64,000 nt of DNA. Source: Bacteriovoracaceae bacterium. GTDB lineage: Bacteria > Bdellovibrionota > Bacteriovoracia > Bacteriovoracales > Bacteriovoracaceae. The stretch covers positions 1-64,000 of the forward strand of contig JAHDBN010000001.1 in the NCBI GenBank assembly GCA_020630335.1. Direction: 5' to 3'. Under the pieces are notes generated by a model. It was not told the DNA's origin. It worked only from the letters and a program-made list of their open reading frames with translations, and did not search any database. A program made the translations under genes and the position numbers. Below, in pieces: positions 1 to 64,000 of this stretch. The first letter of the stretch is position 1. Each line of letters starts with the position of its first letter.

Positions 1-74
1 AATGACAGGATAAACTTGGTCAAAAATAGCAATAGTTGATTTAAACAAGTCAGTAAAAATGTATAAAAATCAAA

Positions 75-157
75 TGGTGCCCGCGGAGGGACTTGAACCC
101 CCACGCTTTCGCACTAGATCCTAAGTCTAGCGTGTCTACCAATTCCACCACGCGGGC
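75..157 (-). tRNA. tRNA-Leu (UAG anticodon)
   Basis: The minus strand folds into a class II tRNA. The 7-bp acceptor stem pairs GCCCGCG with CGCGGGC, the anticodon stem CTAGA/TCTAG carries the loop CTTAGGA, so the anticodon is TAG. There is a short variable arm, a GGTTCAAGTCC T-arm and an encoded CCA end. It reads CUA leucine codons. It lies just downstream of the ABC importer operon on the same strand. Confidence 0.95.
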
Positions 158-236
158 AATTAGATAACGTGTATTAGAGAAATTATCGATTTTCATGAGT
201 TTTGACAAGTGATTTTAGCAACTTACTTCATTGAAA

Positions 237-1952
237 TTACAACGATTTGGGAATTCCTTTTGGAATCGCTGATAGTAAATTCTTGGTATAGGCCATTTGA
301 GGATGTTTATAAATCTCTTTTGCCGTTCCATATTCAACAATCTTTCCTTGAAACATAACTCCAACATAATCAGAGATATAGTTCACTACACTTAAATCAT
401 GAGAAATGAAAATATAGGTTAGGTTTCTTTCGTCTTGAAGATCTTGTAAAAGATTTAACACTTGAGCTTGCACAGAGACATCTAGAGCTGAAACTGATTC
501 ATCGCACACTATAAACTCAGGATTCAAAGCAAGAGATCTTGCAATTGCAATTCTTTGTCTTTGTCCTCCAGAAAATTGATGAGGATATCTCATTAAATGG
601 TTTTGTTCTAGATCCACTCTATCAATTAAAGATTTTGCTATCTCTAATCTCTCTTTTTTATTAACACCAACTCCATGAATCTGCATTGGTTCTAATAAAA
701 TTTGTTCTATAGTCATTCTAGGATTTAAAGAGGAGTATGGATCTTGAAAAATGATTTGCATTTTTGATCTCATCTCTCTCATTTCATTTGTATTTAGATC
801 AAGTATATCTTTTCCATCATAATGAATAGAACCTTCAGTTGCATTTACAAGCCTAAGAATAGATCTACCTAAAGTTGTTTTTCCACATCCAGATTCCCCA
901 ACTAAACCATAGGTCGTTCCACGTTTAATCGTCATGCTGACATCATCAACAGCTTTTACATGTCCAATCGTTTTCCTAAAAAAACCAGCCTTAATTGGAT
1001 AGTATACTTTTAAATTTTTTACTTCTAAAAGATTTGGGTGTTTGTCTTCTGGAAAATTAAAAGACTTTTCAAAAGGTTCAAGAGCATCTGCTGGAATCTT
1101 TTTTTCTTTTCCATCTTTATCAACATAGTCACTAACAGTTAATAATCTTTTTGGGTTATGCTTAACTCCTGGACGGCAAGACAAAAGTCCTTTTGTGTAA
1201 GGGTGAACAGCATTAGTGAAAATTTTCTTCACATTATCATGCTCAACAAGCTTACTTTTATACAAAACTAGAACATCATCCGCTATATCACCAATAACAC
1301 CTAAATCATGAGTAATAAAAAGAACACCCATTTTATAATCAGTTTGTAACTTAAAGATTAAGTCGAGAACTTGCTTTTGAATAGTCACATCAAGAGCTGT
1401 TGTTGGTTCATCACAGATTAATAATTTAGGAGAACATGCAATGGCCATTGCAATACAAACTCTTTGTTTTTGGCCTCCTGATAATTCATGAGGATAAGCA
1501 TGTGCTCTAGTTTTTGGATTAGGAATACCAACTTGATTCATCAATTCAATTGACCTAGTCCATGCTTGAGCTTTAGTAAGTCCTTGATGAAGTATTAATG
1601 CTTCTGATATTTGATAGCCCACCTTAAAAACAGGATTTAGGGCAGTCATGGGTTCTTGAAAAATCATCGAGATATCATTTCCTCGAAGTTGTCTCATTTT
1701 TTCTTCTGAGGCACCAACTATATTTTGTCCTTCAAATAAAATTTCACCATTAGTGATTTTTCCTGGAGGATTGGGGATAAGTCCCATGATAGCAAGAGAT
1801 GAAACAGATTTCCCTGAACCACTCTCCCCGACTAATCCAACTGTTTCTCCTTCATCAATAGTAAAGCTTATATTATCAACTGCTCTTGTTAGACCTTCTT
1901 CTGTATGAAAATCAACTGTTAAATTTTTAACTTCTAAAAGGTGCTTTGACAT
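237..1952 (-). CDS. Oligopeptide ABC importer, fused double ATPase subunit
   Basis: Two complete ABC ATPase domains in one chain energise uptake of oligopeptides through the neighbouring permeases. Domain 1 has Walker A GESGSGKS at about residues 42-49, signature LSGGQ at 157-161 and Walker B LLICDEP at 177-183. Domain 2 has Walker A GESGCGKT at about 352-359, signature FSGGQRQR and Walker B VCDESVSALD. The Ser in place of the usual Pro after DE is also known in some Opp/Dpp-type ATPases. The architecture matches YejF/GsiA-type fused ATPases (571 aa). It is the last gene of a tight four-gene minus-strand operon, starting one base after the permease stop. The transported substrate cannot be read from the sequence. 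Confidence 0.92.
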   Translation of the reverse strand: MSKHLLEVKNLTVDFHTEEGLTRAVDNISFTIDEGETVGLVGESGSGKSVSSLAIMGLIPNPPGKITNGEILFEGQNIVGASEEKMRQLRGNDISMIFQEPMTALNPVFKVGYQISEALILHQGLTKAQAWTRSIELMNQVGIPNPKTRAHAYPHELSGGQKQRVCIAMAIACSPKLLICDEPTTALDVTIQKQVLDLIFKLQTDYKMGVLFITHDLGVIGDIADDVLVLYKSKLVEHDNVKKIFTNAVHPYTKGLLSCRPGVKHNPKRLLTVSDYVDKDGKEKKIPADALEPFEKSFNFPEDKHPNLLEVKNLKVYYPIKAGFFRKTIGHVKAVDDVSMTIKRGTTYGLVGESGCGKTTLGRSILRLVNATEGSIHYDGKDILDLNTNEMREMRSKMQIIFQDPYSSLNPRMTIEQILLEPMQIHGVGVNKKERLEIAKSLIDRVDLEQNHLMRYPHQFSGGQRQRIAIARSLALNPEFIVCDESVSALDVSVQAQVLNLLQDLQDERNLTYIFISHDLSVVNYISDYVGVMFQGKIVEYGTAKEIYKHPQMAYTKNLLSAIPKGIPKSL

Positions 1953-2813
1953 CTAAGACTCCTTACCTTTTAGTTTAGGATCAAGTGCATCTCGAAGAGC
2001 ATCACCTAAAATATTAAATGCTAAAACGATAAAAAACATCGCGATAGTTGCTCCGAAAAGTTGCCACCATACATCATTGTTTAACTCTGATCTCGCATCA
2101 TCAATCATTTTCCCCCAACTAGGTACAGCTTGAACTCCGATTCCAAGATAAGATAAAATTACTTCTGATTTAATCGCAACTTGAAATAATAACGAAGCAT
2201 TAATTATTACAATATGAAAAATATTAGGAAGAATGTGAACAAAAAGTTTTTTCCAATGTCCTCCCCCTATAGCAGTAACCGCTTGGACGTAATCTCGATT
2301 CTTGTGCTTAATCACTTCACCTCTAACAAGTCTGCAAAGATGTACCCATGATGTAGCACCAAGTGCAATATAAACTGCAGTTAATCCCTTACCTAAAACA
2401 AAAGAAATAGAGATTAATAAAATAATTCCAGGGATAGAAGAAAAGGTTGTATAAAACCAAACAACTATCTCATCAATAATTCCACCAAAATATCCAGCAA
2501 TAGAACCTAAAAAAATACCTACTGGTATCGCTATCATGCAAGTAAACAAACCTACTGACATAGCAACTTTTGTTCCATAAAGAGTTTTTCTTAAAACATC
2601 TCTTCCTAAAAAATCAGTTCCTAACCAATACTCTGCACTCGGTGGTGCATACTCAGGTCCTACTATTTCTTGCCAATCAGAAGCTATTACTCCCATAGAA
2701 ACAAGCAAAGCTATTAAGGTATAAATAACGACAATAATTAAAGATATAAGTGATATTTTATCTTTAACTATTCTATTAAATGCATCACTCCATAATGATC
2801 TTTCTTTTCTCAT
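1953..2813 (-). CDS. Oligopeptide ABC importer permease, OppC/DppC/YejE type
   Basis: An inner-membrane permease of the binding-protein-dependent family, 286 aa. It has the OppC-type N-terminal helix, then EYWLGTDFLGRDVLRKTLYG, which is diagnostic of the OppC/DppC side of the pair, then five hydrophobic segments. The EAA coupling loop (RDYVQAVTAIGGGHWKKLF, about residues 170-190) contacts the ATPase. LSYLGIGVQAVPSWG near the C-terminus is also typical. Its start overlaps the stop of the upstream OppB-like gene by 4 bp (ATGA), so the two are probably translationally coupled. Confidence 0.92.
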   Translation of the reverse strand: MRKERSLWSDAFNRIVKDKISLISLIIVVIYTLIALLVSMGVIASDWQEIVGPEYAPPSAEYWLGTDFLGRDVLRKTLYGTKVAMSVGLFTCMIAIPVGIFLGSIAGYFGGIIDEIVVWFYTTFSSIPGIILLISISFVLGKGLTAVYIALGATSWVHLCRLVRGEVIKHKNRDYVQAVTAIGGGHWKKLFVHILPNIFHIVIINASLLFQVAIKSEVILSYLGIGVQAVPSWGKMIDDARSELNNDVWWQLFGATIAMFFIVLAFNILGDALRDALDPKLKGKES

Positions 2814-3751
2814 TGTAACTTTATCCTTGGATCAACAACTGCATATAAGATATCAGTAATCAGATTAAACACTATGTATGCGACAGAAAATAATATTGAA
2901 AATGCTTTTAATACAGGGAAATCATTAGAGTTTGCAGCTCTTACAACTTCACTTCCTAAACCTGGAATATCAAAATAGTTTTCTAAAAGTAACGAACCCA
3001 TTATTAAGAATGGTAACTGAATAACAAAATAAGTAATCATTGGTACCATGGCATTTCTTAAAACATGTCTTAGAAAAATTACCTTTTCACTTAAACCTTT
3101 CGCTCGAGCGGTTCTAACGTAATCTTGATAAACCTCATCTAAAATAACAGTTCTGAAGAAACGAATGTCTGGGCCCAATGATAAAACAACCCAAATAATA
3201 ACTGGTAAAATAATATAAGGAACAAAATAAGGAAATCCTTCTTCATAACCAGAGATTTCAAACAATTCCCACTCTGCTGCTAAAAATTTTTGACCTATAA
3301 TAATATAAACAAGACTTGAAATACTCATTAAAGCAATACATAAAACTCTAATACTAATATCTAAGCCTTTCCCTCTATAAAAAGAAACTACCAATGAAAT
3401 CAAAATTGATAAAATTGATGAAATTAAAAACGCAGGAAGAGTTAATGTTAAAGAGGGCCACGCTCTTTGCGATATAATATCAGAGATTTGTTGCTGAGTT
3501 GCCCATGATCTTCCAAAATCAAAAGTAAAAGCACTTTTTACAATATCAAGATATTGTGCCAAAAATGATTTATTTAAGCCAAGTTGCTCTCTCAATTCAG
3601 CGACTTGAGCTGCCGAAGCATTCTTTCCTAATAATAAAGGAGTTGGATCTCCAGCGACGACATTAAATAAGAAGAAAACTAAGAAGCTTACTCCTAACAT
3701 TACTGGAATGAGGTAGAGTAATCTTCTTAGCGAGTATTGAAATATTTGCAT
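2810..3751 (-). CDS. Oligopeptide ABC importer permease, OppB/DppB/YejB type
   Basis: An inner-membrane permease of 313 aa that pairs with the OppC-like subunit. The N-terminus (RRLLYLIPVMLGVSFLVFFL) and the GLNKSFLAQY segment are characteristic of OppB/DppB. The cytoplasmic EAA loop QDYVRTARAKGLSEKVIFLR is near residues 210-230, and a C-terminal DPRI(K) motif is present. The gene abuts the solute-binding lipoprotein stop and overlaps the next permease by 4 bp. The length and helix layout are normal for the family. Confidence 0.92.
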   Translation of the reverse strand: MQIFQYSLRRLLYLIPVMLGVSFLVFFLFNVVAGDPTPLLLGKNASAAQVAELREQLGLNKSFLAQYLDIVKSAFTFDFGRSWATQQQISDIISQRAWPSLTLTLPAFLISSILSILISLVVSFYRGKGLDISIRVLCIALMSISSLVYIIIGQKFLAAEWELFEISGYEEGFPYFVPYIILPVIIWVVLSLGPDIRFFRTVILDEVYQDYVRTARAKGLSEKVIFLRHVLRNAMVPMITYFVIQLPFLIMGSLLLENYFDIPGLGSEVVRAANSNDFPVLKAFSILFSVAYIVFNLITDILYAVVDPRIKLQ

Positions 3752-5536
3752 TTAGAGTTTCTTTAGTAAGTCAGCTTTCTTTGCCATATTAATATTTTTA
3801 TATTTTGCCATACCATGATCAAATTCAATTGATTTTGAGTTCTCAACCCAACCATGAATAAGTCCATAAGTTACTCTGTGAAATCCTATTACCCAAGGAA
3901 CTTCTTCTGCTGCAAACTTATACATTTTCTCATAAAGAGCAGTTCTTTCAGGCGAGTCACTCATTATAGCTGCTTTTTCGAACATTTTATCAAACTCAGG
4001 ATTCGAGTAGTTTGATCCATTTGCTCCTGGAGCTGAATTTTTAGAATATAAAAGTTGTAAAAAGTTTTCAGCATCTGGATAATCTGCTCCCCAAGCCATG
4101 GAAAACATCATAGTTTGTTTTGTATTTACAAGTTTTACAAGTTCAGGCCAAGTTACTCCCGTTGGTTTAATTTTGATACCAATTTTACTCATATTTTGTT
4201 GGAAGACTTCAGCCATCTGTCTTGATTTCGTTGAATATGTATAATGAAGAGTAATTTCAGGAAGCCCATTTCCATCAGGAAAACCTGCTTCACTTAATAA
4301 CTTTTTAGCTTGTTCAACATTAAAATTTTGATAAGGCCCTTTGAAATTCATTATATGCCCAGCAATGTTTGGTGGAACTACTGATTGAGCAGCCAATGAA
4401 ACACCTTGGTAAAACTTTTTATTATAACTATCTCTATCAAAAGCAGAACTCATCGCTTGCCTAAGCTTTTTGTTATTTTTGAATAGCTCATGCTCGTGAT
4501 TAAAAGCATTGTATGTAACATCAAGTCCTACAACCTTTCTCTCTACAATTCCTTGTTTTTTGAAACTATCTGATAAACCCTTTCCAGGAATCATTACATT
4601 TGCAAACTCTTCAGTTGGAATACTCATAGAATCAAGCTTTCCTTTTTTAAAGTTAAGCCATCTTGTTTGCTCTTCAGTCATAATTTTTACAACTAATTTA
4701 TCAACTAAAGGAATTTTTTTACCCGCATCTTTTAAAAGTCCTCTTTCTTTATCTCCAGGAGCTCCTTGAGTTGGATAAAACTCATCTCTATAATTAGGAT
4801 TTTTTGTATAAACAATTTTATTAGCTTGTGTATATTTTCCAGTAATAAAAGGACCTGTCCCTACAGGGTTATTAATAAATTCTTTTCCATACTTTTGAAC
4901 AGCTTCTTTAGGAACTGCGTAAGTAAATGGCATTGCAAGAGAGTAAAGAAATTGAGGGAATGGTTTACTTAAAACAAATTTTAAAGTGTATTTATCAATA
5001 GCTTGAATACCTTCAAGTTTTTCACTGTAATCTGTCTTGTCTGCTTTTCCTGATTTTTCTTTCCAAGCATTTAATCCTTTGATTTTTCCATCAATTAGCC
5101 ACCAACCTTTTGATTGCTCTCTAGGATCTGCCATTCTTTTAATAGAATATACAAAGTCTTCTGCTGTAAGCTCTCTTCCCTTCCCATTAGGAAAACAAGC
5201 ATTATCATGAAACATCACACCTTTTTTAATTTTAAAAGTATAAGTTAATCCATCTGAAGATACTTCTGGCATTGATTCTGCTAAGTTTGGAACTAACTCA
5301 TAAGGTCTTTTTAAATAATGAAATTGAAGTAACCCTTCATAAATTCTAGCAACTTCGTTTCCAGAATATCTATCACTTGCTTGATTAGGGTCAAAGCCTT
5401 TGACTTTTGCACCTACAACAATATTAAGTACCTTTTCTAAAGAGCCATCAGCCTTTACTTTTGCTGAATCTGATTTTGTACAAGATGTTGTTATCATAAA
5501 CATAGACAACACCAATGGCATAAAGAATTTCTTCAT
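3752..5536 (-). CDS. Oligopeptide-binding lipoprotein (SBP_bac_5, OppA/DppA-like)
   Basis: The periplasmic peptide-capturing subunit of the importer, 594 aa. The signal peptide ends in a weak lipobox (MITTSC, Cys at about 19), so it is probably membrane-anchored. The mature part has family 5 solute-binding signatures: PNLAESMPEVSSDGLTYTFK, a KGVMFHD motif, DFVYSIKRM, and a C-terminal WGADYPDAENFLQLLY. It is first in the operon, and AAGGAG lies directly before the ATG. This family binds di- and oligopeptides. Peptide uptake would suit a predator digesting prey protein, but that role is inference. Confidence 0.92.
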   Translation of the reverse strand: MKKFFMPLVLSMFMITTSCTKSDSAKVKADGSLEKVLNIVVGAKVKGFDPNQASDRYSGNEVARIYEGLLQFHYLKRPYELVPNLAESMPEVSSDGLTYTFKIKKGVMFHDNACFPNGKGRELTAEDFVYSIKRMADPREQSKGWWLIDGKIKGLNAWKEKSGKADKTDYSEKLEGIQAIDKYTLKFVLSKPFPQFLYSLAMPFTYAVPKEAVQKYGKEFINNPVGTGPFITGKYTQANKIVYTKNPNYRDEFYPTQGAPGDKERGLLKDAGKKIPLVDKLVVKIMTEEQTRWLNFKKGKLDSMSIPTEEFANVMIPGKGLSDSFKKQGIVERKVVGLDVTYNAFNHEHELFKNNKKLRQAMSSAFDRDSYNKKFYQGVSLAAQSVVPPNIAGHIMNFKGPYQNFNVEQAKKLLSEAGFPDGNGLPEITLHYTYSTKSRQMAEVFQQNMSKIGIKIKPTGVTWPELVKLVNTKQTMMFSMAWGADYPDAENFLQLLYSKNSAPGANGSNYSNPEFDKMFEKAAIMSDSPERTALYEKMYKFAAEEVPWVIGFHRVTYGLIHGWVENSKSIEFDHGMAKYKNINMAKKADLLKKL

Positions 5537-5643
5537 TTTAATCTCCTTCTAATCTCTTCAATGATTTTTTAAGATCTAGTCCATTAAGTGTACTGATAGC
5601 GCACTCTTTTAACAATCATTTGTGTCTTACAAGTTTTGGTGCC

Positions 5644-6339
5644 TTATTGGCATTGTTCAGCGAAAAGTCTCGCCGAAAGAATAGGATTTCCTTGGTTTAG
5701 AAGTTCAAAAAAGCTTTGCCTGTAGTAAGCCTTTCCTTGGTAATTCATATCAGTGTTTTTCCATATAAACTCTAAATTACGCTCAGTTTTCCTGACTGAA
5801 GTGCTCGGGCTCTCAATACTAAAAACTCTGTTTCCACTAGTACTGGTGCATTTTACTCCCAGTGCCTTCCCGCACCATTGATCAAAGTAAGATTTTAGCT
5901 TTGTATCATTTTTTTTCTTAAAATCGATGGCCTGAAAGATTTCTTTTGCAATTGATGATAAAAATATATTTAAATCTTCTCTTTTTAACTCTGAATTAGA
6001 ATCTGCATAAGCATAAAATCTAGATTTTATCATTCCTACAAATCCACCTGAAAATTTATATCTATTACCTGAAATCCTTTCAACAATTAACTCTTCTCCT
6101 CCTTGAAAAGGAATATAGGCCGTAAGAATAAACTTATTTTGATGAGGGGTTTGAGTGTCATAGCTAACAGTAAAACTTTTTTCACCTACTGATATTTGCG
6201 CTCTACCTTCTGCATTTAAACAAAACCCATTCACATTTTGCTTAAAAGTTTGAAAGCTTATAGCTTTTTTGGGAAGTTCTTTAACCGTTGGTAATTGGGA
6301 ACAAGATAGAAGAAATGCAAACATAAAAAAAATTTTCAT
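5644..6339 (-). CDS. Lipoprotein of unknown function (LolB-like position)
   Basis: A 231-aa predicted lipoprotein whose signal peptide MKIFFMFAFLLSC ends at a clear lipobox with Cys13. The remainder is a soluble domain rich in beta-type alternation (for example RAQISVGEKSFTVSYDT and FILTAYIPFQGGEELIVERI). It follows the TPR lipoprotein after 17 bp on the same strand. In several proteobacteria a TPR protein precedes the outer-membrane lipoprotein receptor LolB, and a LolA-like gene lies elsewhere in this window, so a LolB-like role is possible. I could not confirm LolB from sequence. Confidence 0.75.
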   Translation of the reverse strand: MKIFFMFAFLLSCSQLPTVKELPKKAISFQTFKQNVNGFCLNAEGRAQISVGEKSFTVSYDTQTPHQNKFILTAYIPFQGGEELIVERISGNRYKFSGGFVGMIKSRFYAYADSNSELKREDLNIFLSSIAKEIFQAIDFKKKNDTKLKSYFDQWCGKALGVKCTSTSGNRVFSIESPSTSVRKTERNLEFIWKNTDMNYQGKAYYRQSFFELLNQGNPILSARLFAEQCQ

Positions 6340-6356
6340 GAGTAAATCTTAAAAGA

Positions 6357-8228
6357 TTAAAGAGAGGCTGGCATCTTTTGAGACAAAGATTTTTGAATTT
6401 GCTCAATTTCAGACTTTTCTGACTCTGAGGTAGCGTGAGTTAAGGAATTTTTAAAGAATTCTTTTGCCTTGGAAGCATTTCCTAATTTTTGATAACTCAA
6501 TCCTATATGCTTATTAACAGTAAAGTCTTTAGAAAGTCCTAAGCTGTAAGCTTGTAATAAATATTCAAGTGATTTTTTATACTCTTTTTTATGATAATAA
6601 TACCATCCTACTGAGTCTAAAATATGAGCATCATTAGGAGTTAAACTTAAGGCCTTTTCAAGATAAACTTTTGCTTGGTCTAAGTCTTGTTCTTTTCTCT
6701 CTATATATGAGTATCCAATATAGTTATAAGCTTGGGCATTACTAGGATCGTCTTTAATCATTTTTAAAATAATTCCATCTGACGATGAAGTATCGTTTAT
6801 TTTTTCATACATCGAAGCAAGAAAAAACTTATGATCTCTACCAAAACTTTTATTTTTCTCTAATTTTTTTAAAATACTAATTACTTTAGAAAACTCTGAT
6901 TTTCTTTTCCAATAAATCGCTCTATTCATATCAAGATCAAAATTCAAATGATCTGATTCTTTTTTTATTTTCTTTATAGCTAAAAGATATTTTTTCTCAT
7001 GGGATATATTACTTGCAATTTCTCTATTAGGTGTAAGGGCTAAATCTCTTAGTAAATTTACCTGTCTCATTTTTCCTTCATTATAATAAGTACTCTTAGG
7101 TTTAATCTTATCAAAAGAAGAAACTGCTTTAGAAAAATCTTTCTTTTGAATATAAAGATCTCCTAAAAAGAAATAAGATTTATCATTCTCTATTCCAAAA
7201 GGAAGAACTTCATTAATTGCTTCTATTGATTTATCAAAAGCGTTTAATTCTCTATAAAGATAAGCTAATTTAAATTTAACAGCAGGGTCTTTAGGATTTA
7301 GATCAACCATTTTCTCCATATAAGGAACTGCTAACTCATAGTTCTCTTTTGAGACATAATGATCCATTAATCTTTTAGAAATTAAGTAATCATCTGGTAT
7401 ATACCTTAAATGATTCTTAAATTTTTTAATTGCTCTGTCCGCTCTTTGAGTCTCTGCTAATATTACTCCAAGAGCTGCTAAAGATTTAGAATTTTCAGGA
7501 AATTCCTTATAGGCTCTCGAAAAGTATTTTTCACTCTCTTTTAAATTTCCGAGATCTAAAAATAGCCTACCAATCTTAAAACTCATCTCTGATTTATCTT
7601 CAACCCTTCTCATTGCTTGATGACATTTACTTAATATTGAAATAGCTCCATCTGTTGAGCTTTCCATTTCAAGAAAAGATCTTTTCAAACAAACATCCGC
7701 ATCTTGTGGATGTTGCTTTAAGATTTCATCATAAATATCAGAGGCAATTTTCATATTCCCCATAGATTCATGAACATTTGCTCTTAGGTGAGCAAGATCT
7801 AAGCGATTATCACTATCTAATTTCAAAGCAGATAATGATTCTAATTCTTCAAGTGCTTTTTCAACAGAACCATTTTTTATAAGGCCTAAAACATAACGCT
7901 TAGTTAGATGAGAATCTTCAGGAACTAAAGTTCTTAATGCTTCAAAAAATAATACTGATTCTTGTAACTTATAATTATCTTCTAACTCAGAGGCCTTAAA
8001 ATAAAGATCTCTAATAATATGATCTTTTTTGTAACGATCAGCTGCTTTATACTTTTGTTTCATTGATGCAAGATACCGAGATTCATTACCTTCTTTAAAA
8101 GAAGAGCACTCTATACATGGATTTTTGAAGGATTTTTTGCTTACTCTTTTTGAGCTTGAGCAAGAAGTCGTCATATTACATGAAATAATCAAGACTAAAG
8201 TAGATAATAATGGGAAGATTTTAATCAA
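6357..8228 (-). CDS. TPR-repeat lipoprotein
   Basis: A 623-aa lipoprotein with lipobox VLIISC (Cys17). Nearly the whole mature chain is tandem tetratricopeptide repeats, for example LGNLKESEKYFSRAYKEFPEN, ALGVILAETQRADRAIKKF and SYQKLGNASKAKEFFKNSL, so it is most likely a periplasmic or outer-membrane scaffold. The start codon is TTG with GGAGGG spaced 6-7 bp upstream. It is divergent from phaR and followed 17 bp later by another lipoprotein. The binding partner is unknown. Confidence 0.88.
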   Translation of the reverse strand: MIKIFPLLSTLVLIISCNMTTSCSSSKRVSKKSFKNPCIECSSFKEGNESRYLASMKQKYKAADRYKKDHIIRDLYFKASELEDNYKLQESVLFFEALRTLVPEDSHLTKRYVLGLIKNGSVEKALEELESLSALKLDSDNRLDLAHLRANVHESMGNMKIASDIYDEILKQHPQDADVCLKRSFLEMESSTDGAISILSKCHQAMRRVEDKSEMSFKIGRLFLDLGNLKESEKYFSRAYKEFPENSKSLAALGVILAETQRADRAIKKFKNHLRYIPDDYLISKRLMDHYVSKENYELAVPYMEKMVDLNPKDPAVKFKLAYLYRELNAFDKSIEAINEVLPFGIENDKSYFFLGDLYIQKKDFSKAVSSFDKIKPKSTYYNEGKMRQVNLLRDLALTPNREIASNISHEKKYLLAIKKIKKESDHLNFDLDMNRAIYWKRKSEFSKVISILKKLEKNKSFGRDHKFFLASMYEKINDTSSSDGIILKMIKDDPSNAQAYNYIGYSYIERKEQDLDQAKVYLEKALSLTPNDAHILDSVGWYYYHKKEYKKSLEYLLQAYSLGLSKDFTVNKHIGLSYQKLGNASKAKEFFKNSLTHATSESEKSEIEQIQKSLSQKMPASL

Positions 8229-8425
8229 TTTTTTCCCTCCAATAACTACCTATCGGAGCACCGAGAAATAAATTAAGCCTATTTATTGCAGCTCGGTAAT
8301 ATTTTCATCCCAAAATTCAAGTAATTTCAATGACTTAAGCCAATGCATAAATATTTGACTCATATGGTTGACTTTAGGTGCCATGTGTTGCTAAAAACAC
8401 TCTGCGTAACAGTTATGACGAACCT

Positions 8426-8451
8426 CGTAAATTGCATTGCAATAATTTACG
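8426..8451. promoter_or_regulatory. Inverted repeat with candidate PhaR operator
   Basis: Arms CGTAAATT and AATTTACG flank a core whose centre reads ATTGCATTGCAAT (8431-8443), that is TTGC-N3-GCAA. Characterised PhaR proteins bind TGC-N3/4-GCA-type sites. The repeat lies 42 bp before the phaR start, so it may be an autoregulatory operator. The repeat is seen directly; its function is inferred. Confidence 0.4.
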
Positions 8452-8492
8452 TGGTCAGTCTAAACAAAATTTTAATAAAGAAGGAGTCTCAA

Positions 8493-8918
8493 ATGGAAAA
8501 AGTGAGAATCATTAAAAGGTATCAGAATAGGAAACTATACGATACTCACCAGTCTTGCTACGTGACATTAGAAGAGATCGCTCAAATTATAAGAGACGGT
8601 CGAGAAATTAAAGTCATTGATAACAAATCAGGTAGAGATATTACGTATACTACTCAGATTCAGTTACTTTTTGATCAAGAGAAAAAGAATCAGGGCCCAG
8701 AAAATACAGAGCTTCTGAAAAGAGTTATTAAATCTCAAGAAGGAATCTTTACTGGATACATAAAATCTCTTGAGGTGCAGGCCAATATTGGAAACCATGC
8801 ACAAGAAGAGAAGTTTGCTGCTCCTGTAGAAGAGAAAGTAGAAATGCCATCAGCGAATGTTGCTAACTACTTAAATAACCTCAACACAGGAATTGAAACT
8901 CCTCAGACTTTGAACTAA
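8493..8918 (+). CDS. phaR: PhaR-type PHB/PHA accumulation regulator
   Basis: A small DNA-binding regulator of 141 aa. The N-terminal PHB accumulation regulator domain is recognisable from RIIKRYQNRKLYDTHQSCYV and the following IAQIIRDGREIKVIDNKSGRDIT, about residues 4-50. In other bacteria it represses phasin and polyhydroxyalkanoate genes until it binds polymer. The C-terminal third is short, acidic and unlike the longer PhaR tails. I chose the ATG at 8493 because AAGGAG sits 6 bp upstream and the family N-terminus begins there; the in-frame codons back to 8343 are an unsupported extension. No PHA synthase is in the window, so the targets are unknown. Confidence 0.88.
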   Translation: MEKVRIIKRYQNRKLYDTHQSCYVTLEEIAQIIRDGREIKVIDNKSGRDITYTTQIQLLFDQEKKNQGPENTELLKRVIKSQEGIFTGYIKSLEVQANIGNHAQEEKFAAPVEEKVEMPSANVANYLNNLNTGIETPQTLN

Positions 8919-8957
8919 CATTTTTTTACTAAATGTTCGTATCAAAGGAAGAGAAAA

Positions 8958-9701
8958 TTGAAAGACATTCATTTTAAAATATTAGGCCTTATCTTAATAA
9001 TGATAGGGCCTTTTTGTTTCAATAGTTATGCACAAACTCATGTTCATAATAATACTCAAATAGCAGCACCTGTACCAAACGTTATAGCTCCACCAAAACA
9101 ACAAATCTCCACTCCAAATCAAATGCCTCAGGGAAAAGTTATTCCTCCGAATACCAAACCAATTCAAAAACAATACATTACTTATGCCAAAGAATCTGTT
9201 TTAGGTAAAAGACACTATATTGGTCTTGGTTTTGGACAAATGTTTCTTTTTGGAGACTATGCGAGTCTAGGTGAAGATAAGATTGTTTTTGATCTTTATT
9301 ATCAATTTAAATCAAGCTTAATGTTTAAGTTAATAGCAAATGTTCATGCTCATAAATTTGAAATAGGGAAACAAGTTTTTAAAACTAAATCAGCAAATTT
9401 TGGAATAAAAGCAAAGATTTTTGATTACGATAAGTTTTCTCCTTTTGTTGGATTAGGCTTTGGACTTTACTGGCCATCAGCTGAAAGAACTTTAAATAAT
9501 TCTAACTCTATAATTAAAGCTGATACTAAAACAGCGTTTGGTTTAAATGCTTTCACAGGTTTAGACTTAGACGTAAGTGAGAGGTTTAATCTGTCTTTTA
9601 TGGCACACTATCATAAACCTTTTAGCGTTTCTTATGATAACCAGCCTGATCTATCTGGTGCTTATTTAAAACTTTTAATTATTCCGTCATATAGATTTTA
9701 A
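8958..9701 (+). CDS. Outer-membrane beta-barrel protein with Pro-rich leader
   Basis: A 247-aa exported protein starting at TTG with AAGGAAGAG just upstream. The signal peptide covers about residues 1-25 (ILGLILIMIGPFCFNSYA). A linker rich in Pro, Gln and Asn follows (25-75), then alternating strands of an 8-strand OmpA/OmpX-like barrel: HYIGLGFGQMFLFGD, KIFDYDKFSPFVGLGFGLYW, FNLSFMAHYHKPF, and a C-terminal aromatic in LIIPSYRF. Function is unknown. Its stop codon is one base from the gshA start. Confidence 0.78.
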   Translation: MKDIHFKILGLILIMIGPFCFNSYAQTHVHNNTQIAAPVPNVIAPPKQQISTPNQMPQGKVIPPNTKPIQKQYITYAKESVLGKRHYIGLGFGQMFLFGDYASLGEDKIVFDLYYQFKSSLMFKLIANVHAHKFEIGKQVFKTKSANFGIKAKIFDYDKFSPFVGLGFGLYWPSAERTLNNSNSIIKADTKTAFGLNAFTGLDLDVSERFNLSFMAHYHKPFSVSYDNQPDLSGAYLKLLIIPSYRF

Positions 9702-9702
9702 A

Positions 9703-10920
9703 ATGTTTGAAATTGATACAAAACAAAAGCTAGAAAATTTCATCACTCATAATTGGAATAAAATTAATACTTTTCTTGATTCTAAAGCTGAAGGCTTAGA
9801 ACTTCCTTTTTATAACTCTGTAGATATTAGAGAAAGTAAAACTAAATTCGCTCCAGTCGATAACAACCTTTATCCTGCTGGATTTAATAATTTGTGTTTT
9901 TTAGATTTAAATATTACAGCTGAAAAATTTAAAAATGAAATCTTAAGACTTGCTCCTGATGCTAAGAAAATAGCAATTATTCCAGAGTCTCATACCAAGA
10001 ACTTATTCTACCTTGATCATTTATTTACAATATTCTCAATTATAGAAAAATATAATTTTGAGGTAGATATTATTACTAATGATGAATCACTTTTTCAGGA
10101 GCAAGAAGTATTAAATTTAACTTCTAAATCAGAACATCAACTTCAAATACTTAAAGCTCATATTAAAGATCAGAGATTTTCAACTAAGAACGGTAATTAT
10201 GACCTCATCATTTTAAATAATGACCAATCCCAACCTCTAAATGTTGATTGGAATGAACTTGAAGACATTGTCGTACCTTCTGCAAGTTTAGGATGGAGAA
10301 ATAGAACAAAGACACAACATTTTGTTTTTTATAAAAAAATTGCAGATGAATTTTCTAAAGAGTTTTCAATTGATCCCAATTTACTACAAGCAAAATTTAA
10401 AACTGCGAATGATGTTGATTTTCATACTAAAGATGGACTCGATGAGCTAGCTCATTTGGTAAGTGAAGTTAAAAGTTCAATTCAAGAGCATCAAAATATT
10501 TTTATTAAGGCCAATCAAGGTACTTATGGAATGGGAATAATGGTCGTCGACGGAGCCGAAGATGTTTTATCTATGAATCGAAAGATCAGAAATAAAATGG
10601 ATATCGGCAAAAATAAGTTAAAGTTTACTTCTGTTATTGTTCAAGAAGGTGTTGAGACGGTTTTAACACATGATGGCGGACCAGCTGAAGTAACTATTTA
10701 TTTAGTTGGAGGACGTCCTGTAGGAGGATTTCTTAGAGCAAACCCTTTAAAAGATGCTCAGGGAAATCTAAATGCTAGAGGAATGGTTTATCAGAAATTT
10801 TGTATTAGTGAAATTCATGAAGGCCATGATCATAAAGCCAAAGAGGGAGTCTATTCAATCATAGCTAGAATCTCGACAATTGCCGCAGGACATGAAATAT
10901 TGGAATCCAAAAATATTTGA
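9703..10920 (+). CDS. gshA: Glutamate-cysteine ligase, Acidithiobacillus ferrooxidans type
   Basis: It catalyses ATP-dependent formation of gamma-glutamylcysteine, the first step of glutathione synthesis. The 405-aa protein matches the proteobacterial GshA_ferroox family by recalled features: HIKANQGTYGMGIMVV (ATP-grasp-like), VIVQEGVETVLTHDGGPAEVTIYLV, GGRPVGGFLRANP and NARGMVYQKFC. It is unrelated in sequence to E. coli GshA. The ATG follows the upstream barrel gene stop by a single base and has no evident ribosome-binding site, so translation probably depends on reinitiation. The next gene, a cysteine-producing enzyme, starts 16 bp after its stop. No GshB is in the window. Confidence 0.85.
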   Translation: MFEIDTKQKLENFITHNWNKINTFLDSKAEGLELPFYNSVDIRESKTKFAPVDNNLYPAGFNNLCFLDLNITAEKFKNEILRLAPDAKKIAIIPESHTKNLFYLDHLFTIFSIIEKYNFEVDIITNDESLFQEQEVLNLTSKSEHQLQILKAHIKDQRFSTKNGNYDLIILNNDQSQPLNVDWNELEDIVVPSASLGWRNRTKTQHFVFYKKIADEFSKEFSIDPNLLQAKFKTANDVDFHTKDGLDELAHLVSEVKSSIQEHQNIFIKANQGTYGMGIMVVDGAEDVLSMNRKIRNKMDIGKNKLKFTSVIVQEGVETVLTHDGGPAEVTIYLVGGRPVGGFLRANPLKDAQGNLNARGMVYQKFCISEIHEGHDHKAKEGVYSIIARISTIAAGHEILESKNI

Positions 10921-10936
10921 TTCTAAGGATAAGTTC

Positions 10937-11980
10937 ATGAATAAATTCAATAAATCAATTCTAGATATTATAGGAGAAACTCCTATCGTAAAACTTGGAA
11001 AAGTTGCCGCTGATGTAGAGTCAGATATTTATGTAAAATTAGAGTATTTAAACCCAGGTGGATCTATTAAAGATCGAATTGGGAAATACATGTGCCAAAA
11101 AGCTATGGATAATGGTGAACTTAAACCAGGTGGAATAATTGTTGAAGCAACAAGTGGAAACACTGGAGCGGGAATCGCTTTATTTTCTGCTATTCATGGA
11201 TGTCGAGCAGTTTTTGTCATGGCAGATAAACAGTCTAAAGAAAAAATTAATGCACTTAAAGCAATGGGAGCTACAGTTATTTTATGTCCTACAAATGTAG
11301 AGCCTGAAGATCCAAGATCTTATTATAGTGTTGCAAAAGTTTTAACAGAGAATTTAGATTGTTTTTATACGAATCAATATCACAATAAAGATAATCCTGA
11401 TTCTCACTATCACAGTACTGGCCCTGAAATTTTCAATCAAACAAATGGTCAGTTTGATACGTTTATTGCTGGTGTTGGAACAGGTGGAACAATCTCAGGA
11501 ACTTGTACGTATTTAAAAGAAAAAATGCCTGATTTAAAAGTTATTGGAATTGATCCAAAAGGATCAATCCTAAAACACTACCACGAAACAAAAGAATTAA
11601 TAGAAGCTCACTCCTATGTGCTTGAAGGCCTTGGAGAAGATTTTATTCCGTCTACTATAAACTTTGATGTGATTGATAAATTTATTACTGTGGAAGATGA
11701 AGAATCATTTCAACTAACAAGAAAACTTCTTCAACATGAAGGAATTTTTGCAGGAGGAAGTTCTGGTGCTGCAGTATTAGGTGCTATTAAGTATGCTAAG
11801 ACTCTTGATAAACCAGAAAGAATTTTAGTTATCGCTCCTGACTCAGGATCTAAGTATGTTAGTAAAATTTATAATGATGATTGGATGACTTCACACTCTT
11901 ATAGTTTAGGTGAGGTTGATGCTGAACTTCATGCAAATATTAATAAAGTACTTCCTGAATCAGACGTAAGTATTGTTTAA
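10937..11980 (+). CDS. Cystathionine beta-synthase (catalytic core only)
   Basis: A PLP enzyme that condenses homocysteine and serine to cystathionine. The 347-aa chain has the PLP lysine in NPGGSIKDR (K45), the phosphate loop TSGNTGAG, and GVGTGGTISG. Blocks that favour cystathionine beta-synthase over plain cysteine synthase are NVEPEDPRSYYSVA, YHSTGPEIFNQT, GSILKHYHET and GLGEDFIPSTI. The C-terminal regulatory CBS pair is absent, as in many bacterial forms. The start at 10937 is supported by AAGGA 7 bp upstream; an earlier in-frame ATG lies inside gshA. The next gene is the matching gamma-lyase. Confidence 0.87.
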   Translation: MNKFNKSILDIIGETPIVKLGKVAADVESDIYVKLEYLNPGGSIKDRIGKYMCQKAMDNGELKPGGIIVEATSGNTGAGIALFSAIHGCRAVFVMADKQSKEKINALKAMGATVILCPTNVEPEDPRSYYSVAKVLTENLDCFYTNQYHNKDNPDSHYHSTGPEIFNQTNGQFDTFIAGVGTGGTISGTCTYLKEKMPDLKVIGIDPKGSILKHYHETKELIEAHSYVLEGLGEDFIPSTINFDVIDKFITVEDEESFQLTRKLLQHEGIFAGGSSGAAVLGAIKYAKTLDKPERILVIAPDSGSKYVSKIYNDDWMTSHSYSLGEVDAELHANINKVLPESDVSIV

Positions 11981-11999
11981 CTCTTCTGTCGGAGAAATT

Positions 12000-13145
12000 A
12001 TGAAAAAAAATATGCATATAGAAACTAAGGTTATTCACCTTGGAGGTGATGCTGATCCAGTAACTGGTTCAATAATGCCTGCCATTCATCAAACTTCAAC
12101 TTATGTTCAAAAATCTCCTGGAAAGCACCAAGGATATGAGTACACAAGAAGTCATAATCCAACGAGAACAAGACTTGAAGAATGTTTAGCTGGATTAGAA
12201 AATGCTAAGTATTGTCTTACCACTGCGTCTGGAATGTCTTGTATTACTTTGATCATTCAATCTATCCCTAAGGGAAGAAAAATACTTTGTGGTGATGATG
12301 TCTACGGCGGTACTAATAGATTACTTAGTAAAGTTTTTGGTGATCACTATGAGACAAACTTTATCGATACAACTGATTTAAAAGCAGTTGAAAAAGGCCT
12401 CAAAGAAGATAGACCTTATTTGTTATGGCTAGAAACTCCTACTAATCCAATGCTTAAGATTTCAGATATTAAAAAGATTTCTAAGCTTTGCAAAAAATAC
12501 AAAGCGTTATTAGTAGTTGATAACACTTTCATGTCTCCTATTTTTCAACGACCAATGGATTTAGGTGCAGACATTGTCGTTCATTCATTAACCAAATACA
12601 TTAACGGACACAGTGATGTCGTTGGTGGAGCGATGATGATGAACTCTAAAAAGATTTATGATGAGTTATGGTTTTTACAAAATTCGATAGGACCGTCTCA
12701 ATCACCATTTGATTCTTGGTTAGTTCTAAGAGGAGTAAAGACACTTGCGATTAGAATGAAAGCTCATGAAGAAAATGCAATAAAGGTTGCAAAATTTCTT
12801 TCAAAACATAAAAGTGTCGAAAAAGTTATTTATCCCGGTTTAAAAAATCATCCACACCATTCTCTAGCTAAAAAACAAATGTCTGGTTTTGGCGGAATGA
12901 TTTCTTTTTATATAAAGGGTGGGTTAAAAGAATCTAGAAAATTTCTTCAAAAGATAAAAGTTTTTAAGCTAGCCGAAAGTCTTGGTGGGGTTGAAAGTCT
13001 TGCTAATCACCCTGCGATTATGACTCACGCATCAGTTCCTTTAAAAATGAGAAAAGAGCTTGGTATTTCTGATAATTTAGTACGATTAAGTGTTGGAATT
13101 GAGAACATTGAAGATATTCTTTCTGATTTAGATAATGCTTTGTAA
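12000..13145 (+). CDS. Cystathionine gamma-lyase / gamma-synthase family enzyme
   Basis: A PLP-dependent Cys/Met metabolism enzyme of 381 aa. The PLP lysine is in VHSLTKYINGHSDVVGG (K199), the substrate and cofactor motif is YTRSHNPTRTRLE, and the Asp is in VVDNTFMSP. Beside the beta-synthase the likely reaction is cleavage of cystathionine to cysteine, completing reverse transsulfuration. A gamma-synthase activity cannot be excluded from sequence. The ATG at 12000 is preferred because GGAGA lies 4-5 bp upstream and the family N-terminus fits. A strong bidirectional terminator follows the gene. Confidence 0.87.
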   Translation: MKKNMHIETKVIHLGGDADPVTGSIMPAIHQTSTYVQKSPGKHQGYEYTRSHNPTRTRLEECLAGLENAKYCLTTASGMSCITLIIQSIPKGRKILCGDDVYGGTNRLLSKVFGDHYETNFIDTTDLKAVEKGLKEDRPYLLWLETPTNPMLKISDIKKISKLCKKYKALLVVDNTFMSPIFQRPMDLGADIVVHSLTKYINGHSDVVGGAMMMNSKKIYDELWFLQNSIGPSQSPFDSWLVLRGVKTLAIRMKAHEENAIKVAKFLSKHKSVEKVIYPGLKNHPHHSLAKKQMSGFGGMISFYIKGGLKESRKFLQKIKVFKLAESLGGVESLANHPAIMTHASVPLKMRKELGISDNLVRLSVGIENIEDILSDLDNAL

Positions 13146-13209
13146 ATAATTACTCGCACAACTTATTAAAAAAACTAAAAGTAATAGTTTCATTTCCTTC
13201 CTTTTAAGC

Positions 13210-13243
13210 AAAAAAAAGCCTTGTTCTTAGACAAGGCTTTTTT
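13210..13243. terminator. Bidirectional rho-independent terminator
   Basis: The stem AAAAGCCTTGT/ACAAGGCTTTT with a 6-nt loop has T-runs on both strands. It ends the thiol operon on plus and the tRNA-Lys/tRNA-Glu transcript on minus. Confidence 0.9.
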
Positions 13244-13249
13244 AATAAT

Positions 13250-13327
13250 TGGTACTCCCAAGGGGATTTGAACCCCTGTTACCGCCGTGAAAAGGCGATG
13301 TCCTAGACCGGGCTAGACGATGGGAGC
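13250..13327 (-). tRNA. tRNA-Glu (UUC anticodon)
   Basis: The minus strand starts GCTCCCATCGTCTAG. The anticodon stem TCGCC/GGCGG encloses TTTTCAC, giving anticodon TTC. The T-arm is AGGGGTTCAAATCCCCT, discriminator A and CCA are encoded. It probably shares a transcript with tRNA-Lys, 25 bp upstream. Confidence 0.95.
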
Positions 13328-13352
13328 ACGGATTAGGTTAGTTAAAATTAAA

Positions 13353-13429
13353 TGGTGATCCCGCTGTGACTCGAACACAGGACCCCCTCCTTAAAAGGGA
13401 GGTGCTCTAACCAACTGAGCTACAGGACC
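13353..13429 (-). tRNA. tRNA-Lys (UUU anticodon)
   Basis: The minus strand starts GGTCCTGTAGCTCAGTTGG. The anticodon stem CCTCC/GGAGG encloses CTTTTAA, giving anticodon TTT. The T-arm is CTGTGTTCGAGTCACAG and CCA is encoded. The cloverleaf is complete. Confidence 0.95.
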
Positions 13430-13552
13430 ATCCTATTTAACTAGAAGTAAAATTTATGGTTTCAGATAGTGAATGTCAATTTGAAAAATACAAATTGGCC
13501 TTTTATTTTTAAAAGACAAGCTAGCTCCAAAATGCTACAAATCTTCATTCTA

Positions 13553-14845
13553 ATGAACAAAATTGAAGAAAAAACCGTATCTTTCCATACTTTAGGCTGT
13601 AGGCTTAATTTCTCTGAAACAGGCAGTATTGCTAAAGGGTTTCAGGACAGAGGATACAAAATCGTTCCTTTTGAAAAAGCTTCAGATATTGTCTTTTTAA
13701 ACACTTGTACCGTAACAGATGGAGCTGACTCAAGTTGTAGAAATCTTATTAGAAAGGCCAAGAAAAATAGCCCTGATTCTAAAGTCATCGTTACAGGATG
13801 CTATGCTCAAATGGAATCAGAAAAGCTTACTGAAATGCCAGAAGTTGATCTCATTTTAGGAAATACAGAAAAATATAAGGTTTTTGAGCATATTGATCAT
13901 ACAGATGAGACTGCCAAAATAGATCTTACTACTGAGTTTTGGGGAGCATATACAACTCCATCAGACTTTAAGCACACAAGAGCATTTCTAAAAATTCAAG
14001 ATGGGTGTAACTATATTTGTAGTTTTTGTATCATTCCTCAAGCCAGAGGCAGATCTCGCACCATCTCAATAAATGATGCGCATAAAAATGCTTTAGAGCT
14101 AGTAGAATCAGGCTATAAAGAAATTGTTCTCACGGGAGTGAACATAGGTGAATATGAAAAAGGAGGCGAGAAACTCACAGACCTCGTTTCAAAAATTCTA
14201 GAGATAAAAGATCTGAAACGACTTAGAATGTCTTCAGTCGAACCAAATACTATTACAAAAGAATTGCTTACTACCCTTAAAAACTCTGGGAAATATCAAA
14301 ACCATTTTCACATTCCTCTACAAAGTGCAGACAATAAGATCCTTAAATCAATGAGAAGAAAATATACCATTGAGGAGTATGAAGAAATCCTTGAAATGAC
14401 TCAAGACTTTTTTCCTCACTGCGCGATAGGTGCTGATATTATTACAGGATACCCTGGTGAAACAGAAGAGCAATTTCAGAGAACTTACAACTTTTTAAAA
14501 TCATCAAAAATAACTCATTTTCATGTTTTTCCTTTTTCTAAAAGACAAGGAACTACAGCTGCTAAGCTTGAAGATCATTTACCCACTCAAGAAAAGAAAA
14601 GAAGAGTTAAGAAGCTTAATTCATTAGGCAATGAAAAAATCCAAAACTACTCAGAGCAATTCAAAGGAACTACTTCTGAAGTCTTATTTGAGCAGCAAAA
14701 AAATGGGTTTTGGGAAGGCTACACTCCTGAATTCTTAAGAGTTAGAGTCAAAAGTGAAGAAAATCTCAAGAACACAATTCAAAGTATCCTCATATCTGAA
14801 GCTTATACTCCTGAACAGCATTTCATGCGAGGAAATATAAGATAA
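13553..14845 (+). CDS. mtaB: tRNA t6A37 methylthiotransferase MtaB
   Basis: A radical-SAM enzyme that adds a methylthio group to N6-threonylcarbamoyladenosine at tRNA position 37. The N-terminal UPF0004 domain carries its cluster cysteines in HTLGCRLNFSE, NTCTVTDGADSSCR and VTGCYAQ. The radical-SAM domain has CNYICSFC (CxxxCxxC) followed by IIPQARGRSR, which is typical of MtaB rather than MiaB or RimO. A short TRAM-like tail ends the 430-aa chain. I prefer the ATG at 13553 because the family begins a few residues before HTLGC; in-frame starts at 13469 (GTG) and 13532 exist and no start has a strong ribosome-binding site. Confidence 0.88.
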   Translation: MNKIEEKTVSFHTLGCRLNFSETGSIAKGFQDRGYKIVPFEKASDIVFLNTCTVTDGADSSCRNLIRKAKKNSPDSKVIVTGCYAQMESEKLTEMPEVDLILGNTEKYKVFEHIDHTDETAKIDLTTEFWGAYTTPSDFKHTRAFLKIQDGCNYICSFCIIPQARGRSRTISINDAHKNALELVESGYKEIVLTGVNIGEYEKGGEKLTDLVSKILEIKDLKRLRMSSVEPNTITKELLTTLKNSGKYQNHFHIPLQSADNKILKSMRRKYTIEEYEEILEMTQDFFPHCAIGADIITGYPGETEEQFQRTYNFLKSSKITHFHVFPFSKRQGTTAAKLEDHLPTQEKKRRVKKLNSLGNEKIQNYSEQFKGTTSEVLFEQQKNGFWEGYTPEFLRVRVKSEENLKNTIQSILISEAYTPEQHFMRGNIR

Positions 14846-14896
14846 TCTTATGCGTTAAAAATTTACATCAACATACTAGTTCCTTACTATAGCCTC

Positions 14897-16126
14897 ATGA
14901 AAATTTTTATACTTTTACTCGCTTTTTCTTTACTTACTTTCTCTCAAAAAAAAGTTAAGAAACCATTTAGAAAGCTAATAGCTAGATCATCTGAATTTGA
15001 TAGCTTTAATATGCCTGCTCAATCACCATTGAGAGGTATCAATCCTCAAATTAATAATAAAGATGAAGTTTTATTTAAAGTTCCTGTTAGTTCATTTCAG
15101 GAGACTGAAAAAATATTCTATCACTACTCAAGCAGTAAAAATAAAAGAAAAAAAAGAGCAGTAAAAATCTTTGAAACAAAACCTAATGAATATCTAAGTG
15201 ATCCATTCTTTTCTAAAAAAGGAATCATTTTTTATACTTTTGATGTAGCTGGTACTAAGCATGTTTATCTCAAATCTAAAAAATCAAAACCTGAAATAAT
15301 CTTCACTCCCTCCAAACACCAGATCAGTATGATTTTTGAGATTTTTTCATATGGTAATGATCTATATTTCAGGGGAAAAGATTCTCAAGGCAAACTAGGA
15401 ATTTACAAATATCAAAGAGAAGAAAAAACGGTTTCACCTATTTTCACTGTAGGTCAGAAGTATAGAAATAAAGAAATTTTTTATATTTTTCCTTTAGCAA
15501 TGAAAGGAAATTTTGCAACTTGCAAAGTCCGTTTAGCAGGACTAGATGAAAAAAATCCTGAAGTTTTACTTCGCCTTAATTTTGAAACAAATAAACATAA
15601 GGTTATCGCAAGTAATAAACTATTTAAGAAAAGTTCAATTTTTACATCTTTTAGAAACAGCGCTGCTATTAATAAAAATGGCTCGATTGCATTCATTGCA
15701 CTTTCGAAAGGTGAAAGAAGTCTGTTCTTAAACAGGTTAAGCCAAGAACATATCACTACTCCGATTGTTACACCAGAAGGTAAACTAAAAAGTTTTCAAC
15801 ACTTTCCTCCCTCAATAAATGCAAATAATAGTATTGCTTTCCGAGGACTTGATTCAAAGAACAGAGAAAATATTTATCTTGCCAATAAAGATAAAACAGG
15901 AATAGTTTTAAAAAAATTCCAATATATCTATACTGAAAAAAAAGAAAAATCCGTAGTTATGCATGAAAAAGAAACACCTCCTTTCGGTGGGATTCCTGCA
16001 ATTAACGATAAAAATACAATTATTAGTAATATAAGCTTAAGAACTCTTGATCCATATACATTAAACCCGACACATATTCAGTCAGGGATTTTAATGATTA
16101 AAAATCCTGACTCTTATCTTAAGTAA
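14897..16126 (+). CDS. Exported beta-propeller-like protein, function unknown
   Basis: A 409-aa protein with a clear signal peptide (MKIFILLLAFSLLTFS). It contains a recurring motif of the form IN-x-[KN][DN]-x-(I/V)-x-F: INNKDEVLFK, INKNGSIAFIAL, INANNSIAFRGL and INDKNTIISN. With intervening YF/LYFRGKD-type strands this suggests a beta-propeller with about six or seven blades. No catalytic motif is visible. The 3' neighbour, a transporter, starts 9 bp after its stop, so the two may be co-transcribed. The function is unknown. Confidence 0.75.
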   Translation: MKIFILLLAFSLLTFSQKKVKKPFRKLIARSSEFDSFNMPAQSPLRGINPQINNKDEVLFKVPVSSFQETEKIFYHYSSSKNKRKKRAVKIFETKPNEYLSDPFFSKKGIIFYTFDVAGTKHVYLKSKKSKPEIIFTPSKHQISMIFEIFSYGNDLYFRGKDSQGKLGIYKYQREEKTVSPIFTVGQKYRNKEIFYIFPLAMKGNFATCKVRLAGLDEKNPEVLLRLNFETNKHKVIASNKLFKKSSIFTSFRNSAAINKNGSIAFIALSKGERSLFLNRLSQEHITTPIVTPEGKLKSFQHFPPSINANNSIAFRGLDSKNRENIYLANKDKTGIVLKKFQYIYTEKKEKSVVMHEKETPPFGGIPAINDKNTIISNISLRTLDPYTLNPTHIQSGILMIKNPDSYLK

Positions 16127-16135
16127 AGATAGTTT

Positions 16136-17419
16136 GTGAAACTTAATTCAAAAAACTTTCTTCCCCTTTTTATTACACAATGCCTTAACGCATTTAATGA
16201 CAATGCATTTAAGAATTCATTAATTTTACTTATAACTTATGAAAGTTTATCAGGCCTAGGTTTTAGCTCCAAAGAAATTATATCTCTTGCAAGTTTTTTA
16301 TTTACTCTACCCTACCTTCTTTTTTCATCTTTTGCTGGTAACCTCTCGGATAAAAGCTCTAAGGATGTGCTCGCCAGAAGAATTAAACTCATTGAAATCT
16401 TTATTATGGCCATTAGCATATACGCTATACCACAACGAAGTATCCCCTTGTTTCTATTATTACTTTTTTTTATGGGAATGCAGTCTGCTTTTTTTAGTCC
16501 CGTAAAATTAGCAATGCTGCCTGAACTTGTGCCTTCTAAATCATTAATGAGAGCAAATGGTTTTTTTTCTATGGGTACATTCTTTTCAATACTTTTTGGA
16601 ACTGCAGTTGGCGGAGTTCTCGTCAAAGCATTTTCTCAAAACTCTATATATATAGGACTCACCCTAACAACTTTTTCAATATTAGGATATCTATCTTCAT
16701 TAAAAATCCCTAACTTAAAACCTCAAAATGAAAACCTTGGCTCAGAAATTTTTTTTATTCACAACTTAAAAAGAGCTTTTGGTAACGAGGCAATCAAACA
16801 TTGCATTCTTTTCTCAGCTTGGCTTTGGTTTATTGGAATGTATTATATGTCTACTCTTCCTTTGATTATCAAGAATTATTTTTTCATGGATGAAAGTGTA
16901 TCTACTATTTTCATGGCCATGTTTTCAGTTGGTGTAGCTATTGGATCTTTGCTTTCAAGTAAGATTAGTAAGAAATATTCTATTAAAAATTGTATTTTTA
17001 TTGGATTAGTTGGAATGTTCACCTTTCACTGCATTGGCATCTCTTTTATTAAAGAACCAATCATCAAGCTCTCTTCTTATGGTGGAATCTCTGAGTTATT
17101 TCAAAATTTTAATGCAATTGCACTTCTAATCTCTATATCTCTTCTTTCAGTATTTGGAGGTATCTTTGTCGTTCCACAGCAAACACTAATTCAAATGACT
17201 GCTGATCCCAAGGAATGCGCTCGAATGATTGCAGCCCTTAATATTTTTCAGGCCATTACTTTGCTTGCTTCATCTTTATTATTATTTATACTTTTCAGAG
17301 CAGGATATAAAACTCATTTTCATTTTTATGTCTTAGCTTTATTATACTTAATTGTTATTTTACTGATCTATCCTCGATTAAAACATTTCACTCATGAATC
17401 TGAGAAAATCTCTACTTAA
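16136..17419 (+). CDS. MFS transporter, LplT-like (lysophospholipid transporter family)
   Basis: A 427-aa inner-membrane protein with about twelve hydrophobic segments. The N-terminal CLNAFNDNAFKNSLIL motif is the hallmark of the LplT family, which flips lysophospholipids inward for reacylation. The MGMQSAFFSPVKLAMLPELVP block also fits. In many bacteria LplT is fused to an acyltransferase; no such domain is present here or next door. The start is GTG at 16136, 9 bp after the preceding stop. Substrate assignment is by family only. Confidence 0.8.
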   Translation: MKLNSKNFLPLFITQCLNAFNDNAFKNSLILLITYESLSGLGFSSKEIISLASFLFTLPYLLFSSFAGNLSDKSSKDVLARRIKLIEIFIMAISIYAIPQRSIPLFLLLLFFMGMQSAFFSPVKLAMLPELVPSKSLMRANGFFSMGTFFSILFGTAVGGVLVKAFSQNSIYIGLTLTTFSILGYLSSLKIPNLKPQNENLGSEIFFIHNLKRAFGNEAIKHCILFSAWLWFIGMYYMSTLPLIIKNYFFMDESVSTIFMAMFSVGVAIGSLLSSKISKKYSIKNCIFIGLVGMFTFHCIGISFIKEPIIKLSSYGGISELFQNFNAIALLISISLLSVFGGIFVVPQQTLIQMTADPKECARMIAALNIFQAITLLASSLLLFILFRAGYKTHFHFYVLALLYLIVILLIYPRLKHFTHESEKIST

Positions 17420-17432
17420 GGAAAATCTTTAA

Positions 17433-17945
17433 ATGAAAGAAAAAACTCTTTATCAAGGACAATACATACAAGTAAAGGAACAAAAGATTAATGAAACAAT
17501 ATGGGAAAAAGTTTACTTAAGAGGTGGAATTAGTGTTTACCCATTTTTTGATCCTGAGACTATTTTATTAGTTAAAGAATTTAGGCCTCATGAAAAACCA
17601 TCTCTGAGATTAAAACCTGTTACAGGAATTTTTGAAGAAGAGTATGATGTTTTCCAAAATGCCAATAGGGAAATGCAAGAAGAGATCGGTTTCAAGGCCA
17701 AAGAAATGGAGATCATACTGCATACTAAATCAAGCGGAACTGTTAATAACTTTCAATACTTTATCAAAGCTTGGGATTTAGAAATATCTAAAATACCTAA
17801 CCCAGACGGAGAAGATACAATCCAAGAAATTATTCATTATCCATATCAAAAACTTATCAAAGAACTTAGTAATGGAGACATCGCTTATAGGAATTCTTTT
17901 TTAGGGATCTATCATATGGCTTTAAAAGAAAAAATTAATCAATGA
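17433..17945 (+). CDS. Nudix hydrolase
   Basis: A 170-aa pyrophosphohydrolase of the Nudix superfamily, in the size range of ADP-ribose and nucleoside-diphosphate-sugar hydrolases. The catalytic helix REMQEEIGF (about residues 83-91) supplies the metal-binding glutamates. The first part of the box is slightly irregular: after the Gly the consensus Glu is a Tyr, with a Glu one place earlier. The last 11 bp overlap the convergent lipoprotein gene. Starts 13 bp after the transporter stop. Substrate is not determinable here. Confidence 0.82.
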   Translation: MKEKTLYQGQYIQVKEQKINETIWEKVYLRGGISVYPFFDPETILLVKEFRPHEKPSLRLKPVTGIFEEEYDVFQNANREMQEEIGFKAKEMEIILHTKSSGTVNNFQYFIKAWDLEISKIPNPDGEDTIQEIIHYPYQKLIKELSNGDIAYRNSFLGIYHMALKEKINQ

Positions 17946-19338
17946 CAGAGCAATCAAAGTCATGAACACCAACACTATCATATAATGCTGGTATTACTTC
18001 TTTTAAAGAAGTACACACTTTTATTTTCTCTGTATTATTTATGAACTTTGAAGAATTAATTATTGATAGATAAATTTTTAAAAAGCTTTCAAAGAAATTA
18101 TCAAAATCTGCATCATTAAGACTGTTAACTATCTTATCTTCATTCTGTGCAATTTTTTTAAAGAATACCTCTAAAACTCTAATTGCTTCAATATCATCAA
18201 TGCCAATAGCTCGATTAATGGAAAAAAACAAATAGTTAAAAATAGATGCTATTTTGTACTTATCTGTAAAAACTAAATTACAAGGTTTTATATAATCAGT
18301 TGCTTCTTCTCTTTTAAAAACTCTCAACCGATTTGAAGTTAAAATTTTATCTAAAGATGATTCATAATTAAAAAACTTTGAGCTCTCAAGCTCTCTGTTC
18401 ATTTCTAAGCAAGTAACATTTTTAAATTTTCTATATTTCCTCTCAACTAAATAATGTGCAAAGTAATCTGCAAACTGTTCATGTAAAAAACCATAAAGTC
18501 TCTCAACTTTATCAATTTTATCGAAGGGATACTCAACAAAGCTTGGAGTTTTAAATCTAGAAAATTTAATCTCATTTTTAAAAAAATTTTCTATGATGTA
18601 ATTATCTAAAAAGTGATGTCCATATTCATGAGCAATCACAAATGGAAAATTCCAAAAAGGTAATCCCCCAAAAGCTTTTTTCTTATCTGCCTTTTGGGGA
18701 TTTGATAAAAATTCCTTACTCGCAGGATAAATATTGATAGCTCCACCTCTATATGAATTCTCATCATATCGTGAGTAAGATGCATTATTGGTAGCCAGAT
18801 AATAATTATAAACGGTTCTTCCTTCTTTCTCTTCCTTAGAGTGGTACCTTTTAAATTCTGGGTGAATGAAAACATAAACAGGGTCAATGTTTTTATATTC
18901 TGATTTAATTGAAATTAACTTTTCATACGTTTTGTCTAAAACAGTTATTGTATTTATTGCAACTTGCTCGATTGAATTAAGACTATAAACTTTATCATGG
19001 CACAAAGAAATCTTTTCACCTAGTGAATCAATTCTCTCATCCAGGAAATCCATTTTTGAATGAGCATATAATCCAGAGATTGCAGATGTCGCTATATACT
19101 TCCCTTGTCCCCTAGACGAAACTTTTTTCAACTCAACTTCACCAGTAAATCCATTAAGCCATCTAGTGTAAAGTCCGCCCTTTTGAGAGCTATTACATTC
19201 TTCAGAAGAAGAAATATCATAAAACACAGGTTTGCTAACACCTATATCTCTAACAAAATAACTAGACGATGATTGTTCTACAGACTTTTCTGATCCACAA
19301 GAAAGTAAAAAGAGCATAAAAATGAAATGAATTCTCAT
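17935..19338 (-). CDS. Putative zinc metalloprotease lipoprotein
   Basis: A 467-aa predicted lipoprotein with lipobox FLLSC (Cys14). The segment FPFVIAHEYGHHFLDNYI carries a textbook HExxH zinc site (H237, E238, H241). About 50 residues later HEQFADYFAHYLVER supplies a plausible glutamate third ligand, a gluzincin-like arrangement. The rest of the chain is not familiar. The protein would be anchored in an outer or inner membrane leaflet, facing the periplasm or outside. Its 3' end overlaps the Nudix gene by 11 bp. Proteolytic activity is inferred from the motif alone. Confidence 0.72.
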   Translation of the reverse strand: MRIHFIFMLFLLSCGSEKSVEQSSSSYFVRDIGVSKPVFYDISSSEECNSSQKGGLYTRWLNGFTGEVELKKVSSRGQGKYIATSAISGLYAHSKMDFLDERIDSLGEKISLCHDKVYSLNSIEQVAINTITVLDKTYEKLISIKSEYKNIDPVYVFIHPEFKRYHSKEEKEGRTVYNYYLATNNASYSRYDENSYRGGAINIYPASKEFLSNPQKADKKKAFGGLPFWNFPFVIAHEYGHHFLDNYIIENFFKNEIKFSRFKTPSFVEYPFDKIDKVERLYGFLHEQFADYFAHYLVERKYRKFKNVTCLEMNRELESSKFFNYESSLDKILTSNRLRVFKREEATDYIKPCNLVFTDKYKIASIFNYLFFSINRAIGIDDIEAIRVLEVFFKKIAQNEDKIVNSLNDADFDNFFESFLKIYLSIINSSKFINNTEKIKVCTSLKEVIPALYDSVGVHDFDCSVID

Positions 19339-19415
19339 GAACTATTTTTAGTATAGATAAATCCATATTGCATGGGATGAAAAATATACCGATGATTATT
19401 TACAGGGACAGTGCG

Positions 19416-20234
19416 TTATAGTCTATCATCAAGCTTCATTACAAGAGCTGGAGAAGAGAATTTCATTAAAAAGCTCTTGTTAACGACCTTATCTAAATGC
19501 TTAGAAGAAACACTAAAAAAGTAAGCTGAAACCAGGTTATCTTTTAAATAAACAGTATGTCCTTTCTCTGCAAACTTTCTCATAATAAAGTCTGAATCCA
19601 ATAGAAGAATATCTCTCATCATAAAATTATCATTCATATATAAAATGATGCAATAATCAGACATCTCGACTAAAGATTTTCTAATCTTTACTCCTTTAGG
19701 AGATGAGCGATCTTTCCAATACGTAATAACTTCAACTCTTTTTTCATCAGCTGTATAAAAATCAAAACCTCGCTGAGAGCTTGATTTAATTTGCTTTAAT
19801 CCAAGAATGCATTTTGCATACCACTCTCCTAATTGAACCGGTAAATTTTTTCCATTAGTGATAACATGCTTTTTTCTAAGAACGGAGTAAGCATTTACAA
19901 CTGTTTCAACTGCATCAAGAATTTCTAATTCATCAGGATAATGCAAGAGGCCTATTTGTCTTTTCGCTTTTATCGTTAATTTTTTATTAAATTGTTTTTT
20001 ATACCATTCAGAAAAATTATCATTTTCAATAAAATCAGCAGAACTAAAAACAAAACCTTTCTCTTGAAGATCTTGATATTTTTTAACATCTGAATATTTT
20101 TTTGAAATGTACTTCAAAGGCACATACATATTAGTTGAGCTCCCCATAACAAATATAGGGTCCTCATTGTAGCTGGAAGATCCATGAGTTTCAGACGAAA
20201 ACTCTCTGGCCAGCTCGTAAATTTCGTTTTTCAC
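19416..20234 (-). CDS. Cytoplasmic protein with degenerate nuclease-like segment
   Basis: A 272-aa protein with no signal peptide. The central region LGEWYAKCILGLKQIKSSSQRGFDFYTADEKRVEVITYW resembles the core of PD-(D/E)XK-related families such as DUF6998, where GE..A...LGL is followed by GYD and a strand ending in a basic catalytic residue. Here the D and E of that core are visible (GFD, VEV), but the expected Lys two residues after the Glu is Ile. It could be an inactive nuclease fold or the resemblance could be accidental. It stands alone between a lipoprotein and an acyl-CoA dehydrogenase. Confidence 0.6.
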   Translation of the reverse strand: MKNEIYELAREFSSETHGSSSYNEDPIFVMGSSTNMYVPLKYISKKYSDVKKYQDLQEKGFVFSSADFIENDNFSEWYKKQFNKKLTIKAKRQIGLLHYPDELEILDAVETVVNAYSVLRKKHVITNGKNLPVQLGEWYAKCILGLKQIKSSSQRGFDFYTADEKRVEVITYWKDRSSPKGVKIRKSLVEMSDYCIILYMNDNFMMRDILLLDSDFIMRKFAEKGHTVYLKDNLVSAYFFSVSSKHLDKVVNKSFLMKFSSPALVMKLDDRL

Positions 20235-20298
20235 AGCTTAACCGCCTAAATTTTAATACTTTTAACTTAAATACAAGCTTATAGTATCACGCGGCTGC

Positions 20299-21993
20299 TC
20301 AAAGGACTAGCTCGGTCAAATCATCGCTTTGACCTCTAATAGTATGAGCTAGAGCGCTATTCATGCTAAGAAAGTATAAACAATACAACTTGAAATCATC
20401 TTTTTTAGACTTAAGAAACTTCTCTGGATAAGTTCCAGTAACTTCGGATGTTGCATGTCGGCCAAGCAACCAAGTTACAGTAATATGCGAAGTCATCATT
20501 AAAATGTCATGAGTACTCTGAAGAATATGATTAAATTTCTTCTCACCGGCCCAAGACATGATAGTTTCCATTACTTTTTGATACGTCCCAAGGGCATGAG
20601 TTAATGTTTTCTTTTCTACTTCAAACTCATCACTTAAGCCTTGAGTAAACTCTGTAATTTCTTTAATTAAAGCAGTGATTGCTTTCCCTTGATCTTTAAG
20701 AATTTTTCTCATTACCAAATCAGCAGCTTGAATTCCATTTGTTCCTTCATAAATTTTTCCAATGATAGTATCCCTAACAAATTGCTCTACTCCATACTCT
20801 TGGCAAAAACCATAACCACCATGAATTTGAACAGCATCAATTGCAACTAGTAACCCTTGATCTGTACAAAAAGATTTACAAACAGGTGTTAGCAATCCAA
20901 TTCTGGCTTCATCATGCTCATCAAAAAGATTCGCAGTATAAAGTGTTAACGCTCTCATTCCTCTCACTAAGCATCTAGATTTAAGAAGCATTCTCTTTAC
21001 ATCTGGATGGTGAACAATTTCTTTTTTGAATTGAACTCTTTCATTCGCATAAATTCTAGACATTTCATAAGCAAGATTTGCCTGGGACTCACCTTGAATT
21101 CCACAAGACAATCTCGCTTCATTCATCATGATGAACATAGTTGCCATCCCTTCAAACTCATCCCCAACAAGCCAACCTCTACAATCACCATCGCCACCAA
21201 AAGTTAACTCACAAGTGGCAGATGCATGAATTCCCATCTTATGTTCTATCTTTGTACAAACAACATTATTAGACTCTCCTAAACTTCCATCATCTTTCAC
21301 TAAAATCCTTGGAACTAAAAATAAAGATATTCCTCTCGTTCCTTCTTCTCCTTCAGGAGTTCTAGCTAAAACAAGGTGAATAGAGTTTTCGTACAAGTCA
21401 CTTTCACCACCTGAAATAAAGATCTTTACGCCTTTAATATTATAACTTCCATCATCATTAGGTGTTGCTGTTGATCTAAGAGCACCTACATCTGAACCAG
21501 CACCTGCTTCGGTTAAGCACATTGTTCCGTTCCATTTTCCATTCATCATATTAGGAATGTATTTATCTTTTAATTCTTGGTTTGCTTTTAAGTTAATAAC
21601 ATTCAGTGCACCTTTAGATAAACCTGGATACATTATGTAAGCACAATTCGCTCCAGTCGATAATGACTCACAACTAATCTTTAGAGCTTCAGGCACAGGT
21701 GTCCCTCCAATTTCTTCTGGGAAGCCAAGACTAAACCAACCGTTATCATGATAACTTTGGTGAAACTTTTTTAAACAATCAGGAGCAATGACTTTTCCAT
21801 CAATATGCTTAACACCTTCAAGATCTGAGGGTTCTCGTGATGGAAAAATTTCATTTTCAACAAACTTATGAAACTCACTTAATATTCCTTTCGAATCAGC
21901 TTCTTCAAGTTCAAATTGTGTTAAATTTTGAATCTTTAAAAATTCAAAAAGATTAAATTCGATATCGGTTAGGTCTGCAAAGTAACGTGCCAC
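20299..21993 (-). CDS. Acyl-CoA dehydrogenase (FadE/DmdC-like)
   Basis: An FAD-dependent enzyme that introduces the alpha-beta double bond into acyl-CoA. The 564-aa chain has the N-terminal helical domain, the FAD-contacting MCLTEAGAGSDVGALRSTA, the middle beta domain (GVKIFISGGES, a pattern of the DmdC-like subgroup) and the C-terminal domain with the catalytic Glu in IYEGTNGIQA. A further C-terminal helical extension of about 130 residues is typical of this long subgroup. The start is GTG with GGAGA 5-6 bp upstream. Substrate chain length or 3-methylmercaptopropionyl-CoA use cannot be decided. Confidence 0.88.
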   Translation of the reverse strand: MARYFADLTDIEFNLFEFLKIQNLTQFELEEADSKGILSEFHKFVENEIFPSREPSDLEGVKHIDGKVIAPDCLKKFHQSYHDNGWFSLGFPEEIGGTPVPEALKISCESLSTGANCAYIMYPGLSKGALNVINLKANQELKDKYIPNMMNGKWNGTMCLTEAGAGSDVGALRSTATPNDDGSYNIKGVKIFISGGESDLYENSIHLVLARTPEGEEGTRGISLFLVPRILVKDDGSLGESNNVVCTKIEHKMGIHASATCELTFGGDGDCRGWLVGDEFEGMATMFIMMNEARLSCGIQGESQANLAYEMSRIYANERVQFKKEIVHHPDVKRMLLKSRCLVRGMRALTLYTANLFDEHDEARIGLLTPVCKSFCTDQGLLVAIDAVQIHGGYGFCQEYGVEQFVRDTIIGKIYEGTNGIQAADLVMRKILKDQGKAITALIKEITEFTQGLSDEFEVEKKTLTHALGTYQKVMETIMSWAGEKKFNHILQSTHDILMMTSHITVTWLLGRHATSEVTGTYPEKFLKSKKDDFKLYCLYFLSMNSALAHTIRGQSDDLTELVL

Positions 21994-22040
21994 TGTGTCT
22001 CCTTAATAAAGTCCTTTAATAGAATAAAATAATTCTAGAT

Positions 22041-22076
22041 AAAAAAAAAGACTGAACACATATGGTTCAGCCTTTT
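22041..22076 (-). terminator. Rho-independent terminator
   Basis: On the minus strand GGCTGAAC and GTTCAGTC pair around CATATGT-type loop sequence and are followed by a run of nine T. It lies about 30 bp after the stop of the 230-aa lipoprotein. Confidence 0.85.
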
Positions 22077-22104
22077 AGGGAGATATTTAAAGAATATTTA
22101 GTTA

Positions 22105-22797
22105 TTACTGACAGTAGTATCTAATTTCTTGATTACCAATCCAAGTTAATGCTTTCGTATAGCTCGTTCTTTGAGTTGAGAGAATTCTTAAAAACTCTAC
22201 TGAATCAGTTTGAGCTGTTAGTAACGGATTAAGATATAAAGGAAGATCTGGACTAACAATATGAACAACAGTATTTCCATTTGTAAGTGTATGAATAACT
22301 TCATAAGCTAATTTTTGCTCAACTTGTCCTTCCGCTGACAAGAGACAAAGAGGAATTCTATTAATACTAACTGATCTTGATCTTCCAAGCTCTGTATCAT
22401 TATCAAAAATTTGATCCAGGATATCATTTTTTGAAAATGTTTTTGAACCTAAAGAAGTATCTTCAGCATCACTCATCTGCACTCTAAATGAATCTCCAGA
22501 AACACTATAATCGAACCAAAGTCCATCATCTTGAGAGAGTTCATTATCTAAAAATCCCCAAGCAGATTCATAAGATCTAGAAATATCTATATCAAGGTCT
22601 TCAAATTGATCTTCTAATTGTTCAACATTAGTTGCTACTGTCGAACCACCAGGGATAACTCCTACAAGAGTAGTAGTTGTTGTCGAAGATACTGAGCTCC
22701 CGCTGCTGCCACAAGAAGTCATGAAGAAAGCCAGACCTAAAAGAAGAGTTAGTGTGTAAGCTCCACCAAAGAATTTATTAATAGTTAAAGTTTTCAT
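22105..22797 (-). CDS. Lipoprotein of unknown function
   Basis: A 230-aa predicted lipoprotein with a long signal peptide ending FFMTSC (Cys29). The mature N-terminus is a Ser/Gly/Thr linker (GSSGSSVSSTTTTT), then an acidic domain (EDQFEDLDIDI), and a C-terminal region with two further cysteines. A monocistronic unit is likely, because it has its own terminator and about 130 bp of leader upstream. No family recognised. Confidence 0.75.
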   Translation of the reverse strand: MKTLTINKFFGGAYTLTLLLGLAFFMTSCGSSGSSVSSTTTTTLVGVIPGGSTVATNVEQLEDQFEDLDIDISRSYESAWGFLDNELSQDDGLWFDYSVSGDSFRVQMSDAEDTSLGSKTFSKNDILDQIFDNDTELGRSRSVSINRIPLCLLSAEGQVEQKLAYEVIHTLTNGNTVVHIVSPDLPLYLNPLLTAQTDSVEFLRILSTQRTSYTKALTWIGNQEIRYYCQ

Positions 22798-22928
22798 TCT
22801 CCCTCCAGAGATAATTATTATGAAAACTATATATACAATTTCTATGCCAACGCGAAACGGCTTTAATTCTCAGTAAAGCTTAGGTTAAGTGAAAAAAAGT
22901 AAGTATGGTGTATAAAAATTAGACGATT

Positions 22929-23168
22929 TTAATGCTCTTCATCTTCCGTGCAGCCTTCATCTGTTTTGCTCAGATCAAAACCTTCATCCGCTGCTTTCTC
23001 TTTAGAAGCTTCTATCTTCTTAACAATTTCATCTGGTCCATCACAAGGAATGTCGTGATCATCAGTCCCACCAATGATCTCTTCTTTAGATTCAGATTCA
23101 ATGCTAACTTTACTTTTCTCACTACATGAAAAAAATGAAATTAAAAAAACTAAAACTAAGTATTTCAT
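22929..23168 (-). CDS. Small acidic lipoprotein coupled to the metal permease
   Basis: A 79-aa predicted lipoprotein with lipobox SFFSC (Cys15). The mature part is strongly acidic and holds DDHDIPCDGPDE and a terminal CTEDEEH, both plausible metal ligands. Its ATG overlaps the permease stop by 4 bp, so the two are very likely translated together. A metal-binding helper for the permease is a reasonable guess but nothing more. Confidence 0.68.
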   Translation of the reverse strand: MKYLVLVFLISFFSCSEKSKVSIESESKEEIIGGTDDHDIPCDGPDEIVKKIEASKEKAADEGFDLSKTDEGCTEDEEH

Positions 23169-24211
23169 TTTCTAATCCTTTTTAAATTTACTCTATAAAG
23201 ACTAGATAATAATAAAATCAGAAAAATTACAGCGCAAGCGGTGTAAAAAACTCCATAGTGTTCATGCTCTAAGCCCGCTAATTTAATGCTCATCGGATTA
23301 TTTAAATAAAAAGCATCCACTAAATAAGATGCCGCGTAAGCAACTAATACGATTGATATGATATTTATCACGACACCTTTTTTACCAATATATTTTTGAA
23401 TAACTGCTATATTTGAAATATTTGTAGCAGGGCCAGCTAATAAAAATATTAAAGCAGTTCCAGGTGAAAGTCCTTTTAGTATTAAAGATGCTGCTATTGG
23501 AGTTGAAGCTGAAGCGCAAATATAAACAGGAACAGAAACTAGCAAAATTAAAAATCTATTAACATGAGGGTTAAAATTTTCAAAAAATTGATCAGGGAAA
23601 ATAAAACTAATAATCGCTCCAAGAACTAATCCCAAACTTAACCAATTCACCATATCATCTAAAAGCTCTACAAAAGAAAAGTTTAAAATTTTTTGAATAA
23701 TGCTCTTTTCTTTTTTCACATAGGAGTGATCATGCTTATGATCATGTCCACAGCATTCTTCTTTTTTCTCTAACTTAGAAATGTATTGAAAATCATTAAA
23801 TATATGCTGAGCGACCCCTGCGATCATCGCAGTTATAAATGCACAGATTGGTCTAAAAATCGCCATGGGTAAATCTAATACACTATAACTCATAGCAATT
23901 GAGTCAATTCCTGACTCAGGAGTAGAGATCAAGAATGATGAAGTAGCTCCATTACTCGCTCCTGCTTTTCTTAAAGTCGCAGCGGTTGGTAAAACAGAAC
24001 AAGAGCACAAAGGAAGTGGCACACCCAACAAAGATGCCCAGAATACATCTGAGAGCTTATTTCTACCTAATAATTTTTTAATCTTTTCAGCATTTAAAAA
24101 TTGATGCACCACACCTGAAATCAAAAAACCCATTAATAGATAAGGACTTGAGATAACTAAAAAATGCCAGAATGTTTCCAGGAAACTCATTCTAGATATT
24201 TTAACACTCAC
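23165..24211 (-). CDS. Permease of the SO_0444 family (Cu/Zn efflux, UPF0718/YraQ-like)
   Basis: A 348-aa polytopic inner-membrane protein with about eight to ten hydrophobic segments. GVPLPLCSCSVLPTAATLRKAGASNGATSSFLISTPESG is the diagnostic block of UPF0718 permeases, with the Cys pair in PLCSCSV. The central cytoplasmic loop ECCGHDHKHDH (about residues 150-165) is a Cys/His metal-binding stretch typical of the SO_0444 Cu/Zn efflux branch. A second CASASTPIAASL repeat half is visible. It overlaps a small acidic lipoprotein gene by 4 bp. No metalloregulator gene is adjacent. Confidence 0.82.
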   Translation of the reverse strand: MSVKISRMSFLETFWHFLVISSPYLLMGFLISGVVHQFLNAEKIKKLLGRNKLSDVFWASLLGVPLPLCSCSVLPTAATLRKAGASNGATSSFLISTPESGIDSIAMSYSVLDLPMAIFRPICAFITAMIAGVAQHIFNDFQYISKLEKKEECCGHDHKHDHSYVKKEKSIIQKILNFSFVELLDDMVNWLSLGLVLGAIISFIFPDQFFENFNPHVNRFLILLVSVPVYICASASTPIAASLILKGLSPGTALIFLLAGPATNISNIAVIQKYIGKKGVVINIISIVLVAYAASYLVDAFYLNNPMSIKLAGLEHEHYGVFYTACAVIFLILLLSSLYRVNLKRIRK

Positions 24212-24292
24212 TCTAAGTTTAAGCTAGAAAGCTATTCATTTAACTAGACAAATAAACCATATCTTTTTTATAATGAATCTTCAGTAATCAGC

Positions 24293-24369
24293 GGGGGTGT
24301 AGTTAAGTTGGTTATAACGTCTGCCTGTCACGCAGAAGGCCGCGAGTTCGAGTCTCGTCACTCCCGCCA
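24293..24369 (+). tRNA. tRNA-Asp (GUC anticodon)
   Basis: The acceptor GGGGGTG pairs with CACTCCC, discriminator G and CCA are encoded. The anticodon stem TCTGC/GCAGA encloses CTGTCAC, giving GTC. The T-arm is GCGAGTTCGAGTCTCGT. Confidence 0.95.
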
Positions 24370-24399
24370 TTTTATTTTTATCAATATAAACTAAATTCA

Positions 24400-24417
24400 T
24401 CTTAACCTAATCTTAAC
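24400..24417 (+). promoter_or_regulatory. Tandem 7-bp repeat, OmpR/PhoB-type box candidate
   Basis: TCTTAAC-CTAA-TCTTAAC is two identical 7-bp half-sites at an 11-bp period, the geometry bound by OmpR/PhoB-family response regulators. It lies about 75 bp before the start of the small exported protein. A TTGGTA about 10 bp further on could be the -35 element. The function is inferred. Confidence 0.35.
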
Positions 24418-24492
24418 TGTCTTCAATTTGGTACGTCTGCTAATAAAAAGCTATTAAATTATTCATAATGAATAACAGTAAAAGGAAAACAT

Positions 24493-24813
24493 ATGAAAAA
24501 ATTATTAACTCTAGCTCTTATACTAGGAACTTCTCTATCTATCGCTTCAGATTTCTCTGTTACTAAAACAGAACGAACAATGAAAGTAGTTGAAATCAGT
24601 GCATCTGTAGAGTGTGTTGAAACATCAGACTTCGATCTTTCAACTGATGCAGAGTTTACTTGCAAGACAGCTCAGTTAAGAAACAAGCTATCTAAGAAAC
24701 TTGGAACGATTGCAAAGATTGAGGGATTGGACAGAATTTCAAATTACGTTTTAAACAATTCAGTTGAAGACGAAAAAAGCTATTCTATTAGAGCAAGAGT
24801 TCTATTTTACTAA
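24493..24813 (+). CDS. Small exported protein, unknown
   Basis: A 106-aa protein with a clean signal peptide (MKKLLTLALILGTSLSIAS) and AAAGGAA upstream. The mature domain of about 87 residues has two cysteines (VECVETS and FTCKTAQ) that could form a disulfide, and ends YSIRARVLFY. It is single-gene and preceded by a tandem-repeat box that may make it regulated. No family recognised. Confidence 0.72.
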   Translation: MKKLLTLALILGTSLSIASDFSVTKTERTMKVVEISASVECVETSDFDLSTDAEFTCKTAQLRNKLSKKLGTIAKIEGLDRISNYVLNNSVEDEKSYSIRARVLFY

Positions 24814-24825
24814 ATATCATATTTA

Positions 24826-24856
24826 AACTCGCAGCTACACTCAAAAGCTGCGAGTT
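24826..24856. repeat. Perfect 11-bp-stem hairpin between convergent genes
   Basis: AACTCGCAGCT and AGCTGCGAGTT enclose a 9-nt loop. The minus-strand gene ends in the loop, with its last codons encoded by one arm, and the plus-strand gene stops 12 bp before it. Neither strand has a proper T-run, so it may be a weak terminator or a transcript-end stabiliser. Confidence 0.8.
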
Positions 24857-25692
24857 CTAGTTAAATATCGGTAGCATTGAAAAAACAAACTATTTTTTTG
24901 TAATTTTACTATAGAAACTTTTTTTCTCAAAGAAAGCTTTGCTTGTATCTCTAAATCTACTTTCATTTTCTCTTGAAAAGCTTTCTCAAAATTTTCGACA
25001 AGAACCTCACTAACATCTCCTATTTTATTCATGTTTAAATCCCATTTTGGGACAGATGAATAATGTTCAAAAGCTGAGCTTGACATAAGTCTATAAAGAT
25101 CTCCAGAGGGAGAGATTCTAAGAGTCGTAAACTTCTTATAATCTAATCCATACATTGAAACAACTTTTTCATAATACTCAGAAGATTCTTTTGATATTGC
25201 TAAAGGCTCTAAACTTGTATTTATTGATTTTTCATGGAAATATTTTTCTAAATGTGAAGATACAGCCATTAGGGAATAACCGTTTTTTGAGAAATCTATT
25301 ATTTTTATATTTTTCTCACTGTATAAATCCAGAGATCCCAGAATATTATCAAAATGAATAAAAAGTTTATTTCTTTTCCACTTTGATAAAGGAATAAATT
25401 TTTCATTAAAAGTAGAGTTATCTTTTAAGTTTAATAGATGTCTAAAATTCGATAAAGGTATTTTTTTTAAAGATATATTTTTAATATTTTCTAAAAAAAG
25501 ATTTATCGGCACAGGACTTCTTCCTACACTAAGAATAATACAATCTTTCGCTGGACAGGTTTCTGCAATCTCTAGAGCAATTTTTTTAGTTTCTTCATAT
25601 AAATCATCTGATATTAGTTCATTAAAAGCAAAACTACGTAAACTTATCAAAAACAAAACAAGTATTACGATAAAATTTTTTCTAAAAAACAT
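24841..25692 (-). CDS. Exported protein, possible phosphoribosyltransferase-like fold
   Basis: A 283-aa protein with a signal peptide (IVILVLFLISLRSFA). The segment NIKIIDFSKNGYSLMAVSSHL (about residues 130-150) has the hydrophobic strand-D-x-N-G-x-S/T pattern of the PRPP loop of type I phosphoribosyltransferases. CIILSVGRSPVPINLFLE near residue 52 would fit an early strand-loop. An exported member of that fold would be unusual, and the similarity is only by eye. The C-terminus TRTRSF is encoded within an 11-bp-stem hairpin. Confidence 0.6.
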   Translation of the reverse strand: MFFRKNFIVILVLFLISLRSFAFNELISDDLYEETKKIALEIAETCPAKDCIILSVGRSPVPINLFLENIKNISLKKIPLSNFRHLLNLKDNSTFNEKFIPLSKWKRNKLFIHFDNILGSLDLYSEKNIKIIDFSKNGYSLMAVSSHLEKYFHEKSINTSLEPLAISKESSEYYEKVVSMYGLDYKKFTTLRISPSGDLYRLMSSSAFEHYSSVPKWDLNMNKIGDVSEVLVENFEKAFQEKMKVDLEIQAKLSLRKKVSIVKLQKNSLFFQCYRYLTRTRSF

Positions 25693-25747
25693 ATATATGT
25701 ATCGGATTTATAAGTAATAACATTAATTTTTAATCAAAATTATTGTT

Positions 25748-26413
25748 TTATTTTCTCTCTAAGAATCGAAGAAATCTATAAGTGTTCGCTCCCAAGATAG
25801 CTCCTATAGTAGGCGCTATAAAGTAAAGCCAAAGAAAATCAAAGTTTTTATACATAATCGCAGGAGCTAAACTTCTAGCTGGATTCATTGATGCTTTAGT
25901 TAAAGGGCCTCCGATAAAAGCACCCAAGAATACAGTTAGCCCTATCGCTATTGCTGCATGATCTCCGCTGGCTCTAGAATCAGTGGCAACGCTTGTAATA
26001 ACAAGCATTAAGCAAAAAGTTATGATGACCTCTACCAAAAAACCAATTTCTAGGCCCACGCTAAGCGAGGTGATTCCAAAGCTATGATTCCCCTTAAAGA
26101 TTAGGGAATGCATTGCAGAAGCAAGTATTGCTCCAAGTAACTGAGATATGACATAACCTAATAAATCTTTTAAGGATATTCTTTTAATGCTCCAAAATGC
26201 AAAAGTTACTGCTGGATTGAAATGAGCTCCTGAAATATGACCAAAAGCATAGATCATAATTGCAACAACCCCACCCCAAACGAAAGGAACTAGTCCATGA
26301 TCATCAAGAAGGTTTAATTCCGTTAGTATCATCGATCCACAACCCAAAAAAACAAGAAAAAATGTTCCTAGAAATTCAGCTATATATTTTGAGAAGATTG
26401 TTCTTCTATTCAT
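25748..26413 (-). CDS. Aquaporin / MIP-family channel
   Basis: A 221-aa inner-membrane channel for water or small solutes. Both half-helix motifs are intact: SGAHFNPAVT and SMNPARS. Six membrane segments surround them, and the helix 1 motif EFLGTFFLVFLGCGS is typical. Residues around the second NPA fit water-selective AqpZ-type channels, but selectivity is not certain. I chose the ATG at 26413, preceded by AAGGTGAG, over an in-frame start 48 bp upstream, because the family N-terminus begins just before EFLGTFF. Confidence 0.9.
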   Translation of the reverse strand: MNRRTIFSKYIAEFLGTFFLVFLGCGSMILTELNLLDDHGLVPFVWGGVVAIMIYAFGHISGAHFNPAVTFAFWSIKRISLKDLLGYVISQLLGAILASAMHSLIFKGNHSFGITSLSVGLEIGFLVEVIITFCLMLVITSVATDSRASGDHAAIAIGLTVFLGAFIGGPLTKASMNPARSLAPAIMYKNFDFLWLYFIAPTIGAILGANTYRFLRFLERK

Positions 26414-26650
26414 TTTTCTCACCTTCAAGTCAAAAATATTATCTGAAATTAATACTATCATCCACTTCTGCTATAAATACAGAGCTTAATCAACTTTCAC
26501 TCGTTTAATGGAAAAGGTTCACAAAGAGTGTAGCAAGAAAGGTAATTCTTTCTTTTGTAGTAATTCAAAGTGTGAACAATAAATCTTTTCTCTTTTCCTG
26601 AGCCTCCCCCTCAGTTATTTGAGTTAATACTTACATGTTATAATTCAAGC

Positions 26651-27658
26651 ATGAAATATTTTCTAATTATTTTATTCTTATTACCCAAAATACTTTTAGC
26701 ATTAGACCCTCTCTATGCACCAGCTATTTCTCCTAAAAAGGCATGGGATCACATAACAAAATTACCTTACGATGAAAATGATCTTCCACTTTACAAGGTT
26801 AGATATAAAGATTTCTTTTCTTATTTTGGAGAAAATCTAATTTTAAAAGATTCAAAAAGAACTGTTCAATCGAGAAATCATTTTATTCCCCCAAAAAGAA
26901 AACTTCTTTTCCCTATGGGGATTTGCTTGAAAGGAGAATGGCAGATTGATGAGCACTCTCATGATTATACAGGATATTTTAAATCAGGAACGAGAGGTTT
27001 TATTATTGCGAGAGCATCAACTTCTCTTTCAAGGCCTTTTTATAAGCAATATAGAAACTTAGCTATTTCAGGAAAAGTATTTCCTACCAAGAACTCACAA
27101 GATTTGAATCCTTTAAATGCTGCAAATTTTTTATTAATGAGAGACAACGGTGGAAAGAAAAATGAATATTTTACAGAGGCTTATCTAACCAATGCTGCTC
27201 CTGCAAAATTTAACTTTGCTGCTCTTCCATTACTTAGAATTGCACTTACTGTTGGTAAGGCCTTTAATAATGCAGATACGCGTAGGGATATAAGACAGCT
27301 CTATCAAATAGCAGAACTAGGCACCAAGGCACCATTTTCCTCGCCTCGCTGGATGGTTCTGAGAGGTACAAATAAGATGCAAGAGCTTTCTCATAAACTA
27401 CAAGAAAGTGATTTTCGGAGTGAAATCATAGAACTTTTAAAGAAGAATAAAACTATCGATCTTGAAATATTTGTAGCTTCTAATTTGGAAAACAAACAAC
27501 CTATTTATTCTAAAATAGGAAAGATTGTTTTTGATGATTATGCTGCTACTAAAATGTGTGATGAATCTCTTCACTTTCAACATCCACCCTATATAAAACA
27601 ATATGCAACACCAGAGTTAAATCAAAAACCTCATAAAAACTCTACCCTAAACAACTAA
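26651..27658 (+). CDS. Exported protein, possibly catalase-fold related
   Basis: A 335-aa protein with a signal peptide (YFLIILFLLPKILLA). The middle part (GEWQIDEHSHDYTGYFKSG, FIIARASTSLSRPF, NLAISGKVFPT, LNAANFLLMRDNGG, TEAYLTNAAP) follows the order of elements in catalase-like proteins, where an RxS segment, a KxFPT segment and a loop ending NxP occur. The heme-ligand Tyr region is not evident. The assignment is tentative. A lipoprotein gene follows after 22 bp. Confidence 0.65.
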   Translation: MKYFLIILFLLPKILLALDPLYAPAISPKKAWDHITKLPYDENDLPLYKVRYKDFFSYFGENLILKDSKRTVQSRNHFIPPKRKLLFPMGICLKGEWQIDEHSHDYTGYFKSGTRGFIIARASTSLSRPFYKQYRNLAISGKVFPTKNSQDLNPLNAANFLLMRDNGGKKNEYFTEAYLTNAAPAKFNFAALPLLRIALTVGKAFNNADTRRDIRQLYQIAELGTKAPFSSPRWMVLRGTNKMQELSHKLQESDFRSEIIELLKKNKTIDLEIFVASNLENKQPIYSKIGKIVFDDYAATKMCDESLHFQHPPYIKQYATPELNQKPHKNSTLNN

Positions 27659-27680
27659 ATATAGGCCCAAGGAGCTTGTC

Positions 27681-28217
27681 TTGATTATTATTAAATTCTC
27701 ACTCTTTCTTTTATTTTTAGTAACTTGCAGTACAAACGAATTAAAAAGAGATCTTGCAGCCACAAACAATGAGAAGAGTGATTTAACTTGTCATTTTTCA
27801 AGTATCTCAAATGAAGAAAATATATATTTTGAACTAATAAGAAATCAACTAGATTCAAATTCTTCTATAGTTTCTAATACACATTTTTTTCCTTCTCAAG
27901 ATTGTGAACACATACAAGTAAAAGAAAATTTCATAAAAGAAAGAATTTCTTTTTTAAACTCTTTATTATCGCAAGGGCTTGCTAAGCAATCATGGCTCAC
28001 AAAACTCATTAAAGAATTCAAAAAGCATCGCAATGACTCTTTTCAAGTTTTTAAATGCCAAGAGGAAAAGGTATTAGATGATAAGGCAAATACATTTCTT
28101 TTTATTAATAAATCGAATGGAATTTCATACCGTTATCTAAGTATTGGAGCTTCGCTGCCTTTACCTCGCTCAGAGAGATCTCTAACATCACATTTGGGTC
28201 TTTGCAAAAAGAAATAA
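27681..28217 (+). CDS. Lipoprotein of unknown function
   Basis: A 178-aa predicted lipoprotein starting at TTG, with AAGGAG 6 bp upstream. The signal peptide ends LFLVTC (Cys16). The mature chain has four further cysteines, including LTCHFSS, QDCEHI and HLGLCKKK at the C-terminus. It follows the catalase-like exported protein by 22 bp and precedes a small protein by 15 bp, so it is probably in that transcript. No family recognised. Confidence 0.72.
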   Translation: MIIIKFSLFLLFLVTCSTNELKRDLAATNNEKSDLTCHFSSISNEENIYFELIRNQLDSNSSIVSNTHFFPSQDCEHIQVKENFIKERISFLNSLLSQGLAKQSWLTKLIKEFKKHRNDSFQVFKCQEEKVLDDKANTFLFINKSNGISYRYLSIGASLPLPRSERSLTSHLGLCKKK

Positions 28218-28232
28218 TTAAACGGAGAATAA

Positions 28233-28448
28233 ATGGCTAATATCAAATTAAAACCTATAAATGAACTTGAGTTATGGAATACTAAGGAGCTTCGAAAACT
28301 CCAAATTACATTAAAAAATAGAATAGAAAGTCTTAATTTAAAATATAAAGAACTTCCTCAAAGTCACCCTTTACACGGAATGAAGATAGAGAACTGTAAA
28401 GATTTATTAGAGGAAGTTAAAAGAGCCGAGAAAGAGTTAACAAAATAA
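28233..28448 (+). CDS. Small helical protein, unknown
   Basis: A 71-aa soluble protein, mostly amphipathic helix (ELRKLQITLKNRIESLNLKYKEL and LLEEVKRAEKEL), suggesting a short coiled coil. GGAG precedes the ATG. It closes a three-gene plus-strand run and ends 3 bp from the convergent exonuclease gene. No family recognised. Confidence 0.68.
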   Translation: MANIKLKPINELELWNTKELRKLQITLKNRIESLNLKYKELPQSHPLHGMKIENCKDLLEEVKRAEKELTK

Positions 28449-28451
28449 CTT

Positions 28452-29027
28452 TTAAAGTTCACTCATTTTTTCATAAATAGAATATCCAACCGCTGCATCT
28501 GAAGCTGCATATCTTATTTGGGAGAGCTTTAGTTCATTTCTTTCCCAATTTGAAATTTTCGCTTTTTTGGATAAACGCTTTTCTAAAAATATCGCCGTTA
28601 GGGCCCTTAAGCTAAGGTTTTCAATTTTCTTTTCTTTAGCCAATTCAGCAAGATCTATAAATCCAGCATCTTTAAAAAATGATAATTCTTTTAATGCTTT
28701 TACATCACCTGCTACAGCAACTCCTAACTTAAAGATTTTAGGATTTTCTAATATTTCTATTAATCCTTCGTTAATTGACAATTTATTTAATCTAAAAAGA
28801 TAAGCTTTTTTATCTGTTGCTAACTGAAGCAATGAAACACTGTATTTCTCTCCTTTCCTAAAAGAGGCTTTCGTTTCTGTATCAAAACCTAAAACATTTT
28901 CATTTTTAATTTCTCTTATTGCTTTTAATGCATCATCTTCTTTTTCAATTAAAACTATTTCTCCTTTATATTTATACAAGGGCAAGCTATTAATTTCTTC
29001 TTTGGTGATTGATAGTTTCATATTCAT
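28452..29027 (-). CDS. 3'-5' exonuclease domain protein (RNase D/WRN-like, DEDDy)
   Basis: A 191-aa stand-alone exonuclease of the DnaQ-like RNase D family. The three Exo motifs are visible: FDTET (Exo I, about 48-52), the segment LGVAVAGDVKAL (Exo II) and IRYAASDAAVGYSIY (Exo III, with the tyrosine-class spacing). The WRN-like ISNWERNELKLSQIRYAASDA block supports it. There is no HRDC domain, so it resembles the short bacterial versions. It ends 3 bp from a convergent small gene. Confidence 0.87.
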   Translation of the reverse strand: MNMKLSITKEEINSLPLYKYKGEIVLIEKEDDALKAIREIKNENVLGFDTETKASFRKGEKYSVSLLQLATDKKAYLFRLNKLSINEGLIEILENPKIFKLGVAVAGDVKALKELSFFKDAGFIDLAELAKEKKIENLSLRALTAIFLEKRLSKKAKISNWERNELKLSQIRYAASDAAVGYSIYEKMSEL

Positions 29028-29127
29028 CTAAGACTATTATACCGCTATAATTCAATTGGATAAGTAAAATCCAAAGATTAGTTTTTCCTAACTTGATGAA
29101 GTAATATAAACAAGTGAAATTGGAGTT

Positions 29128-31308
29128 ATGATGCAAATCAATGTTAAGTTTCTTGAAAATCTAAAACTAGAAGCAAGCTTTGATGACTTTAAAGTCATCG
29201 CTGATCAGCCGATAAGATATAAAGGAGATGGCTCTGCACCTGGTCCCTTTGATTATTTTCTCGCATCATCTGCTCTTTGTGCTGCATATTTCGTAAAAGT
29301 CTATTGTGTTGCTAGGAACATTCCAACCGAAGACATAAAAGTTACTCAAAATAATATCCTTGATCCAGAGAATCGATACAATCAAACACTACACCTTCAA
29401 ATAGATCTCCCTAGTGATATCTCAGAAAAAGATCGACAGGGGATTTTAAAATCTATGGAAAGATGTACAGTTAAAAGAGTTATTCAAAACTCACCAGAGT
29501 TTAAAATAGAAACTCTAAACACTCTCTCCAAAGATTCAGGTCTTTTAGCTGATTTCCTCTCAAATAATGATTCTCAAACCATGATTCCTGGCAAAGATCT
29601 TTCTTTAGAAAAAACAATTGAACAAATGAGTGCTACTTTAAATAAACTTGGAATTAATATAGAAATCACATCTTGGAGAAATTTAGTTCCAAATGTTTGG
29701 TCTGTTCACATAAGAGATGCTGATTCTCCTATGTGCTTTTCTAATGGGAAAGGTTCTAGTAAAGAAGCAGCTTTATGCTCAGCTCTAGGTGAGTATCTAG
29801 AAAGAATAAGTAATAATTATTTTTATAATGATTATTACCTAGGAAGTGATCTTTCAGGAGAAAGTTTTGTTCACTATCCTGAAGAAAAGTGGTTTAAATC
29901 TAAAAACAACGAACTCCCTGAAGGATTAATGGATGAATATCTTCTATCAATTTATAATCCCAATAAAGATCTTAAAGCTCATCACTTAATTGATACAAAT
30001 TCAGGAAATATCGAACGAGGAATCTGTGCTCTTCCTTATACAAGATCAAGTGATAAAAAAACAGTCTTTATTCCTGTTAATTTAATTGGGAATTTGTTTG
30101 TTAGTAATGGAATGAGTGCTGGAAATACTAAATACGAAGCGAGAGTTCAGTGTCTTTCTGAAATTTTTGAAAGAGCTGTGAAAAATCAAATTATATCTAA
30201 TGAAATCACTTTGCCTGATGTGCCTAAAGATGTTTTAAAAAGATACCCTCAAATACTAGAAGGCATCGAAAAACTAGAATCTCAAGGCTTTCCAGTTTTG
30301 ATTAAAGATGCATCTTTAGGAGGAAAATTTCCAGTAATGTGTGTCACTTTAATGAATCCTAGAACCGGTGGTGTTTTTGCTTCATTCGGATCACACCCCA
30401 AATTTGAAGTTGCTCTTGAAAGGAGTTTAACAGAACTCTTGCAAGGAAGAAGCTTTCAAGGTTTAGATGATGTACCAGCCCCTACATTTAATAAATTTGC
30501 AGTAAGTGAACCTAACAACCTAGTTGATCACTTTATAGATTCAACAGGTGTTATCTCTTGGAAATTTTTTAGCTCCAAGAGTGATTATGACTTTGTTGAT
30601 TGGAACTCTGAAGGGAACACAGAAGAAGAAAATCAATACTTAATGAATATTTTAAAAGATCTCAATAAAGAGGTTTATATCGCAGATTATAAGCATCTTG
30701 GCGTAAACTCATGTAGGATATTAGTGCCGAATTATTCTGAGATTTATAATAAAGAAGACCTTATTTGGGATAATCATAATAAAGCAATTAACTTCAGAGA
30801 AGATATTTTAAATATTCATTCTTTAAAAAAAGAACAGTTACTCAACTTATTAGATAAGTTTGAAGAACATGAGATTCACGACTATAACTTGATCTCTGAG
30901 CTTATAGGGATAGAGTTTGATGAAAACTCTGAATGGGGCCAATTAAATGTCGCAGAACTCAAGGCCCTTATTCATTTAAATTTAGGGAATCTTGAGAAGT
31001 CTAAGGAACTCATTGATATGTTATTAAATTTTAATGAGTTCCTAACTCCAAGAAAAAAGTTTTATCAAGCCCTAAGTCTTATTCTTGATGTTTATTTAAA
31101 TGAAGAATTAGATATCAATGACTATACTGTGAATTTTGAAAAAATGTATGGCCCTGATCTCATCAATCAAGTTATAGATTCAATTGAGGGGAACATAAAT
31201 TTCCCTGGACTAAGCAAAACAAATCTAAATTTAAAAGGTATTGATAAACACGAAAGATTAATTAAAAGTTATAAAAAACTTCATCGAGCTAGGAAACCTT
31301 CTTTATAA
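29128..31308 (+). CDS. OsmC-YcaO fusion protein
   Basis: A 726-aa two-domain protein. The N-terminal 130 residues are an OsmC-like domain (PFDYFLASSALCAAYFVKVYC with its cysteine, and MERCTVKRVI with the second). From about residue 150 to 560 a YcaO domain follows: GKGSSKEAALCSALGEYLERIS (the ATP/Mg-binding ExxER type), SAGNTKYEARVQCLSEIFERA and ALERSLTELLQGR. The C-terminal 130 residues are helical, TPR-like. The same architecture is known in gammaproteobacteria, where E. coli YcaO is linked to ribosomal S12 methylthiolation. Of two adjacent ATGs the second (29131) has better spacing to GGAG. Confidence 0.9.
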   Translation: MMQINVKFLENLKLEASFDDFKVIADQPIRYKGDGSAPGPFDYFLASSALCAAYFVKVYCVARNIPTEDIKVTQNNILDPENRYNQTLHLQIDLPSDISEKDRQGILKSMERCTVKRVIQNSPEFKIETLNTLSKDSGLLADFLSNNDSQTMIPGKDLSLEKTIEQMSATLNKLGINIEITSWRNLVPNVWSVHIRDADSPMCFSNGKGSSKEAALCSALGEYLERISNNYFYNDYYLGSDLSGESFVHYPEEKWFKSKNNELPEGLMDEYLLSIYNPNKDLKAHHLIDTNSGNIERGICALPYTRSSDKKTVFIPVNLIGNLFVSNGMSAGNTKYEARVQCLSEIFERAVKNQIISNEITLPDVPKDVLKRYPQILEGIEKLESQGFPVLIKDASLGGKFPVMCVTLMNPRTGGVFASFGSHPKFEVALERSLTELLQGRSFQGLDDVPAPTFNKFAVSEPNNLVDHFIDSTGVISWKFFSSKSDYDFVDWNSEGNTEEENQYLMNILKDLNKEVYIADYKHLGVNSCRILVPNYSEIYNKEDLIWDNHNKAINFREDILNIHSLKKEQLLNLLDKFEEHEIHDYNLISELIGIEFDENSEWGQLNVAELKALIHLNLGNLEKSKELIDMLLNFNEFLTPRKKFYQALSLILDVYLNEELDINDYTVNFEKMYGPDLINQVIDSIEGNINFPGLSKTNLNLKGIDKHERLIKSYKKLHRARKPSL

Positions 31309-31567
31309 TTACATATGGTTGAATAATTAAATATTGAAATTGAAAATTTTTATTCTCTTCAACCATTTCCTTTGTAAACTTTATTAATTCTTCTGAGTTC
31401 AACCAATTAGATATTGATTGAACTTGATCTTCTGCTATTGCTTTAGCCACTGAAATAATATCAAGATTTCCATTTAATAAAAATACTGCTCCACGATCAA
31501 TATTCTTATCAAAAAGATCTAAAGAGCATGTATCAAGTTCTTTTTTAAATTTATCATCAAGATTCAT
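31289..31567 (-). CDS. DUF2288 family protein
   Basis: A 92-aa cytoplasmic protein. DRGAVFLLNGNLDIISVAKAIAEDQ and the following SISNWLNSEELIK, then YLIIQPYVII at the C-terminus, match the recalled DUF2288 pattern (a Val-hydrophobic strand, DLD..VA.A.AED, QW, and a final PWVLVQ-like strand). Function unknown. It is last of a four-gene minus-strand run after PpiC, and its end overlaps the convergent YcaO gene by 20 bp. Confidence 0.75.
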   Translation of the reverse strand: MNLDDKFKKELDTCSLDLFDKNIDRGAVFLLNGNLDIISVAKAIAEDQVQSISNWLNSEELIKFTKEMVEENKNFQFQYLIIQPYVIIKKVS

Positions 31568-31573
31568 TCTAAT

Positions 31574-32113
31574 TTACTGAAGATTTGTTAGCTCAAGTAG
31601 GCCCATTATAAAATCAGAGAGTTCATTAAGATTATGAGTTTCCGTGAAAAGCTTTGTATCTTTCTTTATTTTATAAACACCCTTGCAATCAAGATATTTC
31701 TTCATTGAGATCTCTTTATTCAAGTAAACTAAATTCAACTCTCTATTTCCTGCATCACATGGATAAGGCTCTACTTTCTCAGGAACAACTTTTAATAACT
31801 TCTCTGGATTCATTTCTTTTATCTTATTTTGAATCGCTGCGACAATTTTTTTATCTAAAGTCATCACCAAAGACTTTGAAGCTCTTTTATTTTTTTCATA
31901 TTCTTTAGAAGGAGTTATTCGAGAATAAACCCTTCCACTTTTCCCAAAAAGAATCTCTGAAACTTTCCTATGACTATCCGGAACAAAGCCTTCATGCTTA
32001 ACATATTTAATAAGAGTATCGTCTTTAATGGTTTGAACTGAAGCAATTGATCTAGAACCTAAATCTGTACTAGAACATGATATTAATAAAAATAAAAAAA
32101 ATATTTTTTTCAT
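31574..32113 (-). CDS. Lipoprotein of unknown function
   Basis: A 179-aa predicted lipoprotein with lipobox FLLISC (Cys13). The mature domain has two cysteines (PYPCDAGNRE and YLDCKGVYK) about 35 residues apart. It lies 16 bp after the pentapeptide-repeat lipoprotein and 6 bp before the DUF2288 gene. No family recognised. Confidence 0.73.
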   Translation of the reverse strand: MKKIFFLFLLISCSSTDLGSRSIASVQTIKDDTLIKYVKHEGFVPDSHRKVSEILFGKSGRVYSRITPSKEYEKNKRASKSLVMTLDKKIVAAIQNKIKEMNPEKLLKVVPEKVEPYPCDAGNRELNLVYLNKEISMKKYLDCKGVYKIKKDTKLFTETHNLNELSDFIMGLLELTNLQ

Positions 32114-32129
32114 AACGAGGAAACCTTTA

Positions 32130-32573
32130 TTAATTTTTCAAATAACTCTGATCACATCCAACAGAAGCTTTATTTGATGACAAACTAAATCCTTCTGGCA
32201 ACCTGGCATACTCACCATAAGCTAAATTTAATTGTTCTTGAGTTAAATTTTTTACAAATCTCAAATCTGCATTTGTTAAATTGCTACACTTGAAAGATGC
32301 AGACTTCACATTTGCTTTTTCAAATCGAGCTGAAGAAAGATCTGAGTAATTAAAAGAAACGTTTTCAAGATTAGCGTTAATATAACAAGCATAACTTAAG
32401 TTCATATTTCTAAATTTTGCATTAGATAAATTTTGATTCTCAAAATTATTAGAAACACCTGTTCTTGTTGATTGATAGCGTTCTTTACATTTATCCGATT
32501 TTTCGAATTCAGTTCTAACTCCGGAACTACATCCCATTAATAATGAGAGCAATACTAAAGTTAAAACTCTCAC
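32130..32573 (-). CDS. Pentapeptide-repeat lipoprotein
   Basis: A 147-aa predicted lipoprotein with lipobox LLMGC (Cys15). Residues of about 45-110 are A(D/N)LxX pentapeptide repeats (FENQNLSNAKFRNMNL, ANLENVSFNYSDLSSARFEK, CSNLTNADL), which form a right-handed quadrilateral helix. Such repeats usually mediate protein contacts. Its first base overlaps the last base of the PpiC gene. Confidence 0.82.
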   Translation of the reverse strand: MRVLTLVLLSLLMGCSSGVRTEFEKSDKCKERYQSTRTGVSNNFENQNLSNAKFRNMNLSYACYINANLENVSFNYSDLSSARFEKANVKSASFKCSNLTNADLRFVKNLTQEQLNLAYGEYARLPEGFSLSSNKASVGCDQSYLKN

Positions 32574-32845
32574 TACTTAAACCTTTTTATAAGGTGATAT
32601 CCAAACTGAGTTTGAACTGGCCCAGAAGTTTCTCCAACATTCAAGGCATAAGTTGCTTCCTCAAATGGCTTAACCATCATCCCTCTTCCGAACTCTCCAA
32701 GGCTTCCACCATTCTTTCCAGAAGGACACTTTGAAAAGTTTTTTGCTAAATTTTCAAATGTCTCACCTTCATTTAATTTTTTAATTAAATCTTGAGCTTC
32801 AAACTCTTGCTCTACTAAAATATGTGATGCTGTTACTTTGTCCAT
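32573..32845 (-). CDS. Parvulin-type peptidyl-prolyl isomerase (PpiC-like)
   Basis: A 90-aa single-domain prolyl isomerase. ASHILVEQEFEAQDL, FENLAKNFSKCPSGKNGGSLGEFGRGMMVKPFEEA and GPVQTQFGYHLIK cover the complete rotamase fold of the E. coli PpiC/parvulin size class, with the substrate-site His in both end strands. It has no signal peptide, so it acts in the cytoplasm. It heads a four-gene operon whose other members are lipoproteins and DUF2288. Confidence 0.92.
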   Translation of the reverse strand: MDKVTASHILVEQEFEAQDLIKKLNEGETFENLAKNFSKCPSGKNGGSLGEFGRGMMVKPFEEATYALNVGETSGPVQTQFGYHLIKRFK

Positions 32846-33066
32846 TTTCTCTCCTCAAAAATTATTTTAATGCGTTGTGAGAACCTCTAAAAACTCTCAA
32901 ATATCATATATTCTATTCGCTTATTATCTATAATATTTTTTCTATTCACAAGTTCTAGCTCTAAGTTTTTCGCTGCGCGCAATTCGTTAAAAACCTTCTT
33001 TTCATCATAGACACTTATCAACTTTATGCTATTATCCGGCATCTTTTCATTTCTATAAGGAGTACA

Positions 33067-33294
33067 ATGAAGTCAGTAATTATTTTATCTATTATTTTTA
33101 GCTTTAATCTTTTTTCTAACTATCAAGAAGTTAATACTTTAAGAAATGAGATCAACAAAACAACAAATTCAAATTTAAAACTTTATAAATCTACTTATCA
33201 TGACCTATCTAAAGAAGAATTAGAAAAATTAGATGAAAAGTTAAAGTCTATCCACGCGATACTAAAAGAGAATTCAGAAAAAACTAAATATTAA
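33067..33294 (+). CDS. Small exported helical protein
   Basis: A 75-aa protein with a signal peptide (VIILSIIFSFNLFS) and AAGGAGT upstream. The mature part of about 57 residues is a charged helix (SKEELEKLDEKLKSIHAILKEN). Its 3' end overlaps the convergent oxyR gene by 11 bp. No family recognised. Confidence 0.65.
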   Translation: MKSVIILSIIFSFNLFSNYQEVNTLRNEINKTTNSNLKLYKSTYHDLSKEELEKLDEKLKSIHAILKENSEKTKY

Positions 33295-34228
33295 TAACCT
33301 TTTCATCACTTTGCTTCAGAGACTTAACACCTTTGGGTAAGTTAGAAATTATTTGATCCTGCAAGGCCAGAATTATTTCTTCTTTATAAAAAATTCTAGA
33401 AGAAATAATACTTACTTCCCTAACTGGCTTAGGAGATTCAAATTCTTTCAATTGCTCTTTTTTTTCTTTTACTCCAAGCTCTAAAGAGCTTAAGAATGGA
33501 AGTACAGTAAAGCCACCTGACTTTCTTACCAGGTTTTTTAAAACTTCTATACTACCTCCTTTAAATTGAACATTTCCAAAAACAGAAGATTCTTTCTTAA
33601 CTTTACACAAATTAAGGGTCTGAGAAGCAAGACAATGCCCTTCTTCCATTAACCATAATTTTTTTAAATCAAGATCTTTAATTTTTAATTGTTTCTTATT
33701 TTTAAGTTTATGATCTTTAGAGAGAAAAACATTTAAAGGCTCATTAAAAAGAACTCTTTCAATTAACTCATTATCATAAAGAGGAGTTACTAAAATGCCT
33801 GCATCTAACCGATCTTCTTTTAAAAGTTTAACGATCTGATCAGTTTGCAACTCATTAACCTCAAGCTGCACATCTGGGAATTTTCTTGAAAAACTTTCTA
33901 GAAACAAAGGTAGTAGATAAGCTGAAAGTGTAGGTATAATCGCTAAGCGAAATCTTCCAGAAATTTTCTCCGTTGAATCTTTCAACCTCATTAAACTCTC
34001 TGCTTCACTCATTAGTTTTCTAGCATGATCAATAATCATCTTTCCTTTAGTTGTAATAAGTATAGGCTTTTTAGAACGATCAAAAATTATTGTATCAAGC
34101 ATCTCTTCAATTTTTTGAATTTGAATAGACAAGGATGGCTGAGCAATAGCTACTTCTTTAGCTGCTCGTCCAAAATGACGATGATGTGCGAGAGCAAGAA
34201 GATACTTGCATTGATCTAAAGTTATCAT
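33284..34228 (-). CDS. oxyR: Redox-sensing LysR-family regulator OxyR
   Basis: A 314-aa transcription factor. The N-terminal LysR helix-turn-helix (HFGRAAKEVAIAQPSLSIQIQKIEEML) is followed by a substrate/redox domain with EEGHCLASQTLNLC. The cysteines fall at residues 199 and 208, the same numbers and spacing as the peroxide-sensing pair in E. coli OxyR. Disulfide formation there switches on peroxide defence genes. An ATAG-N7-CTAT palindrome sits on the start codon, suggesting autoregulation. No good ribosome-binding site precedes the ATG. No catalase or peroxiredoxin is adjacent. Confidence 0.9.
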   Translation of the reverse strand: MITLDQCKYLLALAHHRHFGRAAKEVAIAQPSLSIQIQKIEEMLDTIIFDRSKKPILITTKGKMIIDHARKLMSEAESLMRLKDSTEKISGRFRLAIIPTLSAYLLPLFLESFSRKFPDVQLEVNELQTDQIVKLLKEDRLDAGILVTPLYDNELIERVLFNEPLNVFLSKDHKLKNKKQLKIKDLDLKKLWLMEEGHCLASQTLNLCKVKKESSVFGNVQFKGGSIEVLKNLVRKSGGFTVLPFLSSLELGVKEKKEQLKEFESPKPVREVSIISSRIFYKEEIILALQDQIISNLPKGVKSLKQSDEKVINI

Positions 34229-34241
34229 AGTTACAAACTAT
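34227..34241. promoter_or_regulatory. Candidate OxyR half-operator on the oxyR start codon
   Basis: The sequence ATAG-TTACAAA-CTAT matches the ATAG-N7-CTAT OxyR half-operator and also the LysR T-N11-A rule. It covers the oxyR start codon. A further ATAG at 34243-34246 is not completed by a CTAT at the right distance. Confidence 0.45.
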
Positions 34242-34257
34242 CATAGCTCTGAGGAAA

Positions 34258-34322
34258 AGTGCCAGGTACTTTTTCTAGAATAAAGTTTAGCACTCTACTG
34301 TTTGCAAAAAGAACTTGGCACT
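34258..34322. repeat. Imperfect inverted repeat upstream of oxyR
   Basis: Arm AGTGCCAGGTACTTTTT (34258-34274) and the reverse complement of 34306-34322 agree at 15 of 17 positions, with a 31-nt loop. The first arm is itself nearly palindromic (AAAAGTGCC/GGTACTTTT). This could be a REP-like element or an RNA hairpin in the oxyR leader. Confidence 0.6.
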
Positions 34323-34370
34323 ACTAATCTTTTTATCATATTCATCAAACCTGCTAACTAATTAAAATCA

Positions 34371-34400
34371 TTGATTTCTTGTTTTTCTTTTAGTTATAAC
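34371..34400 (+). promoter_or_regulatory. Sigma70-type promoter of the candidate ncRNA
   Basis: TTGATT at 34371-34376 and TTATAA at 34394-34399 are separated by exactly 17 bp, in the gene-free stretch between oxyR and ssb. This predicts a transcript starting near 34407 on the plus strand. Confidence 0.55.
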
Positions 34401-34406
34401 TCAATT

Positions 34407-35047
34407 AACTGATAAACTAATAATGATTTTATGCAGAGTGATCCAATATCTATTACATCACTTGTCTAAAAGTTTTAAGAAAACCACGGTTAAGAAAAAT
34501 CAAGAATGGAGTACAAGAAAACGAAATACATCGCCTTTGGGCTTTGTCATCGAAGAGAACGAAATTCAGATTAGAAAACCACGGAAGAAAAAACTACAGA
34601 GAAGTATGCAGGGATGAATCACGCATGTTCGCATTTAGTATTGTTCAAAGTACTAAAAAAAGCACTCACAGAAAAAGACTTCAATCTTTTCATTCGAAAA
34701 TAAGATCTTTATTTTCGAACGGGTGTAAGTGAACATAGTGGACTTTAAGAAATTTTAGTTCATAGGTGATCTGTACCTCAAGGAACACTAAGCTAGTCGA
34801 ATGAGTAAGACTGTAAAAAGTTAGACTCGTGAGTTTGATATGGTTGACTAGTATTAAGCTAGTAACAAACTGACTCAAAAAGCAATGGCCTTATCTTATG
34901 CGGCACGTATATGAAATTGTTGAAAGAGAACAAAGATAAGACTTATGCTTACAAGCAAATGGAGATCACGGATGCAGAAGCATAGCGTTTTCTCAAGACT
35001 AGTTGCAAACTAAAAAAAAGCCACTTCTAAAGAGTGGCTTTTTTTTT
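34407..35047 (+). ncRNA. Candidate structured non-coding RNA of about 640 nt
   Basis: A promoter, several perfect hairpins and a strong terminator bracket this stretch, which has no credible protein gene on either strand (the longest frames are about 60 codons and overlap each other). Perfect stems are an 11-bp one at 34693-34719, 7 bp at 34634-34657, 8 bp pairing 34890-34897 with 34933-34940, and 7 bp pairing 34944-34950 with 34978-34984. No tRNA-like ends, tmRNA tag, RNase P core or GEMM-type c-di-GMP motif is visible. Size and isolation recall the abundant attack-phase RNA of Bdellovibrio, without visible homology. A decayed gene is the alternative. Confidence 0.45.
35012..35047 (+). terminator. 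Strong rho-independent terminator
   Basis: AAAGCCACT and AGTGGCTTT enclose a 7-nt loop, followed by nine T on plus and flanked by A-runs, so it can work on both strands. It ends the candidate ncRNA. Confidence 0.9.
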
Positions 35048-35094
35048 AGTTAAATTTTAAATTTCCAAGAATTGTGACTCTTGAAACATATTTA

Positions 35095-35131
35095 AACTAT
35101 AGGGTGTTCGGAATCGAACATCCTATAGTTT
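35095..35131 (-). terminator. Terminator-like hairpin after ssb
   Basis: Sixteen-base arms (35095-35110 and 35115-35130) pair with one non-Watson-Crick position around the loop GAAT. It begins 14 bp after the ssb stop on the minus strand and is followed there by TTTAAAT. Confidence 0.75.
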
Positions 35132-35144
35132 CATGTTTTATTTT

Positions 35145-35603
35145 CTAGAATGGAATATCATCAGAAGCAAAGCTATCGTCAGCTTTGATGTCATAAGATG
35201 GCATTTCTTGAGATGGATTATTAGCAGCTGGCTGACTACTTGTATTAGTATTCGCTCCAGTTCCAGCGTTAGGATTTCCTCCTAAAAATTGAACTTGATT
35301 ACAAACAATCTCTGTCGTGTATCTCTTGTTTCCATCCTTATCTTCCCACTGACGAGTTTGAAGCTTACCTTCTAAATAAGCTTGTCTTCCTTTTGAAAGA
35401 TATTGATTACATAATTCTGCTTGCTTTCCCCAAACAACAATTCTATGCCATTCGGTTTTTTCATTTTTTTGTCCAGTGTTCTTGTCTGTCCAATTCTCTG
35501 ATGTTGCTACTGAAAAATTACAAACAGCTGATCCATTTGGTGTGTATCTTAATTCTGGTTCTGTCCCTAATCTTCCAAGTAAAGTTACTTTGTTTACACT
35601 CAT
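35145..35603 (-). CDS. ssb: Single-stranded DNA-binding protein
   Basis: A 152-aa SSB with an OB fold ([69 protein letters not shown]). A Gln/Asn/Gly-rich linker leads to the acidic tip DDIPF, the partner-binding tail of replication and repair proteins. It coats single-stranded DNA in replication and recombination. The gene has its own promoter-like element and terminator hairpin, with TAGGAG upstream of the start. Confidence 0.97.
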
Positions 35604-35630
35604 ATCGTATCTCCTAGGTTATGAAATAAT

Positions 35631-35659
35631 AAAGTATTTTAGTTCGTTAATATTTACAA
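35631..35659 (-). promoter_or_regulatory. Possible ssb promoter
   Basis: On the minus strand TTGTAA (35659-35654) and TACTTT (35636-35631) are 17 bp apart, about 30-55 bp before the ssb start. The -10 element is a weak match. Confidence 0.3.
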
Positions 35660-35729
35660 GCTAGCAAGCTAAAAAGTTAGAAAATTCTAGGATTATTCTA
35701 AAAATGAAACAGATTTAAGCTACAAGGCC

Positions 35730-37196
35730 TTAAGGGTTATCTACTTTATACATCGCCAAGGCCTTAATTCTTTGTTCTGAATGCTCTACAATGGGAGCAG
35801 GATAAGTTTCATGTCCCAAAATAGGACTATGTAATTTCTTAGAATCCAAACCTTCTAATTCAGGAATATATTTTTTTATGTAATCCCCATTTAAATCAAA
35901 ACGTTTACTCTGTGACCAAGGATTAAAAATTCTAAAATAAGGTTGAGCGTCACAGCCAGTAGATGCGGCCCATTGCCAACCACCATTATTAGGAGCGAGA
36001 TCGCCATCGAGTAAAACCTCCATGAAATATTTCTCTCCCCACTTCCAATCAATTAATAAATCTTTAGTTAAAAACGATGCAACTATCATCCTCACACGAT
36101 TGTGCATCCAACCAGTTTCTTTAAGTTCTCTCATTCCAGCATCTACTATAGGAAAACCAGTCTTACCTTCTTTCCAAGCTTCAAACCACTTTTTATTATT
36201 CTCCCACTTTAAATTTTTATATTTTGGCATAAAAGCTTCTTGTTCAACTTGAGGCCATCGATAAAGAACATGATAATAAAACTCTCTCCAGATAAGTTCA
36301 CTAAAGTAAACAGCCTCTCCTGATTTATCTTTTTTCTCATAAAAATCTAAATCTAAATAAGCAATTATTTGTGGTACAGTTATCGATCCATTTTTAAGGA
36401 ACATGGACATTTTTGAAGTTCCTAGTACTGAAGGATAATCTCTTTTATCATTATAATCTTTAACTTTCTCTTTAAACTTATCTAGCTCTTTTAAGGCAAC
36501 TCTCAAGCCAGAAGCAGGAATAGGAATGCTTACTTTTTTTAAATTCTCTTCTTGATACTTTTTCAATGAATCTTCTGGTAAAGATTTTAAAATATCTTTC
36601 CAGGTTAATGAAAAAAGATCTTCTTGATTTTTCTTTAAGTATTCAAATCCTTTTTTTTGAGCATCTATTCTTTTTTGTACATCTAAAGAGACAAATGCTT
36701 CTAACCACTTTCTTGAAAAGGGTGTAAAGACTTTATAACCAAGCTCCACTTTTCCCCTGTAAACTTCATGTGGCTCAATTAAAAGATGATCTCTTCTTGT
36801 TTTAATAGAAACACCAAAAGATTTAATTAGTTTGGAGATCTTTTCATCTCTAATTCTTGAAAATGGCTCATAATCTCTATTCACTGAAAATAAGGACGGA
36901 AGTTTGTTTTCTTTTTTTAATGTTTCAAATAACTTAGAAAAAGCTTCTTCCGGTCCAATATCTAAAAATAATAAATCACTACCAATAGAGCGCATTTCAT
37001 CTCTAAGCTCGACTAAAGTATTCATGAAAAATTGAAATCTATTGACTGAAAAGTCTGGCCTGGAGAGAAATTTTTTATCAAAGCAAAAAACTCCAACCAC
37101 TCTCCCTTTATTTATCTTCCAATTTTCTTGTAGAGCAGCATTCCCAGCTACCCTTAAATCTCTTCTAAACCAGTGAATGCCATAGTTCTCTTGCAT
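35730..37196 (-). CDS. phr: Deoxyribodipyrimidine photolyase (class I, cryptochrome family)
   Basis: A light-driven flavoprotein of 488 aa that splits UV-induced cyclobutane pyrimidine dimers. The N-terminal antenna domain opens IHWFRRDLRVAGNAAL. The FAD-binding domain has TGFPIVDAGMRELKETGWMHNRVRMIVASFLTKDL, WGEKYFMEVLLDGD and WQWAASTGCDAQPYFRIFNP, the signature of class I CPD photolyases. The tryptophans needed for electron transfer are present. Length is normal. Divergent from the exported protein at 37281. Confidence 0.93.
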   Translation of the reverse strand: MQENYGIHWFRRDLRVAGNAALQENWKINKGRVVGVFCFDKKFLSRPDFSVNRFQFFMNTLVELRDEMRSIGSDLLFLDIGPEEAFSKLFETLKKENKLPSLFSVNRDYEPFSRIRDEKISKLIKSFGVSIKTRRDHLLIEPHEVYRGKVELGYKVFTPFSRKWLEAFVSLDVQKRIDAQKKGFEYLKKNQEDLFSLTWKDILKSLPEDSLKKYQEENLKKVSIPIPASGLRVALKELDKFKEKVKDYNDKRDYPSVLGTSKMSMFLKNGSITVPQIIAYLDLDFYEKKDKSGEAVYFSELIWREFYYHVLYRWPQVEQEAFMPKYKNLKWENNKKWFEAWKEGKTGFPIVDAGMRELKETGWMHNRVRMIVASFLTKDLLIDWKWGEKYFMEVLLDGDLAPNNGGWQWAASTGCDAQPYFRIFNPWSQSKRFDLNGDYIKKYIPELEGLDSKKLHSPILGHETYPAPIVEHSEQRIKALAMYKVDNP

Positions 37197-37280
37197 AAAT
37201 AGAATTTCCTTATTATTGTTACTAAGTTACTGTAATCACTTTATTAAGTCATGGATAAACTTTTAAATATAAGGCCGTTT

Positions 37281-38828
37281 ATGAAATTTCTAGTCTTTTT
37301 AATCATCTCTGCCTCTACTTATTCTGCAGTTTGGGAAAATAGAAACCAATGGAATCAAAACTGGGAAGTCCAACATAAAGAATGGATTAGAAAAAAGTTA
37401 AAATCAGATATTTTTACTAAAGGTAAATATAAGGGAATAAAAACAGATTGTGCTGATGCAGTCTATTCTACAAGAGCAATTTTTGCTTTCGAAAATCAAC
37501 TTCCATTTGTTATTACAAACACTCTAGGTGGCTGGAGAAAAAGTTTATCTAATAGTACAAAGTCATTTGACCAAATAGAAGATCCCGTAGAAAGATTTAT
37601 CGCTTTTATAAACAACCTAGGAGATATTGTTAGTACTTTAAGTCTTGCTTATAATGATACATTTCCCGTTGATATAGCTTTCCTATCTCCTGGTGATAAT
37701 TACGTCACCGTTAATAGAGACAACTCAAGACATGCTTATATTATTAAAGATCTTTCAGAAACAGGTTATTTTCACTTACTTTATTCGAATGTTCCTCGTG
37801 GCGTTCGAAAGCTTACTAGCAAGAAAGGATTACCTACTCCTTTATTTAAAGAAGCTCCTTTTGGATTTAAAAGATTTAAATGGCCAACCCAAATTGAAAA
37901 CCCTGATATAGCCATTCCTGCTGAGAGAGGTTATGGATTAGATCAATATCGCTTAAGAAAAGAATACACTTTCGAGAGTAGTTTTTTTGGAGCCTTAACT
38001 AGGTTATTACGAACTAAAGTTGAAAGTATTAAAGAAAAAATTGATAGAACTCTTGAAAATGTAAAAGTTCAATTAGAGTTTAGAAGACAAATAGTTAAAG
38101 AGACTCATGAATATAAAAAAGAAATAGATGGTAGATGTCTAACTCAAGAGGAATATTATAACTACTCTACTCCTTCTAGAGATCTTAGGATTATTAATGA
38201 GATCAACTCTCTTAAAGAGCCTTGGCTAAAGGCTAAACAAGCAGGCTTAACCTTTGCTATAGATGAAAAATATCGATTAGCTATGGATTATTTAATTGGT
38301 GATGACTTAAGTGAAGAGGCCGGGAAGAAATTCGAATCTTTATTAAAGTTTAAATATCGAAAAGGAATTTTTAGAAAGAAGAAAATTAATCTTAAGGATT
38401 TTTATGAAGGTATTCAGAATGGGAATGTATCATCAAATCCTAACGATACGTTTATGAGAAGATGGGGACATGATTTAGACAAGCCAACGCCTTGTTTAGA
38501 TCAAAGAGAAATCATTAGTGAACAAAGAACTTTTCATAGTGCTGAAAAAGAAATTTTAAGCTTAGAAAAAATTACTCATTTCGAACAAAAAAGCAGTGAT
38601 ACTTATATTCTAAAAGAAGCTTTTGATCCAAATGGCCAAAGAAAAATTAGTTTATTCAAAATTGATAAATATGGCTTTCCTATTCAACAAGATCTTAATT
38701 TTGAAGAAAGAAGGTTAAGTACACAGCAATTATTAAAAAAACTACAAGCAAAGAAAAAATCTGTTCTCTATAGAAATGAAGTGAAAAAAAATAATCAATT
38801 ATACTTAGAAGAAAGAATTGCTAACTAA
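37281..38828 (+). CDS. Exported protein, putative papain-fold cysteine peptidase
   Basis: A 515-aa exported protein. The signal peptide MKFLVFLIISASTYSA supports the start at 37281, with AAGG upstream; an in-frame ATG at 37251 would add ten unusual residues. TDCADAVYSTRAIFAF places a Cys at the start of a helix, and about 100 residues later SRHAYIIKDLSETGYFHLLYSN offers a His in a strand, the order seen in NlpC/P60, CHAP and transglutaminase-like enzymes. The C-terminal half is charged and helical with no known domain. Substrate could be peptidoglycan or protein. The symporter gene begins 15 bp downstream. Confidence 0.65.
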   Translation: MKFLVFLIISASTYSAVWENRNQWNQNWEVQHKEWIRKKLKSDIFTKGKYKGIKTDCADAVYSTRAIFAFENQLPFVITNTLGGWRKSLSNSTKSFDQIEDPVERFIAFINNLGDIVSTLSLAYNDTFPVDIAFLSPGDNYVTVNRDNSRHAYIIKDLSETGYFHLLYSNVPRGVRKLTSKKGLPTPLFKEAPFGFKRFKWPTQIENPDIAIPAERGYGLDQYRLRKEYTFESSFFGALTRLLRTKVESIKEKIDRTLENVKVQLEFRRQIVKETHEYKKEIDGRCLTQEEYYNYSTPSRDLRIINEINSLKEPWLKAKQAGLTFAIDEKYRLAMDYLIGDDLSEEAGKKFESLLKFKYRKGIFRKKKINLKDFYEGIQNGNVSSNPNDTFMRRWGHDLDKPTPCLDQREIISEQRTFHSAEKEILSLEKITHFEQKSSDTYILKEAFDPNGQRKISLFKIDKYGFPIQQDLNFEERRLSTQQLLKKLQAKKKSVLYRNEVKKNNQLYLEERIAN

Positions 38829-38843
38829 GTTAAAGGAATAATA

Positions 38844-40088
38844 ATGGGTTCATCTACTAATAATGCAAACAAAGAAGCAATCTTAATATTAGGTGCAATT
38901 ATACTTGGATTAATAACAGGCTTAATTCTTTATTTTACAAACAATCAAGAAGTCGCTCTTTATGTCAAGCCAATTGGTGATGTGTTCTTAAAACTTTTAA
39001 AAATGATTATTGTTCCTTTAGTTTTAAGTTCTATTTTTATGGCCATTATTAATATTGGATCTCCTGACGAACTAGGTTCTTTAGGACTTAGATCAATTAC
39101 CTACTACTTTTTTACTACCGCTGTTGCAGTTCTCATTGGCCTTGTTATTGTAAATATTATCCAGCCTGGAATTGGTGTAGATGTAGGAGCGGAACTAAGT
39201 GCAGCTCAAACATCAAAGTTTGAAGCTAGTTCTAGTAAAGGTTTGCTTAACACAATTATTGGTGTTGTCGTAGATGCTATTCCGACTAACCCTTTCAAGG
39301 CCATGGCTGAAATGAAAGTCCTCCAAATTATTGTTTTTTCAATTTTTCTAGGAATAGTTTCTTTATTAAATAGAAAAATAGCACAACCATTGATTAATTT
39401 AATGGAATCAGTTGAAAAATTATCTATGGTTCTTATTGATTGGATTATGAAAGTCGCTCCATTTGGAGTGTTCGCTTTAATGACTCATGTTATTGCAAGC
39501 TCAGGATTAAATGCCATTTATGGCCTAGCAAAATATATGATTGCTGTTCTTTTAGGACTATTTATTCATATGATTTTCTTATTAATCATAGGTTCATGGA
39601 GGCACAAAAGCTCACCTCTTCATATTTTAAAAGCTTGCTTACCTCCAATGCTAACTGCTTTCTCTACTTCTTCTTCCGCTTCTACTCTTCCTATTACCAT
39701 GAATGCTGTTCAAGATAACCTTGGAGTAAGCAAAAAAACTTCTCAGTTTGTTCTTCCATTAGGAGCTACAATTAACATGGACGGGACAGCTTTATATGAA
39801 TCTGTTGCTGTTATTTTTATTGGACAAGCTTACGGATTAGATCTTTCTGTCACTAATCAAATTATTATTTTTATCACAGCATCACTCGCAGCCGTCGGTG
39901 CTGCTGCAATACCTGGGGCAGGTTTAGTTACCATGAGCATAGTTCTTAGTGCTGTTGGATATCCATTACAAGGAATAGCATTAATCCTCGCTGTTGATAG
40001 AATTTTAGATATGTTCAGAACTTCTATTAATGTTTTTGGTGATTGTGTAGGAACAGTAGTAGTTGATTCTTTTGAAAAATCAAAGTGA
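38844..40088 (+). CDS. Dicarboxylate/amino acid:cation symporter (DAACS, GltP/DctA-like)
   Basis: A 414-aa Na+- or H+-coupled uptake carrier for glutamate, aspartate or C4-dicarboxylates. The family hallmarks are all visible: the Ser-rich hairpin AFSTSSSASTLPIT, the TM7 motif ATINMDGTALYE, the second hairpin AAVGAAAIPGAGLVTM, and DRILDMFRTSINVFGDCVGTVVV in TM8 with the substrate-binding Asp and Arg. Its last 9 bp overlap the convergent mutY gene. Confidence 0.93.
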   Translation: MGSSTNNANKEAILILGAIILGLITGLILYFTNNQEVALYVKPIGDVFLKLLKMIIVPLVLSSIFMAIINIGSPDELGSLGLRSITYYFFTTAVAVLIGLVIVNIIQPGIGVDVGAELSAAQTSKFEASSSKGLLNTIIGVVVDAIPTNPFKAMAEMKVLQIIVFSIFLGIVSLLNRKIAQPLINLMESVEKLSMVLIDWIMKVAPFGVFALMTHVIASSGLNAIYGLAKYMIAVLLGLFIHMIFLLIIGSWRHKSSPLHILKACLPPMLTAFSTSSSASTLPITMNAVQDNLGVSKKTSQFVLPLGATINMDGTALYESVAVIFIGQAYGLDLSVTNQIIIFITASLAAVGAAAIPGAGLVTMSIVLSAVGYPLQGIALILAVDRILDMFRTSINVFGDCVGTVVVDSFEKSK

Positions 40089-41102
40089 CGCTAAAACTTT
40101 CTTGGTTATCGAACTTAAATGATAATCTTTAAACTCTGATTTTTTAAGCCAAACTGCTTTTGAAGCATCAATCTTTAAAAAAGATGGATTGTTTGTTTTA
40201 AAAACTTTATTGCTAATTTTATATTTTGTAATGCTAGATTTTATCACTGGTAATTTTTTTATTCTTAAATTACTTCTTAATATTGGATATTGATGTAGAT
40301 TTTTATTTATTATAAAACTAGGTAGCTCTAATTGAGAGCTTAACCATTTATCTTTAGGTCTTTTGAAAAAAAGATACTTATTATTTGCATTTAAAACAAC
40401 TCTTAGTATTTCTAAGTCAATCTTAGCTTTTTGTTTTTTCTCTTTTTTCATTGGAGTAGAAAGAAACTTTTTATTTTGAAAGGATAAGCAAGATTCATTC
40501 AATGGACATAATAAGCAATCAGCCCTTCTCGCCTTACAATAAACTCTACCTATATCCATTAACGCTTCATTTAAATCTCTAAAAGAAATATCTAAATTTA
40601 AAATTTGTTTTTTCTCAAATTTACTTTTTATTTTTTTGGCACATTCACCTTTAAAATCCAGAATTCCATAAAACCGAGATAAAACTCTTTCTATGTTAGC
40701 ATCTATTGCTAATGCTTTTTTATTCATCCCTATGGCCAGCAATGAATTAGCTGTATATTCGCCTATACCCTTAATTTGTATTAATTCATCATATGTTTGG
40801 GGAAAAGAATCTCTTTGAGAGATAAATTTTGCAGCAGAATGTAGCCGTCTGGCCCTGGAGTAATATCCAAGTCCTTCCCAAGCTCTTAGAACTTCTTCTT
40901 CACTGGCTGAGCTTAAACAACGAAGGGTTTCAAACTTCTCAATAAATTTTGCAAATCTAGGTTTAACGGTTGAAACTGTGGTCTGCTGCAGCATAATTTC
41001 TGACACTAAAGTTGTATAAAGAGACCTAGATTTTCTCCATGGGAGATCAGGAAAGCTCTTCTTTGACCATTTAATTAACTCTTTAGCTAGGTTAGTATTC
41101 AT
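40080..41102 (-). CDS. mutY: A/G-specific adenine DNA glycosylase MutY
   Basis: A base-excision enzyme of 340 aa that removes adenine opposite 8-oxoguanine. The catalytic Glu35 is in SEIMLQQTTVSTV, the helix-hairpin-helix in LIQIKGIGEYTANSLLA, and the catalytic Asp in AIDANIERVLSRFYG. The 4Fe-4S ligands follow C-x6-C-x2-C-x5-C (CKARRADCLLCPLNESC). The C-terminal 8-oxoG-recognising Nudix-like domain is present but poorly conserved. Its end overlaps the symporter gene by 9 bp in convergent orientation. Confidence 0.94.
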   Translation of the reverse strand: MNTNLAKELIKWSKKSFPDLPWRKSRSLYTTLVSEIMLQQTTVSTVKPRFAKFIEKFETLRCLSSASEEEVLRAWEGLGYYSRARRLHSAAKFISQRDSFPQTYDELIQIKGIGEYTANSLLAIGMNKKALAIDANIERVLSRFYGILDFKGECAKKIKSKFEKKQILNLDISFRDLNEALMDIGRVYCKARRADCLLCPLNESCLSFQNKKFLSTPMKKEKKQKAKIDLEILRVVLNANNKYLFFKRPKDKWLSSQLELPSFIINKNLHQYPILRSNLRIKKLPVIKSSITKYKISNKVFKTNNPSFLKIDASKAVWLKKSEFKDYHLSSITKKVLASL

Positions 41103-41208
41103 GTGCCTCTCGTGACTCTTACAGAATGAAAGAAAATAAAAGCCAAGGTTATTTAGTCAGATAATATCAGCTTTGCTAAGTTTAATCATTCTTATCAAAG
41201 GAGAATTT

Positions 41209-41775
41209 ATGAAAAGAATTTTATGCTTCGCGCTATTATTATCAAGTACGGCTTTTTCGCTAGTACAAAATCAAGGAACAATTATTATTAACAAAAAAGA
41301 TGGATCATCTCTATATATGGAGTGTGCCATGATGGAAATGGGAAGCTCGAATTGTGAAATGTTTAGAGCTGTAGTTATTACTCAAGGTAAAATGGAAAAG
41401 GTAAATAACAGCCTTTATAAATCTTTATTAAATTCTAAGGGTTACTACATAAATGGTGAAAAGATTAACTATAATGAGTATTTCAACACAACTGGCAACG
41501 TAAGAAATAGATTTGATAATACAGTAAATAATCAAAAAAGAGCTTTTTTCAAAACAACTGTTTCTATCCTTCTAAAGATTGCTGAAGTTGGAGTTATTAT
41601 CGGTGAAACTGTTTATGATGGAGCTGTTAACACTGGGAAAAAATCTAAAGATCTTTTCTTAAAAGCAAAATACAAGAAAACCCTTAAAAACCTTTTTATG
41701 GGTGAGAAAAACAAAATAGAAAAAGTCAGTAATAGAAAATTTAAAAAATTAGTGAAATTTATTTCAAATATTTAG
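41209..41775 (+). CDS. Exported protein of unknown function
   Basis: A 188-aa protein with a signal peptide (RILCFALLLSSTAFS). The ATG at 41209 follows AAAGGAG by 5 bp; an in-frame start 36 bp upstream is less likely. The N-terminal domain has a Cys pair (YMECAMMEMGSSNCEMF). A hydrophobic segment VSILLKIAEVGVIIGETVYDGAV near residue 125 may be a membrane helix, and the C-terminus is strongly basic. It has its own terminator. No family recognised. Confidence 0.7.
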   Translation: MKRILCFALLLSSTAFSLVQNQGTIIINKKDGSSLYMECAMMEMGSSNCEMFRAVVITQGKMEKVNNSLYKSLLNSKGYYINGEKINYNEYFNTTGNVRNRFDNTVNNQKRAFFKTTVSILLKIAEVGVIIGETVYDGAVNTGKKSKDLFLKAKYKKTLKNLFMGEKNKIEKVSNRKFKKLVKFISNI

Positions 41776-41785
41776 CATTTCTTCC

Positions 41786-41820
41786 GTAGTGCTCTCTGGG
41801 AGCACTACTCTTCTTTTTTT
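41786..41820 (+). terminator. Rho-independent terminator
   Basis: GTAGTGCTC and GAGCACTAC form a perfect 9-bp stem around TCTGG-type loop, followed by TCTTC and a T-run. It ends the exported-protein gene 10 bp upstream. Confidence 0.88.
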
Positions 41821-41823
41821 TAA

Positions 41824-42420
41824 CTATTGAAAAATCTCTTTAGTATTACTCGGAACTTTAAACACAAAATAATCATCATTAAAGCTTACTGATTCATCAA
41901 AAGATTTAAGATAAAGATCAACTAACTTGTTATCAGTATATGTTAAAGACATTCTAGAAATTGTTCCAAAAATAAGTTTCTTTTTTGATGGATCAAAAGT
42001 CAGAACTACAGATTTAATTTTATATTCATTTTGGCCACTTTTAGTAAAGTCTAAAAAATAAGAATGCTCTGATGACTTAGTAACTTTATAAACGGAATTA
42101 GTATTCAACCCACTTTTTAAAACATCAAAAAGTTTAGCTACGACATTCTTGTTTTTCTTACTTATAAAAACTGAGCCTTTTTCAGTCTTTATAAATGGTG
42201 GTTCATATCTCCAAGAAAGCTCTTTATTAGCTACAAACTCCATATTTTGATTCTTATATCTAACATGCCCAGGATATTTGTAATCAAATTTCCCAACAAC
42301 GCTTTTGGATTTTTTCTTTCCAATTTTTCTAGATGTTTCTGTTAATTCTACTCGAAAACTATGAGGTAAAAAGTTAGAAAAAGCACTGAAGCTTAGTGCT
42401 AAAATAATAAAAATTTTCAT
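41824..42420 (-). CDS. lolA: LolA-like periplasmic lipoprotein carrier
   Basis: A 198-aa exported protein with signal peptide MKIFIILALSFSAFS. The LolA pattern is readable: SVVGKFDYKYPGHVRYKNQNMEFVANKELSWRYEP, with the strand order and the PG-x-x-R and W-x-Y-x-P positions of the family, then VVLTFDPSKKKLIFGTISRMSLTYTDN. LolA carries outer-membrane lipoproteins across the periplasm, which fits the many lipoproteins here. It begins 12 bp after the smc stop, so it shares the smc transcript. Confidence 0.82.
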   Translation of the reverse strand: MKIFIILALSFSAFSNFLPHSFRVELTETSRKIGKKKSKSVVGKFDYKYPGHVRYKNQNMEFVANKELSWRYEPPFIKTEKGSVFISKKNKNVVAKLFDVLKSGLNTNSVYKVTKSSEHSYFLDFTKSGQNEYKIKSVVLTFDPSKKKLIFGTISRMSLTYTDNKLVDLYLKSFDESVSFNDDYFVFKVPSNTKEIFQ

Positions 42421-42432
42421 GCAAGGACTCCT

Positions 42433-45400
42433 TTATTGAAGTTGTACGGACACGGCCTTAGAAACTCCCGGTTCTTGCATAGTTATACCATAAAGCTTGT
42501 CATTTAGCTCCATGGTCTTTTTATTGTGTGTAATTAGAATAAACTGCGATTCAGAACTCATCTCCCTTAATAGTTGATTAAAACGCCCAACATTAGCATC
42601 ATCTAGAGGAGCATCAACCTCATCTAAAAGACAAAATGGAGACGGCTTTACCAAGAAGATAGAAAAGATAAGTGCTACAGCAGTTAGTGCTTTCTCACCA
42701 CCACTCATTAAGTTAATATTTTGCATTTTCTTTCCTGGAGGAGATGCAATAATTTCAACTCCAAAATCTTCGTCTTCTAATTTTCCATGCATTTGAAGTT
42801 TTGCATTTCCTCCACCAAAGATAATCGGAAATACTTGTTCAAACTTTCCATTAACTTCATCAAAAGCAATCTTAAATCTTTCTTTAGATTTAGAATCGAT
42901 ATGCTCAATCGCTTTTAATAAATCATTAATAGAATGTGATAATTCTTCTTCTTGATCTTTTAAGAAATCATAACGCTTCTTTTTCTCATCATAATCACTA
43001 ACAGCTTCCCAGTTTACATGTCCAAGTCGGCCTAATTGTGATTTATAATTTTTAAGTCGATCTTTCGTTTCAGAAACTTGCCCAGGGAATTTTTTATTAA
43101 ACTCATAAACCTCCCCTTCTACTCTTTGTGCTCCAGCATCTGTATCTACGTAATACATATTGCTAACATCATTAAGTCGCTCAGGATTTTCTATTTCTAA
43201 ATGAGCACAAATCACTGATCTTAAATCAACTCTGAATTGCTCAAAAATATCTCTTGATAAAATTTCTTCATCTTCAACTGCTTTTTCAAGCTTTAATGTC
43301 TTTTCTAGTATTGTTCTATCGGACTTAGAAATTGAAGAGTTTAATTTTTGTATTTCATTCTCACTCTTCTCTAGTTTTTTAGAAAGAATGTTTAGTTCTT
43401 CTTTTAATACCTTAAGAGCTTTTTCCTTATCTCCTAAGCTTCCAGACAACTCTGCTATTCTCTCTGAATATTCAGATTCTTTTTCATTAATTTCTTGAGC
43501 AGCAGTCTTTGATTCTTCAATACTTGTCTTTAGACTCTCTATTTTTTCACTAGCTCTAAGTTTTTGATTTTTCAGATCATCTAACAAACTCTCTAATTCA
43601 TCCTTTCTTGAAACAGATGCTTTAAGTTCTGTTTTAATCTTAATTAGATCTTCTTGCTTTTCTCTGAAAATCTTTTGAGATTTTTCATATTTTTGGAAAA
43701 TACTATCTTTACTGCTCTCTAATTCTAATCTTTCTTTTTCTACCTTTAACAACTCAGCTGCACATTCTTCTTCTGATTCATTAAGGCTAAATCTTTCAAC
43801 TGATAAATTCTTATTTCTTTTTTGAAGATTTACTAATCTATCTTGATTCACATTAAATTGAGTAGAACTAGAGTTTAACATCGCTTTAGTTCTTATAACT
43901 TCTTCTTTCTTACTTTGTTCTTTATTCTTAAGAGTTACAAGTTCTTCTTTTTTGATGCTATATTCAGCTTTAGTCTTGTTAAGATTTTTTTCTAAATTTA
44001 CTAATTTATCCTGAATAATTTCTAAGTTCTCTAAGGTCTTCTTATAATCAAGATCTCTTTTAAAAAAGCTTATTTCATCACTCTCTTTAAATTCAGAAAT
44101 AAAAACTTCTCCCACTTTTCTTTGAATGACATAACCTGAACCAGTGCTTGCTAGAAATCCATCCGGACATTCTTCAGATTCAACAATGAAATAACTTAAA
44201 AAGTTTTTCACTCTATCATCTTCACAACCAACAATCATATCTAATGTTTTATGCCCTTCTGAGTTAGTGTTATAAGGAACATTTTTTAAAATTTGTATAT
44301 TAGCCTGCTGCTCATGAGCCCACTCTGAAACTTCTGAGTCCTTCGCATCTCCAACCATTATATTTAAATAAGGGTTTAAAAGATTATTTACTATAAGTTC
44401 ATTTTCTTCAGTAACACTTATACAAGTTTTTAATTGCTTAAACCCAGAACCTATTTTTGATTCCAAAAACTTATCGTTTGAATTATTTAAAATTTCTTTT
44501 AACGCTTTAGACTTTGCACTTAGTGATGCTTCTTCTTTTTGTTTTTCTCGTAATTCATCATCGAGCTCTGAAATTTTTAATTTTAAACTTTCAGCTGATT
44601 TTTCAAGAGATACTCGTCTTTCTTCTAGTTTTACAGCTTCTACCTCAAATGCCTCAAGTTTTTTTCTATTATCAGCATCTTGATTATTAACTTCTAGATA
44701 ATAAGCTTCCAATTCTTGAATTTCTGTCACAATGCTATCTAGCAAGTGTGATTTATTTTCTAACAAAGATTTTGTTTTTGTTAACTCAGTCTCTGCTTTT
44801 GTTTGTCTAGACTCAAGGTCTCTTTGGGCATCTTGGAAATTTAAATAAGATTTTTCATCTTCTTTAAAGTTATTCTCAAACTTCTTTAACTCTTCTTCTA
44901 GAAAAGCTATATCATTGCCTGAGTTAGAACTTGGATCTTCTATATTTTCTAACTTCAGAGCAACTTCTTCTAGCTTCTCAGATCGAGATTCAACTTCTTG
45001 AGTTAGATATTCAATTTCTTGTTCTTTTTCCTCTATATAATTATTTTTATCTTCTAAAGATTTTTTAGAAAAATTGAACTTTTCTTCAAGAGATACTAAC
45101 TCCATTTTTGAATTATTAAATTCTTCTTGATCCTTATCTATTTTATCAATAAGTGTCGTCTTTTTATTTTTTTCAGTTTCAATTTCTGCTTCTATGCTAG
45201 CAAGCTTAATTTTATTATCTTCCAAGCTTTCTTCAGAAGTCGTGATTTCATCAGAAAGGTTCTTAACTTTCTCTATAAGGTCTAATTCTTTATGAGATGA
45301 GACTATCAATGATGACTTTTTAATTTTATCTCTCAAAGACCTTGCTCTTTCTGCTTTTTCTGCTTGCCCTTCAAGAGTTTTTAATTGCTTATAAATTTCT

Positions 45401-46005
45401 TTTTTTAAGTCACTAATTCTTTCAAGGTTCACATTAGTTTGATCAATTTTTCTTAATGATTCCTTTTTCCTAACTTTAAACTTAGTAATGCCTGCAACTT
45501 CTTCAATCATCACTCTTCTTTCAACAGGCTTTGCCTTAACAAGTCTATCAATCTCACCTTGTGCAATAATAGAATAAGACTTCGCTCCTGCTCCAGTATC
45601 CATGAAAACTTCTTGGATATCTTTTAAACGAGCGGGCATATTATTTATTCGGTATTCAGTATCACCACTTTTATAAAGCTTTCTTGTTAATTGTATCTCA
45701 CTTGGGCTTACTACTTTTGATCCAATATGAATGTGCTTCTTTTTTGTATTATTTAAAACTAACGAAACTTCAGCAAAAGATCCTGGAGAATATTTCTTTG
45801 AACCAGAAAAAATCAAATCACTCATCTTAGTTCCTCTAAGATGTTTCGCCGACTGCTCACCCATTACCCAAAAAAGAGCGTCAACAATATTTGATTTCCC
45901 GCAACCATTAGGGCCAACAATACCAGTAATTCCATCATCAAAATGAATAGTTGTGTGGTCTTTAAAGGATTTAAATCCCTGAATATGCATTCTTTCTAAC
46001 TTCAT
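42433..46005 (-). CDS. smc: Chromosome segregation/condensation ATPase SMC
   Basis: An 1190-aa SMC protein of normal length. The N-terminal ATP head has MHIQGFKSFKDHTTI and Walker A GPNGCGKSNIVDALFWVMGE. Two long coiled coils (about 165-505 and 665-1000) flank the hinge (about 510-650). The C-terminal head holds the signature LMSGGEKALTAVALIF and Walker B FCLLDEVDAPLDDANV. It forms condensin with ScpA and ScpB, which are not in the window. The lolA gene follows after 12 bp. Confidence 0.97.
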   Translation of the reverse strand: MKLERMHIQGFKSFKDHTTIHFDDGITGIVGPNGCGKSNIVDALFWVMGEQSAKHLRGTKMSDLIFSGSKKYSPGSFAEVSLVLNNTKKKHIHIGSKVVSPSEIQLTRKLYKSGDTEYRINNMPARLKDIQEVFMDTGAGAKSYSIIAQGEIDRLVKAKPVERRVMIEEVAGITKFKVRKKESLRKIDQTNVNLERISDLKKEIYKQLKTLEGQAEKAERARSLRDKIKKSSLIVSSHKELDLIEKVKNLSDEITTSEESLEDNKIKLASIEAEIETEKNKKTTLIDKIDKDQEEFNNSKMELVSLEEKFNFSKKSLEDKNNYIEEKEQEIEYLTQEVESRSEKLEEVALKLENIEDPSSNSGNDIAFLEEELKKFENNFKEDEKSYLNFQDAQRDLESRQTKAETELTKTKSLLENKSHLLDSIVTEIQELEAYYLEVNNQDADNRKKLEAFEVEAVKLEERRVSLEKSAESLKLKISELDDELREKQKEEASLSAKSKALKEILNNSNDKFLESKIGSGFKQLKTCISVTEENELIVNNLLNPYLNIMVGDAKDSEVSEWAHEQQANIQILKNVPYNTNSEGHKTLDMIVGCEDDRVKNFLSYFIVESEECPDGFLASTGSGYVIQRKVGEVFISEFKESDEISFFKRDLDYKKTLENLEIIQDKLVNLEKNLNKTKAEYSIKKEELVTLKNKEQSKKEEVIRTKAMLNSSSTQFNVNQDRLVNLQKRNKNLSVERFSLNESEEECAAELLKVEKERLELESSKDSIFQKYEKSQKIFREKQEDLIKIKTELKASVSRKDELESLLDDLKNQKLRASEKIESLKTSIEESKTAAQEINEKESEYSERIAELSGSLGDKEKALKVLKEELNILSKKLEKSENEIQKLNSSISKSDRTILEKTLKLEKAVEDEEILSRDIFEQFRVDLRSVICAHLEIENPERLNDVSNMYYVDTDAGAQRVEGEVYEFNKKFPGQVSETKDRLKNYKSQLGRLGHVNWEAVSDYDEKKKRYDFLKDQEEELSHSINDLLKAIEHIDSKSKERFKIAFDEVNGKFEQVFPIIFGGGNAKLQMHGKLEDEDFGVEIIASPPGKKMQNINLMSGGEKALTAVALIFSIFLVKPSPFCLLDEVDAPLDDANVGRFNQLLREMSSESQFILITHNKKTMELNDKLYGITMQEPGVSKAVSVQLQ

Positions 46006-46144
46006 GATTCTCCGTAAAAGCAGCTAAATATTAGTAATTTGATTATAATTTATAGGCCACTTAATGTGGAGTTTTATCCTCTGGTTATGAGAAAAAGAGA
46101 ACAACATAATCTATCATGACGTGATGCGAAAACGATCTGGAAAA

Positions 46145-47425
46145 CTACTCAAATTCTTTCTTGCCCAGCATGGCTAAAAAAATCAAACCAGGAAGCGCTA
46201 TAAAAGCACATAAGATATAAAAATTAATATAGCCTGAATGCTCTGCAGCAGAGAAAAACCATGGAGTTTCCTTAAACATATTAATGATTTTCCCTGCCGC
46301 TCCAGAAAATACAGTCCTTCCCAAAGAAGCAAGGCTAGCAAACAAGGCATACTGAGAAGCTGTAAATCTTTTATTTGTCAGGTGGCCCATAAACCCAACT
46401 AGAGCGGCTGTACCAATCCCTGAACAAAAGTCTTCTAAAAAAACTATACCTGTTAGTGAAGAACTAGTAGCAACAAAGGCTAAAGCTGCAAACAATGCAG
46501 TCGTTATTGCTTGAGTAATCCCTGCAAACCATAAGGTAAAGCGATAACCTAATTTATAAATCAAGCTTCCTCCAACTAGCAAACCTGCAAGAGTTGAAAA
46601 AAGTCCTACAGTTGATGCAATCTTGCCTATGTCTGCATTGCTAAATCCCAGGTCTGCATAAAAAGGCCTGCTCATCGAACCTGCGATTGAATCACCAAGC
46701 TTAAAAAAGAAAATAAATGCAAGTATTAAAAGTGCTTTTTCTCTTTTCAAAAACTCTAAAAAAGGATTTATCACACTTTCTAATAAACTCATTTCTTTTC
46801 TAAGAGAGTTTTTTGGCTCTTCTGCCCAAAGAGTGGTTAATAACCCTACTAACATAAAGCCAGCTAACATTAAAAACATTTGATTAAATGTCCAATTCCA
46901 AGTGCTTTCATCAACGACCCAAATACCAAAGCCTGAAGCTACCCACATAGCAACTCTATAACCATAAACACCTAAAGAAGCTCCAATTCCAAGCTCTTCA
47001 GAGTTCAAGATTTCATTTCTATAGGCATCAACAGCAACATCTTGAGAAGCACTAAAAAAACATAATAATATTCCTGAAATTGCAATAAATGATAATGACT
47101 TATTTGGATCGCCAAAAGATAAAAGAATAAAACTTAAAGCCAGAAAAATTTGGGTAATAATAAGCCAAGACCTTCTTCTTCCTAATGATTTAAAAGGTGT
47201 AAATCTATCGAATAAAAATGCCCAAGCAAAATTAAAAGAATAAGCAACTGCAATCCATGAAAACAAACCAATCTTAGGAAGATCTATTTCATATCTTCTA
47301 AGCCAAAGCTTTATACTTCCATAAACCACCATAATAGGTAATCCACTAGAAAAGCCTAGAAGGAAAACGACTATAAATTTTTTAGGGTCTTTAAAAATTG
47401 TTGAAAGATTTTTTTTCTTGCTCAT
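46145..47425 (-). CDS. ampG: AmpG-like muropeptide MFS permease
   Basis: A 426-aa inner-membrane MFS protein with about twelve segments. FLLGFSSGLPIMVVYGSIKLWLRR, KIGLFSWIAVAYSFNFAWAFLFDRFTPF, LGRRRSWLI and CFFSASQDVAVDAYRNEIL are the AmpG signature. AmpG imports anhydromuropeptides released by wall turnover for recycling. In a predator it could also salvage prey peptidoglycan, which is inference. It lies 27 bp after the alpha/beta hydrolase gene and upstream of smc. Confidence 0.87.
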   Translation of the reverse strand: MSKKKNLSTIFKDPKKFIVVFLLGFSSGLPIMVVYGSIKLWLRRYEIDLPKIGLFSWIAVAYSFNFAWAFLFDRFTPFKSLGRRRSWLIITQIFLALSFILLSFGDPNKSLSFIAISGILLCFFSASQDVAVDAYRNEILNSEELGIGASLGVYGYRVAMWVASGFGIWVVDESTWNWTFNQMFLMLAGFMLVGLLTTLWAEEPKNSLRKEMSLLESVINPFLEFLKREKALLILAFIFFFKLGDSIAGSMSRPFYADLGFSNADIGKIASTVGLFSTLAGLLVGGSLIYKLGYRFTLWFAGITQAITTALFAALAFVATSSSLTGIVFLEDFCSGIGTAALVGFMGHLTNKRFTASQYALFASLASLGRTVFSGAAGKIINMFKETPWFFSAAEHSGYINFYILCAFIALPGLIFLAMLGKKEFE

Positions 47426-47452
47426 TCAAAAATGCTAACACCTGAGCTTGTC

Positions 47453-48328
47453 CTAGTCGAATAAATGCTTTGAATAAAAACGCATGAACTCTCCTCGCAT
47501 CTTTCTTGCTCTCGGAAAAGCATCATGAGCTAAGTGCGCAACCTTCGATCGAAACTTGATGAGTTTATTCAGGTTTGCTTTTTGAAAAATTGCTCCTTGA
47601 AGAGAAAACAATCCTTTAGTTTGCCTTTGATAATAATTATTCCAAGATTTGATATTAGATAAATTACCAAATCCCCAATTAGCTTTACTCATAGCACCTA
47701 AAGATTTTGGTACAGCATCTAGGGTCATAAGAGAGTGGATTTTCTGGCCTTTTCTTTTAAGAAAATTTGAAAACTTTAAAGCTTCATAACTTCCCCAACT
47801 AAAACCCATCACTTGAATTTTTTTTCTTTTATCCTTAATCGAGAGCTTTAATTTTGAGATTTCATCATAACACTTACTGGCTTCTTTTATACCATTTTGA
47901 GGGAAGTAAAGTAAGTGATAGCCAGTTCTATTGGGATAATAAAAATTAATCCATCCTTCTTTTTTCTTATTATAGCGAACAAGTTTTTCTATAAAGAAAT
48001 TAATAATCCCAAAATTCTTTTTGGAAAGATATTTCTTTTGAATTTTTGTATATTTCCCATATTGCCTTGAACTTATAAGAAAATTACTCATTTTATAATT
48101 TGAATATTTTTGGAGCTTTTCTAAAGTCTTATAATAATGAAGCTTGTTTAAATCATATTGAAAAGTGCCTTCAAAAATAAAGAGAAGTGGCTTTTCTATT
48201 TCTTGAATATTTCTAAGATCACATACTTTTGGAGTTTTTCCATAACCTTCTCTTAGATCAAAGAGTAAACGCTCAAAACTCGCAAAAGAGCTTAAGCTTA
48301 AAAGTTGAAGGATTAGCAAAGTACGCAT
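47453..48328 (-). CDS. Exported alpha/beta-hydrolase-like protein
   Basis: A 291-aa exported protein with signal peptide LLILQLLSLSSFA. The nucleophile elbow is VMGFSWGSYEALKFS (Ser177 in G-F-S-W-G), a likely acid is in SLMTLDAVPKS, and a His near the C-terminus is in VAHLAHDAF. This order fits an alpha/beta hydrolase triad. The N-terminal part (PLLFIFEGTF) matches the first strand. The substrate is unknown. It sits 26 bp after birA and 27 bp before ampG. Confidence 0.75.
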   Translation of the reverse strand: MRTLLILQLLSLSSFASFERLLFDLREGYGKTPKVCDLRNIQEIEKPLLFIFEGTFQYDLNKLHYYKTLEKLQKYSNYKMSNFLISSRQYGKYTKIQKKYLSKKNFGIINFFIEKLVRYNKKKEGWINFYYPNRTGYHLLYFPQNGIKEASKCYDEISKLKLSIKDKRKKIQVMGFSWGSYEALKFSNFLKRKGQKIHSLMTLDAVPKSLGAMSKANWGFGNLSNIKSWNNYYQRQTKGLFSLQGAIFQKANLNKLIKFRSKVAHLAHDAFPRARKMRGEFMRFYSKHLFD

Positions 48329-48354
48329 TGAGGAAAATTAACAATATCAATGCT

Positions 48355-48996
48355 TTATAGATACCTTAAACGCGCTGAGTAATACTTTTTTACAGGTTCA
48401 CTTAAGTCGTGCTGAATTAGTGCTTCTCCATGAGCTCCAATGCCCTTAAATATACCTTTTTTGCCATCTACTTCGACTTCTTTATTTTGATGAACGCATC
48501 TTTTCATAAACTCAGATGTAAAATCTTTATTCAAGTGATCCTCATAAAGAAAGATCATTAATTCTTTTGCATTAATTGATATATCTAAAAACCCATGAGG
48601 ATATTCAAACTTTTTCTTTTCAGTTTCAAATAAATTTAAGCCAAGCCCTACTAATACAATTTCTTCATTGATATATTCGCATAAAATACCACCACATTTC
48701 TTATCATCAATAATTAAATCATTTGGCCACTTAAGCTTTAAATCAATATCTTTTTTCTCAAAGTATTCGCAAAGAAGAACTCCTAATTTTAAAGGAGTCA
48801 TTGTTGGTATTTGAGAAGGTTTAAAACTAAAGCTCATCGCTAGAGAGTTTTCAAAATGATGCCAGCTTCTCTCTCTTTGTCCCTTACCTTTAGTTTGATT
48901 TTTAGTAATAACTACCATCGGTTCAAACTTTGTACTTATTTGGTTTTTGAGTTCATCTTGAGTAGAATGACACTCATCAATAGTGATGATTTTCAT
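48355..48996 (-). CDS. birA: Biotin-protein ligase (BirA catalytic type, no DNA-binding domain)
   Basis: It attaches biotin to carrier proteins such as acetyl-CoA carboxylase. The 213-aa protein has ECHSTQDEL, KNQTKGKGQRERSWHHFENSLAMSF (the biotinyl-AMP loop GxGRxxR variant), LKWPNDLIIDDKKCGGILCEY and GLGLNLF. There is no N-terminal helix-turn-helix, so it is not a repressor. I chose the start at 48996 by family alignment; an in-frame ATG at 49038 would overlap the divergent rph gene. Starts of birA and rph are only 14 bp apart. Confidence 0.88.
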   Translation of the reverse strand: MKIITIDECHSTQDELKNQISTKFEPMVVITKNQTKGKGQRERSWHHFENSLAMSFSFKPSQIPTMTPLKLGVLLCEYFEKKDIDLKLKWPNDLIIDDKKCGGILCEYINEEIVLVGLGLNLFETEKKKFEYPHGFLDISINAKELMIFLYEDHLNKDFTSEFMKRCVHQNKEVEVDGKKGIFKGIGAHGEALIQHDLSEPVKKYYSARLRYL

Positions 48997-49010
48997 AGGA
49001 GCAATATCCC

Positions 49011-49715
49011 ATGGCCAATATACTACGCCAAGATCCAAGAGAAATAAAAATTCAAACAGGAATAAATCCTTACGCAGCAGGAAGTGTTATTATTGAATGT
49101 GGTAATACCAAAGTTCATATTACTGCTAATGTTGAAGAACAAGTTCCGCGTTGGCTTAAAGGACAAGGAAGAGGCTGGGTAACGGCTGAGTATTCAATGC
49201 TTCCTGGATCTACTCATGAAAGAATAAGAAGAGATAGAAAAGGAATTTCAGGAAGAGCTCAAGAAATTCAAAGACTTATTGCTAGAAGCCTTCGAGCTGC
49301 TATTGATCTTGAAAAGCTTGGTGAACAGATGATTACTGTTGATTGTGATGTTTTAGTTGCTGATGGTGGAACAAGAACAACTTCTATTACTGGAGCTTAC
49401 GTTGCTTTGGAACTTGCTATCAAGAAATTATTAAACGATGGAGTTATCAAGACCAACCCACTAATTAATCAAATTGCTGCAATTAGTGTAGGGGTTAGCA
49501 AAACAGGTGATATTATTGCTGACTTAAATTACGAAGAAGATTCAAGCTGCGAAACTGATATGAATATAGTCATGACTAAGGATGGAAACTATATTGAAGT
49601 ACAAGGAACAGCGGAAGGAAAACCTTTTAGCCCAGATGAACTTTCAACTATTCTTTCTTGTGCTAAAACAGCTTTAGATACAACTTTTGAGGCTCAAGAT
49701 AAGGCCTTAAAGTGA
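49011..49715 (+). CDS. rph: RNase PH
   Basis: A phosphorolytic 3'-exoribonuclease of 234 aa that trims tRNA precursors. VPRWLKGQGRGWVTAEYSMLPGSTHERIRRDRKGISGRAQEIQRLIARSLRA is the family's active-site block with the arginines that bind phosphate. DCDVLVADGGTRTTSITGAYVAL, DLNYEEDSSCETDMNIVMT and IEVQGTAEGKPF follow in order. AGGAG lies 8 bp before the ATG. The rdgB gene overlaps its end by 4 bp, a widespread pairing. Confidence 0.96.
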   Translation: MANILRQDPREIKIQTGINPYAAGSVIIECGNTKVHITANVEEQVPRWLKGQGRGWVTAEYSMLPGSTHERIRRDRKGISGRAQEIQRLIARSLRAAIDLEKLGEQMITVDCDVLVADGGTRTTSITGAYVALELAIKKLLNDGVIKTNPLINQIAAISVGVSKTGDIIADLNYEEDSSCETDMNIVMTKDGNYIEVQGTAEGKPFSPDELSTILSCAKTALDTTFEAQDKALK

Positions 49716-50281
49716 AAATAGTTCTAGCGAGTTCTAATGATCATAAAATTGAAGAGTTTCAATCTCTACTTGGATCTGATTTTGAAATTATCAAAAAAGA
49801 AAAAATAGAAGTAGAAGAAACTGGTTCTAGTTACTTTGAAAATGCAGAGCTTAAAGCGAGAGCATATTTTGAAAAATATCAAATGCCTGTTTTGTCTGAT
49901 GATTCAGGATTAAACTTAGAAGCTTTTCCCCTTATTCTTGGCATTCATTCAGCTAGGTTCAAACCAGAATTGCCTAGCTATACCGATAAATGCTTGAGCT
50001 TAGTTGAATTATACAAATCTGAAAAAGTTACAAATAGAAATGCTTATTTTTCATGTATTCTTTGTTTTTATAAAAATCACGATGAAGTTTTCTTTTTCGA
50101 AGGAAGATCTATAGGCCAAATCTCAATGGAGTTAAAAGGCGTTAATGGCTTTGGATACGACCCTCTTTTCATCCCTACTCATCATCCTGAAGGCAAGTCA
50201 TTTGCTGAAGATTCGGCCTGGAAATACGAATCTGGACACAGAGCAAAAGCCGTATTTGAGTTAAAAAAATTCTTGAGTTGA
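49712..50281 (+). CDS. rdgB: Non-canonical purine NTP pyrophosphatase (RdgB/HAM1)
   Basis: It hydrolyses dITP, XTP and similar nucleotides to keep deaminated bases out of nucleic acid. The 189-aa chain opens with MKIVLASSNDHKIEEFQSLL (SN-x-x-K motif), then SYFENAELKARAYFEK, PVLSDDSGLNLEAF, GVNGFGYDPLFIP, KSFAEDSAWKYESGHRAKA, the complete HAM1 signature. It begins at GTG overlapping the rph stop by 4 bp, so translation is coupled. Confidence 0.95.
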   Translation: MKIVLASSNDHKIEEFQSLLGSDFEIIKKEKIEVEETGSSYFENAELKARAYFEKYQMPVLSDDSGLNLEAFPLILGIHSARFKPELPSYTDKCLSLVELYKSEKVTNRNAYFSCILCFYKNHDEVFFFEGRSIGQISMELKGVNGFGYDPLFIPTHHPEGKSFAEDSAWKYESGHRAKAVFELKKFLS

Positions 50282-50329
50282 GCTAGACTGAGCCCGCAAA
50301 TTAATGATAGATTAGCGTTACTAATGATT

Positions 50330-50407
<78 letters not shown>

Positions 50408-50419
50408 TGGTATATTCAA

Positions 50420-51361
50420 TTATAAAGTCTTCTCCAAAAATCGATAAGCATTCTTCCATAAAATCTTTTCTTTTACTTCGCTATCTAAACTTATTTTCTC
50501 AATAGACATAAAGAGTTTCTCATAATCTTCTAACCCTTTATCCGTTTTAATTAAAGATCCGTAGTCAGTCCCTATTCCTAAAGTATCTTCGTAACCAAGA
50601 TCAATAAAGTATTGAATCATTTCCCAGTAATTTTTAGTCTTAGGCGTAAATCTTTTGGCAGGACAAAGCCCTACAAAACCTTTTCTTTTATGAATCTCTT
50701 TAATATCACGTAAGCACATGGCCCTAGGTGTATCGAAAACATCTTGAACACTAGTATGAGTCATGCAAATGGTATGATGATCTAAATCATAAGAATCTGC
50801 AATTGACTTATAAGACATATGAGATAAATCTATCCACAATTTATTTTCCTTGCAGCTTTTAAAGAATTTATAAGCATTAGTTTGGTTTAATCCATAATCA
50901 GTTTTTGAATTAGTTGGAAAAGGAGGCATATCACACGCTTTTCCTAGCCAATTATCCTTAAAGTGAATAGGAATTACTCCTCTAATGCCTAAGCTTTTCA
51001 ATTCTAATATTGTTTTATCAATATTATTTTCTGGAATCCACCGACATGATTCTAACTGTAATACCAAGCCTACTTCAAAATCACTTTTTAGATCTTTTTG
51101 ATCATAAATAATCTTAACTTCCCCTTCCGTTTGCCTTATTTCTTTTTTTAGAAAATCAATCTGTCTTCTTAATCCAGATATTCCAAAATGAATTCCTGGA
51201 ACGTTATATAAAGCTGGCGATATAATAATTTTTCGAGACAATTTCTTTGATAAGTTTATATAATCTTGCAATTTTAATCTATGAGAAAAAAATTTCTCCA
51301 TGATAAAAGGAATAGGGAAAGGAAGTAAGTTTAAATGCGAATGAAGATCAATTATATACAT
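50420..51361 (-). CDS. Membrane-dipeptidase family (peptidase M19) protein
   Basis: A 313-aa metal-dependent hydrolase of the renal dipeptidase type. The pattern DLHSH (residues 5-9), GVIPIHFKDN, WIDLSHMSY, ICMTHTSVQDVFDTPRAM and LGIGTDYGSL matches the M19 metal and substrate sites in order. There is no signal peptide, so it is likely cytoplasmic and could cleave dipeptides, including those from peptidoglycan. The ATG at 51361 is 7 bp after the preceding stop; the earlier in-frame start would overlap that gene heavily. Last gene of the giant-lipoprotein operon. Confidence 0.82.
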   Translation of the reverse strand: MYIIDLHSHLNLLPFPIPFIMEKFFSHRLKLQDYINLSKKLSRKIIISPALYNVPGIHFGISGLRRQIDFLKKEIRQTEGEVKIIYDQKDLKSDFEVGLVLQLESCRWIPENNIDKTILELKSLGIRGVIPIHFKDNWLGKACDMPPFPTNSKTDYGLNQTNAYKFFKSCKENKLWIDLSHMSYKSIADSYDLDHHTICMTHTSVQDVFDTPRAMCLRDIKEIHKRKGFVGLCPAKRFTPKTKNYWEMIQYFIDLGYEDTLGIGTDYGSLIKTDKGLEDYEKLFMSIEKISLDSEVKEKILWKNAYRFLEKTL

Positions 51362-51368
51362 AAGCTGA

Positions 51369-52481
51369 TTACAACCATGCGCCCAGATCAGGATAATCAC
51401 TATGAAGTCTTCTAAAGGTTTCAGGTTGATGATAAGATCCACTAAAAGAATCAAAAAGCATTTGCCATAAAGTATCAGACCCACTATTTGCTAATCCTAG
51501 TTTTTGATTAAATACTTTTGAGCCTAATTTCTGAAATAGCTGTCTCGCATTAAATCCATAAAACTGAGAAGGTTCTTTTTCCATATGACGCATTAACACA
51601 TGCCATTGAATTCTATGAGTAAAATATCCATGTCCATTTCTATTTCCATCATTTAAGTCAGCAACAGAATCCACTTTTTTGAAAGTCGTATCATTAAAAA
51701 TCTTTCCATCACTAAGCATCTTGAGCCAAGCATCCATGGAATAGGATTTATTTTTTAAATTTAATGCTTTATAACCCAAAGTTTTGGCACTGATGAATTT
51801 ATTATCTTTTTCAAACTTTTCTAAAACCTTGATCATACTTTTTTGTTTCTCAATCGCCTGCTTTGTTTTATCAAGAGAATAAAACTTAGGTTTGTTTTGC
51901 AAGGTCATTAACATCACTTCGTCTTCAAAATCTTTCATATATCTATGAACAAAGTCTGAATTTTTAAGAAATTTATTTATTGATTGAAAAGCTTGTCTGT
52001 ATTTCTTATCCAAAAGGGTCTCATTTGCGCCTACTTTAAAGTTGGGGATTTCAAATGAATAAGTATTTCCTCTATAATTCCAATTTTTTAATCTCTCATA
52101 ACTTACCTTGGCATACTTAGGTTTTATTACATCCAGAAGAAAAATCTTATAATCAAAATTTCCAAATCTTTGAAAATGTTTTTCATTTTTTTTAAAATTC
52201 TCTAGAGATTTCTTAAACTGATCTGTTTTATAATTTGCAACAACTTCGATTAAAAACTTCTTCTCTTTTTTTTCAAGCGATGTGAAATGTTTTTTTTGCA
52301 CTGTAGATAAACTTGAAAGATCTAATAGTTTTGTAATTTTCTTACTAATGCTATACTCATTCCGAAGATACTTCGAGCAATTTTCAGAATAACTAAAGGT
52401 AGAAAAAAAAGTTAATATTAGTAAGAATCTAATTTTACTTATCCTTCTCCGGCTAATTAATGAACTCTTGCCTGATGACAA
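51369..52481 (-). CDS. Exported protein of unknown function
   Basis: An exported protein of up to 370 aa. The hydrophobic signal core FLLILTFFSTFSYS is followed by a Cys. The rest is soluble and rich in Lys and aromatic residues, and a His/Trp-rich C-terminal block stands out (HGYFTHRIQWHVLMRHME, GSDTLWQMLFDSFSG). The start is uncertain. A TTG at 52481 with AAGGTGG overlaps the upstream gene by 25 bp and gives an overlong N-region. GGAGAAGG just after the upstream stop points instead to ATT at 52433, which would start the signal peptide exactly. No family recognised. Confidence 0.68.
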   Translation of the reverse strand: MSSGKSSLISRRRISKIRFLLILTFFSTFSYSENCSKYLRNEYSISKKITKLLDLSSLSTVQKKHFTSLEKKEKKFLIEVVANYKTDQFKKSLENFKKNEKHFQRFGNFDYKIFLLDVIKPKYAKVSYERLKNWNYRGNTYSFEIPNFKVGANETLLDKKYRQAFQSINKFLKNSDFVHRYMKDFEDEVMLMTLQNKPKFYSLDKTKQAIEKQKSMIKVLEKFEKDNKFISAKTLGYKALNLKNKSYSMDAWLKMLSDGKIFNDTTFKKVDSVADLNDGNRNGHGYFTHRIQWHVLMRHMEKEPSQFYGFNARQLFQKLGSKVFNQKLGLANSGSDTLWQMLFDSFSGSYHQPETFRRLHSDYPDLGAWL

Positions 52482-52894
52482 GGGCCACCTTTTGCTCGCA
52501 ACTTAGCTATACTCTCAGTGCTAAGAAGTCTTACTAAAGAGTTTTCTTGAAAACAAGATCCTGAAGGAGCTACTAATATGTATGAATTCTCACCGCAATC
52601 TTTTGTTGAAAACTTACGAGCAGCACATCTTGCAATAGAGGATGGTGCAAAAGTTACTTTGCAATTCAAGGATCCTAAGACTTGATCTCTAGTAGCACTA
52701 GAACACAGTCTATAAATATCAAAAGACCGATTCCGTCCATCATCAGGTTTATTAACTGCCGTTTTCAATGCTTCTCTTGACTGAGAAATTTTTGCATCAG
52801 TTACAACATGAGCGGCCGAATCATCAGAACCCCCACTCTCTTGAGCAAATAAGTTAATAGAACTCAATGCCAATAACAATACTAATATTTTCAT
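52457..52894 (-). CDS. Small exported Cys-containing protein
   Basis: A 145-aa exported protein with signal peptide ILVLLLALSSINLFA. The mature chain has six cysteines (RLCSS, LNCKV, RCAARKF, KDCGEN, GSCFQE, GPCHQ), enough for three disulfides. It starts 16 bp after the stop of the giant Cys-rich lipoprotein and is followed within its 3' end by the next exported gene, so it belongs to that operon. No family recognised. Confidence 0.72.
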   Translation of the reverse strand: MKILVLLLALSSINLFAQESGGSDDSAAHVVTDAKISQSREALKTAVNKPDDGRNRSFDIYRLCSSATRDQVLGSLNCKVTFAPSSIARCAARKFSTKDCGENSYILVAPSGSCFQENSLVRLLSTESIAKLRAKGGPCHQARVH

Positions 52895-52910
52895 ATAATC
52901 TCCAAAATTA

Positions 52911-55900
52911 TTATCTTCTTTCTACACAACCACCAGTTATAGAGTTGAACACAAATCCATCACGACAAACCGATTCATCATCAGCTCCGCCGTCTCTAGA
53001 ACCTCCACTAAGTTCATCATCACTACTACTAGGATCCCTACCATCATCTTCTAGAGGTCTATCATCTTTGCTTTCACAAACCGACTTAGGAGAGATAATT
53101 ACTCCTTCACATACACAAAATAATGTTGTTCCATGAACAAATGTTTGCGATCCAGCTGGGCAATCTCCTCCTCCGCCAGAACCGCCTGATGTTGGAGAAA
53201 GTTCGCCTTCCCCTCCATCTGAGCTTCCTGTTGGAGGGTTATTACACTGACTTGTTACATCTACACAAGCACCTGCATATTGAGCTGCTGCACTTGCTCC
53301 ATTATCTCCCAGTAAAGCTTGAAATGCACTAGCATCTTCTGGAGTTCCGACAGTTCCATCTCCATCAACATCAATAACTGTTACACAACTATTTCCTGCT
53401 AAGTAAGAGTTCACTAAATTCTGATAAGAGTTAAAGTCAGCTTGAGTTAATTCTCCATCATTGTTGTAATCAATATTACAATTAAAAACATCAACATTTA
53501 CATCTGATCCTATTCCATAACCTGTCTCTCCAAGAGAACAATAGTTTTCAGTAAGATTCATAATGTGATCTTCTAATCTGTAACCTAAGTCTTCTTGCAA
53601 GAAAGCAGATAATGTTCTGTCTTTATGAATATGCAAGAAATCATTTTGTTGATTAATTGTAGCAAACGGAATTGGTCCATACTCATTAGTCATTGCAGCA
53701 GAAGTTAAATCTAATCCCGCACTCAAATTAGATGCATGACACCCATTACACGTATTTTTATTATATCTATAAAGAGCAAAATCTCTTTGAGGATAAGGCT
53801 TCCATGTATATTGAGAACCAAGTTTTCTTTTCATTTCCATTGCCCAGTTTGATCCAAGATCATATCCATTCCCCCACGAAAGATCGTTTGAAGGAATAGT
53901 GTATTCCTTAAATGGATCTGCAATATCATTAAACTGAGACCAGTAAGCATTCTTAACATTATTAGAATGTGTTCCACTCATTATTTGTCTATGAGCTCTA
54001 ATTGGAGAAACTGGACTTGGAAAAGTATCCGCTCTATCAGTAGGAGTTAATGGCATTTTTACTCTATTAAATACCGAGCAAGTTCCTGCTGATGGTTTAA
54101 CTTCAAACATTGACCATTTATGATCAGGATCGAAGTCAGCTTCTCTTAAAGTATTAACTCTTACTTGGTCAGGTCTATAACTAAAAGCTGATGATTGAAT
54201 CAAGTTAACTAATTGATCTTTATAATCATTACCTTGTAAACATTTAAGAAGTCCCCAGTTATAATCCCAATTAAAGTCTCCCGTTAAAGGATACTCTAAA
54301 ATCATCATAGAAGGACTTGTAGTTGTTATTGTTTGAGATTGTCCACAAGTAACATTACAACTTGCTCCTCCATATCTTCCGCCGCCACCGCTACAAGAAG
54401 ATGTACAAGAACCATTTATTGTTTCAGTGATCTCATCAAGCCAGAAAATAAATCTAATTTCACCATGAGATATAACATCTCCATTTGAGTTAAACTTCTT
54501 AAGATCAGGTCTATAAATAATTGCTAGTAAATCAAAAGGTGACTGGTTAATATCAAACTTATTACTGGTTCCACCTGTTGTCCCCCAGTTTCTTTGAATC
54601 TGGTCTGCTGTTTTAGGAAGATCTTTAACTATATTATTACTGCCTGGAGTTGTTCCTTTTTTAAATCTATAAGATTCAATATAAGAATTAATTAAATTAT
54701 GCTCACAAAGTAGCGACCTAGGACCAGTTGGTTTCGCAACCTTACTAAATAAAGTTCCAAGATTTAGAACAAGTCCATTATGACCATTTTTTAAAGAGTT
54801 CAAAATATTAGGATCTGTGATAATTAGCGTTTTATCTCTTTCTGCTAAATTGTAAGGTTTTGCCGTTCCATTAGAATCACATAAACAAGAATAATGAGGA
54901 TCATACTGACATCCATCAGTAAGAGTCACATTAGATCCATAATTTGTAACAATATCATCTAGAGTTTGATTATAATTTTCAGCATTCTCATCAGTACAAC
55001 CTGTAAAAGTACAACTTCCATCATCTTGAGTTGCTGCAGGATTATAATTATTAGCTTGAGGCACATTACAACCTAATAATCCTGAACAGTCATTTGAAAT
55101 AATTTGTCCTGTAAATGTAATGCCTCCACTAGATAGACTCGCAAGATAAGACTGAACCATCGTATCAAAGTCTGAATTAAAGTTTCCATACTGAGTTTGA
55201 TTACATCCCTTAAAGATACAACTGCCATCTTCCATAGAATCTTCAACATAGTTCTCAGCTTCTGGGTGGTTACATCCTGGAGGAGTTCCACAATCAGCTG
55301 GCTGAAGTGTTCCATGTCCATAAGCTTCAAAAGCATCTCTTATATCTTGATCATCGTCATAGTTCATTGAACCCGGAACATTACAAGCTGCAAAGACACA
55401 TTCATGATTTGGATCAGCTCCAGCGTTTGGATTATAGTTTTCAGCTTCTTCAACCATACAACCAATAATCTCTCCACAGTTGTGATCATTAACTGCTGTT
55501 CCTGTATAAGTAATTCCAAGACCAGCTAAAGCTGAAATATAAGTATCTATTTCTTGCTGACAAGACTTATCAAAGTTTTCAGTTCCTTGAGTTGCACAAC
55601 AAGAAAAATTACATGTTCCATTCTCTTGAGATCCAGCTTGATAGTTTGAACCGTTACTATCAGCACAACCTAAAACTGCTCCACAATTATGCTCATCATC
55701 CAAAGCTCCTGGTGCTGGCTGTAAACCTAGACTTGCAAGAGTTGCTAAATAATCTGATATTTTTCCTGAACACTCAGAGTCATAATTAACAGTTCCTTGA
55801 GTTCCACAACATTTAATAACACAACTTCCATCTTCTGAATGATTTGGCTGGTAATTACTTGCATCACTATCAGAACAACCAAGTGGTAATCCACAATTAT

Positions 55901-58900
55901 GATTATTATTCACTGTTCCGCTAGGAGTAATTCCTAAAGTAGCAAGCCCCGAGGTATATCCGTCAATAAGACCTTGGCAGTTAGCATCGTAATTTTGAGA
56001 TCCTTGATTTGAACAACACTCTATATTACAACTTCCATCTTCTTGAGAACCAGCTTGATAATTCGTTGATCCTTGATAAGCACATCCAAGAGGAACTCCA
56101 CAATTAAAATTATTATCAATACTCCCTGAACTACTAAGTCCTAAACCTGAAAGTATTGCATTGTATGCATCAATATTAGTTTGGCACTGAGGATCATAAT
56201 TAGACATCCCTTCAGTAGCACAACAACTTATATTACAACTTCCATTTTCTTGGACTCCTGATGTATCATTTGAAGCTGGTCCGTAAGCACATCCAAGAGT
56301 CAATCCACAGTTTGCACTTGTATCAATTGTTCCTGCACCTGTAAGCCCTAAGCCTGAAAGAATCGCATTATAGGCATCTACCGCTTGCTGGCAATTAGCA
56401 TCATAATTTGCTGTTCCTTGAGTTGAACAACAAGAAATATTACAACTTCCATTTTCTTGATGACCTGCTTGGTAATTACTAACCGCTGCATTATTAAAAG
56501 CACATCCTAAAGGTTGGCCACAATTAAAATTGTTATTAATACTTCCTGAACCTGTAAGTCCTAAACCTGATAAAATTGTATTATAAGTATCAATCTTACT
56601 CTGACAATTTGGATCATATCCTGAAGTTCCTTGAGTAGCACAACACTCTATATTACAACTTCCATTTTCTTGAGAACCTGGTTGATAATTTGAAGCATTA
56701 TTATAAGCACATCCTAATGGTTGACCACATGCATGATTTGTATCTATGTTCCCAGAAGGTGCTAAACCTAAAGAAGAAAGTGATCCCGTATAAGAATCTA
56801 CAGTCGTCTGGCAATTTGCATCATAGTTTTGATAACCTTCAGTTGCACAACATTTAATATTACAACTTCCATTCTCTTGAACATTTCCTGAAAAATTATC
56901 AACATATGGACTGTTTAAGTTACATCCTAATACTGGACAATTATTTGCTGTGGTTGAAATGCTCCCTGTAGAACTAAGTCCCATTCCAGCTAATAAGTTT
57001 TGATAAGCACTCTGTGCTGCTAAGCACTGAGTATCTGTTGCAGACTGATCCGATCCAGCTGGACACTTATTACAAATAATATTACAACTTCCATCATCTT
57101 TTTGAGCTGATGGATCATAATTAGACGCTGCCGCACTAGTACAACCTAATTTTGGCCCACAATTATGATTAGCATTTAAAGTTCCCGTAGATCCTAAACC
57201 TAAACCGGAAAGAATGCTATTATAAGTATTGATTTTTCCTTGGCAGCTAGAATCATAATTTTCAAAACCTTGTTGAGCACAACAAGCTATATTACAACTT
57301 CCATTCTCTTGAGAGTTAGCAGCATAATTACTAGCTCCGTTATAAGAGCAACCTAAATCTTGTCCTTGACAAAAATTTGAATTCAATTGCCCAGTTGCAA
57401 CTAATCCCGCTTGCGATAAAAGATTCTGATAGCCAGAAATCATCGACTGACAATTTGGATTATAATCAGATTTACTAGCATCTGAACAACACAAGATATT
57501 ACAACTTCCATTTTCTTGACCTGCTCCAGCAGTTGGATTCATTGCTCCTGGATAAGTACATCCTAAACTTGGTCCACATTGAAAATTATTCACTATAGAA
57601 CCAGTTCCTTGGATTCCCATTGATTGTAATTGAGCCAAGTAAGTATTTATTTTTGACTGACAATTCAGATCATAGTTGGCTTTCCCTGGAGTCGCACAAC
57701 AAGAAATATTACAAGTTCCATTTTCAACGGATCCTGGAATATCATTACTTGCAGGTTCATAAGCACACCCTAGTGGAGCCCCACAGTTAGCATTTGTTAC
57801 TATTGATCCACTAGCACTCAACCCAAGTGCTTGTAAGATTGCTTGGTATTCATTAATCGCTGCTGAACAGTTCGCATCATAGTTTTCATATCCCTGTTGA
57901 GTACAACAACTAATACTACAACTTCCATCTTCTTTTACATTTGGAGCGTAGTTAGAAACATATCCATTATTAAAACTACATCCTGGCACAGGGTAGTTAC
58001 AATTAAACTTATCATCAAAATTCCCAGAAGGAGCTAAACCCTTTTGAGATAGAGTACTTAGATAATCACTAATTACACCCTGACATTGAGGATCATAGTT
58101 TGTTGCATTCGCATCACCACAACATCTAATATTACAACTTCCATCTTCAGCACATAAAGAACAACCACTTCCTCCAGCCATTGGATTAGTTACATAAGGA
58201 GGTTTTTGATAATAACAACCAAACTGCTTTCCACAATTTTTATTATTCTCTAATTTACCTGAAGCTGTTACTCCAAAAACTGTTAATAAATCTTTGTAAG
58301 CATCTATTGTTTCATTACAATATTGATCATAAAATTCATGATTTTCTAAACCACAACATTCAATATTACAGCTTCCATCATCTACTGTTACATTTGGATT
58401 ATAATTCGATGCTGCTGCAGAAGTACAACCTGATGTCCCAGCACAAGTTGAAATCAATTGTCCTGTAAAAGGCTTTCCTCCTAATGAGTTGATATAATTT
58501 CTATAAGCATCATCAAATGATTGTTCATAGTTTGAATAAGTATTTTCATTACAACCTCTAAAAATACATGAACCATCTTCAACTGTTTGAGTAGGATCAT
58601 AATTAGTCACATAAGGACTGTTTAATGTACACCCACCTTTTTGAGTTTTACAAAGAGCATTATTAGAAACAACATCTCCACCATGTTGAGCAACATAAGC
58701 TAAGAAAAATGCATGATCTCCATTAAAATATTCTTGATAATTCTCATCACCACAAACTTCAAATCTACAAGGACCTGGTGTACTACATGCTGGCCCGATA
58801 TAATCTATCGCATCTTGATGACAACATCCTTTACCATATTCTTTTTCAGTTAAACATAAAGCTGAATTTCCTGTAACAACTCCACCGAATTGTGCAGTAT

Positions 58901-59165
58901 AGTGACTATATTCTTCATGTTTTGAAAACTCTACAAAATCAGCAGCAGGACAAGCTTCAAAATTACAAGGGCCTGCGTTTGCCGTCATTACACCAGCAAC
59001 ATAATTACTGGCTTCTGGATGTCTACATGCATCTCCGTAAGCCGGAGGAGTTGGAGTAGAAGAACTATTTCCTGTAATAACATTTGTTGCCTTATCAAAC
59101 AAATGGGAGTTCCCTGAACATCCTGATAAAATAAAAATCGTAATCATTGAGATTAAAATTCGCAT
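52911..59165 (-). CDS. Giant Cys-repeat lipoprotein with CxxCH and EF-hand-like loops
   Basis: A protein of about 2084 aa with lipobox FILSGC (Cys15); the ATG at 59165 is preferred over one 63 bp earlier. From about residue 40 to 1420 it is built of about 20 repeats of roughly 62 residues, typically GC-x4-ASNY-x5-(D/N)GSCNI-x-CC, then NYD-x2-CQ-x2-ID-x-Y, LGL-x2-SG and NCG-x-PLGC. The DDGSC part resembles motifs in large secreted proteins of marine bacteria. Next comes a domain with LLAIIYRPDL, GEIRFIFWLDEI and MMILEYPL, then CNGCH near residue 1805 (possible heme c). EF-hand/dockerin-like loops (DYNNDGELTQADF, DVDGDGTVGTPED) follow near 1900, and an acidic Gly/Ser tail ends it. Function unknown. 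Confidence 0.82.
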   Translation of the reverse strand: MRILISMITIFILSGCSGNSHLFDKATNVITGNSSSTPTPPAYGDACRHPEASNYVAGVMTANAGPCNFEACPAADFVEFSKHEEYSHYTAQFGGVVTGNSALCLTEKEYGKGCCHQDAIDYIGPACSTPGPCRFEVCGDENYQEYFNGDHAFFLAYVAQHGGDVVSNNALCKTQKGGCTLNSPYVTNYDPTQTVEDGSCIFRGCNENTYSNYEQSFDDAYRNYINSLGGKPFTGQLISTCAGTSGCTSAAASNYNPNVTVDDGSCNIECCGLENHEFYDQYCNETIDAYKDLLTVFGVTASGKLENNKNCGKQFGCYYQKPPYVTNPMAGGSGCSLCAEDGSCNIRCCGDANATNYDPQCQGVISDYLSTLSQKGLAPSGNFDDKFNCNYPVPGCSFNNGYVSNYAPNVKEDGSCSISCCTQQGYENYDANCSAAINEYQAILQALGLSASGSIVTNANCGAPLGCAYEPASNDIPGSVENGTCNISCCATPGKANYDLNCQSKINTYLAQLQSMGIQGTGSIVNNFQCGPSLGCTYPGAMNPTAGAGQENGSCNILCCSDASKSDYNPNCQSMISGYQNLLSQAGLVATGQLNSNFCQGQDLGCSYNGASNYAANSQENGSCNIACCAQQGFENYDSSCQGKINTYNSILSGLGLGSTGTLNANHNCGPKLGCTSAAASNYDPSAQKDDGSCNIICNKCPAGSDQSATDTQCLAAQSAYQNLLAGMGLSSTGSISTTANNCPVLGCNLNSPYVDNFSGNVQENGSCNIKCCATEGYQNYDANCQTTVDSYTGSLSSLGLAPSGNIDTNHACGQPLGCAYNNASNYQPGSQENGSCNIECCATQGTSGYDPNCQSKIDTYNTILSGLGLTGSGSINNNFNCGQPLGCAFNNAAVSNYQAGHQENGSCNISCCSTQGTANYDANCQQAVDAYNAILSGLGLTGAGTIDTSANCGLTLGCAYGPASNDTSGVQENGSCNISCCATEGMSNYDPQCQTNIDAYNAILSGLGLSSSGSIDNNFNCGVPLGCAYQGSTNYQAGSQEDGSCNIECCSNQGSQNYDANCQGLIDGYTSGLATLGITPSGTVNNNHNCGLPLGCSDSDASNYQPNHSEDGSCVIKCCGTQGTVNYDSECSGKISDYLATLASLGLQPAPGALDDEHNCGAVLGCADSNGSNYQAGSQENGTCNFSCCATQGTENFDKSCQQEIDTYISALAGLGITYTGTAVNDHNCGEIIGCMVEEAENYNPNAGADPNHECVFAACNVPGSMNYDDDQDIRDAFEAYGHGTLQPADCGTPPGCNHPEAENYVEDSMEDGSCIFKGCNQTQYGNFNSDFDTMVQSYLASLSSGGITFTGQIISNDCSGLLGCNVPQANNYNPAATQDDGSCTFTGCTDENAENYNQTLDDIVTNYGSNVTLTDGCQYDPHYSCLCDSNGTAKPYNLAERDKTLIITDPNILNSLKNGHNGLVLNLGTLFSKVAKPTGPRSLLCEHNLINSYIESYRFKKGTTPGSNNIVKDLPKTADQIQRNWGTTGGTSNKFDINQSPFDLLAIIYRPDLKKFNSNGDVISHGEIRFIFWLDEITETINGSCTSSCSGGGGRYGGASCNVTCGQSQTITTTSPSMMILEYPLTGDFNWDYNWGLLKCLQGNDYKDQLVNLIQSSAFSYRPDQVRVNTLREADFDPDHKWSMFEVKPSAGTCSVFNRVKMPLTPTDRADTFPSPVSPIRAHRQIMSGTHSNNVKNAYWSQFNDIADPFKEYTIPSNDLSWGNGYDLGSNWAMEMKRKLGSQYTWKPYPQRDFALYRYNKNTCNGCHASNLSAGLDLTSAAMTNEYGPIPFATINQQNDFLHIHKDRTLSAFLQEDLGYRLEDHIMNLTENYCSLGETGYGIGSDVNVDVFNCNIDYNNDGELTQADFNSYQNLVNSYLAGNSCVTVIDVDGDGTVGTPEDASAFQALLGDNGASAAAQYAGACVDVTSQCNNPPTGSSDGGEGELSPTSGGSGGGGDCPAGSQTFVHGTTLFCVCEGVIISPKSVCESKDDRPLEDDGRDPSSSDDELSGGSRDGGADDESVCRDGFVFNSITGGCVERR
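54905..59045 (-). repeat. About 20 tandem coding repeats in the giant lipoprotein gene
   Basis: Units of roughly 185 bp repeat, each encoding one Cys-rich module. I count 18 units ending in a GSC/GTC-type motif or its variant and two more diverged GPC units at the start. The central units are the most alike, so unequal crossover could change copy number. Confidence 0.85.
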
Positions 59166-59293
59166 ACGTACAACCTTTCTAGAATTATTATAAATGTCTC
59201 TTGAATTATATCGGAGAAATAGATTCAAAACTTTAGATTAGGAAAAACTGCCTTAAAGTCCTGACTTTTCAATGACTTAGATGTCATTAAAGG

Positions 59294-59325
59294 AAAAAAT
59301 TGCCCGCCTTAAATACAAGGCAATT
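59294..59325 (-). terminator. Rho-independent terminator
   Basis: On the minus strand AATTGCC pairs with GGCAATT, with an inner GCCTT/AAGGC alternative, followed by a T-run. It lies 18 bp after the stop of the barrel-protein gene. Confidence 0.75.
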
Positions 59326-59342
59326 GATCAAAATACTAAGAA

Positions 59343-59906
59343 TTAAAAACCTAGAGAAAGGCCACCTTGAAATACAAATGCTCTGGAATATAAAGATTTA
59401 TTTTCATCATGAAGAACATCATATAATCCTTCAATAGAAAAACCGACTCCTTGCGAACCAGTTCTAAAACCTAATCCTAAAAACCAAGCAGGCGCATCTT
59501 TCTTAGCAGAAACAACCGATCCTATTTTTTGCTTAACCTTCAAAAACTCATATTTTGTCGTGAAATAAAACTGAGGCATAAATTTATAAATCCCAAATGC
59601 TCTAGGCCCAAAAACAGATTGAGAAAATTTAGTAGTTCCTCTTGAATCAGAAGAATAAATATAACTTACACCCAAACCAAGACCTAACTTATTATTTACT
59701 TTATATCCAACACCTGGAGAAATTTGAATTTGCGTTACATCCCCAACATTTAGGCCCACATTTCCATTAAAAAATAATCTATCAGTAAACTTTTCTTTTT
59801 CTTCTTTATGTTCTTTGGGATTTTTCTTAGGTGCAAAAGTATACCTTTTGTTTGCAAGCAAATTGAGCGAAGAGAAAAGAAAGATAAGCATTAATAAATT
59901 TTTCAT
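59343..59906 (-). CDS. Outer-membrane beta-barrel protein
   Basis: A 187-aa exported protein with signal peptide LLMLIFLFSSLNLLA. A Lys/Glu-rich linker (KKNPKEHKEEKEKF) precedes about eight amphipathic strands, for example LFFNGNVGLNVGD, QIQISPGVGYKV, LGLGLGVSYIY, FYFTTKYEFLKV and the C-terminal FVFQGGLSLGF ending in Phe, the usual barrel-assembly signal. Comparable in size to OmpX/OmpW-like barrels. Function unknown. Has its own terminator. Confidence 0.8.
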   Translation of the reverse strand: MKNLLMLIFLFSSLNLLANKRYTFAPKKNPKEHKEEKEKFTDRLFFNGNVGLNVGDVTQIQISPGVGYKVNNKLGLGLGVSYIYSSDSRGTTKFSQSVFGPRAFGIYKFMPQFYFTTKYEFLKVKQKIGSVVSAKKDAPAWFLGLGFRTGSQGVGFSIEGLYDVLHDENKSLYSRAFVFQGGLSLGF

Positions 59907-59975
59907 GTTTTAAGTCTTACAGATTATTTTCTTGAAATCAAAAAGGGACAATTATTCTTGATAATTACGCTCTCA

Positions 59976-60006
59976 AAATAAAAATGCCAGAGACAAGCTC
60001 TGGCAT
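59976..60006 (-). terminator. Rho-independent terminator
   Basis: ATGCCAGAG and CTCTGGCAT form a perfect 9-bp stem with a 5-nt loop, followed on the minus strand by TTTTATTTT. It lies 28 bp after the stop of the peptidoglycan-binding protein. Confidence 0.9.
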
Positions 60007-60034
60007 CTAAATATTATTAATATATTTAGCTTAA

Positions 60035-60994
60035 CTAGATATTAATATTTAACTTATTAAGAGTATCATAAGTAAGTGCTCCAACCGAAAGATTGTTCTT
60101 TCTTTGAAAACTCTTGATTGCTCTAGCAGTATCAGATCCTAAAATACCATCAATTTTTCCTGGGTTAAAACCAGCTGCTTTAAGCGCTTTTTGAACCATT
60201 GTTACATTTGCAGATGTTGCATTTGTTTTACAAAGGATTTGAGCCCATTCAGTTTTTGAAGGAGTGTTAAGAACTCTTTTAGTAATTTCTTTAAACTTTG
60301 CAGCAGTTGTTATCGGCTCTTTTCTTGCTGGTTCTAAAAGTTTTTTCACTCTCATAGTTTTTGTTTTAGCAGGAATAGTTTTCTTATCAACTCTTGAAGG
60401 AGTATCTACAACTTTTTTTCTAACTGTCTTATAAACAGCTGGGATTTCAATTTCTTTAACACCAGCTTCAACATCCATAACTGTTTCTTTTACAGTTTTA
60501 TAAACAGCAGGCTTAGTTACTAAACATAAAACACCATCAGTATTTGAGTGATCAAGAGCTCCTGATTCACCTTTCTTCCAAACTTTTGTTTCAGGCTTAA
60601 CCATAATCTTTTTAGTAACTGTCTTGTACTTAGGTGAAGTCTTAACAAGCTTAACACCAGCTTCTTTAACTAATACTTTTTCTTCTACATACTTGTATGT
60701 AGCTGGAATTACTTTTAGGACTTCTTTTGCTTCTTCAACCGTTACAGTTTCATTAACAAATCCATACTTAGGTGCAACTGTTTTGTAAGTAGTTGTTTCA
60801 GGCTTAATCATAACTTTTTCAGTAGTCGTCTCGTATTTTGCTGGAGTAATAACTTTTGCAAAACACTGGCCTGGTTGAGCGTTTGTAGGAATATCGTTGT
60901 TTCCAAGATTCCCAGTAGTAACGACTGTTTCTGTATTATTAGTGTCTGCGAAAACACCTACAGAAACTAATAATGTCATAAGAATAACTTTCAT
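60035..60994 (-). CDS. Exported repeat protein with C-terminal peptidoglycan-binding domain
   Basis: A 319-aa exported protein with a short signal peptide (VILMTLLVSVGVFA). Residues of about 45-250 are imperfect repeats of about 22 residues, of the form P-x-(K/T)YK-x-V-x-EKV-x-VK (ITPAKYETTTEKVMIKPE, IPATYKYVEEKVLVKEAG, SPKYKTVTKKIMVKPE). The last 60 residues are a PG_binding_1 domain (VQKALKAAGFNPGKIDGILGSDTARAIKSFQRKNNL). It probably sits on peptidoglycan in the periplasm. AAAGGAG precedes the ATG. The repeats may be extended binding sites. Confidence 0.85.
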   Translation of the reverse strand: MKVILMTLLVSVGVFADTNNTETVVTTGNLGNNDIPTNAQPGQCFAKVITPAKYETTTEKVMIKPETTTYKTVAPKYGFVNETVTVEEAKEVLKVIPATYKYVEEKVLVKEAGVKLVKTSPKYKTVTKKIMVKPETKVWKKGESGALDHSNTDGVLCLVTKPAVYKTVKETVMDVEAGVKEIEIPAVYKTVRKKVVDTPSRVDKKTIPAKTKTMRVKKLLEPARKEPITTAAKFKEITKRVLNTPSKTEWAQILCKTNATSANVTMVQKALKAAGFNPGKIDGILGSDTARAIKSFQRKNNLSVGALTYDTLNKLNINI

Positions 60995-61119
60995 TTGTTT
61001 CTCCTTTAAATGATCTCATAATGAGTTTGTTGAATGTTAGATCATCCGATCAGTATTATCAACTTTAAAGGATTAAACAAAATGTATATGTATTTTTTTG
61101 TCACATAATACGCATAGCG

Positions 61120-62346
61120 CTAATCAAGACTGTTTTTAATTTCTTCTAATTCTTTGGAGATAAGTTTTTCAGAGATTTCAGGAACAACTTTCCAGACTTC
61201 TTTGACCAAATCTTCTTTTAGTAAATCTTTAGTTATCTCTGAAATATTATTAGTAAGCTCACTTCTCAGATCATCAAAAAATTTTTCTTTAAACTCGTTA
61301 ATTAAATCTTTTTTCAACTCTTCTCTAAGTTCTTTAAGATCTACTTCCTTTGATACGTCTGCTTCGACGATCTTCTTATTTTCTCCTAACTCTTTTGGAA
61401 CACTCAAAAAAGTTCTTGTATTCTCATCCCATAAATCAGTTTCAAGTTCTTCTAGAATTTCTTTTTTAAGGTTTTCCAGCTTCCTTTCATCTTCTTTTGG
61501 ATCTAATTTTTCAACTTTCAAATCTTCTACGCTTAATTCAGTAACAAGACTTGTATCTATTCCCGCGGGAATCTCTGCGGGGTATTCAAGATCATCAAAG
61601 GATGGAAGTTGGGAAGGAAGATCCTCTTTAATCTCTTCCTCTAAAATATCTGGCAAAGCAATATTAGCATCATTGCTCTCCACCGATCCCGAAACTTCTT
61701 CAATCAAATTAGGGAGTTGTGGTGTGAGATCATCTTCAACAATCTGCTCTGGTAAACTCTCAGGGAGATCTTTTTCAATAATTTCAGGCAATCCCAAAAT
61801 GCTATCCTCATCATAAGATGGGTTTAAACTTTCAGGCTCTTTATCAATAATTGAAGGAAGATCTACTCCCCAATCCTCTTCAGTTTCTCTATTATCTAAC
61901 GGAAAAGCTTTTTCCAAATCCTCTACTACAGGAACTTTTGTATCTTCAACAAAGCCAGGTAGAGTTTTTTCTTTAGAGTTCGATTCTATATTTATAACTT
62001 CATCATAGATTTTTAAAAATTTTTCAGCATCAAAAGGCTTAAAAATATAATTCTCTATAAAATTATTCTCTACTTTGTTTTCATCAACTGTATCAAAAGT
62101 TCCAAAAAGCATAATAATTTTAATATTGGCTTTACTCTTAATTATATTTGCAAGGTCATAGCCATCTTTATTTTCGCTCAAGCTAAAATCTAAAAAAACT
62201 AAATCTCCTCCTGAACTTGATAATGTATCAAAAAGTTCTATTTCACTTGAACACGATTCAATTTCACACTTTCTTTCATCAAGAATAATTTCAACTACTT
62301 TTTGAATGTTCTTGCTATCATCTGCAATTATTACTTTATGAGTCAT
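61120..62346 (-). CDS. Receiver-domain protein with long acidic repeat linker
   Basis: A 408-aa response-regulator-like protein with no DNA-binding domain. The receiver (1-120) has the acidic pair D9/D10, phospho-acceptor D53 in VFLDFS, T83 and K103 in IFKPFD. Residues 130-280 are an acidic linker with recurring LP-x-(I/L)-(I/E)E (LPSIIDKE, LPEIIEKD, LPNLIEEV, LPDILEEE). The C-terminus is helical and ends LVKEVWKVVPEISEKLISKELEEIK, a block seen in deltaproteobacterial receiver proteins. The layout recalls RomR-type polarity proteins, but identity is not shown. It follows a PP2C gene by 39 bp. Confidence 0.8.
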   Translation of the reverse strand: MTHKVIIADDSKNIQKVVEIILDERKCEIESCSSEIELFDTLSSSGGDLVFLDFSLSENKDGYDLANIIKSKANIKIIMLFGTFDTVDENKVENNFIENYIFKPFDAEKFLKIYDEVINIESNSKEKTLPGFVEDTKVPVVEDLEKAFPLDNRETEEDWGVDLPSIIDKEPESLNPSYDEDSILGLPEIIEKDLPESLPEQIVEDDLTPQLPNLIEEVSGSVESNDANIALPDILEEEIKEDLPSQLPSFDDLEYPAEIPAGIDTSLVTELSVEDLKVEKLDPKEDERKLENLKKEILEELETDLWDENTRTFLSVPKELGENKKIVEADVSKEVDLKELREELKKDLINEFKEKFFDDLRSELTNNISEITKDLLKEDLVKEVWKVVPEISEKLISKELEEIKNSLD

Positions 62347-62385
62347 TACCTAAGTATAAAATTTATTCATTTCTATTGTAAATTA

Positions 62386-63111
62386 TTAATATTGCAGAAG
62401 AATAACTGACTGATTATCTTTGTTGTCTTTTTTATTACTCATTTCACATATAATTTGTGCTAATTGTTCAAAGTTAGAATTAATAATTAAGCCTTGAAGC
62501 TCATCTAAAGATAAACTATCGACTGCTCCATCAGAGAAGAGTAAAAACAAATCACCCGGCTCTATTTTAATCTCTTTAATATAAAAACTAATATCTTTAT
62601 AAAGTCCCAAAGGAGAACTAGGAATGCTTCTTCCCTTTAAGTTTTTAGAGAAATCCGCAAGACATAAATTATTTTTATAAATAGAGAATAATTCATTTTC
62701 CCTGAATAAATAGACACTACCAGCACCAACTGAAACTGTATTCAAAGAACTCTCGGCCTGAGATACAAACACCCCAGAAACAGCACCTTGAGAATGCTTA
62801 TGTACTTCATGATTCTTTCTAAAAAGAGAGTTATGCGCAGAGTGAAGTGAGTTCATCAATGAATTCAATTCTAAATTATATAATGGATTATAAAAAAAAG
62901 ACATTGTCGCATCAGGATCGTCACTAAGCCTTAAATAGTGTTCTGAAACTTCTCTCGAAACTAATTCAGATGCTTTATCTCCAATACCAGACCCTCCTAT
63001 CCCATCAAGAACAAAAAAAAGCATTTGCTCTAAATTCATAAAACATAAATCTTCATTGCTATTTAAGAGTGGGCCTTTATCTGAATAATAAGAATATCTT
63101 TTTAAGTCCAT
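62386..63111 (-). CDS. PP2C-type serine/threonine phosphatase
   Basis: A 241-aa metal-dependent phosphatase. Motifs in order: FFVLDGIGGSGIGDKAS (metal Asp-Gly), SQGAVSGVFVS, SVGAGSVYLFRE, LFLLFSDGAVDSLSLDE and KDNQSVILLQ (metal Asp-Asn). The N-terminal SDKGPLLNSNEDL matches the RxxNEDs motif with a variant. It starts 2 bp after the TPR protein gene and precedes the receiver protein, a probable signalling operon. No Ser/Thr kinase is visible in the window. Confidence 0.87.
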   Translation of the reverse strand: MDLKRYSYYSDKGPLLNSNEDLCFMNLEQMLFFVLDGIGGSGIGDKASELVSREVSEHYLRLSDDPDATMSFFYNPLYNLELNSLMNSLHSAHNSLFRKNHEVHKHSQGAVSGVFVSQAESSLNTVSVGAGSVYLFRENELFSIYKNNLCLADFSKNLKGRSIPSSPLGLYKDISFYIKEIKIEPGDLFLLFSDGAVDSLSLDELQGLIINSNFEQLAQIICEMSNKKDNKDNQSVILLQY

Positions 63112-63113
63112 TT

Positions 63114-64000
63114 TTATTCTTCGGTATAAAACTTACTAAGTTTATTTTTTGCTTTTACATAATAATGACTTTCTCGAGGTGCCAGCCTTAGAACTTCTTC
63201 AAATTTTTCTTTAGCATCCTTGTGAAGACTTATTGACTCCGAAACTAATCCCTCTCTATAAACTTTCATTGCCTTTGAATTAATTTGATCTTTAATAAGA
63301 TTTACTTTGGTAATTGCTAGTCTGTTTGTAGGATTTACAGTTAATACTTCTCTGTAAGATTCATATGCATTTTTAAAATCCTCTCCTTGAAAATATGTAT
63401 TAGCTTTTTCTAATAATTCATTCTCAAGAGAGTCCATTTTCTCTTTAATCTCTTTTCTTAGATCAACTCCTTCTTCGTATAAAGATCCTTCTACACTGCT
63501 TAGCTTTATATAATTATCACTTTTAGAAAATGCATTAAAATACTGTTTCTCTTGGTACAAACTCTTCACTTCGTTTAAAATTTTTAGAAAATTTTCTTTT
63601 GCCAACTTTTTCTCTTCTTCTTTCTTTTTCTCTTCTGCTTCTTTTTTCTTTATTAAATCAACTTCTCTTTGAAAAATTATAATTTCTGAATACTCTGGAT
63701 CAATTTCTGCTATTTGAGATATATAAGATTGCACTAACTCTAAATTCTTATCTTTCAATGACTCTTTTGTTTTCGCAACCAACTCTTTAATTTTTTCTTC
63801 TAACTTTAGTCTCTCTTCTTCTTCTATTCTCTTCTTCTCAAGAGCTTCTAATCTTTCTAATCCTTCTTGTGACGCTAATAATAATTGTGTTGTATCTTTA
63901 AATTCTGAGTCTATTGATTTAACTAAATCAAGTTCATAAATAGCCTGATCGTAGATTCCTTCCTTAAAAGCAGCTTTTGCTAATTCATAATGCTGATTCA
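63114..64000 (-). CDS. TPR/coiled-coil protein (5' end outside window)
   Basis: The reading frame stays open from its stop at 63114 to the window edge, so the N-terminus is missing; the in-frame TTG at 63782 is not its start. The visible 295 residues have a TPR (HYELAKAAFKEGIYDQAIYELDLVKSID), a charged coiled coil (KKKEAEEKKKEEEKK), then more TPRs (NTYFQGEDFKNAYESYREVLTVNPTN, HKDAKEKFEEVLRLAP). It is 2 bp upstream of the PP2C gene. A scaffold role in the same pathway is likely; the domain upstream is unknown. Confidence 0.8.
   Translation of the reverse strand, partial: NQHYELAKAAFKEGIYDQAIYELDLVKSIDSEFKDTTQLLLASQEGLERLEALEKKRIEEEERLKLEEKIKELVAKTKESLKDKNLELVQSYISQIAEIDPEYSEIIIFQREVDLIKKKEAEEKKKEEEKKLAKENFLKILNEVKSLYQEKQYFNAFSKSDNYIKLSSVEGSLYEEGVDLRKEIKEKMDSLENELLEKANTYFQGEDFKNAYESYREVLTVNPTNRLAITKVNLIKDQINSKAMKVYREGLVSESISLHKDAKEKFEEVLRLAPRESHYYVKAKNKLSKFYTEE

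Follow-up and report, generated by a model that had tools for sequence, protein, structure and literature searches.

The interval between oxyR and ssb in a Bacteriovoracaceae genome probably encodes a large structured RNA of an undescribed family

Between oxyR and ssb, a 2.36-Mb draft Bacteriovoracaceae genome (G000) contains a long interval without an apparent gene, which raises the question of what this DNA encodes. The window, i.e., the whole stretch of DNA that was analysed, comprises the first 64,000 nucleotides of contig C31 (C31:1-64000). The original prediction was that no credible gene lies in this interval and that it specifies a novel structured RNA, with a decayed gene or element as the alternative. 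We indeed found no ORF of at least 90 aa in the 916 nt that separate the two genes (34229-35144). Over ~705 kb of G000, this is one of the two longest intra-contig gaps without such an ORF, the other being C31:114165-116908 (2744 nt). For comparison we used a sister species (G001), two further genomes of the same genus (G002 and G003) and 369 genomes of the phylum in all. As argued below, the interval in all probability encodes a large structured RNA, RNA a, which together with a second RNA forms a family not described before. RNA a is oriented divergently from oxyR and convergently with ssb (Table 1). Its 5' end could be placed only approximately, at about 34406-34433, and its length is ~620-640 nt.

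Table 1. Features of the oxyR-ssb interval and of the operon beside the second RNA. Positions are those of the window unless a locus is named.
Feature	Position	Strand	Basis
RNA a, proposed structured non-coding RNA	34409..35047	+	ortholog in sister species; no Rfam threshold reached; no long ORF
Conserved 5' domain of RNA a	34409..34633	+	~85% identity to sister species
5' module common to RNA b	34421..34461	+	four-copy alignment; pattern search; covariance model R1
Variable middle of RNA a with GACT motifs	34634..34880	+	motif counts; alignment
Conserved 3' domain of RNA a	34881..35007	+	identity and pair changes versus sister species
3' hairpin ATGC-AGAA-GCAT, common to RNA b	34972..34983	+	only in RNAs a and b within 705 kb of G000
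Intrinsic terminator	35012..35047	+	14-bp perfect stem and T run
oxyR flank	33284..34228	-	top NCBIfam match OxyR, below its cut-off; top PDB match OxyR 4x6g
ssb flank	35145..35603	-	TIGR00621, above cut-off
OxyR-type site ATAGTTACAAACTAT at oxyR start	34227..34241	.	perfect match to ATAGNTNNNANCTAT
Exporter-like operon, G000	L121:3697-10164	minus	six genes
Exporter-like operon, G001	L117:6502-13003		six genes

The sister species carries an ortholog of RNA a of ~950 nt, likewise between oxyR and ssb (C116:5153-6130). The first ~225 nt of the two RNAs are 84-85% identical and the last ~170 nt 73%, and the middle of the sister RNA has an extra ~300 nt. Measured by segment, identity between the two genomes was 82-87% for the 5' domain of RNA a and for the 5' domain, core and 3' domain of the second RNA (RNA b), or 84-87% with the last of these left out, and 71% for the 3' domain of RNA a. 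Eight genes compared between the same genomes (Nei-Gojobori) served as a yardstick. Their dS ranged from 1.2 to >3, which is saturated, while pN was 0.10-0.18 and nonsynonymous identity 82-90%. Synonymous sites are saturated and neutral DNA would be unalignable at this distance, yet the ends of the RNA are conserved, which effectively excludes a decaying gene.

Covariation was assessed by column shuffles of two-sequence alignments (G000/G001); because the family was found in two genomes only, it rests on sequence pairs. The original prediction had tied its proposal to conserved pairing in relatives, and such pairing was present in the two-sequence alignment of the 3' domain of RNA a, where both partners were altered in 9 pairs and a single partner in 10 (shuffle z of -7.2). 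This domain consists of a CTTATCT/AGATAAG stem around an ATGCGG-CAC-GTAT hairpin, with CTAGT/ACTAG as the closing pair. Examples of compensatory changes include an inner stem that reads TTGTT/AACAA in one species and GTCT/AGAC in the other, as well as TATGCG/CGTATA versus AATGCG/CGTATT. Signals were also obtained for two segments of RNA b, namely its U-rich part (z of -7.4, 7 two-sided pair changes) and its 3' domain (z of -4.4, 4 two-sided pair changes). Conservation was too high for informative covariation in the 5' domains of both RNAs and in the core of RNA b. As the 5' domain of RNA a has a single two-sided change and its minus strand scores better, the structure drawn for this domain is uncertain.

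Of the signals originally proposed to delimit the RNA, the strong terminator was confirmed: its arms (35012-35025 and 35033-35046) pair perfectly and are followed by T. This terminator is usable in both directions, for RNA a and for the convergent ssb. The proposed promoter held up in part. Its elements are present (TTGATT at 34371-34376 and TTATAA at 34394-34399, separated by 17 bp), but they are absent from the sister species, and conservation begins only at ~34409, leaving a possible promoter candidate and not a conserved one. Of the perfect stems reported between promoter and terminator, the 11-bp stem (34693-34703/34709-34719) is perfect and the 8- and 7-bp stems exist, but several matches of 7-8 bp are expected by chance because the DNA is A/T-rich. 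A FliA promoter was also considered. The published attack-phase consensus is TTAAG-N16-CCGATA (PMC3627812). At 34409 there is a partial CTGATA without a TTAAG box at the proper distance, and with this -35 box missing we did not find a FliA promoter convincing.

Folding of 34400-35052 gave a z of -7.3 relative to dinucleotide shuffles (n = 20). With the terminator left out, z was -2.8 in RNA a and -5.6 in the sister ortholog, with similar values on the opposite strand. Much of the folding signal thus comes from the terminator, and we regard folding as modest and conservation as strong evidence. Folding does not separate the strands; the assignment of RNA a to the + strand is based on the module that it has in common with RNA b, on the terminator and on the paralog itself.

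RNA b was found by querying G000 with the sister sequence, which returned a second match at C31:114361. It occupies ~2.5 kb (C31:114365-116915, or L121:10365-12915) of a 2.7-kb gene-free gap in G000 and 4.3 kb on the minus strand in the sister species (contig C28, L117:2000-6311). The gap opens with the same 5' module as RNA a and closes with a terminator beside fusA, which belongs to the rpoC-rpsL-rpsG-fusA cluster; RNA b and fusA are antiparallel. In RNA a, the 5' module consists of the 18-mer TTTTATGCAGAGTGATCC (34427-34444) and a GTGAT/ATCAC hairpin. In both species, the two RNAs share this module and, near the terminator, the 3' hairpin ATGCAG[A/T]AGCAT; their 3' domains also share TGCGGCA/TGCGACA. 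From 5' to 3', RNA b comprises a conserved domain of ~250 nt, a CACCG array, a conserved core of ~150 nt at 81% identity, a U-rich part, a conserved 3' domain and the terminator, which includes an ATGC-AGTA-GCAT hairpin. The U-rich part contains many tiny hairpins, several of them with C(UUCG)G loops. A minus-strand reading of this part was rejected, as it gave a weaker z and almost no one-sided changes that keep pairs. On the + strand, the folding z was better in both the U-rich and 3' parts, and one-sided pair-keeping changes in these segments numbered 12 as opposed to 1 on the minus strand. Given their common ends, RNAs a and b are very probably members of one RNA family.

In the two other species of the genus, which lack RNA b, a different conserved structured element of ~300 nt lies directly after fusA (G002:C49, L198:4265-4570; G003:C6, L199:4456-4749). 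Read antiparallel to fusA, it has a z of -8.9 and six one-sided changes that keep pairs, versus none on the other strand; it ends in a terminator of its own and has no match in Rfam.

The 18-mer is exact in both G000 copies and in one copy of the sister species, and the fourth copy has one mismatch. Across 125 genomes of the bacterial family, all other matches to TTTTATGCAGAGTGATCC needed two mismatches, which is the chance level. Within 705 kb of G000, the 5' core and ATGCAG[A/T]AGCAT (which is its own near-complement and was searched on the + strand) were confined to the two gaps. A covariance model of the 5' module (R1, 42 positions) was built from the four copies and by construction scored these at 57-62 bits. 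Searched over the 369 phylum genomes, R1 detected no fifth copy. The next best match (31 bits, in G022) is due to chance, as it is located within a gene of 230 aa. The search with the sister sequence also gave a match in G145, which appears to be coding. Distant blastn searches of phages and plasmids returned no match. Neither did searches of IMG/VR with the 18-mer, the 3' motif of RNA a or the 5' motif of RNA b, and short 15-16-mers had 28-30 matches there, about the chance level. So far, judging from these searches, the RNA family appears to be carried by two species only among the 369 phylum genomes.

No Rfam 15 family reached its threshold for RNA a or for either RNA b locus. At permissive thresholds, matches for RNA a were restricted to the terminator region and are attributed to chance. 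The scan bears out the original observation that tmRNA, RNase P, 6S, tRNA and GEMM features are absent from the interval; G000 has its tmRNA on C1 and its RNase P RNA (RNaseP_bact_a) at the end of C13. The original proposal of a novel structured RNA is well supported by the common locus in the sister species, conservation far beyond the neutral level, the compensatory changes, a paralog whose ends are the same and the lack of an Rfam match.

The middles of the two RNAs differ from their ends. GACT occurs 8 times in RNA a and 18 times in its sister ortholog, against Markov expectations of 2.6 and 5.8, respectively. RNA b has 7 copies of CACCG in G000 and 24 in the sister species, where 0.4-0.6 are expected. 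The sister array is made up of 92-93-bp units, three repeats of which are 97-98% identical. In the predicted folds, CACCG is mostly unpaired (0.60 versus 0.41 and 0.35 overall), while the GACT sites in RNA a are mostly paired. On this evidence the middles can be described as fast-evolving arrays of one short motif, GACT in RNA a and CACCG in RNA b.

The combination of constant ends with an expandable motif array points to a common partner at the ends and a multivalent middle, and hence to a scaffold or sponge. The folded ends would bind a partner common to RNAs a and b, or protect both RNAs. The middle would act as the multivalent scaffold or sponge, its capacity tuned by motif copy number, and each RNA may serve a different ligand. 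We put this mechanism forward tentatively, as our preferred but speculative reading, and consider it far less probable than the existence of the family itself.

Several other readings of the interval were weighed. Decay of a gene or mobile element would be compatible with the lack of an open frame, the variable middle and the occurrence in two species only. Yet the original alternative is countered by the absence of any long frame together with end domains that are conserved like protein sequence despite saturated synonymous sites, and also by the paired compensatory changes, a terminator that is intact in both species and the lack of phage or plasmid matches, and we consider it extremely improbable. 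A very divergent version of a known RNA (tmRNA, RNase P, 6S, ROOL, GOLLD, OLE or a merRNA-type riboswitch RNA) would suit the length of 620-950 nt, which falls within the ROOL/GOLLD/OLE range. However, no match reached an Rfam gathering score and the weak ones concerned the terminator only, tmRNA and RNase P are encoded elsewhere in G000, and RNA b reaches 4.3 kb, which makes this reading highly improbable as well. A third possibility is that RNA a is an OxyR-controlled, OxyS-like regulator, induced by peroxide and base-pairing with mRNAs. In the two species that possess RNA a, it and oxyR are divergent, and a perfect OxyR-type site, one of only two perfect ATAGNTNNNANCTAT matches in 694 kb, lies at the oxyR start; this site is also perfect in G002 and G003 and has one mismatch in the sister species. 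Moreover, the corresponding interval of G002 and G003 contains dps, a classical OxyR target, and a glyoxalase-like gene. Against this, the site is ~170 bp from the conserved start of RNA a, which is far for direct activation, and it overlaps the oxyR start, which suits autoregulation. The OxyS family of Rfam had no match, and RNA b shares the ends of RNA a without an adjoining oxyR. We therefore regard OxyR control as unlikely.

The gene content around the interval varies within the genus. G002 and G003 have no RNA a between oxyR and ssb; there the divergent neighbours of oxyR are the glyoxalase-like gene and dps, in the place that RNA a takes in G000 and G001. An imperfect inverted repeat, AAGTGCCAGGT...ACTTGGCACT (34257-34322), lies between oxyR and RNA a; it is unique in 694 kb and thus no dispersed repeat. 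A short motif, TGTGACTCT(T)..AAA.ATAT (35073-35093), adjoins the 3' end of ssb and is retained across the four species of this genus (at the same place in L022, L025 and L026) regardless of the DNA beyond.

RNA b has a conspicuous neighbour of its own. In both species, a six-gene exporter-like operon starts ~200 bp away and is transcribed divergently. It encodes a 435-aa protein, a 547-aa ABC-exporter-like protein, a 138-aa protein, an HlyD/RND-type adaptor, a 214-aa protein and a MacB-like permease. The 435-aa protein is helical and outer-membrane-like without a family match, and its frame is interrupted in the draft sister genome. The ABC-like membrane protein has weak LssB/PrtD matches to its membrane part only, and no nucleotide-binding domain was recognised in it. 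That RNAs a and b and this operon form one system, with the RNAs as cargo, regulator or membrane-bound scaffold, would be consistent with the conserved divergent arrangement, with purifying selection on all operon genes (G000 versus G001) and with a narrow distribution. The 435-aa protein was found in two of 39 genomes (G000 and G001) and the ABC-like protein in three of 369, the third being one distant relative at 23% identity; a search of a genome-contig collection with the latter returned the sister genome alone (JAHDHG010000070.1, a Bacteriovoracaceae MAG). However, since the genomes are sisters, the co-occurrence amounts to a single evolutionary event that may be coincidental, and is weak evidence of a functional link. 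RNA a is also distant from the operon, AlphaFold models of two exporter proteins were too poor to interpret (pLDDT of 39 and 36), and we know of no RNA exporter of this kind. A single system is accordingly quite unlikely. Its more specific form, in which the ends would be recognition tags and the arrays payload, is very doubtful, and we are just as sceptical that the complex would anchor the RNAs in the envelope or export them, in a predator conceivably towards prey.

The probable family of large structured RNAs, possibly scaffolds or sponges, can be compared with known systems. OxyS, which is 109 nt in E. coli, resembles RNA a in that the latter is divergent from oxyR, but there is no sequence match and OxyS lacks large structured domains. 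CsrB and RsmZ are similar as an architectural idea, since repeats of a short motif titrate a partner in them. The motifs here are GACT and CACCG, however, and RNAs a and b are much larger. GGA is not enriched (7 observed versus 7.4 expected in RNA a, and observed equal to expected in all four RNAs), so a CsrA sponge is not supported. The predatory relative Bdellovibrio has two large intergenic RNAs, merRNA and APsRNA6 (445 and 655 nt), and no relatives of merRNA were found outside its lineage (PMC3627812). Unlike merRNA, the interval has no Rfam match to the GEMM c-di-GMP aptamer, which leaves a c-di-GMP sponge of the merRNA kind without support. The lifestyle-specific role in attack phase that was originally suggested by analogy with Bdellovibrio has so far found no support either, whether from such an aptamer or from a convincing FliA promoter. 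The abundant 520-nt RNA of L. salivarius, a plasmid-borne RNA of ROOL type (PMC5643018), is likewise long and lineage-restricted, and no similarity to RNAs a and b was found.

The closest parallels in size are the large ornate bacterial RNAs OLE, ROOL and GOLLD, of ~600-800+ nt. In GOLLD, one part is conserved and another variable (PMC12286853), a division also seen here. RNAs a and b fail all of their covariance models (Rfam 15), are chromosomal without a phage or tRNA-island context, and occur as two paralogs per genome. Their conservation lies at the two ends, a motif array occupying the middle, and RNA b measures 2.5-4.3 kb. The kind of RNA is known, while the family, its paired design and the size of RNA b are new with respect to Rfam 15 and the literature searched. 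To our knowledge, few bacterial RNAs of such size and complexity have been described, and OLE, ROOL and GOLLD are all without a settled function. To these, the family would add paralogs within one genome whose ends are retained while their middles are exchanged, as well as a size that reaches 4.3 kb, exceeding 23S rRNA. Because the ends are the same, the arrays differ and their copy number varies between sister species, the scaffold or sponge idea is directly testable.
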